A stretch of DNA of 40,202 nt from positions 1-40,202 of the IMG/VR virus record IMGVR_UViG_3300021957_000103, one strand, 5' to 3'. The DNA comes from a virus. The translations under genes were made by a program, and so were the position numbers. Below the pieces are notes generated by a model, which made no database searches, was not told where the DNA came from, and saw only the letters and a list, made by a program, of their open reading frames with translations. Positions 1 through 40,202 of the stretch are shown here, in pieces. Every line of letters begins with the position of its first letter. The stretch's first letter is position 1.

Positions 1-147
1 ATCGTTAGCTACTAAATTCTCATTCCAATTGTTAAATACTTCGGCTTGATTTTTATCAGTATCAATTAAAGTATTTGTTTGTTTTGTTATTGCTGATACT
101 TCGATATTACCTAATGCTACGTTTAATGCTTTCTTAATAGATTTCAT
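1..147 (-). CDS. Partial hypothetical protein (N-terminal 49 codons)
   Basis: An open frame starts with ATG at 147 on the minus strand and runs uninterrupted for 49 codons to the left edge, so only the N-terminus is visible. A good ribosome site (AGGAAA, minus strand, about 155-160) lies 7 bases upstream, and a promoter-like pair lies behind it (208-235). The peptide begins MKSIKKALNVALGNIEVSAI and continues with polar, Asn-rich sequence; there is no signal peptide, membrane segment or motif that I recognise. It is divergent from the packaging genes and is probably the first gene of a leftward, possibly early, operon. Its function is unknown. Confidence 0.65.
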   Translation of the reverse strand, partial: MKSIKKALNVALGNIEVSAITKQTNTLIDTDKNQAEVFNNWNENLVAND

Positions 148-207
148 AGTTTAATTTCCTTATAGTTTTTAAAAGTATGACATTATTATTTCGTTGTCAT
201 AGTTTAA

Positions 208-235
208 ATTATACTCTCATAAGATTGAATTACAA
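208..235 (-). promoter_or_regulatory. Sigma70-like promoter for the leftward gene
   Basis: Reading the minus strand there is TTGTAA (230-235), a 16-base spacer and a perfect TATAAT (208-213). Transcription would begin near 200 and give a leader of about 55 bases before the ATG at 147. The -35 matches consensus at four of six positions. This is consistent with host RNA polymerase reading the leftward gene. Confidence 0.5.
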
Positions 236-472
236 TAGTTAAACCATAAATAATCTAACTATCTCACGTGTGAAAACTGGTGATTTTCCCTTTGTAATCA
301 ATGACTTACGGCAGGGTTGTCGATAGGGTTCGACCGATACCACGCGCCACTACCCCCACCTACCCCCCACCCGCGCAAAAATTTTTGGGACTCCCACACT
401 CTCTATTACACTGTGTAACGCATAAATGACTATAGAAATTCTAAATACCGCCCCCTTAACTTTACATATAGC

Positions 473-507
473 TTTACTGAAAAAATTTTTAGCAAAAATC
501 CAGTAAA
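473..507. repeat. Inverted repeat TTTACTG/CAGTAAA around an A/T palindrome
   Basis: The 7-base arms at 473-479 and 501-507 are perfect reverse complements. The 21-base spacer contains AAAAATTTTT (481-490). It could be a stem-loop, a protein-binding site or part of an origin. It is not followed by a T run on either strand, so it is not a standard terminator. Confidence 0.5.
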
Positions 508-664
508 CCAAGGGCAACACGGGGTAATACGAACAGGAATACGAATGATTCTCGGTACCACATTGGGCGCAAATAGGTCTTATACTACGGGCATGAACAT
601 AATATATACACTATGGACTCTACTTAATATCAGTTTGTATTTAATACTACTGTATCTTTTCTGC

Positions 665-693
665 TTGTCGCTGATAATCTTTTAGTTTATACT
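665..693 (+). promoter_or_regulatory. Candidate promoter for the packaging/head operon
   Basis: TTGTCG (665-670), a 17-base spacer and TATACT (688-693) precede the first rightward gene. The -10 matches consensus at five of six positions and the -35 at four of six. The leader before the ATG at 736 would be about 35 bases and includes AAGGTG (717-722). Confidence 0.45.
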
Positions 694-735
694 TAAACCC
701 TAGCTGCAAATAATACAAGGTGTAACAGCAAACAC

Positions 736-1311
736 ATGCAAGAACAAGACAACCAAGAACACAAAGTTATTGTGCCTAACATAGAAGATAATGTGGCATT
801 ACCTAAGAATGCGCGCGAAGCACTACCAGAGATGTCTCCTAGTGAAGAATTAACTATGCGGTCAAACACAGTGAAGTTAATTAGTGACCTAGCACAAGAA
901 AACATAGAACCATCACGTGAAAACATGGAAGAGGCTGAAGAAGTAGCTAAGGAAATGATGAAGAATCCTGAGTTAAAGCCTGATTTCGGCACGTACCCTA
1001 ACGAGACTATAGCTTACCTTGCCGGCATGGTGTCGCAGACTAGTCATATGGTGGCTAAAGACCTAGCAGAGATTAAACTATCAGTCCTAAATGGGCTATT
1101 ACAGGAAGCAGCACTGGCTAAAAGCCCTCGTGAACGCATATCAGCGTGGAAAGCAGTGGGTGAAATAGACGGAGTGGACGCATTCAAGAAGAAAACAGAG
1201 ATTACCCACATCAATAAGTCGGGTGAAGAGCTAGAAAAAGAGCTATTAGAAACTATTGAGCAACTCAAAGGCAAAACAATAGAAGGTGAAGTCTTAAAAG
1301 ACGATGATTAG
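736..1311 (+). CDS. Putative terminase small subunit
   Basis: A 191-residue acidic, mostly helical-looking protein sits immediately upstream of, and overlaps by 8 bases, the large terminase gene. This is the usual place for the small subunit, which binds phage DNA and feeds the packaging motor. The C-terminal half carries the stretch AWKAVGEIDGVDAFKKKTEI (about residues 137-156), of a type I associate with small terminase subunits of related phages; I see no clear helix-turn-helix by eye. AAGGTG at 717-722 is the only ribosome-site candidate and is rather far from the ATG. The call rests mainly on position, so a different packaging accessory protein remains possible. Confidence 0.6.
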   Translation: MQEQDNQEHKVIVPNIEDNVALPKNAREALPEMSPSEELTMRSNTVKLISDLAQENIEPSRENMEEAEEVAKEMMKNPELKPDFGTYPNETIAYLAGMVSQTSHMVAKDLAEIKLSVLNGLLQEAALAKSPRERISAWKAVGEIDGVDAFKKKTEITHINKSGEELEKELLETIEQLKGKTIEGEVLKDDD

Positions 1312-2830
1312 CTCAGAAGACCTAGAGTTATTACAGCAACAGATACCTAATATGTCTGAGAGAGACAGACAGAGACACTTAACGCTATTAACACAGTACA
1401 AGAAGGAACTAACCAAGACTAAGGGTGAGGCTAACTTCCTAGACTTCATTAAGCACGTCTACCCAGACTATAAAGTAGGAGAACATCATGCAAGACTGGC
1501 TAAACTATTTGAAGAAATCGCAAACGGAAAGAGAAAACGAGTTATTGTCAATATCGCGCCTCGTCACGGAAAATCAGAACTTATTTCCTATTTGGCTCCG
1601 GCTTGGTTTTTGGGTAAACATCCAGCAAAAAAGGTTATTATGGCATCTCATACAGCTGACCTTGCAGTTAACTTTGGTCGTCGGGTACGTAACCTCGTGG
1701 GTTCGGAACAATATAAAGATATCTTCCCTGACATCAGCTTACAAGCGGATAGTAAATCAGCCTCACGCTGGGGTACGAATTATAATGGTGAGTATTTCGC
1801 TATTGGCGTTGGTGGTGCTTTGGCAGGTAGGGGTGCTGACCTATTTATAATCGACGACCCACATTCAGAGCAAGATGCCAAACTGGGCAAAGGCGACGTG
1901 TTCTTGCCAGCTTGGGAATGGTTTCAAAGCGGACCACTACAGCGTCTGATGCCGGGGGGAGCGATAGTAGTAGTGATGACGAGATGGTCGAAGCTAGACC
2001 TAACGGGACAGATAATCAACCAGATGACCAAGAACGAGGATGTGGATGACTGGGAGGTAGTAGAGTTCCCAGCGATACTAGAAGATAAGAAGGGAAATGA
2101 AGTACCACTATGGCCTGAGTTCTGGTCGCTAGAAGAACTAAAAGCAAGACGTGCTGCACTGGATATAAGATATTGGAACGCACAGTATCTACAGAATCCG
2201 ACATCAGAAGAAGGTGCTTTAATTAAAAGAGAGTGGTGGAACATATGGGAAGAAGATGACCCACCTCCGTGTGAGTTTATTATAATGACACTTGATGCTG
2301 CTCAAGAAGCAAACAACAGGGCTGACTATAATGCACTAACAACTTGGGGCGTATTCTTAAATGAAGAGACAGACAACTACGCAATCATATTATTAAATGC
2401 AGTAAAGGAACGACTAGAGTTTCCAGAACTCAAAGCTATGTGTCTAGAAGAGTATGAGGAGTGGGAACCAGACGCATTTATTGTAGAGAAAAAATCTAAT
2501 GGCGCAGCTTTATATCAAGAGTTTAGAAGAATGGGAATACCTGTTGGAGAATTTACGCCTGGAAAGGGACAAGATAAGATTAGCCGTGTTAATGCTGTGT
2601 CTGATCTCTTTAGTGGTGGTGTTGTTTGGGCACCAGACAAACGTTGGGCGCATGAGGTTATTGAGGAATGTAACGATTTCCCTAGTGGTGCCAACGACGA
2701 CTTGGTTGACTCCACAACTCTAGCACTGTCAAGGTTTAGGCAAGGCGGTTTTATTCGATTGCCGAATGATGAAGAGGATGATATAGTATTGTTTAAAAGT
2801 CAAAAAGGCAGAAAATATTATGCCATTTAA
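1304..2830 (+). CDS. terL: Terminase large subunit (packaging ATPase-nuclease)
   Basis: A 508-residue protein of normal length for the family. The ATPase half has the Walker A variant APRHGKS (residues 85-91), Walker B LFIIDDP (180-186) and the coupling motif VVMTRWS (about 223-229). The nuclease half has the expected acidic residues: D331 and D341 in the segment TLDAAQEANNRADYNALT, E395 in IVEKK, and the terminal GANDDLVDS (463-470). The protein cuts concatemeric DNA and pumps it into the prohead through the portal. The start overlaps the upstream gene by 8 bases, so the two are probably translationally coupled. The stop lies 11 bases before the portal gene. Confidence 0.95.
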   Translation: MISSEDLELLQQQIPNMSERDRQRHLTLLTQYKKELTKTKGEANFLDFIKHVYPDYKVGEHHARLAKLFEEIANGKRKRVIVNIAPRHGKSELISYLAPAWFLGKHPAKKVIMASHTADLAVNFGRRVRNLVGSEQYKDIFPDISLQADSKSASRWGTNYNGEYFAIGVGGALAGRGADLFIIDDPHSEQDAKLGKGDVFLPAWEWFQSGPLQRLMPGGAIVVVMTRWSKLDLTGQIINQMTKNEDVDDWEVVEFPAILEDKKGNEVPLWPEFWSLEELKARRAALDIRYWNAQYLQNPTSEEGALIKREWWNIWEEDDPPPCEFIIMTLDAAQEANNRADYNALTTWGVFLNEETDNYAIILLNAVKERLEFPELKAMCLEEYEEWEPDAFIVEKKSNGAALYQEFRRMGIPVGEFTPGKGQDKISRVNAVSDLFSGGVVWAPDKRWAHEVIEECNDFPSGANDDLVDSTTLALSRFRQGGFIRLPNDEEDDIVLFKSQKGRKYYAI

Positions 2831-2841
2831 GAGGACACAAC

Positions 2842-5415
2842 ATGGACGTAGATAAGGCTTTATACGAAGCTCCCAAAGGATTAGAAGAAGAAACTGAAGA
2901 AGTTGAGGCTATTGAGGTTATTGTAGATGGCGATGAACTTGAAGACGCTATAGAAGAGGCTATAGAAGTAGACGAGACTTTTGATGATAACTTAGCTGAA
3001 GAACTAGATGAAAAGTATCTAGCAGAACTATCATCAGAATTACTAGAAGGATTTAATAATGATTGTGACTCTAGAAAAGATTGGTTACAAACATATGTTG
3101 ATGGCTTAGAACTTCTAGGACTTAAAATAGAAGACCGTAGTGAACCTTGGCAAGGTGCATGCTCTGTGTACCACCCGTTACTTTCTGAAGCATTAGTTAA
3201 ATTCCAAGCTGAAACAATGATGGAGACCTTCCCAGCTGCAGGCCCTGTGAAGACTTCTATTGTTGGTAGAGAAACACCTGAGTGTATGGAAGCTGCTCAA
3301 CGTGTTCAAGAGAATATGAACTACCAGCTTTTAGAACAGATGCCTGAGTTTAGACCTGAACATGAAAGAATGTTATGGGGTTTAGGATTAGCGGGTAACG
3401 CGTTTAAAAAAGTTTATTATGACCCAGCATTAGAAAGACAAGTATCACTATTTGTTCCAGCTGAAGATATGGTTGTACCTTATGGTGCTTCTAACTTAGA
3501 ATCAGCAGAGCGTATTACTCATGTAATGCGTAAGACAGAACAAGAACTTCACAACTTACAAGAAATAGGATTCTATAGAGATGTAGAGCTAGGAGAACCT
3601 ACACGTGATATAGACCAAGTTGAGAAGAAGATAGCAGAAGAGATGGGTTTTGATGCATCTAATGATGATAGATATAAAATACTAGAGATGAATGTAAACC
3701 TTGACTTAGAAGGTTTTGAAGATAAAGACGGAAGTAGAAAAACAGGAATAGCTCTACCTTATATTGTAACTATAGATAAAGGCACGACTGAGATTTTGTC
3801 AATCCGACGCAACTGGAACCAAGATGACGACAAGAAACAGAGACGAGAGCATTTTGTTCATTATGGCTACGTACCAGGATTCGGTTTTTATTGCTTTGGA
3901 TTGATACATTTAATTGGAGGATTTTCAAAATCAGGCACAATGTTACTAAGACAGTTAGTAGACGCAGGAACATTATCTAATCTCCCAGGTGGATTTAAAT
4001 CCAGAGGATTGAGAATTAAAGGTGATGATACTCCTATTGGTCCAGCTGAGTTTAGAGATGTCGATGTTCCTTCAGGTACTATTAGAGATAATATTCTACC
4101 ACTTCCTTATAAAGAACCAAGTCAAGTCCTTGCACTTTTAATGGATAAGATTATTGACGAAGGTAGACGCTTTGCTTCTGCTGCAGATATGAAAGTATCT
4201 GATATGTCAGCTAACTCTCCAGTAGGTTCTACTCTAGCTATTCTAGAAAGAACACTGAAAGTAATGTCAGCAGTTAATGCTCGTATTTACTATGCAATGA
4301 AAAAAGAGTTAGGATTACTTAAAGGTTTAATTAGAGATTATACTGACCCTGATTATGTATATGACCCTGCATCAGGAACTCCAGGTGCTAAACAAGATGA
4401 CTACGACAAGGTTAATCTAATTCCTGTAGCTGACCCTAATGCTGCAACTATGGCACAGAAGGTTGTTCAGTATCAAGCAGTTATGCAATTAGCTCAACAG
4501 AATCCAGACATCTATGACTTACCAGAATTAAACAAACAGATGCTAGATGTATTAGGAGTTAAGAATGCAGAAAAACTTATACCTAATAAAGAAGATATTA
4601 AGAGTGCTGCACCTGTAACAGAGAATATGAATATTATTAATGGTAAGCCAGTCAAGGCATTCCTAGAACAAGACCATGAAGCACATATCCAAGTTCATAT
4701 GGCATTCATGCAAGACCCACAAGTACAAGCAATGGTAGGTCAAAGCACAAAAGCTGGATTGATTACAGCTGCTATGGAAGCTCATATCGCAGAACATATA
4801 GCTTTCCAATATAGACTAGAAGTTGAGAAGCAATTAGGTGTACCATTACCTCCAGTAGAAGAACCTCTACCAAGAGATGTTGAAAATGAAGTAGCTAGAC
4901 TAACAGCTGAAGCTGCAGGAAAAGTATTACAAAGCAGTCAACAAAAAGCTGCTCAAGAAGAACAACAGAAACAACAAGAAGACCCAATACTTCAAATGCA
5001 AAAACAAGAACTTCAAATTAAACAACAAGAGTCTCAAGCTAAGAGTCAGAAGATGATGGCAGATGCTCAACTTGAGAAAGAGAAGTTTGAGTTTGAGAAA
5101 CAGAAAGCTACAGTTGAAGTTCAGAAAGATGTAATGATGGAACAAGCTAGACTTAAATCTCAAGAGACTATTGTAGGAGCTAAGATTGGAGCAGATGCTG
5201 AACTGAAACAAAAAGAAACTACAGCTAAAGAAGTATTAGAAGGTGCAAAATTAGGAGCGTCAGCAATCAACAAACAAAAAGATGTTGAGTTACGCTTACA
5301 AGAATCTCAGATGCGAAATGATGCTATGGTAAAAATGACTGAGCAAAATCAGAAAAACCAACAGCAGAATAACGCACCTAAGACAAACCCATCCAATAAT
5401 GGAGATAACAACTAA
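2842..5415 (+). CDS. Portal protein (P22-like family, long form)
   Basis: An 857-residue protein directly after the large terminase, with AAGAGG 7-8 bases before its ATG. The segment EPWQGACSVYHPLLSEALVK (about 101-120) and the later ADMKVSDMSANSPVGSTLAI region are characteristic of long portals in P22-type and marine short-tailed phages. The portal ring is the DNA channel at one capsid vertex and binds terminase, then the neck proteins. The first 60 residues are strongly acidic. The last roughly 180 residues (from about 680) are a Gln/Lys/Glu-rich coiled coil, perhaps equivalent to the helical barrel that reaches into the P22 capsid. The fold assignment is by family resemblance and position. 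Confidence 0.88.
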   Translation: MDVDKALYEAPKGLEEETEEVEAIEVIVDGDELEDAIEEAIEVDETFDDNLAEELDEKYLAELSSELLEGFNNDCDSRKDWLQTYVDGLELLGLKIEDRSEPWQGACSVYHPLLSEALVKFQAETMMETFPAAGPVKTSIVGRETPECMEAAQRVQENMNYQLLEQMPEFRPEHERMLWGLGLAGNAFKKVYYDPALERQVSLFVPAEDMVVPYGASNLESAERITHVMRKTEQELHNLQEIGFYRDVELGEPTRDIDQVEKKIAEEMGFDASNDDRYKILEMNVNLDLEGFEDKDGSRKTGIALPYIVTIDKGTTEILSIRRNWNQDDDKKQRREHFVHYGYVPGFGFYCFGLIHLIGGFSKSGTMLLRQLVDAGTLSNLPGGFKSRGLRIKGDDTPIGPAEFRDVDVPSGTIRDNILPLPYKEPSQVLALLMDKIIDEGRRFASAADMKVSDMSANSPVGSTLAILERTLKVMSAVNARIYYAMKKELGLLKGLIRDYTDPDYVYDPASGTPGAKQDDYDKVNLIPVADPNAATMAQKVVQYQAVMQLAQQNPDIYDLPELNKQMLDVLGVKNAEKLIPNKEDIKSAAPVTENMNIINGKPVKAFLEQDHEAHIQVHMAFMQDPQVQAMVGQSTKAGLITAAMEAHIAEHIAFQYRLEVEKQLGVPLPPVEEPLPRDVENEVARLTAEAAGKVLQSSQQKAAQEEQQKQQEDPILQMQKQELQIKQQESQAKSQKMMADAQLEKEKFEFEKQKATVEVQKDVMMEQARLKSQETIVGAKIGADAELKQKETTAKEVLEGAKLGASAINKQKDVELRLQESQMRNDAMVKMTEQNQKNQQQNNAPKTNPSNNGDNN

Positions 5416-5429
5416 CCGAAAGGAAAATT

Positions 5430-5672
5430 ATGTCACAGACTGAAACGCTCGTGCTTCTAGCATCCCAGGTAGAAGAGAGACGCAAAGTAGTATTAGATGA
5501 TTTGGGACTGGGGGTTCGCGACCACCAAGCATATGTATCAGCAGTAGGAGAAATGGCAGGATACATGCGTGTACAACAATTAATATCAGAGATGTTACAA
5601 GCAAGAAAAACAGAGGACGAAGCTTTTGAAAGTAGTCCAACTGATAGTGTTGTTAAGAAGGAGGGCAAGTAA
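5430..5672 (+). CDS. Small hypothetical head-region protein
   Basis: An 80-residue protein with a strong AAGGAAA site just upstream, between the portal and the co-chaperonin genes; its stop shares a base with the next ATG. It looks helical, with charged residues and no Cys or membrane segment (start MSQTETLVLLASQVEERRKV, end SVVKKEGK). I do not recognise the family. Position suggests a small portal- or head-associated accessory protein, which is inference only. Confidence 0.75.
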   Translation: MSQTETLVLLASQVEERRKVVLDDLGLGVRDHQAYVSAVGEMAGYMRVQQLISEMLQARKTEDEAFESSPTDSVVKKEGK

Positions 5673-6124
5673 TGACTATTGCAACTCCTAACAATCAAAT
5701 AGTCTCCAGTTCTGGAGCACCTATTAAAACTAAAAACACAACTACCACTGAAGGAAAGAAAGTAAGTGAAGCAGAAGCTAAAGCAAAACTAGCGTCTCAA
5801 CTTCCTGACGTTAAAGGGTTCCGTTTATTATGTATGGTACCTCAAGCTGAAGAAGCTTATGAAAGTGGGTTGATTAAATCAGATGAAGTTAAAAGAGTTG
5901 AGGAGCATTCGACTGTATGTTTGTTTGTTATGCAACTTGGAGATTTAGCTTACCAAGATAAGGAAAGATTCCCATCAGGTGCATGGTGTAAAGAAGGAGA
6001 TTTTATTATTACACGTGCCTACTCAGGAACTAGAATTAAAATTCACGGAAAAGAATTCAGAATTCTGAATGACGATATGGTCGAAGCAGTAGTATCTGAC
6101 CCTAGAGGATATGAACGTGCGTAA
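5672..6124 (+). CDS. GroES-like co-chaperonin
   Basis: A 150-residue protein whose core (about 44-141) follows the order of GroES. It has a strand start GFRLLCMVPQAEEAYESGLI, in which the GLI at 66-68 falls where the hydrophobic tripeptide of the GroES mobile loop sits. Then come CKEGDFIITRAYSGTRIKIH (106-125) and EFRILNDDMVEAVV (128-141), which match the GroES pattern VGDxVLxxxYxGTxVKxxGxEYxIxxxxDILAVV. GroES rings cap GroEL; phages such as T4 (gp31) supply their own to fold capsid protein. About 40 extra N-terminal residues are Ser/Thr/Lys-rich and probably disordered. The gene sits between portal and scaffold, in line with a role in head assembly. Similarity was judged by eye. Confidence 0.72.
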   Translation: MTIATPNNQIVSSSGAPIKTKNTTTTEGKKVSEAEAKAKLASQLPDVKGFRLLCMVPQAEEAYESGLIKSDEVKRVEEHSTVCLFVMQLGDLAYQDKERFPSGAWCKEGDFIITRAYSGTRIKIHGKEFRILNDDMVEAVVSDPRGYERA

Positions 6125-6572
6125 TAAAGAGTATGACAAAGCGTATCATCTGAAGAACAAAGAGAAACGTAATGCTCAATCTAGAGCTTATCGTGAGGCT
6201 AATAAAGAAAAGTGTAATGCTCAAGCTAAAGCTTATTATGAAGGCAACAAAGAGCGATGGACTGAGTATAAAGCTAAATGGTATCAAGAGAACAAAGCGT
6301 ATTATAGAGCAAAAGATGCATTACGAGGGTCTCGTAAGAAAGCAACAAATGAGATTACAAGTTCTGAAGATAAAGAAATACTTAGAGAAATTTATGCGTT
6401 AGCTAAACAACGAACCTTAGAAACAGGGTTTGCTTGGGAAGTTGACCATATACAACCATTATCAAAAGGTGGTAAACACTCATTAGATAATCTACAGGTG
6501 GTCCCAAGAATTTGGAATCGTCGTAAACACAACCGCAACGCTGATAAGTACGTCAGTGCACAGGAGAAATAA
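6111..6572 (+). CDS. Free-standing HNH endonuclease
   Basis: A 153-residue protein. Its C-terminal part has the HNH signature: EVDHIQPLSKGGKHSLDNLQ followed by a C-terminal N-rich RRKHNR. The N-terminal half is made of repeated AYREANKEK-like units (short Tyr-x3-Asn-Lys-Glu helices) that probably bind DNA. Such enzymes are often homing endonucleases that nick or cut an empty allele and spread. The ATG overlaps the end of the co-chaperonin gene by 14 bases, and the stop lies just before the scaffold start, so the gene is inserted without breaking its neighbours. A second HNH gene of the same design lies at 15686. Confidence 0.85.
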   Translation: MNVRNKEYDKAYHLKNKEKRNAQSRAYREANKEKCNAQAKAYYEGNKERWTEYKAKWYQENKAYYRAKDALRGSRKKATNEITSSEDKEILREIYALAKQRTLETGFAWEVDHIQPLSKGGKHSLDNLQVVPRIWNRRKHNRNADKYVSAQEK

Positions 6573-6573
6573 A

Positions 6574-7614
6574 ATGGCTGAAATTATAAATGAAATACCA
6601 GACGAAGTAGATATGGAAGGTGAAGAACTGGAGGTAGATTTAGACGCTGCTAAGAAAGATAGTGATGGTAAAAAGTCTACTGCAGATGTTGAAAAAGTAG
6701 AACAAGAACCTAAGAAAACTGAACCAGAGTTAGAGTTGGAAGTAGAAGATGATACTCCAGCTGAAGATAGAGGCAAAGAACCACTACCTGAAGAAATAAA
6801 AAAAGAGGTAGAGGAAGATACACTCGAAGGATACTCTGAACGTGTTAAACAACGTATGGCGCAATTGAAAAAGATGCATCATGACGAAAGACGCGAAAAA
6901 GAAAGAGCTGAAAGAGAAAGACAAGAGGCAGTTGCATATGCACAGAAAGTAGCAGACCAAAATAAAAAGCTACAGACTACATTAAGCACAGGAGAACAAG
7001 ACTATATTAAAACTTTAGTCAGTGCTTCTGAAACTGACCTTAAAATTGCTAAACGTGATTATCGTGAAGCATATGAATCTGGAGACACAGATAAAATAGT
7101 TGAAGCTCAAGAATCAATGAATAATGCTCAAATGAAGTTAGCGCAAGCTAGCGGAATGAAACCTCAATATAATTCTGGACAACCAAAAGAAAATGAGGTA
7201 GAGTCTAATCAACAACAAGTACAACCTCAAGTTGCTAAACCAGATGCTAGAGCACTAGCATGGCAACAAAAAAACACTTGGTTTGGTAAAGATGAAGAAA
7301 TGACTTCATTAGCTTATGGTGTACATGAAAAATTAGTCAGGAGTGGGTTAAGTCCTACAAGTGACGAATACTATCGTCGTATAGATGAAACGATGCAAAA
7401 ACGGTTCCCTGAAAATTTCGGGGAAGAATCGTTGGAATCGGATAAACCCGCCCAACGCAAAAAACCATCTAATGTGGTTGCACCGGCAACGCGAAGTACC
7501 GCGCCAAAGAAAGTACGATTAAGTAAGACTCAAGTAGCATTTGCGAAAAAGTTAAAACTTACACCGGAACAATACGCAAGAGAGATGATTAAATTGGAGA
7601 ACGCAAATGGATAA
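6574..7614 (+). CDS. Putative scaffolding protein
   Basis: The likely start is the ATG at 6574, preceded by AGGAGA (6562-6567) 6 bases upstream; an earlier in-frame ATG at 6556 lies inside the HNH gene and has no such site. The product has 346 residues, is very acidic in its first 90 and strongly charged and helical afterwards (VKQRMAQLKKMHHDERREKE and following). It ends in a basic patch (KKVRLSKTQVAFAKKLKLTP). An acidic, coiled-coil protein with a basic C-terminus placed just before the capsid genes is typical of phage scaffolds, which template the prohead shell and then leave it. The sequence itself is not diagnostic. Confidence 0.7.
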   Translation: MAEIINEIPDEVDMEGEELEVDLDAAKKDSDGKKSTADVEKVEQEPKKTEPELELEVEDDTPAEDRGKEPLPEEIKKEVEEDTLEGYSERVKQRMAQLKKMHHDERREKERAERERQEAVAYAQKVADQNKKLQTTLSTGEQDYIKTLVSASETDLKIAKRDYREAYESGDTDKIVEAQESMNNAQMKLAQASGMKPQYNSGQPKENEVESNQQQVQPQVAKPDARALAWQQKNTWFGKDEEMTSLAYGVHEKLVRSGLSPTSDEYYRRIDETMQKRFPENFGEESLESDKPAQRKKPSNVVAPATRSTAPKKVRLSKTQVAFAKKLKLTPEQYAREMIKLENANG

Positions 7615-8056
7615 GGTAAAAAGAACAGCAAGAGATGTAGAAACAAGAGAAGAAACACCACAAACATGGTTACCCGCTAAACTCTTACCAGAGTTTAATA
7701 AATCAGCTGGGTGGGCATATAGATGGATTCGAGTTTCTCTGTTAAATGAACCTGATAACATGAATGCATCTTCAAAAATGCGTGAAGGCTGGGAACCGGT
7801 AAAGCATGCGGATCACCCAGAAATCATTTTAAAAGCAGACCCCAACAGCCAGTATAAAGAAGGCGTTGAAGTTGGTGGTTTATTATTATGTAAAGCTCCT
7901 CAAGAGTTGATGGACCAAAGAAAAGCCTATATAGCTGATAAGACAAGGAATCAAACGGAAGCTGTAGATTCACAATATATGAATCAAAGTGACCCACGTA
8001 TGCCTAAGTTTGCTGAAGGACAAGAAAATGGTCGTCGATTTGGAAAGGGGAAATAA
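7607..8056 (+). CDS. Conserved-type hypothetical protein next to capsid genes
   Basis: A 149-residue protein overlapping the scaffold gene by 8 bases. The middle holds MREGWEPVKHADHPEI and VGGLLLCKAPQELMDQRKAY, a pattern I have the impression of seeing beside capsid genes in marine phages. The C-terminus is charged and Gly-rich. There is no signal peptide and no catalytic motif. It probably has a head-assembly or minor virion role, inferred from location. Confidence 0.7.
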   Translation: MDKVKRTARDVETREETPQTWLPAKLLPEFNKSAGWAYRWIRVSLLNEPDNMNASSKMREGWEPVKHADHPEIILKADPNSQYKEGVEVGGLLLCKAPQELMDQRKAYIADKTRNQTEAVDSQYMNQSDPRMPKFAEGQENGRRFGKGK

Positions 8057-8074
8057 AAATTAGGAGAAACAATC

Positions 8075-8662
8075 ATGGCTAAAACAGCTACACCTTACGG
8101 TCTTAAAGCCGTAAACCATGTAGGTGGTACACCCTATGCGGGGTCTACTCGCCTATTGCCGATTGCTTCTGGATATGCGTCGAATCTATTTAATGGACAA
8201 GTTGTTCAAATAGAAACAGACGGAACTGTTGGATTAGTTACCACTTTTGGTGACGGTGTTATTGGTGTATTTGTAGGTTGTACTTACACAGACCCATCAA
8301 CACAGCAATTAACATTCAACAACATGTGGCCTACAGGCACAGTCGCTGCTGATGCAAAAGCATACGTAATCGACGATCCAGATGTAGTATATATGGCACA
8401 AGCGGACGGTCCAGTAACTCAGGAAGACTTAGGTCAAAACACTGACTTTGCTGCGGCTCAATCAACATCAACAGGCGTTTTAATTAACGGTAACTCAACT
8501 TCAGCAGTAGAATCTACTACAGCTGTAACAGCAACATTACCTTTTAGAATCGTCGACTTTGTTGACAGTCCTACTTCAACTGTGGGTGATGAATTTACTG
8601 ACGTATTGATTAAGTTCAATGCAGGTATTCACTCATATAATAACGCTGATGGCGTTGCATAA
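8075..8662 (+). CDS. Putative head decoration or minor capsid protein
   Basis: A 195-residue protein rich in Gly, Thr, Val and Ala with beta-strand character throughout (for example TPYGLKAVNHVGGTPYAGST near the N-terminus). It has a strong AGGAGA site upstream and lies directly before the major capsid gene, separated by 16 bases with its own AAGGAGA. Decoration proteins are commonly placed next to the capsid gene and have such composition. No motif proves the assignment; it could also be a separate head-surface protein. Confidence 0.6.
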   Translation: MAKTATPYGLKAVNHVGGTPYAGSTRLLPIASGYASNLFNGQVVQIETDGTVGLVTTFGDGVIGVFVGCTYTDPSTQQLTFNNMWPTGTVAADAKAYVIDDPDVVYMAQADGPVTQEDLGQNTDFAAAQSTSTGVLINGNSTSAVESTTAVTATLPFRIVDFVDSPTSTVGDEFTDVLIKFNAGIHSYNNADGVA

Positions 8663-8678
8663 TTAAGGAGAAATAAGA

Positions 8679-9587
8679 ATGGCTATTTCAAGAGCACAGC
8701 TCCTTAAGGAGCTACTTCCAGGTCTTAACGCGTTATTCGGTTTAGAATATGACCGTTATGGCGAAGAACATAAAGAGATTTACGAAACTGAATCTTCTGA
8801 CCGTTCTTTCGAGGAAGAAACAAAACTGTCTGGCTTTGCTAACGCACCAGTCAAAAACGAAGGCGCAGCTATTGCATATGATAATGCACAAGAAGCGTTT
8901 ACATCACGTTACAACCACGTAACAATTGCTTTAGGTTTCAGTCTAACTGAAGAAGCGGTTGAAGATAATCTATATGATTCATTATCAGCTCGTTATACTA
9001 AAGCTCTTGCACGTTCAATGGCTAACACAAAACAAGTTAGAGCAGCTAATGTTGTTAATAACGGTTTTAATGCAGCCTATACAGGTGGTGACGGTGTACC
9101 TCTATTCAGTGCAGCACACCCGTTAGTTTCAGGTGGCACTAATAGTAATACACAAGATACACCAGCTGACCTCAGCGAAACATCATTAGAAAACGCAGTG
9201 ATTCAAATCGCAGCATGGACTGATGAAAGAGGTTTATTAATTGCAGCTAAACCACGTAAGTTGGTTATTCCACCAGCATTACAATTCGTGGCTACTCGTA
9301 TATTAGAAACTCAACTTCGTGTTGGTACTGCTGATAACGATATTAATGCAATGTATACAAACAGCTCTATCCCAGAAGGTTATACAGTAAACCATTATCT
9401 AACAGATACTGATGCTTACTACTTAACCACTGATGTACCTAACGGTATGAAGCACTTTGAAAGAACTGCTTTAACAACTTCAATGGATGGTGATTTCGAT
9501 ACAGGCAACGTAAGATATAAAGCCCGTGAAAGATATTCATTCGGTTGGAGTGATCCACTAGGTATGTGGGGTTCACCAGGTGAATAA
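8679..9587 (+). CDS. Major capsid protein (Mu gpT-like, HK97 fold expected)
   Basis: A 302-residue protein of the usual size with a strong AAGGAGA site. The opening MAISRAQLLKELLPGLNALF, the central PLFSAAHPLVSGGT and the segment ERGLLIAAKPRKLVIPPALQ are typical of Mu gpT-like major head subunits. An HK97-type fold is expected from the family. It forms the icosahedral shell, with the scaffold at 6574 as likely assembly partner and the GroES-like protein at 5672 as a possible folding helper. It is the last gene before a strong terminator, so it closes the head transcription unit. Confidence 0.85.
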   Translation: MAISRAQLLKELLPGLNALFGLEYDRYGEEHKEIYETESSDRSFEEETKLSGFANAPVKNEGAAIAYDNAQEAFTSRYNHVTIALGFSLTEEAVEDNLYDSLSARYTKALARSMANTKQVRAANVVNNGFNAAYTGGDGVPLFSAAHPLVSGGTNSNTQDTPADLSETSLENAVIQIAAWTDERGLLIAAKPRKLVIPPALQFVATRILETQLRVGTADNDINAMYTNSSIPEGYTVNHYLTDTDAYYLTTDVPNGMKHFERTALTTSMDGDFDTGNVRYKARERYSFGWSDPLGMWGSPGE

Positions 9588-9621
9588 GTAGTTTTCATAG
9601 TTCTACTTAAGCACCACCCTG

Positions 9622-9651
9622 AAAAGCCCGGCTCCTCTCTGCTGGGCTTTT
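9622..9651 (+). terminator. Rho-independent terminator after the capsid gene
   Basis: AAAAGCCCGGC (9622-9632) pairs with GCTGGGCTTTT (9641-9651) around an 8-base loop, with one G-U pair, and the stem ends in T-rich sequence. It lies 34 bases after the capsid stop and would end or attenuate the head operon. The A-rich left arm could make it act weakly in the other direction too. Confidence 0.85.
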
Positions 9652-9679
9652 CTCTATCTAACACTCATGAAAATCCTTA

Positions 9680-9707
9680 TTGCGAGCATTTACCATTCAG
9701 ATACAAT
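9680..9707 (+). promoter_or_regulatory. Promoter candidate for the pqqA-like gene
   Basis: TTGCGA (9680-9685), a 16-base spacer and TACAAT (9702-9707, five of six consensus positions) lie between the upstream terminator and the pqqA-like ATG. The expected leader is only about 23 bases and includes AAGGAGA (9724-9730). An inverted repeat TACAA-N5-TTGTA (9702-9716) overlaps the -10 and could be a binding site for a regulator. Confidence 0.5.
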
Positions 9708-9716
9708 TCAGTTGTA
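9702..9716. repeat. Inverted repeat TACAA-N5-TTGTA overlapping the -10
   Basis: Perfect 5-base arms (9702-9706 and 9712-9716) flank TTCAG, coinciding with the -10 and predicted start of the pqqA-like transcript. The position fits an operator, but short AT-rich inverted repeats also arise by chance. Confidence 0.3.
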
Positions 9717-9736
9717 ACTAACTAAGGAGAACTACT

Positions 9737-9808
9737 ATGTGGACTAAACCCGCTGCTACAGAAATGCGTTTTGGTTTTGAAGTAACAATGTACGTAATGA
9801 ATAAGTAA
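9737..9808 (+). CDS. pqqA: PqqA-like precursor peptide of PQQ
   Basis: A 23-codon gene, easily missed because of its size. The peptide starts MWTKPAATEM and continues RFGFEVTMY followed by VMNK. It matches bacterial PqqA in length and pattern: W-TKP near the start, then G-F-E-V-T-M-Y, with Glu at residue 15 and Tyr at residue 19 exactly as in the 23-residue Klebsiella peptide. In bacteria PqqE cross-links this Glu and Tyr (with PqqD as carrier), and the pair becomes the cofactor pyrroloquinoline quinone, used by periplasmic methanol, alcohol and glucose dehydrogenases. AAGGAGA lies 6 bases before the ATG. No pqqB-E gene is visible, so the peptide would have to be processed by host enzymes. 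The gene sits alone between two terminators with its own promoter candidate. Confidence 0.85.
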   Translation: MWTKPAATEMRFGFEVTMYVMNK

Positions 9809-9833
9809 TACATGTATTACAACGTTTAAATTT

Positions 9834-9856
9834 AAGGGGCTTAGGCCCCTTTTTTT
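9834..9856 (+). terminator. Rho-independent terminator after the pqqA-like gene
   Basis: AAGGGGC (9834-9840) and GCCCCTT (9845-9851) form a perfect 7-base-pair stem with a TTAG loop, followed directly by a T run to 9856. It lies 25 bases after the pqqA-like stop. Confidence 0.9.
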
Positions 9857-9860
9857 GTAG

Positions 9861-9866
9861 TATAAT
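9861..9866 (+). promoter_or_regulatory. -10 element before the tail-fibre gene
   Basis: A perfect TATAAT follows the terminator by four bases and lies about 38 bases before the ATG at 9904. No good -35 is seen, since the right distance falls in the terminator stem. A promoter is needed here because a strong terminator precedes the gene. Confidence 0.4.
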
Positions 9867-9903
9867 CATAGGACCTATATAAAAATTTTACGAGATAATT
9901 AGT

Positions 9904-11148
9904 ATGAAAAAGATAAAAGACATGGTAAAAAACTTTTCTGAAAAAACAAATAAACCAAAAGCAGAGCCTAAACCTAAAGCTGAACCTGATGAAGAAATTC
10001 CAGGATTAGTGCCTGTTAATAAGTATGCAAGACCTTTTGAAGTTACGGGTACGGGTATTCTATTTCCTGATGGCACACTTCAAAAGACAGCACAGGGCGG
10101 AAGTGCAGTAATTGACCCTTCGTTATCTGCACAAGTACAAAAAAATACTGCAGATATTGCAAAAAATACAGATGATATAACACAAAGCTACACTAAAACA
10201 CAAACAGATAGTTTACTAGATAGCAAAGCTAATGTTGGAGATTCTTATCTTAAATCTGGAACTTATAGTAACACTGAAATAGACGGAAAGCTGTTTACTA
10301 AAGCAAACAAAGATGATGCCGTATGGACATCTAAAAATAATATTGCAACTATAACTCAAGAGAGTGTCTTTAAAGGCGACATAAATACTAATCCAACAGC
10401 AGCCGACGGATACTTTAATATTAAATCTCAAGCTCCTATAAATGCTGAAGGTCAACCAGACTATAGTGTTGCATATGGCATAAATATAGATTTAACTGAA
10501 GGTAACTCTGCAAAACACACTTTTAAAATAACTAATGATGAAGGCTCAATTTTTAGAATTAAAGGTGGAAGCAAACCAACAGGTTTCTATACGGGGGCAA
10601 TAGAAAATGGTAGTAATTTAGTTAATAAAGAATATGTAGACAAAGCTGTTAAAGATGCAGGTGGTTCTGAACCTGTTATATATGTAGCAAAACATTCAGA
10701 GTCTATACCTATAGCCTTAAGCTCATCTACAAATGGACGTTTGTCTATGCAATACCAAGATGTAACAGAAGGTGACCCTAGTTGGCTAGTAACAGACGAA
10801 TGGGGCGATCAAAAATGGACACCTACGATTGCAGGATGGTACAACATGACTTGGTCTTACTATTGGAAAGGACCATTTCATACTCTTAAGGGTAGTGTTT
10901 ATTACAAAAAAGGTTCAGCTACAGCAACTAATGAGCGGTTGAGTCAGTTCGCAGCAGATAAAAATGCAACAGATATCAAAGGTGTTCACTTGGAATGGTG
11001 GATAGGAACAGCCACTATACTGAAATACTTTAACGGGGTAGATGATAATTTACAAATAATATGGAACTTTGAAAGTAAAGGTGTTGATTTGTATGATAAA
11101 ACTATCGTTCATGAGTCAAATAAATTTACAGCATTTAAAGTAGGGTAG
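9904..11148 (+). CDS. Putative tail fibre protein
   Basis: A 414-residue protein. The first 40 residues are Lys/Glu/Pro-rich. Next comes FPDGTLQKTAQGG (about 54-66), a frequent motif at fibre shaft starts. The shaft follows, with units such as NTADIAKNTDDITQSYTKTQ and SNTEIDGKLFTKAN that fit a trimeric coiled or helical stalk. The last 150 residues are rich in Trp, Tyr, Ser and Gly and look like a beta-sandwich head that could bind the host surface. It is the first gene after the pqqA-like unit and its terminator; the ribosome site is weak (GAGA region). The receptor is unknown. Confidence 0.68.
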   Translation: MKKIKDMVKNFSEKTNKPKAEPKPKAEPDEEIPGLVPVNKYARPFEVTGTGILFPDGTLQKTAQGGSAVIDPSLSAQVQKNTADIAKNTDDITQSYTKTQTDSLLDSKANVGDSYLKSGTYSNTEIDGKLFTKANKDDAVWTSKNNIATITQESVFKGDINTNPTAADGYFNIKSQAPINAEGQPDYSVAYGINIDLTEGNSAKHTFKITNDEGSIFRIKGGSKPTGFYTGAIENGSNLVNKEYVDKAVKDAGGSEPVIYVAKHSESIPIALSSSTNGRLSMQYQDVTEGDPSWLVTDEWGDQKWTPTIAGWYNMTWSYYWKGPFHTLKGSVYYKKGSATATNERLSQFAADKNATDIKGVHLEWWIGTATILKYFNGVDDNLQIIWNFESKGVDLYDKTIVHESNKFTAFKVG

Positions 11149-11159
11149 ATAAAAAATGA

Positions 11160-11264
11160 AATAAGTAGTATGATAGTAATACTGGGAACATAATCAACTT
11201 ATCAAACTGCCCCAGCAGACGCATACACGATTGGTAAGTTATAACTTTGTATGGAGAAATCAAA
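11160..11264 (+). promoter_or_regulatory. Structured leader upstream of the small virion gene
   Basis: AACTTATCAA (11196-11205) can pair with TTGGTAAGTT (11231-11240) over ten positions with one G-U pair. Its loop contains a second hairpin, CTGC (11207-11210) with GCAG (11215-11218). An alternative pairing, CTGGG (11182-11186) with CCCAG (11211-11215), competes with the inner hairpin. A weak promoter-like AGTATGATAGTAATA lies at about 11167-11181. The right arm ends 12 bases before GGAGA (11253-11257). This could be a regulatory leader, but I know no matching riboswitch class. Confidence 0.35.
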
Positions 11265-11441
11265 ATGGCAACAACTACATTTACAGGGCCAGTAGTATCT
11301 AAAAACGGCTTTCAATCATCAGGCGGTTCGTTCACAATTGACGGTACGACAGTAATCATGGAAAACTTACCTACATCTGACCCTTCTGTCGCAGGACAGC
11401 TATGGAATAACGCGGGTGCTCTAGCAGTATCAGCGGGATAA
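11265..11441 (+). CDS. Small virion-type protein
   Basis: A 58-residue protein. The ATG at 11265 is preceded 7 bases upstream by GGAGA; an earlier in-frame TTG at 11247 lacks such a site. The N-terminus is Thr/Gly/Ser-rich and beta-like, and the C-terminus holds LPTSDPSVAGQLWNNAGALA, a signature of the kind I associate with ends of marine phage fibre and virion proteins. Directly after the stop comes the ATG of the next small gene. It is probably a small structural protein associated with the preceding fibre. Confidence 0.7.
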   Translation: MATTTFTGPVVSKNGFQSSGGSFTIDGTTVIMENLPTSDPSVAGQLWNNAGALAVSAG

Positions 11442-11528
11442 ATGGACGAAGAGCCCAAACCAATCAGTAACGAAGAGCGCCTTGAGCAATTAAGGCGTTG
11501 GTTTGATGCATTAGGAGACTGTGTTTAA
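11442..11528 (+). CDS. 28-residue hypothetical peptide
   Basis: The ATG follows the preceding stop with no gap, and the TAA shares its last base with the next ATG (11528), a layout that suggests translational coupling. The peptide is charged and helical (MDEEPKPISNEERLEQLRRW and eight more residues). The ribosome site of the next gene (TAGGAG) lies within it. Its main role may be to keep ribosomes moving through this stretch. No family is recognised. Confidence 0.5.
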   Translation: MDEEPKPISNEERLEQLRRWFDALGDCV

Positions 11529-11827
11529 TGGCAACCCCAAAAAAGAAAAAAGGAATGGGAATCAAAACTTCTGTTAAGTCAGGTAATTTTAGAAAGACTA
11601 AATCAGGAGCGGGAATGACAAAGAAAGGCGTTGCAGCCTATCGGAAAGCAAACCCAGGTTCTAAACTTAAAACAGCAGTAACAGGAAAAGTAAAGAAAGG
11701 TTCTAAAGATGCAAAGAGACGTAAGTCATTTTGTGCAAGGTCTGCAGGACAAATGAAAGACTTTCCTAAAGCTGCAAAAGACCCAAACTCTAGATTACGT
11801 CAAGCACGTAGAAGATGGAAGTGTTAA
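11528..11827 (+). CDS. Lys/Arg-rich small phage protein
   Basis: A 99-residue, very basic protein. GAGMTKKGVAAYRKANPGSK (27-46) and KRRKSFCARSAGQMKDF form a pattern I associate with a family of basic phage proteins of unknown function. It ends RRRWKC. Two Cys (one in SFCARS, one terminal) could bind metal or form disulphides. High charge and lack of membrane segments fit binding to DNA or to an acidic virion protein. It begins a run of basic proteins reaching 13730; function is not established. Confidence 0.7.
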   Translation: MATPKKKKGMGIKTSVKSGNFRKTKSGAGMTKKGVAAYRKANPGSKLKTAVTGKVKKGSKDAKRRKSFCARSAGQMKDFPKAAKDPNSRLRQARRRWKC

Positions 11828-11839
11828 TAGGAGAAAGTA

Positions 11840-12100
11840 ATGGCAGATGATAAGAAAAAAAGTAGTCCTGAAAAAAATGTATTTGATAAATACATGAAGG
11901 ATAATCCATTGTTTAAAGGTGCGGATAAGATTCAAAAACACCTTAAAGACAAACTAGAGAAGAAGGGCAAAAAGAAAACTAAGGAAATGAAAAAAGGTGG
12001 AAGCTGTAACACTAAAAAATATAAAAAAGGTGGGACTGTTAAGAAACATCGTGGTGACGGCTGTGTTATTAAAGGACGAACTAAAGGCCGCATGGTCTAA
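11840..12100 (+). CDS. Lys-rich protein with DGCxxxGxT C-terminus
   Basis: An 86-residue protein, with TAGGAGA about 6 bases upstream. The N-terminal half is a charged helix (NVFDKYMKDNPLFKGADKIQ). The second half has two KKGG units and ends GDGCVIKGRTKGRMV, a diverged copy of the tail found in the genes at 12116 and 13090. Cys residues occur in GGSCNTKK and DGCV. It is probably a disordered basic protein; see the related neighbours. Confidence 0.68.
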   Translation: MADDKKKSSPEKNVFDKYMKDNPLFKGADKIQKHLKDKLEKKGKKKTKEMKKGGSCNTKKYKKGGTVKKHRGDGCVIKGRTKGRMV

Positions 12101-12115
12101 TCAAGGAGAATTAAA

Positions 12116-12838
12116 ATGGCTTTAGATAGTAATGGCAGAAAATTACCGCCGCTTGAAAAGAAAATGTCAGCTTATGAATTAAGAAATATTAAGCGACGTG
12201 ATGACGCATCTGCAAAAAAAGCAACCAAAAAGATGGTTGAGAATAGAAACCCTCGAAAGAACACAGAATCTTTTTACACTTATAATAAACGAATAAATAA
12301 GTTAATTGCTAATAATAAAATAGATAGTAAACCTGAAGTAAAGAAACCTGAAGTAAAGAAACCTGAAGTAAAGAAACCTGAAGTAAAGAAAACTGAGGTT
12401 AAAAAAGCCACACCTTCTTTTGGTAAATCTTTTGCAGATGCTAGACGTGCTGGTAAAAAAACTTTTATGTACAATGGTAAATCTTACACAACTAAACGTG
12501 CAGATGATAAAGCTAAAACACCAATTAAAGCTAAAACACCAATTAAAGCTAAAACACCAATTAAATCTCAAGACACTAAGCTAAACCCATCTAATGCTCC
12601 AAGACCAGACTTTACATCTAAACGTGTAGAAAAAACAAATATTAAAAATCCTGTAAACAAAAAATCTACATTAAATAAAGTTAAAGATGCTATAGGTATG
12701 GGACGCCCTGCTACTAAGAAAGAAAAAATGGGTAGAAGTTTACAAAGAAAAGCTCAAGCTTCTATGGGATTTAAAAAAGGTGGTAGGATTGATGGCTGTG
12801 CAACTAGAGGGCTCACAAGAGCTAAAAGGTCTAGATAA
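12116..12838 (+). CDS. Histone-H1-like Lys-rich repeat protein with KKGG-DGCA tail
   Basis: A 240-residue protein, with AAGGAGA upstream. About residues 72-97 contain four exact and one altered copy of a five-residue PEVKK unit, and about 133-150 contain three copies of AKTPIK. Both types recall the Lys/Pro/Ala-rich tails of histone H1 and bacterial H1-like proteins. The C-terminus reads KKGGRIDGCATRGLTRAKRS, nearly the same as the end of the 13090 gene. There are no membrane segments and one Cys. Possible roles are DNA condensation in the head or binding to an acidic partner. This is composition-based inference; the family is not recognised. Confidence 0.68.
   Translation: MALDSNGRKLPPLEKKMSAYELRNIKRRDDASAKKATKKMVENRNPRKNTESFYTYNKRINKLIANNKIDSKPEVKKPEVKKPEVKKPEVKKTEVKKATPSFGKSFADARRAGKKTFMYNGKSYTTKRADDKAKTPIKAKTPIKAKTPIKSQDTKLNPSNAPRPDFTSKRVEKTNIKNPVNKKSTLNKVKDAIGMGRPATKKEKMGRSLQRKAQASMGFKKGGRIDGCATRGLTRAKRSR
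12332..12406 (+). repeat. 15-base tandem repeat (PEVKK codons)
   Basis: The unit CCTGAAGTAAAGAAA occurs four times without change (12332-12391), then once in altered form (12392-12406). It is in frame within the Lys-rich gene and adds one five-residue unit each time, so its copy number could vary by slippage without breaking the frame. Confidence 0.95.
12512..12565 (+). repeat. 18-base tandem repeat (AKTPIK codons)
   Basis: GCTAAAACACCAATTAAA is present three times without a difference. It is in frame and codes for a six-residue unit. Exact identity at the DNA level points to recent duplication. Confidence 0.95.
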
Positions 12839-13080
12839 TGCGAGGTTGCCGAGGAATGGGTATTGTAAACCCTAAGAAGCTTCCTAAAGCAATGAAGAAA
12901 GGTGGCAAGGTAAAGAAGAGTGATTGTGGATGTTGTAGTCACTCAAAGACCAAAATGAAGAAGGGCGGAAGTGTTAAAGATGATTGTTACCATAAGGTAA
13001 AGTCATCATATAAAGTATTTCCAAGTGCATATGCATCTGGCGCTATAGCTAAATGCAGAAAAAACAAAGGTAAAAAATAG
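12838..13080 (+). CDS. Cys/Lys-rich small protein with PSAYAS motif
   Basis: An 80-residue protein whose ATG shares a base with the previous stop. It contains two MKKGG units, a Cys cluster SDCGCCSH that could bind metal, and then YHKVKSSYKVFPSAYASGAI followed by AKCRKNKGKK. The latter KVKxxYxVxPSAYASGAxxKCRK pattern is one I recognise from many phage proteins, often as a C-terminal module with no known function. It belongs to the basic-protein run. Confidence 0.7.
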   Translation: MRGCRGMGIVNPKKLPKAMKKGGKVKKSDCGCCSHSKTKMKKGGSVKDDCYHKVKSSYKVFPSAYASGAIAKCRKNKGKK

Positions 13081-13089
13081 GAGAATATT

Positions 13090-13440
13090 ATGGTAGCACC
13101 ACTAGCAATAGCAGCAGGATTAGCAGGTCGATACGGAGCTAAAAAAGTAATTAAAGGACTAGCATCTAAAGCTCAAAAGAAAGCAGCTAAAGAACAGAAT
13201 AAAGTTGTGAAGGAAATAAATAGTGCACCTAAACCAACTGGCGCTGCTAAAGTAAAAGCAGATAAAGCTAGGGATAAGTTTATGGATAAATTAAATAAAA
13301 CTGAACCTGGACCTAAAAATAAACAGAATTTTAAAGAGAAGGGTACCAAGTTAGATAAGAAAAAGAAACCTAAAGGATATAAGAAAGGCGGAAGTATTGA
13401 CGGGTGTGCAATTAAAGGACACACAAGAGCCAAAAGATAA
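13090..13440 (+). CDS. Lys-rich protein with KKGG-DGCA tail
   Basis: A 116-residue protein, with TAGGAG upstream. The N-terminus is a hydrophobic-basic helix (MVAPLAIAAGLAGRYGAKKV), which could be a weak membrane or interaction segment. The centre is very rich in Lys, and the C-terminus is KKGGSIDGCAIKGHTRAKR, almost the tail of the 12116 gene. The shared tail on otherwise different bodies suggests a common partner. The stop shares a base with the next ATG. Confidence 0.7.
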   Translation: MVAPLAIAAGLAGRYGAKKVIKGLASKAQKKAAKEQNKVVKEINSAPKPTGAAKVKADKARDKFMDKLNKTEPGPKNKQNFKEKGTKLDKKKKPKGYKKGGSIDGCAIKGHTRAKR

Positions 13441-13730
13441 TGGCTGTTAGAAAGACGGCAAAAGGTGCATCACTTAAACGTTGGTTTAAGGAAGAGTGGA
13501 AAGACGTAAAGACTGGGAAAGCATGTGGTAGAAAGAAGGGCGATGGCCGTAGTACACCATATTGCAGACCGAGTAAACGGGTGTCAAGCAAGACTCCAAA
13601 AACATCTGGAGAAATGACAGCTGCACAGAAACGCTCTCGTATAGCGCAAAAGAATAAACTTGGACAACCTGCGGGTAAACCAAGAAGAGTTGCTGCTTTA
13701 AGAAGAAAGAAAGCAACAAAGAAAAAATAA
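13440..13730 (+). CDS. Basic phage protein with SLKRWFKEEW motif
   Basis: A 96-residue, highly basic protein. It has SLKRWFKEEWKDVKTGKACG (11-30), then GDGRSTPYCRPSKRVSSKTP and EMTAAQKRSRIAQKNK. The combination of a Trp-containing helix, Cys-containing turns and a PYCRPSKRV stretch matches a phage family of unknown function that I have seen in marine genomes. Two Cys could bind metal. It is the last gene of the basic run. Confidence 0.72.
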   Translation: MAVRKTAKGASLKRWFKEEWKDVKTGKACGRKKGDGRSTPYCRPSKRVSSKTPKTSGEMTAAQKRSRIAQKNKLGQPAGKPRRVAALRRKKATKKK

Positions 13731-13744
13731 TGGAGGATAGTAAT

Positions 13745-13876
13745 ATGCATGAATTAGTAACAGTAGCCGCACCACTATGGCAATGGGCACTTGGTGTAGT
13801 TGTAGCATTATGGGTTTGGGAAACTTATCTCGAAAACGTATGGTACAAATTTAAAAACTGGATTATGAAAAAGTAA
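13745..13876 (+). CDS. 43-residue single-span membrane protein
   Basis: A short gene with an excellent ribosome site (GGAGG, 8 bases before the ATG). The peptide has a central hydrophobic stretch (PLWQWALGVVVALWVWETYL) and a basic C-terminus (KFKNWIMKK), so one membrane span with the C-terminus probably inside. Five Trp in 43 residues is striking. It is compatible with a small holin-like or virion membrane-contact peptide, but no family is recognised. The next gene follows after 10 bases with AAGGAGG. Confidence 0.68.
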   Translation: MHELVTVAAPLWQWALGVVVALWVWETYLENVWYKFKNWIMKK

Positions 13877-13886
13877 GGAGGTTATT

Positions 13887-14078
13887 ATGGAAGTAATAGC
13901 AATTTTAGCATTAGTAGGTGGAGTAGGTTATGGCATGGAGCATGATTGGCAAGCAGCAAAAGCTTACAAGTCATACAAAGAATGTCGGACTGAAAATCCT
14001 AAATTTCATAACACAATGACACAATGGAAATATGATCCGTGTAATTTAGCGGCATACCATGTGAAGAAAGTGATGTAA
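13887..14078 (+). CDS. Small exported or membrane-anchored protein with two Cys
   Basis: A 63-residue protein, with AAGGAGG just upstream. The hydrophobic start MEVIAILALVGGVGYGMEHD could be a signal or anchor. The polar remainder has two Cys (KECRTEN and DPCNLA), which might form a disulphide in the periplasm. Its stop shares a base with the next ATG. It is one of a series of tiny exported-type proteins; a role in lysis (spanin-like) or in superinfection is possible but not shown. Confidence 0.62.
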   Translation: MEVIAILALVGGVGYGMEHDWQAAKAYKSYKECRTENPKFHNTMTQWKYDPCNLAAYHVKKVM

Positions 14079-14290
14079 TGACGATAGTAACTCTACTGTA
14101 TTTAAGTGGAGCTATCACAGGTACCGTGGTAGGGGAAGCGTACAAACCTCTATCACTACCTTTAAATAATAATAAAGAATGTACGACGTATTCAAAAAAA
14201 GTAAAAGAATATAACTTTGAAATAAATGACTATATTGAGAATGAAGTATCAGAGGAAAGATGTAATTGGAAACCACAAGACAGACAATAG
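14078..14290 (+). CDS. Small exported protein with two Cys
   Basis: A 70-residue protein with a hydrophobic signal-like N-terminus (MTIVTLLYLSGAITGTVVGE). The polar body has Cys in NKECTTY and EERCNWK, the same plan as the gene before it. It is translationally coupled to its neighbour by a one-base overlap. A periplasmic location with a disulphide is likely if the signal is real. Function is unknown. Confidence 0.62.
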   Translation: MTIVTLLYLSGAITGTVVGEAYKPLSLPLNNNKECTTYSKKVKEYNFEINDYIENEVSEERCNWKPQDRQ

Positions 14291-14418
14291 TATCAATTAT
14301 GGCTTTATTAGCAGCGTTTGTTGGTGGGGATTATATGGACTCAGTTGAGCCTACGGTACATACGCACGTGATATCAGAAGAATGCACTGTAATTAGAAAC
14401 ATTGAAAAGGAGATGTAA
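14266..14418 (+). CDS. Small membrane-anchored peptide (TTG start proposed)
   Basis: A 50-residue frame starts at TTG 14266, preceded by AGGAAAG at the correct distance, inside the end of the previous gene. It gives METTRQTIVSIMALLAAFVG, a basic then hydrophobic signal or anchor, followed by an acidic tail with one Cys (EECTVIRN). The in-frame ATG at 14299 has no ribosome site and would lose half of the hydrophobic stretch. The TAA overlaps the next ATG (14418), and the AAGGAG for that gene lies in its last codons. The plan is the same as the two preceding genes. Confidence 0.5.
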   Translation: METTRQTIVSIMALLAAFVGGDYMDSVEPTVHTHVISEECTVIRNIEKEM

Positions 14419-15101
14419 TGACTACATCAGGAAAAACAACATTTAATTTAGACCTCAATGAAATAGTAGAAGAAGCATTTGAAAGATGTGGAGCTGAATT
14501 AAGAACAGGATATGACCTAAAGACTGCTAGAAGAAGTTTAAATTTAATGACAGCAGAGTGGGCTAACCGTGGTATTAACCTTTGGACAATTGAGGAAGGA
14601 AGCATACCACTAGAAAAAGGTGTGCAGTCATATGACTTACCTGCAGATACTATTGACTTACTTGAACAAGTTATTAGAACAGGAACTGGACAGAACCAAA
14701 GTGATTTAAGTATCAGTAGATTATCTACTTCATCATGGGGTTCAATACCTAATAAGAATAGTGAGGGTAGACCTAACCAGCTTTGGATAAATAGACAAGA
14801 AGCTAACCCTATTATTAATCTATACCCAAGACCAGACCAAGATGATGAATATACTTTTGTATATTGGAAAATGAAAAGATTAGATGATGCAGGTACTGGG
14901 ATTAATACACAAGATATACCGTTTAGATTCTTACCTTGTATGGTTGCAGGATTAGCATATTATTTAAGCCTAAAAATACCAGGCGCAGGAGATAGAACGC
15001 AGTTTTTAAAAGCATCTTACGAAGAACAGTGGACACTTGCTGCAGATGAAGATAGAGAAAAAGCTGATTTAAGAATAGCACCAAGGGCTTACCATATATA
15101 A
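14418..15101 (+). CDS. Putative head-tail adaptor (P22 gp4-like)
   Basis: A 227-residue protein with AAGGAG before the ATG. The N-terminal helical part (LNEIVEEAFERCGAELRTGY, then SLNLMTAEWANRGINLWTIE) followed by a beta-rich part with VQSYDLPADTIDLLE is the pattern of phage neck adaptor proteins, which bind under the portal after packaging and connect it to the tail. Several segments (PFRFLPCMVAGLAYYLSLKI near the C-terminus) are typical. A second protein of the same type lies at 16099, so the phage probably stacks two adaptor layers. Judged from pattern, not from alignment. Confidence 0.6.
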   Translation: MTTSGKTTFNLDLNEIVEEAFERCGAELRTGYDLKTARRSLNLMTAEWANRGINLWTIEEGSIPLEKGVQSYDLPADTIDLLEQVIRTGTGQNQSDLSISRLSTSSWGSIPNKNSEGRPNQLWINRQEANPIINLYPRPDQDDEYTFVYWKMKRLDDAGTGINTQDIPFRFLPCMVAGLAYYLSLKIPGAGDRTQFLKASYEEQWTLAADEDREKADLRIAPRAYHI

Positions 15102-15454
15102 TGAGTAGTAAATTTACAGGCGGTAAGCATGCATTAGGTAATTGTGATGTTTGTGGGTTTCAGTTTAAATTAAATAAACTAAGAGACTTATTTATTAGAA
15201 CTAAAGATTCTCATGTTAAGGCATGTGAAGAATGCTGGAACAGTGACCACCCTCAAAATATGCAAGGTATGTATCCTGTAAATGACCCACAGGCTGTACG
15301 TAATCCAAGACCAGATACAAACTTGGAAGAACAAAGGGACATACAATGGGGATGGGAACCTGTAGGACTTAATAATCCACTAGAGCTAGAAGGACTAGAG
15401 AACAAATTAGAAGGCAAAAGTCAAGTAGGAAATGTTACAATAACGATAACTTAG
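15101..15454 (+). CDS. Zinc-ribbon-type small phage protein
   Basis: A 117-residue protein overlapping the adaptor stop by one base. Two Cys pairs, CDVC (15-18) and CEEC about 30 residues later, form a likely four-Cys zinc site. The start GKHALGNCDVCGFQFKLNKL and the segment YPVNDPQAVRNPRPDTNLEE form a combination I associate with marine phages near tail genes. The protein is probably a small structural or assembly factor. The C-terminus (SQVGNVTITIT) is beta-like. Confidence 0.68.
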   Translation: MSSKFTGGKHALGNCDVCGFQFKLNKLRDLFIRTKDSHVKACEECWNSDHPQNMQGMYPVNDPQAVRNPRPDTNLEEQRDIQWGWEPVGLNNPLELEGLENKLEGKSQVGNVTITIT

Positions 15455-15464
15455 GAGAATTAAA

Positions 15465-15686
15465 ATGGCAGAATATAAACAACCAAAAGAAGTAGCACTA
15501 CCAAAACCTACAGAATACCCAGCTAGAAGACGAGGTAAGGTTTTTGGAACAATGATGGCTAACATCAATAGAGGACCAAACAAACTATCAGGCTATCCTG
15601 ACACAGATGTTAAAAGAGATGGCGTAGAGACAAGAGGCAATGGTGCAGCAACTAAAGGTACAAAGGCTAGGGGGCCTTTAGCTTAA
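15465..15686 (+). CDS. Small protein with RGxGAATKGxKARGPxA tail
   Basis: A 73-residue basic protein, with TAGGAGA before the ATG. The C-terminal part GVETRGNGAATKGTKARGPL is a peptide motif that I associate with phage structural modules from marine samples. The rest (KPTEYPARRRGKVFGTMMAN) is basic and lacks clear secondary structure. It lies between adaptor genes; a virion role is likely but unproven. The stop overlaps the ATG of the HNH gene by one base. Confidence 0.65.
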   Translation: MAEYKQPKEVALPKPTEYPARRRGKVFGTMMANINRGPNKLSGYPDTDVKRDGVETRGNGAATKGTKARGPLA

Positions 15687-16102
15687 TGCCCTATAAAAAC
15701 CCTGAAGATAAAAAAGCTCATACCAAAGCTTGGCGACAAGCTAATAGAGAAAAACATAGAGCTAGTACTAAAGCTTGGTACGAAGCTAACAAAGAAGAGA
15801 AACTAGCTAAAAACAAAGCTTGGGCTCAAGTTAATAAAGATAAAGTAAATGCTTTTGCAGCAAAAAGAAGAGCGGCTAAATTAAATAGAACACCAAGTTG
15901 GCTGACTAAAGAAGATTTAGGTAAAATAAAAGAGCTTTACAAAGAAGCACAGAAATTAAGAGAAGAGACAGGAGAAGAGTGGCATGTGGACCATATTATT
16001 CCACTACAAGGAGAGTATATCTCTGGACTGCATGTCCCTGATAATTTGCAAGTGATAAGAGCAACAGAAAACAAAAGAAAACACAATAGGTACACAATAT
16101 GA
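15686..16102 (+). CDS. Free-standing HNH endonuclease (second copy type)
   Basis: A 138-residue protein. The C-terminal HNH signature is WHVDHIIPLQGEYISGLHVP, then DNLQVIRATENKRKHNR. The N-terminal half repeats AWYEANKEE-like units, as in the HNH gene at 6111. The two are therefore related and probably moved within or between phage genomes. The gene starts on the last base of one gene and ends 4 bases into the next, so it is inserted without damage. It may act as a homing endonuclease. Confidence 0.87.
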   Translation: MPYKNPEDKKAHTKAWRQANREKHRASTKAWYEANKEEKLAKNKAWAQVNKDKVNAFAAKRRAAKLNRTPSWLTKEDLGKIKELYKEAQKLREETGEEWHVDHIIPLQGEYISGLHVPDNLQVIRATENKRKHNRYTI

Positions 16103-16728
16103 CGTACACAGAATTAGTAGCAGCAATAGAAAGTTATACTGAAAATAAGTATACGAAAGATGATGTAGATAGATTCATCCAAAACGCAGAGCAAACTATT
16201 TATAACTCTGTGCAGTTACCTGACTTACGTAAAAACGTTATGGGTACTATGACTTCAGGGAATAAGTATTTTAGTCTGCCAAGTGATTGGTTATCTACTT
16301 TTAGTATTGCAATAATTAATGAAGATAATGAATATGTTTACTTACTTAATAAGGATGTTAATTTTATAAGAGAAGCCTGCCCACAGGTAGGAGTTGTTGG
16401 AGAACCAAAATTTTATGCAATATTCGACGAAGACTCAATGTTACTTGGCCCGACTCCTAATGCCGATTACATGGCTGAACTTCATTATTATTACTATCCT
16501 GAGAGTATTGTCACTGTCGGTAATACTTGGCTTGGCTCTAATTTTGATACTGCTTTATTCTATGGATCACTTCTTGAAGCAGCTGCTTTCATGAAAGAGG
16601 ATGCAGATACTGTAGCTCAATACTCAAGTAGATATCAAGAAGCAATGGCGCTTTTACAGAATTTAGGTGAAGGTAAAAATAGACGAGATGCCTACAGAAG
16701 TGGGCAAGAAAGGATACCGGTAAGATAA
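16099..16728 (+). CDS. Second putative neck/adaptor protein
   Basis: A 209-residue protein overlapping the HNH gene by 4 bases. It has MTYTELVAAIESYTENKYTK at the start, a helical part IQNAEQTIYNSVQLPDLRKN, and a beta part with SGNKYFSLPSDWLSTFSI and GPTPNADYMAELHYYYYPE. The same order of helices and strands is seen in adaptor or tail-tube proteins that join neck to tail. The conserved C-terminal helix (LFYGSLLEAAAFMKEDADTV) is typical. It is related in plan to the gene at 14418. Confidence 0.62.
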   Translation: MTYTELVAAIESYTENKYTKDDVDRFIQNAEQTIYNSVQLPDLRKNVMGTMTSGNKYFSLPSDWLSTFSIAIINEDNEYVYLLNKDVNFIREACPQVGVVGEPKFYAIFDEDSMLLGPTPNADYMAELHYYYYPESIVTVGNTWLGSNFDTALFYGSLLEAAAFMKEDADTVAQYSSRYQEAMALLQNLGEGKNRRDAYRSGQERIPVR

Positions 16729-17018
16729 TGCAAAATATAGGAAAAATGACTTTAGGCACAGACTACAAAGTAATTACTTCGGAAGAAGGAAAAGGTCACA
16801 CGCCCGAACAAGTAGCGGAGATGGCACTAGCAAAGATAATACATGTAGGCGAAGATGCTGACCCGTTAATACGTGAGCAAGCAGAAGCTTACAAACAAAA
16901 CATTAGACTCGTTCTAGTGCAGTATATGAAAAAGGCAATCAAGTCTAATCATACAACAATTGCGAATAAACTGCGTGAAGCGGGACATTCAAATTTAATT
17001 AAACTTTTGGAGATATAA
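16728..17018 (+). CDS. Conserved-type hypothetical small phage protein
   Basis: A 96-residue protein coupled to the adaptor by a one-base overlap. The pattern EGKGHTPEQVAEMALAKIIH, then DPLIREQAEAYKQNIR and TTIANKLREAGHSNLIKLL recurs, to my recollection, in many short-tailed phages. It is helical, charged and cytoplasmic. Its biochemical role is unknown; the neighbourhood suggests tail or neck assembly. Confidence 0.7.
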   Translation: MQNIGKMTLGTDYKVITSEEGKGHTPEQVAEMALAKIIHVGEDADPLIREQAEAYKQNIRLVLVQYMKKAIKSNHTTIANKLREAGHSNLIKLLEI

Positions 17019-17020
17019 AA

Positions 17021-17467
17021 ATGGCTATAACACAAGCAATGTGCACAAGCTTTAAAGTTGAAATACTGGATGGTATTCACGCTTTCGGTACAACTGTAGC
17101 CCGTGCAGATACAACGGCAGACACTTTTTACCTAGCGCTTTATACGGATGCAGCTTCTTTAGATGCAAGTACTACAGCATACGAAACAGGTGGCGAGACA
17201 ACAGGAACAGGATATGTAGCAGGCGGACAAGCACTAGAAACTGTTGCCCCAACATCATCAGGTACTACAGCGTATTTAGATTTTGCTGATGAAACATGGA
17301 CAACCGCTACTATTACAGCACGTGGTGCTATGATTTACAACCAAACTCAAGGAAATAAAGCTGTTGCAGTTTTAGACTTTGGTGGTAATAAAACATCAAC
17401 TGCTGGTGACTTTACAGTAGTATTCCCTACTGCAGATTCTGCTACTGCTATTATACGTATAGCGTAG
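17021..17467 (+). CDS. Virion structural protein, Thr/Ala/Gly-rich
   Basis: A 148-residue protein, with GGAGAT before the ATG. It starts MAITQAMCTSFKVEILDGIH, a type of start I associate with marine phage virion proteins, then has many short beta-strands separated by Thr/Gly/Ser (TTADTFYLALYTDAASLDAS). One Cys. Its composition fits a surface or tail protein. No enzyme motif. Confidence 0.68.
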   Translation: MAITQAMCTSFKVEILDGIHAFGTTVARADTTADTFYLALYTDAASLDASTTAYETGGETTGTGYVAGGQALETVAPTSSGTTAYLDFADETWTTATITARGAMIYNQTQGNKAVAVLDFGGNKTSTAGDFTVVFPTADSATAIIRIA

Positions 17468-17479
17468 TAGGAGCCTAAG

Positions 17480-17992
17480 ATGGCTCGGTTTGAAGGATGG
17501 GGTTCAGGTTATTGGGGTAGAGGCTCGTGGGGGACAGGTGTAGATATAGCTGAACCTACAAGCGTATCTGCTACTGGACAAATAGGACGAGCTACAGTAG
17601 AGGCTGATGCCCCTGTAGTAGTTAGCGGACTAGAAGCAACCATTATCCTACGTGACGCACTTGTTGAAGCCGATAATAATGCGAACACAGGATTTGTAAC
17701 TGGAACCGGTCTTGTAGGAGACCTCACTATGGTGGGGGAAGCAAATGTTTATCCTACAGGCGTATTTGCTACGGGTCAGACAGGAATGGCTGAAAGCAAA
17801 ACTGTTAACTTAGTAGATGTTAGCGGGGTTGAAGGCACAGGATATATAGGACAAATAGAGCCCGATGCAAAAGCAACAGCGTTCCCATCAGGAGTAGAAG
17901 CGATTGGACACGTTGGAAACGGAAGATTTATTTTAGTCTGGGGCGAAATTGATACTAGCCAAGATGCTAATTGGAAAAGGATAGCGACATGA
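17480..17992 (+). CDS. Repetitive virion protein with GWGxGxWGRGxWG start
   Basis: A 170-residue protein, with TAGGAG upstream. It begins MARFEGWGSGYWGRGSWGTG, a Gly/Trp motif seen again in the tail-hub gene (23265). The body has about four imperfect units built around ATGQxG/GTGYIG/AIGHVG spaced by about 30 residues (SATGQIGRATVEADAPVVVS, then FATGQTGMAESKTV, EGTGYIGQIEPD, EAIGHVGNG), which suggests a repetitive beta structure. It ends with WGEIDTSQDANWKRIAT. Probably a tail-associated surface protein. Confidence 0.65.
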   Translation: MARFEGWGSGYWGRGSWGTGVDIAEPTSVSATGQIGRATVEADAPVVVSGLEATIILRDALVEADNNANTGFVTGTGLVGDLTMVGEANVYPTGVFATGQTGMAESKTVNLVDVSGVEGTGYIGQIEPDAKATAFPSGVEAIGHVGNGRFILVWGEIDTSQDANWKRIAT

Positions 17993-18009
17993 TAATTAAC
18001 GCAATTAAA

Positions 18010-18027
18010 AGAAATGATGGTAAAATA
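18010..18027 (+). promoter_or_regulatory. Extended -10 promoter motif before the tail-fibre block
   Basis: AGAAATGATGGTAAAATA contains TGG-TAAAAT, the form of an extended -10 element, and lies 24 bases before the ATG at 18051. The same 18 bases recur at 23062-23079 with two changes. A start near 18032 would give a very short leader that includes TAGGAGA. Confidence 0.5.
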
Positions 18028-18050
18028 TCAGATAATAGGAGAACTACAAA

Positions 18051-19154
18051 ATGCCAAGTACTTATTCGCAATTAAAAATAGAGTTAATCGCCACCGGTGA
18101 GCAGACGGGGACTTGGGGTGCGACCACAAATACCAACTTAGGTACTGCATTAGAAGAAGCTATCACAGGTTCAGCTGACGTTACTTTTGCAAGTGGTGAT
18201 GTAACCCTCACTTTAACAGACACTAATGCATCTCAAGCTGCTAGACACTTAAGATTAAACTTAATAGGAACAACAGGAGGCGCAGCTAGAAATTTAGTTG
18301 TACCTACAATTCAAAAGTTATACCTGATTAATAATACTTGTGGCGATGCTGTTACAGTTAAAAACTCAACTGGCACAGGAATTGTGGTTGGTGCAGGTAA
18401 AACAAACTTCGTATATAACGATGGTTCTAATGTTGTTGATGCTGTTAAATTAGGAACAATGTCAGAGCAGAATGATGATGCAGTAGATATTAGTGGGGGC
18501 GAAATAACAGGGTTAACTAACTTAGAAACTTCTAGTTTAACTGCCACAGCAGCTACAATTGGTGGTGGAGATTTAGATGTTACAGGGCTAATCAAGTTAA
18601 ATGGAGACGAAGGTTCAGCTAATCAATATCTAGGCTCTAATGGAACAGGAGACCCTACATGGCAAACAATACCTGCAGCAGCAGTTGTAATCCCAGCAGG
18701 ATCTAGAATGTTATTTCAACAAACAGCAGCACCAACAGGTTGGACAAAAGAAACAACATCTAATGACGTTGCTTTAAGAGTTGTTAGTGGAACTGTAGGT
18801 ACAGGTGGTACGGTAGCATTTAGTACAGCATTTCAGTCATATGCTGTGTCTATTTCTGGTAACACAGGTAACAAAGCAGCAGGTGGTACTGTTGCTAACC
18901 ATACGCTGTCTAATGCAAGAATACCGAGCCATACTCACGGTTATGTTAAACCTAATGCTGGTACTAGAGTAAGCACAACAAATAAGGGTAGTACATACTA
19001 CGGAACTGCAAACGCTAACTCAGGAGCGTCAGGCGGTTCACAAGCCCACAATCACGGATTTACAGGGTCTAACCACAACCACAGTTTTTCAGGTTCTTCA
19101 ACAGTTAACGTTGATGTATCATATGTGGATGTAATTATAGCTACTAAGAGCTAA
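18051..19154 (+). CDS. Tail fibre protein with His-rich receptor tip
   Basis: A 367-residue protein. The start MPSTYSQLKIELIATGEQTG followed by TWGATTNTNLGTALEEAI is the standard start of a large family of phage tail fibres. The C-terminal part contains PTGWTKETTSNDVALRVVSG, as in tail collar domains, and then several HxH motifs (SHTHGY, AHNHGF, HNHSF). In T4 gp12 and relatives such His pairs bind iron along the needle-like tip. The protein is likely to contact the host receptor. It is preceded by the promoter at 18010 and TAGGAGA. Confidence 0.82.
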   Translation: MPSTYSQLKIELIATGEQTGTWGATTNTNLGTALEEAITGSADVTFASGDVTLTLTDTNASQAARHLRLNLIGTTGGAARNLVVPTIQKLYLINNTCGDAVTVKNSTGTGIVVGAGKTNFVYNDGSNVVDAVKLGTMSEQNDDAVDISGGEITGLTNLETSSLTATAATIGGGDLDVTGLIKLNGDEGSANQYLGSNGTGDPTWQTIPAAAVVIPAGSRMLFQQTAAPTGWTKETTSNDVALRVVSGTVGTGGTVAFSTAFQSYAVSISGNTGNKAAGGTVANHTLSNARIPSHTHGYVKPNAGTRVSTTNKGSTYYGTANANSGASGGSQAHNHGFTGSNHNHSFSGSSTVNVDVSYVDVIIATKS

Positions 19155-19167
19155 CGAAAGGATATTA

Positions 19168-19458
19168 ATGCAACTACCTAGAGGGGAATATTGTCCCTTA
19201 TTGAAGAAGAAGTGTATTGGGTTAAAGTGTATGTGGTTTACCAAGTTACAAGGAAAAGACCCAAATACTGGTAAAGATGTAGATGAGTATGCGTGTGCTG
19301 TCACTTGGCTACCAATGCTACTAGTTGAGAATTCTGGTCAGCAAAGACAGACCGGAGCGGCTGTAGAGTCGTTTAGAAACGAGATGGTTAAGGCTAACGA
19401 AAGTAGTGTAAAATTGTTAGAAGAAACTGCTAAAAGAAAATTATTAGGAGATAAGTAA
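19168..19458 (+). CDS. Small Cys-containing phage protein
   Basis: A 96-residue protein, with AAAGGA upstream. The N-terminal half has C9, C16, C21 and C43 in the order CPLLKKKCIGLKCMWF and YACAVTWLPMLL, which could bind zinc or an iron-sulphur cluster. The C-terminal half is a charged helix (AAVESFRNEMVKANESSVKL). I have the impression of seeing this pattern beside tail-fibre genes in other marine phages, but its function is unknown. The next gene begins one base after the stop. Confidence 0.68.
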   Translation: MQLPRGEYCPLLKKKCIGLKCMWFTKLQGKDPNTGKDVDEYACAVTWLPMLLVENSGQQRQTGAAVESFRNEMVKANESSVKLLEETAKRKLLGDK

Positions 19459-19459
19459 A

Positions 19460-20374
19460 ATGGCAACACATTTTTCAATAGTACCAAGTGATGGTGCAAT
19501 GACCGTAGATGGTAAAGGCATGGGAGGTATAGACTTCTCTTCAGCCAATATACCTCCGTACGTAAACGCATTACAATGGGAAGGTGGTCAAGGAGAACTA
19601 GAGCACTTAGATGCCAGAAATACCCCAAATGTAATTCTTACTGAGAGACCAGAGTGGGCTGAAGCCTGCTTAGTGTTATTTGCTGAAGCAGTACAACAAG
19701 CAATTATTGAGGAAGGTCCATCTCAAGAACTACCAGTAGAAACCAGAGTCCAAGACGAGCCAGGCGATTTCTGGGATCAGTATCCTGAAGCTAACTCTGG
19801 AGCAGTAGATGAGATATTAGCTAAAGAATACGTAGGTATTGTAAACGTAGCTGCCCAAGACCCTAACTTAGTTTTAAAAGGAGTGCTTACTACAGAAGTA
19901 CAAGAAGGGGCATCGGCACTTACATCTTTAAGAGACCTACGAAATGACTGTTTAGCATTAGGTATAACGGCATTTTCTGACTCATTAGAAGACGATGTAT
20001 CTCAAAACTTTATTGAATATATGGAAGGGTTGGGGTATGTGTTAGCAACAAATAGACAGCTATTTTACCCTTGGAACAATACATTAGAAGAAAGGCGTAA
20101 AGATATAAATATTAATGTAGGAAGAGCTGTAACTCTACGAGAAGGTGTAGGGTGGAACGGAGATAATTGGCAAATAGATTTAATTAGCCGTAATAATATC
20201 TTAAGCGTTGTAACTGCAATTAATGCAGGACTTTGGGATTCAGAGTATGTTACTTGGAGAAACACAGCTAACGAAGATAAAGAATTAACTGTAGCTGAAT
20301 TTAAAGAACTAGCTAAAGCAGTAATAGAAAAAGTGAATCAAGTATACCTAGATTCATTCGCTGCTAAAGGATAA
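19460..20374 (+). CDS. Putative tail-fibre-associated protein (DUF4376-like end)
   Basis: A 304-residue acidic protein. The start (FSIVPSDGAMTVDGKGMGGI, then NALQWEGGQGELEHLD) resembles fibre assembly proteins that begin with a short beta domain. The last 90 residues (VTLREGVGWNGDNWQIDLIS, then ILSVVTAINAGLWDSEYVTW and LTVAEFKELAKAVIEKV) have the layout of DUF4376 domains found at ends of tail-fibre or fibre-assembly proteins. Its position right after the fibre gene supports that. The central region is not recognised. The next gene, the desaturase, starts two bases after the stop. Confidence 0.6.
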   Translation: MATHFSIVPSDGAMTVDGKGMGGIDFSSANIPPYVNALQWEGGQGELEHLDARNTPNVILTERPEWAEACLVLFAEAVQQAIIEEGPSQELPVETRVQDEPGDFWDQYPEANSGAVDEILAKEYVGIVNVAAQDPNLVLKGVLTTEVQEGASALTSLRDLRNDCLALGITAFSDSLEDDVSQNFIEYMEGLGYVLATNRQLFYPWNNTLEERRKDININVGRAVTLREGVGWNGDNWQIDLISRNNILSVVTAINAGLWDSEYVTWRNTANEDKELTVAEFKELAKAVIEKVNQVYLDSFAAKG

Positions 20375-20376
20375 TT

Positions 20377-21330
20377 ATGCCCAAACCTTTGGAGTTCATT
20401 TTTAATAATGGGTTCTTGAGAAGATGTAGTAACGATGCAAAAGTAAAGGCAACACAAGCTTTTGTTTATATCAGTGCTATAGTTACTATGATTTTTGCTT
20501 GGGACACCACATTATTCCTAATTGCCCTAGCTCTAGGGTGGGTTTGTTTCGGGCTATGTGTAAGTGTAGGACTACACAAATATGCAGCTCATAGAACTTA
20601 CGTACCTAAAAACCGACTTATCAAATGGATTGTATTATGGTTTGCTACTATAGGTTCTCTAGGTAGTACCATCTGTTGGGCTGCAGGACACAGAGCTCAT
20701 CATAGACATTCAGATCACATTGAAGACCCTCATAGACCTCATGGTAGCTTATGGCATAAGTTTAAGGTTTGGTTTTATTACGTCCCAGCATTTAATATAA
20801 ACCCTATTATCATTAAAGACTTATCTAGAGATAAAGACCATGCATGGTTCCATAGAAATTACTACAAAGTTATATTTAGTTATGTTGCTTTGTTATTCTT
20901 TATAAACCCTGCGTATGTAGGATACTTCTATGGCATCCCAATTTGGTATACGTTGATTGGTATTAGTTGGGCTACAGTAATTGCACATATCCCTGTATTA
21001 AGCTACGGACTTCCAGGTAATTGGAGAACTTACAACTCTAAAGATTACACAGTAAATAGTCACTTCTGGTCTATTATGTTTCCAGGTGAAGGACTACACA
21101 ATACACACCATGCAGTACCAGGTCTGTGGAATAATGCAATTAACAAAGGTGAGTTTGATTTAACTGCACCGATAATAAAGTTGATTGGTAAACCAAATAA
21201 TGCTACAGTTAGAAATCACCCGCCAATAAGGAAAGGGTTTAAAAAAGTTAAAGATGAACTTAGAGAGGTGCAAGACTACATAGACGAGTATGATAAGACT
21301 CATTCAAAAACAGGCCATTATACTGCCTAG
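20377..21330 (+). CDS. Fatty acid desaturase (membrane di-iron)
   Basis: A 317-residue integral membrane protein, with AAGGAT before the ATG. All three His boxes of acyl desaturases are present: HKYAAH (67-72), HRAHH (105-109) and HNTHH (241-245). Together they hold the two irons that use O2 to put a double bond into an acyl chain, probably a delta-9-type activity. Hydrophobic stretches (about 27-65, 83-103, 165-185 and 188-210) place it in the inner membrane. Electron donors are presumably from the host. It opens a cassette with a cupin, an acyl carrier protein and two oxygenases. It is unusual to find it inside tail genes. Confidence 0.93.
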   Translation: MPKPLEFIFNNGFLRRCSNDAKVKATQAFVYISAIVTMIFAWDTTLFLIALALGWVCFGLCVSVGLHKYAAHRTYVPKNRLIKWIVLWFATIGSLGSTICWAAGHRAHHRHSDHIEDPHRPHGSLWHKFKVWFYYVPAFNINPIIIKDLSRDKDHAWFHRNYYKVIFSYVALLFFINPAYVGYFYGIPIWYTLIGISWATVIAHIPVLSYGLPGNWRTYNSKDYTVNSHFWSIMFPGEGLHNTHHAVPGLWNNAINKGEFDLTAPIIKLIGKPNNATVRNHPPIRKGFKKVKDELREVQDYIDEYDKTHSKTGHYTA

Positions 21331-21739
21331 CCACAACGGTGGTGTTTGCTGTGTTCGCTATTCTATCCTAGGACTTATAAACAAAGTCTGCATCAATGTT
21401 ATCTACGCTGACCTAGAAGATTTTCATGACCATCCATGGAACTATATATCTATTATACTGTGGGGTGGATATAAAGAGTCTCAATGGAAAGATGGAAAGG
21501 TTACCACTAAAACCTATGGTCCCGGAAGTATTCTAATAAGAAAGCATAATCAATTTCACAAGCTTGAACCTACTGGCAAAAAAACTATTACCCTGTTCTG
21601 GAAAGGAATAAAAAAACGTAACTATATTAATTGGGTAAAAGATAATATAATATACCACGAGGCAAAGTTTTGGTTGAAGCAAGGTTATACCAAAGCTAAA
21701 ATGAAAACTATTTTTAACCAAATGAAAGACTACAAATGA
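21290..21739 (+). CDS. Cupin-like metal-binding protein
   Basis: A 149-residue protein overlapping the desaturase end by 41 bases; no other ATG is available in the first third, but a later non-ATG start cannot be ruled out. The centre shows a cupin pattern: FHDHPWNYISIILWGGYKES (H46, H48 and E63), then YGPGSILIRKHNQFHKLEPT (H86 or H90). These would hold a metal, typically Fe(II). Such small cupins include dioxygenases, isomerases and sugar or lipid-modifying enzymes, so the reaction is not known. Its stop overlaps the acyl carrier gene by 4 bases. Confidence 0.7.
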   Translation: MIRLIQKQAIILPSHNGGVCCVRYSILGLINKVCINVIYADLEDFHDHPWNYISIILWGGYKESQWKDGKVTTKTYGPGSILIRKHNQFHKLEPTGKKTITLFWKGIKKRNYINWVKDNIIYHEAKFWLKQGYTKAKMKTIFNQMKDYK

Positions 21740-21972
21740 CTAAACATGAAAAAGAAGTAAAAGATTTATTAGTAGAGAGTATTAACAAACTAGAATTTGA
21801 TGCAATAAAACTTACTGACACGCTAGAAGATTTAGGTGCAGACTCTTTGGACTCTGTTGAAATTATTATGAGTCTTGAAGAAAAGTATAACATCAAGATA
21901 TCAGAAGACGTATTTGCTGACATACACACCGTACAAGACATAGTGAACTATATTAATGATACAGTTCGATAG
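21736..21972 (+). CDS. Acyl carrier protein
   Basis: A 78-residue acidic protein of the typical size. The site for 4'-phosphopantetheine is Ser37 in LGADSLDSVEIIMSLEEKYN, the classical DSLD motif with the following recognition helix. The start has helix I (KEVKDLLVESINKL) as in bacterial ACP. It would carry an acyl chain for enzymes of the cassette after a host phosphopantetheinyl transferase adds the arm. It overlaps the cupin gene by 4 bases and the next gene by 17, so the cassette is translated as a tight unit. Confidence 0.95.
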   Translation: MTKHEKEVKDLLVESINKLEFDAIKLTDTLEDLGADSLDSVEIIMSLEEKYNIKISEDVFADIHTVQDIVNYINDTVR

Positions 21973-22486
21973 ACTAGATACTATAACTCATGATTGTGCG
22001 GAAGTATGGAATTTAACAGGAGTATGCAATAAACGTATAGCTGAGGAGACAATGAAATTTGTAGGTCAGGTTCATCATCCAGATAGTAGAACTACTAGAA
22101 GCGAAGACTCTATTATTGACGATACTGCCCCTGCTACTAAATTATTATTTGAAGAGATTGAAAAAGTTTTAGCCCAAAGAGATTTACAGCAGGTACCCAA
22201 TCAACATTGGGGACAAATTCACAGACAATATGAGTCAACAGAAATGCATGACCATACTCCGTGGGATGTGGCTTGGGTATATTATGTTAGGGTTCCTGAA
22301 GATAGTGGGCTATTAGTATTTAGTCAGTTTCAAGGGTGGACTAATAGATATGAGCATACGCACTACCCCGAAGTAGGACAACTTGTACTGTTTCCTGGAT
22401 GGATGGTACATAGAGTAACTAAAAACTTTAACACAATTCCTAGAATAAGTATTTCAGGAAATGCAAATTATATAGAGGAGAGATAA
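21956..22486 (+). CDS. Fe(II)/2-oxoglutarate-type oxygenase
   Basis: A 176-residue protein. The C-terminal half shows a double-stranded beta-helix pattern: EMHDHTPWDVAWVYYVRVPE (H98, D99, H100), then PEVGQLVLFPGWMVHRVTKN (distal H152), and RISISGN (R163 to bind the co-substrate). This is the plan of small phage 2OG-Fe(II) oxygenases, which hydroxylate a protein, nucleic acid or small molecule. It starts 17 bases before the acyl carrier stop. Substrate unknown; the neighbours point to an acyl or carrier-bound substrate, which is inference. Confidence 0.78.
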   Translation: MIQFDRLDTITHDCAEVWNLTGVCNKRIAEETMKFVGQVHHPDSRTTRSEDSIIDDTAPATKLLFEEIEKVLAQRDLQQVPNQHWGQIHRQYESTEMHDHTPWDVAWVYYVRVPEDSGLLVFSQFQGWTNRYEHTHYPEVGQLVLFPGWMVHRVTKNFNTIPRISISGNANYIEER

Positions 22487-23061
22487 TGAGTATACCTAAT
22501 TTTATAGAGGTGTATCCTACGTTTGATAAAGAGTTTTGTGATTACGCGATCAAATGTTTTGAAGAAGCAAACGAACACGGGTTGTGTAAATCTAGGCAAG
22601 AGAAAGAAAACGTCAGTAGTATGTTAGTAGATGATAGTTCAGTTCATTTTCCTGTTTATGATTTCCCAATAACTCACATGACATCTTCTCTAATAGGACA
22701 ATTTGATGCAGGGTTTTTAGCTGCTCAACAGGGATACTATGCTACTTATGGACAGTTGCAAGAAGTAGGAGCCCTAAGATACTACGAAGCTAAACTACAA
22801 AAGACTCATCCGGGACAGGGGTACCATACTTGGCATTGCGAAGCAGGGGGACGAGAATTTCAAACAAGAGTATTAACTTGGACTGTATATTTAAATGATG
22901 ACTTTGATGCAGGAGAAACAGAGTTCTTATACCAGCAATATAGATACAAACCAAAGATGGGAGATATAGTTATCTTCCCCGCAGCATTTACTCACTCTCA
23001 TAGAGGTAATTCACCTATAGGGGGTGTCAAGTATATTATCACAGGATGGCTAGAGTTCTAG
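22486..23061 (+). CDS. 2-oxoglutarate/Fe(II) oxygenase (prolyl-4-hydroxylase-like)
   Basis: A 191-residue protein that starts on the last base of the previous gene. Metal ligands are probably H117 and E119 in YHTWHCEAGG, and H170 or H172 in FPAAFTHSHRGNSP. K182 in GVKYIITGW fits binding of 2-oxoglutarate. WTVYLNDDFDAGETEFLYQQ is the usual strand following the first ligands. The use of Glu instead of Asp in HxD/E is seen in some members. Substrate is not known; prolyl residues or a small molecule are both possible. It closes the cassette; the next promoter-like element begins one base later. Confidence 0.82.
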   Translation: MSIPNFIEVYPTFDKEFCDYAIKCFEEANEHGLCKSRQEKENVSSMLVDDSSVHFPVYDFPITHMTSSLIGQFDAGFLAAQQGYYATYGQLQEVGALRYYEAKLQKTHPGQGYHTWHCEAGGREFQTRVLTWTVYLNDDFDAGETEFLYQQYRYKPKMGDIVIFPAAFTHSHRGNSPIGGVKYIITGWLEF

Positions 23062-23079
23062 AGAAAGTATGGTAAAATA
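23062..23079 (+). promoter_or_regulatory. Extended -10 promoter motif after the oxygenase gene
   Basis: AGAAAGTATGGTAAAATA matches 18010-18027 at 16 of 18 positions and contains TGG-TAAAAT. It starts at the base after the oxygenase stop. A transcript from about 23084 would begin just before the short frame at 23105 and would run into the hairpin at 23201. Confidence 0.55.
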
Positions 23080-23104
23080 AGCCTATTGTATTGGGAGCAA
23101 AATT

Positions 23105-23311
23105 ATGTTATCAATGTTAACGGAAGAAGAAATTGCTTCACAAAAGAATACTGAAGAAAATAAAGCGGAATCGTATCCTATTAGTTATACTTTCCATTAT
23201 GGCGTTCGCCCCAATAACGCCTCTTTTTTTATTTCTCTTCTCTTCTTATTTATGGACATAAAATATGGCACTCAAAAAGCTTGTATTCCAACCAGGGATA
23301 AACAGGGATAG
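23105..23311 (+). CDS. Possible short leader peptide or small protein
   Basis: A 68-codon frame begins with MLSMLTEEEIASQKNTEENK, has a good ribosome site (GGGAG, 7 bases upstream) and follows a promoter motif. Its codons run through a terminator-like hairpin (23201-23221 with the T run after it) and into the start of the tail-hub gene in another frame (23265). The second half (NASFFISLLFLF) is just the T-rich tail of the terminator and looks unselected. The real product may be a short peptide, or the start may serve for attenuation. No family recognised. Confidence 0.35.
   Translation: MLSMLTEEEIASQKNTEENKAESYPISYTFHYGVRPNNASFFISLLFLFMDIKYGTQKACIPTRDKQG
23201..23230 (+). terminator. Rho-independent terminator or attenuator
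   Basis: GGCGTT (23201-23206) pairs with AACGCC (23216-23221) around a 9-base loop, followed by TCTTTTTTT. It lies about 140 bases after the oxygenase stop and 34 bases before the tail-hub ATG. It would end transcripts from the metabolic cassette or those begun at 23062. Confidence 0.7.
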
Positions 23312-25406
23312 AACAGATTACTCATCAGAAGGTGGGTGGTATGCCGCTGATAAAATAAGATTTAGGCAAGGATACCCTGAGAAAATTGGTGGGTGGACTC
23401 CTATTAACTTCACACCTTACGTAGGCGAAGCTAGTACTATCATACAGTACGGCACTACTGACAACAACGTTATCATATCTATTGGTACTAATGAAAAGAA
23501 CTATGTTGTTGTGGGTACTGAATTATATGACATCACACCAATTCGCGTAGTCCTTACCTCTCCAGCTACAGACAATTGCATATCTACAGTAGATGGGTCT
23601 ACAACAATAACCTTTAATATAATGGCTCATGGCGCAGCTATAAATGACTATGTGACTATTAGTGGGGCTACTGATGTAGGCGGAGTTCCTGCAAGTGAAA
23701 TAAATAAAGAACATAAAATAATAAGATCCGCTACTAATTCATTCGATGTTAGAGTTGAAACCGCAGCAACTTCTACAGTAGCAGCTGGTGGTGGTACCGC
23801 AATCTCTGCATCCTTCCAATACCCAGTAGGTTACCCGACGACTACTTTTGGTTATGGTTGGGGTGCAGGCCCTTGGGGCAGAAGTACTTGGGGTTCAAGT
23901 TCAGATATTGCAGTTGCATTCCCTCCTAGACTTATATTCCAAGAGAAGTTTAATAATGATGTTATCTATAATATCAAGGGTGGAGACATATTCTACTGGC
24001 AGTATACCCCAACAATCTCTGAAAGAGCAGTAGAGCTTAAGACTTTAACTGGCTCTAGAGCTGTCCCTGAACAAGTAGGTAATATTATATTTGCATTTAG
24101 TGGGCACTTACTTGCTATGTCTTGTACAGAATACAATATTACTGAGACTGATGGGTTAGTTATATCCTCATTATCTAGAACAACTAGACTTACTACTGTT
24201 ACAGTTACTACTGTAGGGTCACACGGTCTAGAAGTGAATGACTGGGTGTTAATGCAAGGTCAAGCACCTTCAGCGTATCAAGGTGAGGTTCAAGTATTGT
24301 CAGTGCCTACAGCAGATACATTCACATATGAAATGGCATATGACCCAGGAGTAGACGCTACCACCGTAGGAACATATAAATCTATAGATTACTCAGGTGA
24401 CTTTGATCCGTTATTAATTAGATGGGCAAACGTTGACCCAGTTATAGGACCTCAACCAGAAGAATGGAAACCAGAACTAACTAACACAGCAGGGTTCTTA
24501 AGAGTACAACAAGGTTCTCAAATAGTCGCAGCCCACAGAACTAGACAAGAAGTCCTAGTCTGGTCTGATATTGCATTATATACAGTGCAGTTCTTGGGTA
24601 CAGAAGAAGTATTTGCATTACAAGAGATATCTGATTCTATTAATATCATAGGGCCTAACGTAGTAGCAGAAGCAAATAACATTATATTCTGGATGGGTAA
24701 CGATAAGTTCTTCGCATATGATGGACGTGTAAGCACATTACCATGCACACTAAAACAATATGTATTTGAAGATATGAACAAGACTAACGGCAGACTTAAC
24801 TTTGCTGGTATTAATAGTGAGTTTAATGAAGTTATATGGTTCTACTGTTCAGCGCAATCAGATTCAATTGATAGATATGTTATCTTTAATTATGAAGAAA
24901 AAATATGGTACTACGGCACACTAGCACGTACTGCATGGGCTAATGTTGGGACTATTAAATTCCCTCTTGCAGCTAATGCAGGATATGTCTATAGACATGA
25001 AGATGGTGTTGACAATGTAGAAGACCCTAAGTCGCCTTCAAAACCTATCACTGCCTTCATAGAATCTGCTGACATAGGTATAGATGATGGAGACTCGTTT
25101 GTATTAACCAAGAGAGTAATACCTGATGTTAACTTTGTTAATTCTTCAACAAGCTCTCCTGAAGTAGAAGTAACTGTAGGGGTACGAAACTTCCCTGGTG
25201 CTAGAACAGATACAAATGATGTTGCAGGAAATACTTTAACTAGAGATGTTATAACTACTGCATCCGTTGATACTTATACTAATCAAGTTTTTGTTAGAGC
25301 AAGAGGAAGACAAATGAACTTTAAGATTGCATCAGATACTCTAGGAACACAGTGGCAACTTGGGGCAACTAGAGTAGACTTTAGACCTGATGGAAGGAGA
25401 GGGTAA
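23265..25406 (+). CDS. Tail hub / DNA stabilisation protein (P22 gp10-like)
   Basis: A 713-residue protein. The start MALKKLVFQPGINRDRTDYS SEGGWY is characteristic of a widely distributed tail protein, as is the end RARGRQMNFKIASDTLGTQW followed by RVDFRPDGRRG. It has repeated beta units and the segment GYGWGAGPWGRSTWGSSSDI near residue 200, shared with the gene at 17480. In P22 the gp10 hub plugs the neck and holds packaged DNA; the same role is likely here. The ribosome site is weak (ATGGA), so the start rests on the conserved N-terminus. It ends with an AAGGAGAGG site for the next gene. Confidence 0.72.
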   Translation: MALKKLVFQPGINRDRTDYSSEGGWYAADKIRFRQGYPEKIGGWTPINFTPYVGEASTIIQYGTTDNNVIISIGTNEKNYVVVGTELYDITPIRVVLTSPATDNCISTVDGSTTITFNIMAHGAAINDYVTISGATDVGGVPASEINKEHKIIRSATNSFDVRVETAATSTVAAGGGTAISASFQYPVGYPTTTFGYGWGAGPWGRSTWGSSSDIAVAFPPRLIFQEKFNNDVIYNIKGGDIFYWQYTPTISERAVELKTLTGSRAVPEQVGNIIFAFSGHLLAMSCTEYNITETDGLVISSLSRTTRLTTVTVTTVGSHGLEVNDWVLMQGQAPSAYQGEVQVLSVPTADTFTYEMAYDPGVDATTVGTYKSIDYSGDFDPLLIRWANVDPVIGPQPEEWKPELTNTAGFLRVQQGSQIVAAHRTRQEVLVWSDIALYTVQFLGTEEVFALQEISDSINIIGPNVVAEANNIIFWMGNDKFFAYDGRVSTLPCTLKQYVFEDMNKTNGRLNFAGINSEFNEVIWFYCSAQSDSIDRYVIFNYEEKIWYYGTLARTAWANVGTIKFPLAANAGYVYRHEDGVDNVEDPKSPSKPITAFIESADIGIDDGDSFVLTKRVIPDVNFVNSSTSSPEVEVTVGVRNFPGARTDTNDVAGNTLTRDVITTASVDTYTNQVFVRARGRQMNFKIASDTLGTQWQLGATRVDFRPDGRRG

Positions 25407-25597
25407 TGTCAGGTAAACATACTAAAATAACTAAAGCACCTAATATATCTAACCCTCAATCAGATTATAGTAGAGACCAACAATTACAAATGGTCAACCA
25501 ACTTAGACTATACTTCAACGAGAATGATGGGGTGCATAGACAAGCTAAAGGGCATTTTGATATGCTACTTACACTACAATGGTTAGGAGATAATTAA
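25406..25597 (+). CDS. Small tail-region protein
   Basis: A 63-residue protein overlapping the tail-hub stop by one base, with a strong AAGGAGAGG site. The segment DQQLQMVNQLRLYFNENDGV is a helical pattern I associate with small proteins next to tail hubs. It has no membrane segment or Cys. It is coupled to the next gene by a one-base overlap. A tail-assembly or virion role is likely from context. Confidence 0.68.
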   Translation: MSGKHTKITKAPNISNPQSDYSRDQQLQMVNQLRLYFNENDGVHRQAKGHFDMLLTLQWLGDN

Positions 25598-25935
25598 TGG
25601 CTTTTCAAGGAGTTACACCATCAAAGCTATCACAGGATGTATTAACTACAGACTATATTGCTATCTATACAGTACCAGCAAACACAAGGACTTATGTAAA
25701 AGATATATGTGTCTGTAATACATCGGCAGCTGGAGTAGATATAAGTATAAGTTTAGTGCCAAGTGAAGGCATTCCAGGAACATCTAACGCTTTATATTAT
25801 GATTTTACTGTGGATGCTAATGACACTATGCAGTGGAAGGGTTCTCAAATTATGTATGAGAACGATACGATACAAGTTAAAGCTTCTGCAACAGGATGTA
25901 CGATTAACATTGGGGGTGGCGAAGCCACTGAATAA
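25597..25935 (+). CDS. Small beta-rich virion protein
   Basis: A 112-residue protein. YIAIYTVPANTRTYVKDICV, then CNTSAAGVDISISLVPSEG and DTMQWKGSQIMYENDTIQVK give a jelly-roll-like series of strands. Such proteins I associate with tail or capsid surface parts of marine phages. It has three Cys. Near its end a hairpin GTGGC-GAA-GCCAC (25916-25928) is present in the DNA, but without a T run. Confidence 0.68.
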   Translation: MAFQGVTPSKLSQDVLTTDYIAIYTVPANTRTYVKDICVCNTSAAGVDISISLVPSEGIPGTSNALYYDFTVDANDTMQWKGSQIMYENDTIQVKASATGCTINIGGGEATE

Positions 25936-25967
25936 CAAGCAAAAACGGTTTATACATAGCATATTAC

Positions 25968-25978
25968 ATGGTATTATA
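25968..25978 (+). promoter_or_regulatory. ATGGTATTATA promoter-like motif
   Basis: TGG-TATTAT resembles the extended -10 elements at 18010 and 23062 and lies in the 68-base gap before the gene at 26004, 25 bases before its ATG. It is a weaker match and has no -35. Confidence 0.35.
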
Positions 25979-26003
25979 CAACTTAAATAAATAGGATTAA
26001 GAT

Positions 26004-27605
26004 ATGTCTTTAGGTAGCGTACTAGGAGCAGCAGCTCCAATAGCAGCAGGTTATTTTATGGGACCTGGCGGATTGAGTATGGGTATGGGTGCCTCAATTG
26101 GTGCTGGTGCTGTAACAGGTATGGGTATTGCTGCTTTATCTGGTAATGATGTCCTTATGGGTGGCGTAACAGGAGGTCTTGGTGGTTTTGGTGGCGGTAA
26201 TATGGCAGCTGCATTTAACCCTGCAACAGCTACTACTGTCCCCGCAGGTTCATCTACTGCTGTGGCAAATGAGGCAATGCTGAGTCCTTATACTCATGTA
26301 GGTTCTGGAGTACAGAAAGCAGCACAAGGGTCTCAGTTAGGTATGTTTTCTAATGCAGCTGCAGTAAATCAAGGTGTTGCTCCTACTACCGGTTTTGCAA
26401 GTGCAATAGGACCTAATACTCAAACAGGATTAAATTCGGCAGTGTATACAAATCCAACTCCAGCATCTGTAGTACCAAACGGAGCTAATATACAAACTGG
26501 TACGCAGTTAAAGACTGGCTACGGAACTACAGGACTTAATAACCAAGTAGAAGGTATTATTACCGACCCTTCAAAAGCTGGAGGGTATACAGGAAACCCA
26601 GCTCCGCCTGATACATCGTTTAGTGGTAGTATGAAGAGACTAGGTGATGGAAGCGTAGGTAAAGGATATATGAAAGCAGGTATATCTACACTTCCTGTAA
26701 TAGCTGCAGCTTTTGAAGAAGAAGAAGATTGGGATTGGGATGAAGAAAGACCTGATAAGTATGACCCTGATGCAACACTTAATATAAATGACCAAAATAC
26801 AGGAATTAATGAGGCATTAAAAGAAGACTCTGGACTTAGACTATATGCAGATGGAGGTATTGTTAATCAGACTCCAATGAATGTAAATAACGCAGGCGCT
26901 AATGTGACTGGCGGTGGAATGAATGTAAACAATGTAGGTGCTAACATGGGTCTAAACTCTGTATCTAATTTAAACCAAGGCGCTTCTAATATTCAAGGTC
27001 TAGGCGGACTAAATGTAAATACTGGCGGAACAAGCGCAAGTGAGTATGAACAGTCAATATTAGATAAACCTTTATATAAAGATATAGGATTTACAGGTAT
27101 AGGTGGAGGACCATCAAGAGTTCCTTACGATTATAATCCAGGAAATATACTCTCTGGTCCAAACTATACTAGAAACATGGATGGTACTTTTACAAGAGTC
27201 GGTCCAGTACCAGAGGATGCATTAGAAGTTCAACAACAGAATATTAGAGATAGAATGGCGGGTTCAGGAACCATGAATTTAAACGATGTAGGTAGTAGTG
27301 TTATGAGTGGTGGCATGAATGTAAATAACTTGCCTACTGCTAAGTTTGCTATGGGGGGTTTAACTGAAGGTCCTGGAGATGGTATGAGTGATGATATACC
27401 TGCTACTATTGATAATAATCAACCTGCTGCTTTATCTGATGGAGAGTTTGTAGTGCCAGCTGATGTAGTTAGTCATCTAGGTAACGGCTCAACAGAGGCA
27501 GGAAGTAAGCAACTATATGCTATGATGGACGAAGTAAGACAAGCTAGAACTGGGAGAAAACAACAAGGGACAGAGATTGACCCTGAAAGGTATATGCCTG
27601 CATAG
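26004..27605 (+). CDS. Gly-rich internal virion protein
   Basis: A 533-residue protein. The first 75 residues are Gly/Ala/Met-rich with membrane-like glycine-zipper stretches (GSVLGAAAPIAAGYFMGPGG). The middle has repeats of MNVNN/GANV type (GMNVNNVGANMG and similar). The C-terminus has GPGDGMSDDIPATIDNNQPA, then ALSDGEFVVPADVVSHLGNG, a motif I recognise from many phage internal proteins. It probably enters the host envelope or is packaged with the ejection proteins that follow. The stop is immediately followed by the next ATG. Confidence 0.68.
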   Translation: MSLGSVLGAAAPIAAGYFMGPGGLSMGMGASIGAGAVTGMGIAALSGNDVLMGGVTGGLGGFGGGNMAAAFNPATATTVPAGSSTAVANEAMLSPYTHVGSGVQKAAQGSQLGMFSNAAAVNQGVAPTTGFASAIGPNTQTGLNSAVYTNPTPASVVPNGANIQTGTQLKTGYGTTGLNNQVEGIITDPSKAGGYTGNPAPPDTSFSGSMKRLGDGSVGKGYMKAGISTLPVIAAAFEEEEDWDWDEERPDKYDPDATLNINDQNTGINEALKEDSGLRLYADGGIVNQTPMNVNNAGANVTGGGMNVNNVGANMGLNSVSNLNQGASNIQGLGGLNVNTGGTSASEYEQSILDKPLYKDIGFTGIGGGPSRVPYDYNPGNILSGPNYTRNMDGTFTRVGPVPEDALEVQQQNIRDRMAGSGTMNLNDVGSSVMSGGMNVNNLPTAKFAMGGLTEGPGDGMSDDIPATIDNNQPAALSDGEFVVPADVVSHLGNGSTEAGSKQLYAMMDEVRQARTGRKQQGTEIDPERYMPA

Positions 27606-28019
27606 ATGAAAACATCATTAGTCCCTAAAGACCACATATTAGTAGTCTGGGATAGAATTAAAGAATACGCAGAGGGATGCGCAAAGTATACATTTGGTAG
27701 ATTCTCTGCAGAAGATATGTTACAAGGTCTTCTTACCAAAGACCAACAGTTATGGATTGCATTTGATGATGAGGGTATCCATGCTTTTTGGGTAACAGAG
27801 GTTGTAGAGTATCCTCAAACTAAAATGTTAGTTATGCATTTTGTAGGTGGCAGGGATATAGAAGAATGGCAAACAGTAGGATTAAAACAACTACAAAGTT
27901 TTGCAAGAGATACAGGTTGTACTAAAATAGAGTCATATGGTAGACCTGGTTGGGAAAAGATTTGGAAGAATCAAGGGTACGTTAAGCGTCTCGTATTTTA
28001 TGAATTACCAGTGGAGTAA
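27606..28019 (+). CDS. GNAT-fold protein, T7 gp13-like
   Basis: A 137-residue protein. The order of elements (ILVVWDRIKEYAEGCAKYTF, FDDEGIHAFWVTEVVEYPQT, KMLVMHFVGGRDIEEWQTVG, then LKQLQSFARDTGCTKIESYG and RPGWEKIWKNQGY) is that of GNAT acyltransferases, and similar proteins in T7-type phages (gp13) sit next to internal core genes. A typical acetyl-CoA loop (Q/RxxGxG/A) is not evident, so catalysis is doubtful. It may act in building the internal core. It has no spacing to its neighbours, which are internal proteins. Confidence 0.6.
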   Translation: MKTSLVPKDHILVVWDRIKEYAEGCAKYTFGRFSAEDMLQGLLTKDQQLWIAFDDEGIHAFWVTEVVEYPQTKMLVMHFVGGRDIEEWQTVGLKQLQSFARDTGCTKIESYGRPGWEKIWKNQGYVKRLVFYELPVE

Positions 28020-28023
28020 TAAA

Positions 28024-29307
28024 ATGTTTTTAAAATTAATACCTAATAGAGTTAAAGTTTGGGCAATCAAACATCTGTATGCAGATATTGCAGCAATGGG
28101 TGATGGCGGAGATACGCAACTTGCTCACGTCAACGAAAAAGAAGTCAAGCTATTGAAGAAACACGGTGGTGCGGGAACTATAAACCCTGCAACAGGACTA
28201 CGTGAATTCAAAGGTAAAGGCGGTGGCGGTAGTGCTCCAGCAAAACAAGAATCTACTTCATACTCTTCTAACTTACCAGAATACGCAAAGCCTTATTACC
28301 AAGAGCAAATGAAGCAGGTAGCTAAGGAAGTATATACTACTGACTCAGCAGGAAATGTAACGGGTGTTAAAGGAAACGAAGTATACGAAGGTCCTAGAGT
28401 AGCTGGGTTCAATGCCGACCAAACAGGAGCTCAAGATGCAGTCAGAGGAATGACTACTCCAGGGCAATTTGCAGGGGCAACATCTGGACTAAATAATGCA
28501 ATGACTAATGCTACTACTGCTCAAGGTGGTATATCTACAGCACTAGGTTATGACCCAACAGCAATAACAAATGAAACAGTAAATACTCAAAAGTTTACTG
28601 ACTCTGGTGTAGCGGATTCTTATATGAGTCCTTACATGCAAAATGTTGTTGATGTTCAGTCAGCAGAAGCTAGAAGACAAGCGGATATTACTAAAGCTGG
28701 TATGGGCATGCAGTCTATTGGTAGAGGTACTTTTGGCGGAGGTAGAGAAGCACTAATGCAGTCTGAAGCTGATAGAAACCTAGCAATACAGTTAGGTAGA
28801 ATACAAGCTGAAGGTAGTCAGAATGCATATCAACAAGGTCAACAAGCATTTCAAAATGACCAGAACCGTGACTTATCAATGCAGAAAGCTAACCAAGCAG
28901 CTGACTTACAGTCACAACAATTAAATCAAACAGGTAATCAGTTTACAGCAGACTTAAACAAACAGATAGGTTTAGGTGGATTAACAGCTGGGTTAACGGG
29001 CGGAACTGCACTAGGACAACTAGGTGGTCTAGAACAACAAACAGACTTACAAAGAATTCAAGCTCAAGCTGCATCTGGTGCAGAACAACAGCAACTTGCA
29101 CAAGACCAACTCAATGCAGACCAACAACAGTTTATGGAAAATGCAAACGCCAAGAAAGCTGCATTAGAGTTTCAATCTAATATACTTCGAGGTAATGCAG
29201 GTGCATTAGGGTCAACAAGAACTAATTATGCTCCTGAACCTAACACAACTTCTCAAATTGCTGGTCTAGGTTTAGCAGGACTAGGTTTATATAACAAATT
29301 AAGCTAG
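28024..29307 (+). CDS. Internal virion / DNA ejection protein
   Basis: The start is the ATG at 28024 (MFLKLIPNRVKVWAIKHLYA), with GGAG 8 bases upstream; an upstream in-frame start at 27937 lies inside the previous gene. The product has 427 residues. LLKKHGGAGTINPATGLREF (about 43-62) is a typical N-terminal signature of this class, and SPYMQNVVDVQSAEARRQAD with GMQSIGRGTFGGGREALMQS is its core. The second half is Gln/Ala-rich and helical. Such proteins are packed inside the head and form part of a channel into the host on infection. Confidence 0.7.
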   Translation: MFLKLIPNRVKVWAIKHLYADIAAMGDGGDTQLAHVNEKEVKLLKKHGGAGTINPATGLREFKGKGGGGSAPAKQESTSYSSNLPEYAKPYYQEQMKQVAKEVYTTDSAGNVTGVKGNEVYEGPRVAGFNADQTGAQDAVRGMTTPGQFAGATSGLNNAMTNATTAQGGISTALGYDPTAITNETVNTQKFTDSGVADSYMSPYMQNVVDVQSAEARRQADITKAGMGMQSIGRGTFGGGREALMQSEADRNLAIQLGRIQAEGSQNAYQQGQQAFQNDQNRDLSMQKANQAADLQSQQLNQTGNQFTADLNKQIGLGGLTAGLTGGTALGQLGGLEQQTDLQRIQAQAASGAEQQQLAQDQLNADQQQFMENANAKKAALEFQSNILRGNAGALGSTRTNYAPEPNTTSQIAGLGLAGLGLYNKLS

Positions 29308-29315
29308 GATAGATT

Positions 29316-30578
29316 ATGAATATAATTCAGATACAAGATAGATTAAAAGGTGTTTCAGATGATGCTCTGAAAGGTTACGTAACTAATCCTTCAGGAGATG
29401 TTCCTACCTATTTAGCGTTAGGTGAGATTGGACGTAGAGAAGATGTTCGTAAAGAGTATCAAGCAGCTCAAGCTGACCAACCACAAAAGACTGTAGCTGA
29501 AGAAAAACTAGCAGCAATGCCTCAAGGTATTGGTTCATTAACTGAAGGTATGGCAACTTCAGAACCTCAAGGAATAACTCAACCACCAATGCAGTCTATG
29601 AATCCTGCAATAGCAGAGACTGGCGTAGCTAATCTAGCTACACCTAATATGCCTCAACAAAACTTTGAAGCTGGTGGTATTGTTACTAATCAAATAGGAA
29701 TAGATTCAAATCCTTATTTTCCTTTTGACTCCGAAGTAGGAGGTACATATGGTATGCCTCAAGAACCTATGGTTAATGATTATAAAGATTACTTACAGGA
29801 AAAGAAAGATGCTTTCGGTATAGGCAATGAATATTATGAAGACGAAAGAGAAGCTATAAAATTAGAAAAAGAAGAGTTAGCAAAAAGAAGAAAACAACTA
29901 CCTTATGATGGTATGATTAGGGCAGGGTTAAATATTGCTGCAGGTCAATCTGATGACTTTGTAACTAACGCAGCTAGAGGAGCAATACCAGCATTTAATA
30001 AGTATGGTGAAGAAGCAGAGTCTGTTCGTAAAGAAGAAAAATTAAACCGTAAGGAAGATAGACTTATAAACAAACAAGTGAGAGCTGAAGCTATGGGTGA
30101 CATGGCAGGGTTTGATGCATACAATAAAGAAATCAGAGCAACACAACTTAAGCTTATTGAAATAGAAACTGATAAATTAAGTAAAGCTCTTACGAGGGGA
30201 GTAGCTGCTAACTCCGCTGAATATAAACTAAGAGCTGAAGCTATGGATAAAGCCATCAAAGTAATGGGCGGAGAGTATGGCTCAACTGGTGCTCTAGTAA
30301 CTAAGTTTGGTGATGATAAAGAAGGATATAATAAAGAACTAGTGAAAAACTTCAGACAACAATATACCCTTCTAGGCGGTGCAGATGCTAATCTAGCAGG
30401 CATTATGGATACTGTACTTACACCAGAGGATGAAGGAGGTTTACAGCCAAGAGCAAAAGGAGTAGCAAATACTTCGGCATCTACTTCTACAGAAACTTCT
30501 ACAGAAGGTGAAATAATTACAGCACCAGACGGAAAAAAATATAGAAAATTACCTAACGGCAAATACACCCCAGTATAA
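29316..30578 (+). CDS. Putative internal virion protein
   Basis: A 420-residue protein. The N-terminus (QIQDRLKGVSDDALKGYVTN, then PTYLALGEIGRREDVRKEYQ) has the helical pattern found in internal proteins of marine short-tailed phages. A later segment, LPYDGMIRAGLNIAAGQSDD followed by FVTNAARGAIPAFNKYGEEA, is a second common piece. The long charged helix after it may be coiled. The C-terminus is ITAPDGKKYRKLPNGKYTPV. The stop shares a base with the giant gene, so the two are coupled; the role is probably in ejection. Confidence 0.65.
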   Translation: MNIIQIQDRLKGVSDDALKGYVTNPSGDVPTYLALGEIGRREDVRKEYQAAQADQPQKTVAEEKLAAMPQGIGSLTEGMATSEPQGITQPPMQSMNPAIAETGVANLATPNMPQQNFEAGGIVTNQIGIDSNPYFPFDSEVGGTYGMPQEPMVNDYKDYLQEKKDAFGIGNEYYEDEREAIKLEKEELAKRRKQLPYDGMIRAGLNIAAGQSDDFVTNAARGAIPAFNKYGEEAESVRKEEKLNRKEDRLINKQVRAEAMGDMAGFDAYNKEIRATQLKLIEIETDKLSKALTRGVAANSAEYKLRAEAMDKAIKVMGGEYGSTGALVTKFGDDKEGYNKELVKNFRQQYTLLGGADANLAGIMDTVLTPEDEGGLQPRAKGVANTSASTSTETSTEGEIITAPDGKKYRKLPNGKYTPV

Positions 30579-33500
30579 TGGACAGACAGGAATTCACAGC
30601 CGAAGAATTAGGGCTTGAAACTACCCAAGTTAAGCCCCCCTCAGAGCAAGTAGAATTTACAGCTGAGGAATTAGGTCTTACACCTGAACAAACTACCCCC
30701 GTACAACAAGAATTCACTGCTGAAGAAATAGGTCTTGCGCCTGAAGAACCAGAACGCGGAACATTTGTAGGCGGTTTCTTTGGTTCAATGGGTGACACAA
30801 TAGATGTAGCGGATGTAGGTTTAAGTACCGTATTACCTGGCGGTAAAGATGCTAAAAAAGCAGCTGAAGACCGCATGAAAGAACAACAAACAACCCCCCA
30901 AAGAGCAAGATTTAGTTATGCTGCTATTGAAGATGCATTCAAAGTAGGCGGAGTAGAAGGACTAAAAGAATTAGTTTTACAACTTCCAGGTGGTGCAGGA
31001 GAAGCATTAGGTATGCTAGGACCTTCTGTTGCTGCTGGTATTGCTGGCGGTGCGGTAGGCGGTCCTATAGGGGCACTTCTAGCTATCGCAGCTTCATCCT
31101 TCTTGCCTAACTTAGGTGGTAACGTTATGGAGCAGGCAGCTGAAGACCTTGCTCAAGGCAGACCTGTAGATATAGAGACAGGTAAAGCCATCATAACAGC
31201 AGTTGGTCAAGCAGGTATAGATGTTCTTCCTTTTAAATTTGCAGACCCTTTAAAAAGATTAATAGGTATAGATAAAAAGTCTGGCGGTGAATTAAGAAAA
31301 CAACTTGCTGAACAAGGGCTTACTAAAGCAGTAGGTAAAGACGCGTTAGCTATTATAGCAACTGAATTACCTGCTGAAATATCTCAAGAAATACTTCAAA
31401 AAGTCCAAGCAGGGGTAGACCCCTTTACAGAAGAAGCAATCGCTGAATATAAAGAAGTAGCTGCGTTAGTAACTCTAACAGGTGGAGTAGGTGTTTATAC
31501 TGGAACTAAAAATAGGTCTAATGCTAGAAAAGAGATTGCCGAAGAACAAGCTATAGAAGAAGAGAATAATTTAAAAGAAGAAGCAGATGGTTCCGACACT
31601 AGACAACAAGCAATCAATGCTACAATTAAAGAAGAACAAAATGTAATAAAAGCAGAAGAAGAAGTAAAAGCTGCTGAAAGAGTTAAGAAAAATAAAATAA
31701 CTGTTATTGACGAACAGTTTATAAAAGACTTAGGTATCAGTCCTAAGACTAGAGCGGGGCAACAACTACTAGGCATGGACTTAACTGACCCAGCTAACCT
31801 AGAGATGATAGACAATATTCTTGCAGAAGAAAACTTACAAATTAAGAATAATAAAGAAGCTGTCAAGAACTTTAGAAGAAAAGTAAAAAGAGATAGAAAG
31901 AAATTATTAAAAGCTCAAGAGGAGATACAAATTGAAGAACAGCCCGCCCCTGAAAGAAAAAGAACTAGAGCTCGCAATAAAGTATCTGACGGAGACGCAC
32001 CCGTCGTTACCACCGGAACTGGAACATCTGACACAACAACAGTGGATACTAATAGAACAGGTACTAGAGGACTTGCTACAACAACTGGAGCAAGCAACGA
32101 TACATTAGTAACACCTAAAGTAGAAACACCTAAAATAGAAATAGAAAAGAAGAACCCTTTAGTTAAAGGTAAGGCAGGTAAGAAAGCTAAAGTAGGGCGT
32201 ATAAATAATGGTGCAGTGCAAGTAATAGAAGGAGTTTTAGAAGATGGCGCTAACGGATTACAGTTAGTTACTACGCAAGGTAGGACAAAAATTACAATTC
32301 CTTTAAATGAACAACAAATACTTAACCCTACCAAAAAAGATTTAGAGAAATTAGAAGTTAAAGCTCAAGAAGTTAAACCAGCTCCTGTATCAGAAGTTAA
32401 AGATAAACCTAAAACTAAACCTAGTTCTCCAGAAAGAAAGCTACTAGGAGATACTTTAAACGAAGCTACAGAAGAAGAGCTTAATGCAGAAGGTTATGAG
32501 TCTTTCACAGAGTTAGATGAAAAAGGTAATGAAAGAAAAAGATTCCGTAGTATAAAAACTAAAAAACCTTTGTTTGCAAAAGCAACTACTGAAACAGAAA
32601 GACAGCTTGCTGAAGTAAGAAAACAAAAACAACTAGCAATAGAAAGAGCAGATAACCAAAGAAACCAAGATGGTAGAGTTTCTCCAGCCTATAGAAAACC
32701 TATTATGCAGTTGCAACAACTGGAAGATAAGTTACTTAAGCAAGATGCTCAAGAGAAAAAACAAACTACTCCAGAACAACAAGAACTATTTGCTAAAGAC
32801 GAAACTATATCTGACACTGGAGAAACTAAACAATCAGTAATGAGTTCGTTTATATCAGAGTTTGGAAAGAACGTAAACTTAGGAGTAAAACGAGGTCTTC
32901 TTAATATAGTAGATACTGTTGCTGATTTACCTAATTCTATTCCTAACGTAGATGTTCTTCCTAATAATGTTAAAGCTATTTACTTTGATGGTAAGGCTTA
33001 TTTTATAGCAGATAGAATTACTAAAGAAGATGCACCTCGTATGTTGTTGCATGAAATAGGAGCTCATTATGGGTTAGTTGGCATGCTAGGTAAAGCTAAC
33101 TATGACCGTGTAGTTAAGTCTTTAAGAGATAAAAAAACATCTGATGCAGAAATAGAAGCAGCATTTAAATATGTTAAAGATTCCTATCCTGAACTTACTG
33201 AATCATCTGATGACTTTATACAAGAGGTCATTGCAAACATAGCAGAGGATGCTCCTAATAATACAGTCTACCGTAGAATTGTAGGGTATATAAAGAACTT
33301 CCTATCTAAACTAGGTATGGGTTGGAACGTAGATAACATTACTGCAGCTCAAATACAAGATATGGTTCAGCATTCTGTAAGAGTATCTCTATCTCAACCT
33401 GATATAAATCCTACTACTCAATCTGCATTAGCAAGCAGGGTTGTAACGGAAGTAGGACAACTATTCTATAGTCCACTAGGAAAAGCTATTGCTAGTCAGA

Positions 33501-36500
33501 AAATAGAATCTATGTCTCCTCAAGAATGGATGGACTATCTAAATAAGAAAGGTAGAAAACTAGGGTTTGTTAATCAGTTAGATTCTACGGGCATTATGGA
33601 TTGGATGAAAATGCTTCAAAGATACTACAATGAGGATATCCCTACAAATGATATGGATGGGTATGAGTTAGATAGTAGAGGGCGTTTAAGTAAAGATGAT
33701 ATTCTAGCTTGGTTAGGTCAATACGATGTAGTTGTAGAGAGTATAACTCCTGAAGGTCCTATGTCTGAGGCTGAAATAGACAACATTAGAGTGGAAGAAA
33801 GAGAAAGAATTAGAGAAGAAATTGAAAACAATGGCACATATGATGATGTGCAAATGGAAGTAGATGAAGAAGCAGGATATGTAGATGACCAGATAGATGG
33901 TGTATACAGAATATTTGGTTCTGAACATAGAGGACAAGACCAAGACTTTAAAGAAGAACCTTATGCAGTATTTATTGAGGAAGAATTATTAGAGACTGAA
34001 CCTGTTAGAAAATACTATGAGCTTGCTCAAGATAAAGGTTTTGATGTAAGAATTGTTCCTTCAGAAAAAGGCGAGTTTGGACAGTATGGAGCAGAAGATA
34101 GAGCTCGTGATTATCTTTATGAAACTCATAACCCAGAAATAGAAGAAACAAATAGACTAGTAGAAGAAAGAATGGCTGAGATTGTTGATACGAGAGTTGA
34201 TGACATTATAGAAGAAGCTACCCAAGAAAGAGATAATAGATATGGCGACATGCAAAGAACTAGAGATGATACAGGAGGAGTGCCTGAAGAATACTTTGAA
34301 ATTATATTAGCCCTAGATAATAGAGGTGGCAATATGGGTAATGTATACGAGTCTCCTCACTGGGAATCTGTGCAGAATCCTGTGCTACATATACGTGCAG
34401 ATATAAGATATGACCAATCAGGCAATAAAGTATTGTTTGTAGAGGAAGTGCAATCAGATTGGGCAGAGTCTAGAAGAAAGAACAAAAGCCAAGGATATAA
34501 AGACGCTAGAAAAGATAGAGATAAAGCTTTTGTAGAAGATACTCAGCTATGGACTAGACTAGCTGTAAAAAGAATTGTTAGATTAGCAGCGGAAAATGAT
34601 GTAGATAAAGTAGCTTTCTTAAATCCTGCACAGGCGGTTAACGTACACTACAGAACAGATAAAGCGGCTGAAGCATTCTACGGTGAAATACTACCATCAG
34701 TCGTACGTAAAACTATAAACAGTCTTGAAAATACTAATAGGCGCACTAATGAGGAAATTAAGTTTAAGCCTGTATATAAAGTAGACGATAAAACTCTTGA
34801 CTTACTTAGAGAGGTATACGTTGAAGGCAAGAACATAATGCAAGGTAGTAGAGGTTACAGTGATTTTGATAGAGAAGATTCTACCCCAGCTGATAAAGAA
34901 CGCTTTAAAAGAATAAATGCTCTTGTAAGTAAATTAAATACTATGTCTGATTCCGTTGAATCCTTCAGAGATATTTATGAGTTTGCAAATAGAATAGTTA
35001 AGATAACTCAATCTTATATGGATAATACTGACTTACTACGCCCTGAAACTAGAAAAGAAGTTCTAGAACAACTAACTGGGTCGTTTAATAAATTCCAAGA
35101 GCAGATGGCTAATCTATACCGTATAGATAATGCACGTAAAGAAATCCAACGTAGGCTAGAAGCAGATAGAAGGGCTAACCCAGACGTACCTATGGGTATG
35201 AATGAAACACAGAAAGCATTAATAGAAAGAGATAGAGAGCTTCAAGAAGAAAGAGTAGGTGCACCTCGTCCTGATATCCGACAATATAACTTCTTAAATT
35301 TATTAATAGGTAAGGGCGTATTAACTTTCCCTGAAATAAATAATAGGCAAGTAGGGTTTACTATGACCCCTAAATTAAGACAGGTAGGTAAAGATGCAAT
35401 GCCTATGTTTGCAAAACAAAATAGTAAGACCAGAGCACAATTAGATAAAGAAATAGAAGATGGTAAATCTGCTAAAGAAAAACTAAATGAAAAACGTAGA
35501 GAGAATAATAAAGATAATGATAAATACCAAGATGAGGAATTCTTTAAAAAGAATGAAACTGTAGGGCAAAAAGCTAGAGGGTTTCAGAATGCTGTGTTTG
35601 GTTATGATATAGGTCTTTACAATAAGTTAAAAGACCGAATAGCTAAAGTAGCTAAAGCTAAAAACGTTCAAGAAGCTAGAAAATATATAGAAGATACTCT
35701 AGCAAAAATAAGTACAGCACAAGCAGTCCATGCACAGACATTAGCTGGAGCATTTAAAGAGCTTGGTAATATAGTTTATAAACCAGCTATAGAGAAGTTT
35801 GAAGCCTTTAAAGATGTTAATAGTATGCATAACATTAGTTTAAAGGTGCATGCATTCACACGTAAGTATTTTAAGAAAAAAGGTATTATTACTAAAGCAG
35901 ATGTAATTCAAGCAGAAAAGTTTATTTCTCAAGCTATTGTAGCTCTTCAATTTAAACGTATAAAAGAAAATAATGCAGTAATTGAGCAACAAGCTAAAGA
36001 CCTTGTAAGACAAGGTAAGGCACAAGCAGCTAAAACATTACTTCAACAAAAGTATGTTCTTGTAGAGATGGATGACAAGCTAATTGATAAACACATTGAA
36101 AGATTAAAAGATTATCCAGAGATAAAAGAAATTCAAGAGATGTGGATTGGAGTAAAAAATAATACACTTGATTTCTTATTAGATACCGAAATAATAGACC
36201 AAGAACAATATGATGCTTACACTCAAGAAGGAGGAGAGGGTTTAGCTGATGAGGATGTATTTATACCTCTTTACAGACAAGGACAATCAAGCCTACCTAG
36301 ATCTGTTGCGTCAGGTACTAATAGTGGTAGAGGTGTATTTGTTAAGAGAAAAGGTACGGCTGAACCTGTATCCAATGTATTTTTAAATATGGATACCTTT
36401 GTGCAGGCAGCTATTACACAAGGTATAGCGAACAAAACTGCTTTAAATAAGATAAGAGCTTCTGAAGAAGTACAAGAAGAAGGCGATTTAATTGTACGCC

Positions 36501-38482
36501 CTGTGATAGAACCAACAGAAGGTTTTGAATCTCATGCAGTTATGGTTAGTGAAGTTGGCCCTGATGGTAAACAAAGAAAACAAACATATGAATACGCTAA
36601 TGAGATGTATGCAAAAGCAACTAACGGAGCAGCATCCGCTATGCGTTCAGGTAATGTATTCTTATCTAACACCTCTACTCTATTAAGAGACTCTATTGTT
36701 CTAAACCCTGTATTTGGTGTAGCTCAAACATTTGTACAAGATATGTATAGTGCTATGTATACCTCTGGTTTAAGATACGGGTGGCTAACAATTCCTTTAA
36801 GAGTATTATATGAATTTCCTGCGACTATCCTAAATCTTAGTGGTACACATAAAGAACTATCTAAGTATGGTGCTGTTGGAGGGTATGCATTTAAGCAGAA
36901 CGATAACACTATTGATGCAGATATAAATGCCCCTGGATTTTATAATAAACTTATACGAGCACTTAGTCGTATCCCTGGCACTAATATTCCTACAGGTTTA
37001 ACTCAAGAAGGTGCAATCCAAGTAGGAGATACAAGGTTATCTTTAGGTGGTCTTCTAAATAGAATTGCTATGGCTTCTGATAACTCTGTAAGACAAGCCG
37101 TATATAAACAGGCAATGATGGAAAACAAGAGCCAAAGAAGAGCTCTTGAGATGGCATTTGAAATAATTAACTTTAGAAAAATGGGCGACAGTGAGTGGAT
37201 AACTATGGGTCGTCAATATATTCCTTTCTTTGGTGCCGCTCTACAAGCATTATCAGTTCAAGGTAAAGTAATACAAGGTCTTGTTAAAGCTCAATCAGGA
37301 GTTACTCCAGCTAGTTTAAGAGAAGCTAGAGTAAACTTTATGATTACTTGGGCTGGAACAGCGGGCATGACTCTAATATATAACATGCTAATGGATGATA
37401 ATGAAGAAGAGATAATGGAACAGTTTGGCGATATGGCTATGTCTGAAGAATTAAAAAGACATTTAAGAGAAGTAAGAAGAAACTTTGGTCAACTAGACAA
37501 TAAGATTAGAGATAGAAGATTTATTATAGGAGACGATGGATTCCATTTAACTCTACGTCCTGATATATTTACTTTTATATCTAAAATAATACCTGAACAA
37601 GTTTACAATACTATAGTTGCAGAAAGTCAAGATGCCGCTAAGTTCTGGTTAAGCATTAAGAGAAATTTAAGGGAGATAGTATCATTGAACTTAATTCCTC
37701 AAGTTATACGACCTATGATAGATGTAATGTATAACGAAGATAATAGAACAGGAAGACCGATTGTGCCTGATAGAATGCAAGATTTAAAACCTGAACAACA
37801 ATATACTCCTCGTACTTCTGAAGCAGCTAAAAAGATAGCAGATATTATTGGTGCATCTCCTATAAAAGTAGATTACTTCTTTAGACAATACACTGGTTAC
37901 ACTGGAGCTTTAGTATCATTAGTAACTGATTCATATTTCCTAGAGAACGATACTAACCCTAATAGAAAAAATAGACCCGCTGTATCTACACGAGATAGGA
38001 TTGCATCTTTCCCAGGCATGACTAACTTCTACTCAAGGGATAGAGACAATAGATTCATGTCTGACTACTATGAACTAAAGAATAAGGCATCTCAAGTTGC
38101 TGCTATATTTAGAGCTTTAGATAGCTCTCCTAATCCTGAAGACCAGTTAAAGGCTCAACAATTTCTTAATGAAGATAATAACCGTCTAATATATAACACT
38201 AATGTGCAGATTGAACAGATACAACAAGTGCTTACAGAGATAAGAAAAGAACGTAAACGTATATATGACTACCCTGCAAGTGCTACACTTAACGGTAAAC
38301 CTATGACAGACGAACGTAAACGTGAATTGATGTTGAGATTAGATGCAGAAGAACTACAAGCTCTGCAGTCAGTGCATGACTTAAGATTAAAAATTTATGG
38401 TATTAATCCTTTCTATAATTCAGAGAAAAATGAATATATGCCGGGCTTTGATTCTAGTAGTTTCTTTGAGAAAAATAACTAA
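30578..38482 (+). CDS. Giant internal/ejection polyvalent protein (2,634 aa)
   Basis: The largest gene here. Visible parts in order: three copies of EFTAEELGL-like peptide (about 5-13, 26-34, 45-53); a hydrophobic Gly-rich stretch (145-175, VAAGIAGGAVGGPIGALLAI); charged helices; a possible peptidase-like segment MLLHEIGAHYG (H825, E826, H830; the His spacing is not the normal HExxH); very acidic helices; a segment KVLFVEEVQSDWAESRRK (about 1284-1301), of a type seen in phage polyvalent proteins; and a C-terminal region with LRDSIVLNPVFGVAQTFVQD and further hydrophobic helices (about 2025-2275). Such giants are carried in the head and are thought to enter the cell with the DNA. No lysozyme motif was seen. 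The stop overlaps the convergent gene by 4 bases. Confidence 0.75.
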   Translation: MDRQEFTAEELGLETTQVKPPSEQVEFTAEELGLTPEQTTPVQQEFTAEEIGLAPEEPERGTFVGGFFGSMGDTIDVADVGLSTVLPGGKDAKKAAEDRMKEQQTTPQRARFSYAAIEDAFKVGGVEGLKELVLQLPGGAGEALGMLGPSVAAGIAGGAVGGPIGALLAIAASSFLPNLGGNVMEQAAEDLAQGRPVDIETGKAIITAVGQAGIDVLPFKFADPLKRLIGIDKKSGGELRKQLAEQGLTKAVGKDALAIIATELPAEISQEILQKVQAGVDPFTEEAIAEYKEVAALVTLTGGVGVYTGTKNRSNARKEIAEEQAIEEENNLKEEADGSDTRQQAINATIKEEQNVIKAEEEVKAAERVKKNKITVIDEQFIKDLGISPKTRAGQQLLGMDLTDPANLEMIDNILAEENLQIKNNKEAVKNFRRKVKRDRKKLLKAQEEIQIEEQPAPERKRTRARNKVSDGDAPVVTTGTGTSDTTTVDTNRTGTRGLATTTGASNDTLVTPKVETPKIEIEKKNPLVKGKAGKKAKVGRINNGAVQVIEGVLEDGANGLQLVTTQGRTKITIPLNEQQILNPTKKDLEKLEVKAQEVKPAPVSEVKDKPKTKPSSPERKLLGDTLNEATEEELNAEGYESFTELDEKGNERKRFRSIKTKKPLFAKATTETERQLAEVRKQKQLAIERADNQRNQDGRVSPAYRKPIMQLQQLEDKLLKQDAQEKKQTTPEQQELFAKDETISDTGETKQSVMSSFISEFGKNVNLGVKRGLLNIVDTVADLPNSIPNVDVLPNNVKAIYFDGKAYFIADRITKEDAPRMLLHEIGAHYGLVGMLGKANYDRVVKSLRDKKTSDAEIEAAFKYVKDSYPELTESSDDFIQEVIANIAEDAPNNTVYRRIVGYIKNFLSKLGMGWNVDNITAAQIQDMVQHSVRVSLSQPDINPTTQSALASRVVTEVGQLFYSPLGKAIASQKIESMSPQEWMDYLNKKGRKLGFVNQLDSTGIMDWMKMLQRYYNEDIPTNDMDGYELDSRGRLSKDDILAWLGQYDVVVESITPEGPMSEAEIDNIRVEERERIREEIENNGTYDDVQMEVDEEAGYVDDQIDGVYRIFGSEHRGQDQDFKEEPYAVFIEEELLETEPVRKYYELAQDKGFDVRIVPSEKGEFGQYGAEDRARDYLYETHNPEIEETNRLVEERMAEIVDTRVDDIIEEATQERDNRYGDMQRTRDDTGGVPEEYFEIILALDNRGGNMGNVYESPHWESVQNPVLHIRADIRYDQSGNKVLFVEEVQSDWAESRRKNKSQGYKDARKDRDKAFVEDTQLWTRLAVKRIVRLAAENDVDKVAFLNPAQAVNVHYRTDKAAEAFYGEILPSVVRKTINSLENTNRRTNEEIKFKPVYKVDDKTLDLLREVYVEGKNIMQGSRGYSDFDREDSTPADKERFKRINALVSKLNTMSDSVESFRDIYEFANRIVKITQSYMDNTDLLRPETRKEVLEQLTGSFNKFQEQMANLYRIDNARKEIQRRLEADRRANPDVPMGMNETQKALIERDRELQEERVGAPRPDIRQYNFLNLLIGKGVLTFPEINNRQVGFTMTPKLRQVGKDAMPMFAKQNSKTRAQLDKEIEDGKSAKEKLNEKRRENNKDNDKYQDEEFFKKNETVGQKARGFQNAVFGYDIGLYNKLKDRIAKVAKAKNVQEARKYIEDTLAKISTAQAVHAQTLAGAFKELGNIVYKPAIEKFEAFKDVNSMHNISLKVHAFTRKYFKKKGIITKADVIQAEKFISQAIVALQFKRIKENNAVIEQQAKDLVRQGKAQAAKTLLQQKYVLVEMDDKLIDKHIERLKDYPEIKEIQEMWIGVKNNTLDFLLDTEIIDQEQYDAYTQEGGEGLADEDVFIPLYRQGQSSLPRSVASGTNSGRGVFVKRKGTAEPVSNVFLNMDTFVQAAITQGIANKTALNKIRASEEVQEEGDLIVRPVIEPTEGFESHAVMVSEVGPDGKQRKQTYEYANEMYAKATNGAASAMRSGNVFLSNTSTLLRDSIVLNPVFGVAQTFVQDMYSAMYTSGLRYGWLTIPLRVLYEFPATILNLSGTHKELSKYGAVGGYAFKQNDNTIDADINAPGFYNKLIRALSRIPGTNIPTGLTQEGAIQVGDTRLSLGGLLNRIAMASDNSVRQAVYKQAMMENKSQRRALEMAFEIINFRKMGDSEWITMGRQYIPFFGAALQALSVQGKVIQGLVKAQSGVTPASLREARVNFMITWAGTAGMTLIYNMLMDDNEEEIMEQFGDMAMSEELKRHLREVRRNFGQLDNKIRDRRFIIGDDGFHLTLRPDIFTFISKIIPEQVYNTIVAESQDAAKFWLSIKRNLREIVSLNLIPQVIRPMIDVMYNEDNRTGRPIVPDRMQDLKPEQQYTPRTSEAAKKIADIIGASPIKVDYFFRQYTGYTGALVSLVTDSYFLENDTNPNRKNRPAVSTRDRIASFPGMTNFYSRDRDNRFMSDYYELKNKASQVAAIFRALDSSPNPEDQLKAQQFLNEDNNRLIYNTNVQIEQIQQVLTEIRKERKRIYDYPASATLNGKPMTDERKRELMLRLDAEELQALQSVHDLRLKIYGINPFYNSEKNEYMPGFDSSSFFEKNN

Positions 38483-38673
38483 CCTATTCTCCAAACTCTA
38501 ACACCTAGATGGTTATCCTTTGTAGTAGCATAGGTCTTAACTTTTACTTTAGCTCTTTTAGCACCTGACTCTATTGCATATATCATATGAGATGTCTTGA
38601 GAGTAGGCACAAAAAAGCTTTCCCCTATCTGCATACCATCAAAGGGGAAGACCCATTCAACCTCCTCATACAA
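38479..38673 (-). CDS. Small conserved-type phage protein
   Basis: A 64-residue protein on the minus strand. It contains VFPFDGMQIGESFFVPTLKT, the FPFDxMxxGxSFxVP pattern common in small phage proteins, and ends GVRVWRIG. Such proteins often follow replication genes; function is unknown. It overlaps the upstream DUF927-like gene by 8 bases, and its stop overlaps the giant gene by 4, with no terminator between the two converging units. Confidence 0.72.
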   Translation of the reverse strand: MYEEVEWVFPFDGMQIGESFFVPTLKTSHMIYAIESGAKRAKVKVKTYATTKDNHLGVRVWRIG

Positions 38674-40202
38674 GTTCAGGGTCTATTTCCTTTATAACAT
38701 CCTTTGGTAAAGTATCAGTATTTATAATATAGGCATTAAGATTAAACTCATCTAGACCAGGTTTCCATCCTCCTGCCATCTTCTTACGTTTCTCTGTAAT
38801 GTCTATACCAAGTTGTTGCATTTGATATATAAACTGTTTAGGAGACACGCTTTCTTCTTCAATTAAATACCTTCTAAAGGTAGACTTAACAATACATAGT
38901 TCTTTCTTATCAGTATCAAGTCTAATTAATAATTGGTTTCTAGGTTCTACAATAACTTTACCCTCATGTATTTCTAATATAGAGTTATTGTTCTTAGATA
39001 TAAATTCTCCTATGAGAGTTTGATAGTTTGTATCAGTAGACTTCACTACGTTATCTCTAATGTCTATCATCTCGCTTACTACTTTTACAAATACTCTATC
39101 TAAATCAATGCTTACAATATCAGCTTGGTGTGCAATCTCTCCTGATACCATAGATACGGCTACTAAGTTCTCATAGAATCTATAGGCAGTATCATCTCCA
39201 AAGTCTTTTTTAAACCTACCTATCCAATAGTCTAACTTCTTATCTATTTCTTCGCGTTCATACTTAACTAAACCCTTAATAAACTCTGGGCCTGCCCATC
39301 CATGATTAGATAGTAAAGGGTTAAACATATCACGTCCTGCATTAGGATTATCTTTAAGTATCTGAGGTTTATGTAGATAGAACTCAATAAGTCTTGCTAT
39401 CTCGCCATTAGGGTCTTTCTTAGTAATAGTTAGTTTATCTATTAAAGAGTGGTTAGTAGTAAACATACCTATGAGTGATGCATTATCTTCGTGTTCTCTC
39501 TCGGCATTGATTGATGCTTGCATACGAAGTTTTGCTTTACCTTGAGATATCTTATGAATAGTTTGGGATAATACTGTTCCATCCATATTACCTACCTCAT
39601 CAAGACCAAACGGTATATTGTGTAGAGCTAAGAACCTACCTGTTAATGCATTGTTAGTAGTCTCTAATACAGATAAGTTTTTAGGATGCCCCCATATACT
39701 TAAAGCTGAATATAAAGCACCTGTCTTACCTGCACCTGTATCTCCTGTTAAAGATATACTTGCACCTGAAGTAGATGTGTAGGGCATAAGAGATGAACCA
39801 AACCCTGCTAACATAACAAAGGCATGAATTTCTAAACCAGGTTCATTTAACTTACTTGTAACTTCTTTCCATTTATCAAAGCTACCACTTCTCTCTAGGT
39901 GTCGTGATATGTTGTGACATAGTGCAGATGTAGGGCTACTGACTTCTTGCCCATTTCTTTTTATTTCTACCTCTCCTATAACAAATGCATCTTCATCAGG
40001 AGTCCATCCCATTTGTGTTCTCATTCTTGATGCAGCTTTATCTGCTTGTAGATAGGTACCCCATGCTACTAAATAGTCCATAATAAGTTTCCATTGGTTG
40101 TTTTTAGGGTTAAACAAAACCCCATTCTTTGATACTAACTTTCTCAATTCATTGCCATCATATATTACACTAAACGGAATATAAAATTCAGCAGGTGCAT
40201 CA
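38666..40202 (-). CDS. DUF927-like P-loop ATPase, 5' end missing
   Basis: The frame stays open to the right edge (the visible protein has about 511 residues and starts DAPAEFYIPFSVIYDGNELR), so the true start is outside the window; a TTG at 40147 is only an internal codon. The Walker A motif is GDTGAGKTG (about residue 153 of the visible part, nucleotides about 39722-39745), with Walker B IPFGLDEVGN some 45 residues later. The layout resembles DUF927 domains, found after primase domains in phage and plasmid replication proteins and related to superfamily 3 helicases. It is most likely the helicase half of a primase-helicase. The orientation is opposite to the virion genes and agrees with an early replication unit. 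Confidence 0.75.
   Translation of the reverse strand, partial: DAPAEFYIPFSVIYDGNELRKLVSKNGVLFNPKNNQWKLIMDYLVAWGTYLQADKAASRMRTQMGWTPDEDAFVIGEVEIKRNGQEVSSPTSALCHNISRHLERSGSFDKWKEVTSKLNEPGLEIHAFVMLAGFGSSLMPYTSTSGASISLTGDTGAGKTGALYSALSIWGHPKNLSVLETTNNALTGRFLALHNIPFGLDEVGNMDGTVLSQTIHKISQGKAKLRMQASINAEREHEDNASLIGMFTTNHSLIDKLTITKKDPNGEIARLIEFYLHKPQILKDNPNAGRDMFNPLLSNHGWAGPEFIKGLVKYEREEIDKKLDYWIGRFKKDFGDDTAYRFYENLVAVSMVSGEIAHQADIVSIDLDRVFVKVVSEMIDIRDNVVKSTDTNYQTLIGEFISKNNNSILEIHEGKVIVEPRNQLLIRLDTDKKELCIVKSTFRRYLIEEESVSPKQFIYQMQQLGIDITEKRKKMAGGWKPGLDEFNLNAYIINTDTLPKDVIKEIDPELV

Follow-up and report, generated by a model that had tools for sequence, protein, structure and literature searches.

A stand-alone pqqA gene in phages of methylotrophic bacteria, with an upstream dyad shared with host PQQ genes

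The 40,202-base IMG/VR virus record analyzed here (hereafter the window, meaning that whole stretch of DNA) contains terminase, portal and major capsid genes, and carries together with them a 23-codon pqqA gene, which encodes the precursor peptide of PQQ. We consider it probable, at roughly 80%, that this is a functional phage pqqA, i.e., that its product would be processed by the host as an extra precursor that keeps PQQ-dependent methanol oxidation supplied, from a unit that the host itself would drive; this judgment is built on sequence comparison.

Identity, surroundings and host of the window gene

The frame translates as the 23 residues given in Table 1, followed by a stop codon. The peptide scores about twice the curated cut-off in both the Pfam PqqA family PF08042 (42.4 bits, E 6.4e-11; cut-off 21.1) and the NCBIfam equivalog TIGR02107 (40.4 bits; cut-off 20), and it is a short peptide with the Glu-x-x-x-Tyr pair joined by PqqE (Glu15 and Tyr19). 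A search of PHROGs found no family for it. These results bear out the initial annotation, which had described a 23-codon pqqA-like gene with Glu15 and Tyr19 in place and had proposed a comparison with PqqA families; the strong ribosome site that it reported is likewise present (Table 1). Its placing of the gene between head and tail genes holds approximately, in that the capsid gene is located upstream, whereas the 414-residue ORF downstream has no known function. No pqqB, pqqC, pqqD or pqqE was seen in the ORF list of the window, again in agreement with what had been described. By capsid and terminase, the closest named phages are a set that includes Pelagibacter phages HTVC023P and HTVC027P and cyanobacterial phages.

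Table 1. Features of the window: positions, strand and the evidence for each
Feature	Position	Strand	Evidence or description
Small HNH endonuclease gene	6111-6572		Lys/Arg-rich N-terminal stretch similar to that of the gene at 15686-16102
Major capsid gene, upstream of the pqqA unit	8679-9587	+	phrog_371 major head protein, E 3.9e-21
Strong hairpin between the capsid gene and the pqqA unit	9621-9652	+	12 bp, loop 8; -21.9 kcal/mol, z -7.2 vs shuffles
Dyad TCATGAAAATCCTTA, a TCATGA-N3-TCATGA site; putative operator	9665-9679		Top-scoring site in the 40-kb window with both matrices
Sigma-70-like promoter, TTGCGA (9680-9685), 16 nt, TACAAT (9702-9707)	9680-9707	+	Consensus scan, 9/12
Ribosome-binding site AAGGAG	9724-9729	+	Sequence; AGGA/GGAG in the same place in 111/116 distinct phage copies
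pqqA, 23-codon PQQ precursor peptide MWTKPAATEMRFGFEVTMYVMNK	9737-9808	+	PF08042, TIGR02107, identity with host PqqA
Predicted intrinsic terminator 3' of pqqA	9834-9856	+	7-bp stem then T run; -12.8 kcal/mol
Next gene 3' of pqqA, 414 aa, no assigned function	9904-11148	+	ORF list, PHROGs search
Small HNH endonuclease gene	15686-16102		Lys/Arg-rich N-terminal stretch similar to that of the gene at 6111-6572
Host-type metabolic run	20377-23061		Fatty acid desaturase (PF00487), acyl carrier protein (PF00550), two 2OG-Fe(II) oxygenases
Single 2634-aa ORF	30578-38482		Only recognised domain LPD38 (large polyvalent protein associated domain), residues 2305-2455

Elsewhere in the window, the genes of the host-type metabolic run are possibly a lipid-modifying set, and the two HNH endonuclease genes are probably of the homing type.

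A search of bacterial genomes with the pattern EMRFGFEVTMY gave matches mostly in Methylophilaceae. All of the 100 genomes of this family that we sampled contain pqqA, with 1 to 12 copies each, and 99 of them contain pqqE, usually as one copy; that a genome can hold multiple pqqA genes was already known (PMC4109929). The window peptide is identical to the PqqA of OM43 strain LSUCC0665 and of Methylophilus methylotrophus, 3 of 72 bases separate the window ORF from its nearest host counterpart, and four peptides are common to the phage and host PqqA sets. Since the peptide is the same as host PqqA, its processing by host enzymes needs no new assumption. The host of the window phage, as judged from the pqqA gene and not from an isolate, is very probably a Methylophilaceae methylotroph.

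Distribution of pqqA among phages

Using the window peptide as a tblastn query against 50,697 phage records, we obtained 12 hits, of which 9 are records of phages whose isolation hosts were Methylophilales or Methylophilaceae (Venkman, P19250A, MEP301, MEP401, MEP402 and four Melnitz records) and one is a spring-water phage of unknown host, ctXG6705. The remaining two are Acinetobacter contigs labelled as Acinetobacter phage MD-2021a, which we judged to be mislabelled chromosome and excluded as phage; the one inspected, record CAKLQF020000010.1, contains ppk together with a complete bacterial pqqABCDE operon and looks like a bacterial chromosome. The true phage hits are therefore to methylotroph phages only, save the one spring-water phage. 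Phages MEP431-434, HIM624-A and Venkman EXVC038S, which the taxonomy names, were not among the hits; they may be outside the collection searched or may lack the gene. In the phage records that we inspected, pqqA is either unannotated or overlapped by an ORF on the opposite strand, as anticipated by the remark in the initial annotation that genes this short are lost in most annotations.

We also collected pqqA loci from IMG/VR using degenerate DNA patterns. The FGFEVTMY core is present in at least 120 contigs, each with a complete peptide, and residue invariance in this set is partly by construction, since the search required that core. Unbiased conservation rests on the tblastn phage hits and on relatives of the window capsid gene, which were fetched without a pqqA criterion: 10 of 80 such relatives contain an intact pqqA, located 153-588 bases downstream. 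Those bearing the gene are mostly the closest ones, and most relatives at 83-85% identity do not carry it; with so many close relatives lacking pqqA, phages of this type cannot all depend on the gene. The recurrence of the ORF in cultured phages, IMG/VR contigs and capsid-gene relatives demonstrates that it is more than a chance reading frame, and nucleotide diversity of 0.091, 0.069 and 0.341 at the three codon positions of phage pqqA indicates selection on the protein. The gene occurs in several unrelated phage gene contexts, and the frame, Glu15, Tyr19 and the ribosome site, on whose conservation the earlier proposal had been made to depend, are kept in both related and unrelated methylotroph phages. 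As a host-type metabolic gene in true phage genomes, surrounded in the window by terminase, portal and capsid genes and found in cultured phages too, pqqA can be regarded as a putative phage auxiliary metabolic gene. In a few virus contigs (L407, L408, L027, L078 and L108) we observed divergent PqqA peptides, such as MKWETPSFEDLRFGFEVTMYINASN, mostly lacking the dyad described below; the hosts of these contigs may be other PQQ-making bacteria.

At the 126 phage pqqA loci that we examined, there was no match to PqqB, PqqC, PqqD, PqqE, XoxF or MxaF, i.e., phage pqqA is not linked to pqqBCDE. Such linkage is not defining in these hosts, since pqqB fell within the fetched stretch in only 29 of 120 host genome loci. 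Scans of IMG/VR with OM43 PqqE and PqqC, which reach close relatives only, confirmed nothing, and the gamma-type PqqA core IGFEVTMY, our contamination control, was present in 2 contigs versus at least 120 with FGFEVTMY; on these grounds we rejected bacterial contamination of IMG/VR as the source of the gene. Addition of recombinant PqqA to a cell extract gave PQQ in work cited in PMC9851590. Carriage of only the precursor may be explained by PqqA being destroyed one-for-one with each PQQ made while the enzymes are reused, which would make PqqA alone an economical gene to carry, if supply limits.

Cassette layout and a shared dyad

The window unit consists, in order, of a hairpin or terminator, a dyad, a promoter, a ribosome site, pqqA and a terminator, with the regulatory parts being predicted (Table 1). 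The promoter, dyad and terminators are features additional to those first described. The 9/12 consensus match of the promoter is a weak one, by itself no better than shuffles; the first base of its -10 element lies 30 nt from the dyad centre (9672), which matches the phage mode of 30-31 nt. The hairpin on the capsid side is probably a terminator, predicted to insulate the unit from upstream. Terminators within 90 nt past the stop codon were detected for 55 of 114 phage copies and 107 of 122 host copies, versus approximately 5-6% of random stretches. With a predicted promoter and terminators of its own, a location between conserved genes, and absence from behind the capsid gene in many relatives of the window phage, the unit has the make-up of a moron-type cassette.

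The first sign of the dyad was a k-mer enrichment upstream of pqqA. De novo motif discovery, run separately on 123 host and 116 phage upstream regions, returned the same 15-mer, TAAggAAAATCATGA in hosts (occupancy 0.92) and TaatGAAAATCATtA in phages (occupancy 0.91), a TCATGA-N3-TCATGA site for which we use our own name, the "PQQ box." The log-likelihood was 456 for the real phage motif versus 70-78 for shuffled phage sequences, and the host matrix scored at least 10 bits in 80 of 116 phage upstream regions versus 17 of 1160 shuffles and 2 of 116 with the reversed matrix; these statistics count related sequences separately, and several unrelated phage contexts carry the site. A reversed-pattern control was set aside because of its different dinucleotide make-up, and we relied on the shuffles, the reversed matrix and spacing. 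The dyad also precedes pqqB or pqqAB in each of the 22 Methylophilaceae loci with a readable pqqB start. At a strict threshold, no dyad was found in 50 of the 116 phage copies, so the operator link is common and not universal.

The distance from dyad centre to -10 is fixed, at 53-54 nt in hosts and at 30-31 nt in phages of the types to which the window and P19250A belong and in several further types; phages of the Venkman and ctXG types have, for the most part, the host-like spacing, and both spacing peaks exceed those of 200 shuffles. A single apparent host copy shows the phage spacing and no other, and this (CAIYXB010000030.1) is a P19250A-type phage contig in a bacterial bin, a misbinning betrayed by its promoter spacing. 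A fixed spacing suggests an activator rather than a repressor, and phage pqqA appears to be wired into the host PQQ regulon. By eye, an extra half site (TTCATGA) is often located approximately 15 nt past the dyad in host pqqA promoters, e.g., in L137 and L138.

We also considered, and rejected, a reading of the dyad as part of a methanol-dehydrogenase regulon: no site is present upstream of xoxF in LSUCC0665 or Ca. Methylopumilus, and we therefore call the dyad a PQQ-gene site. A near-perfect dyad (TCATGATATTCATGA) is located between an xoxF-type gene and the following gene in Methylophilus methylotrophus (L348 and L365), and given this the regulon may extend beyond the pqq genes. We lean, by a little, towards the view that Methylophilaceae possess an undescribed PQQ regulon acting through TCATGA-N3-TCATGA at the pqqA copies and pqqBCDE, that phages have put their own pqqA under it, and that in several phage types the site lies nearer to the start by about two helical turns (at about -42 instead of about -65), a difference that would make a class II activated promoter out of a class I one. 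Our search of open-access papers, including for pqqA with promoter and Methylophilaceae, found no earlier description of the dyad.

Precursor supply, alternatives and relation to known systems

In an infected Methylophilaceae methylotroph, the phage would supply extra PqqA peptide, host PqqE with PqqD would crosslink Glu15 to Tyr19, and a host protease, PqqB and PqqC would complete PQQ; PQQ-dependent methanol dehydrogenase (XoxF or MxaF) would thereby stay supplied, and energy and carbon would flow on during host gene shutdown. Since the unit is insulated and its dyad is the one present at the host promoters of pqqA and pqqBCDE, it is probably transcribed by host RNA polymerase with the help of a host activator. 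Transcription during infection, processing by the host, a benefit through PQQ and activator binding at the dyad are the steps that we infer. The suggestion made in the initial annotation, that the gene is an auxiliary one supplying precursor, is well supported by the conserved frame, by the identity with host PqqA and by pqqE being found in 99 of 100 host genomes, host PQQ synthesis genes being something without which that suggestion would fail. Against precursor supply, some hosts may already have more PQQ than they need, terminators were detected behind only 55 of 114 phage copies, and 50 of 116 lack the strict dyad.

The small size of the unit, its abundance in hosts (1 to 12 copies) and the closeness of the nearest host ORF would all fit a passive passenger, either a host pqqA unit gained by recombination and kept without benefit or a set of mis-sorted bacterial contigs. 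This explanation is largely refuted and very improbable: the gene is present in cultured phage genomes, lies between phage genes in the window and occurs in several unrelated phage contexts, its third positions are diverse with the protein constant, the host and a number of phage types, that of the window included, differ consistently in promoter spacing, and PqqE, PqqC and the gamma-type PqqA core are almost absent from the same virus collection. The same evidence of protein-level selection makes it very improbable that the peptide is secondary and that replicated phage dyads soak up a host PQQ-regulon protein, shifting expression of host pqqBCDE and pqqA. Such titration would draw on a dyad common to phage and host and located upstream of host pqqBCDE, one copy of which per phage genome would multiply with replication, but the ribosome site and ORF are kept even in copies with no detectable dyad, and a fixed distance from dyad to -10 is a need of promoter driving and not of titration. 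Finally, any PqqA binds PqqD, and an overproduced substrate can occupy its enzyme, so the phage peptide could, instead of yielding PQQ, inhibit or signal by binding PqqD, PqqE or some other host protein; we give this very little credence, as its sequence is that of the natural host substrate and keeps both crosslinked residues, whereas in an inhibitor one would expect these to be lost or altered.

The window pqqA resembles the chromosomal stand-alone pqqA of Methylophilaceae (PF08042/TIGR02107) in peptide, ribosome site, single-gene layout, terminator and upstream dyad, and differs in being located in a lytic-type phage genome and in having its dyad 30 nt, not 53-54 nt, from -10. Whether a phage gene of this kind had been noted before was left undecided at first; one report exists, from 2020, of PqqA in VP_266, a virus population from Lake Baikal that is T4-like and also carries methanol dehydrogenase; there it was likewise proposed to help methanol oxidation in Methylophilaceae (PMC7678222). 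The window represents a 40-kb phage that is not related to VP_266 and carries only pqqA, and the promoter, operator and spread of the gene were not described in that report. In the papers describing Venkman, MEP301, MEP401/402 and Melnitz, the main text makes no reference to pqqA in the phage. Within the literature searched, four things appear to be new: that carriage extends across phage types and to cultured isolates, that the precursor gene is carried alone, that it forms an insulated cassette, and that the dyad has two spacings. Cyanophage psbA is an auxiliary metabolic gene by which a phage supplies a fast-consumed host component and keeps energy metabolism running; phage pqqA is alike in this, and differs in encoding a 23-residue peptide substrate and not an enzyme or photosystem subunit, and in apparently using a host operator.

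PqqA is the sacrificial precursor of a cofactor on which methanol oxidation depends, and wide carriage of just this peptide by marine and freshwater methylotroph phages would imply that phage production is limited by the supply of PQQ precursor. The gene would tie viruses to methanol turnover in natural waters, and it illustrates how auxiliary genes of 23 codons escape gene finders, even where the isolate has been published. The dyad common to phage and host provides a handle on the control of PQQ synthesis in Methylophilaceae, a question that cultured phage-host pairs make testable.
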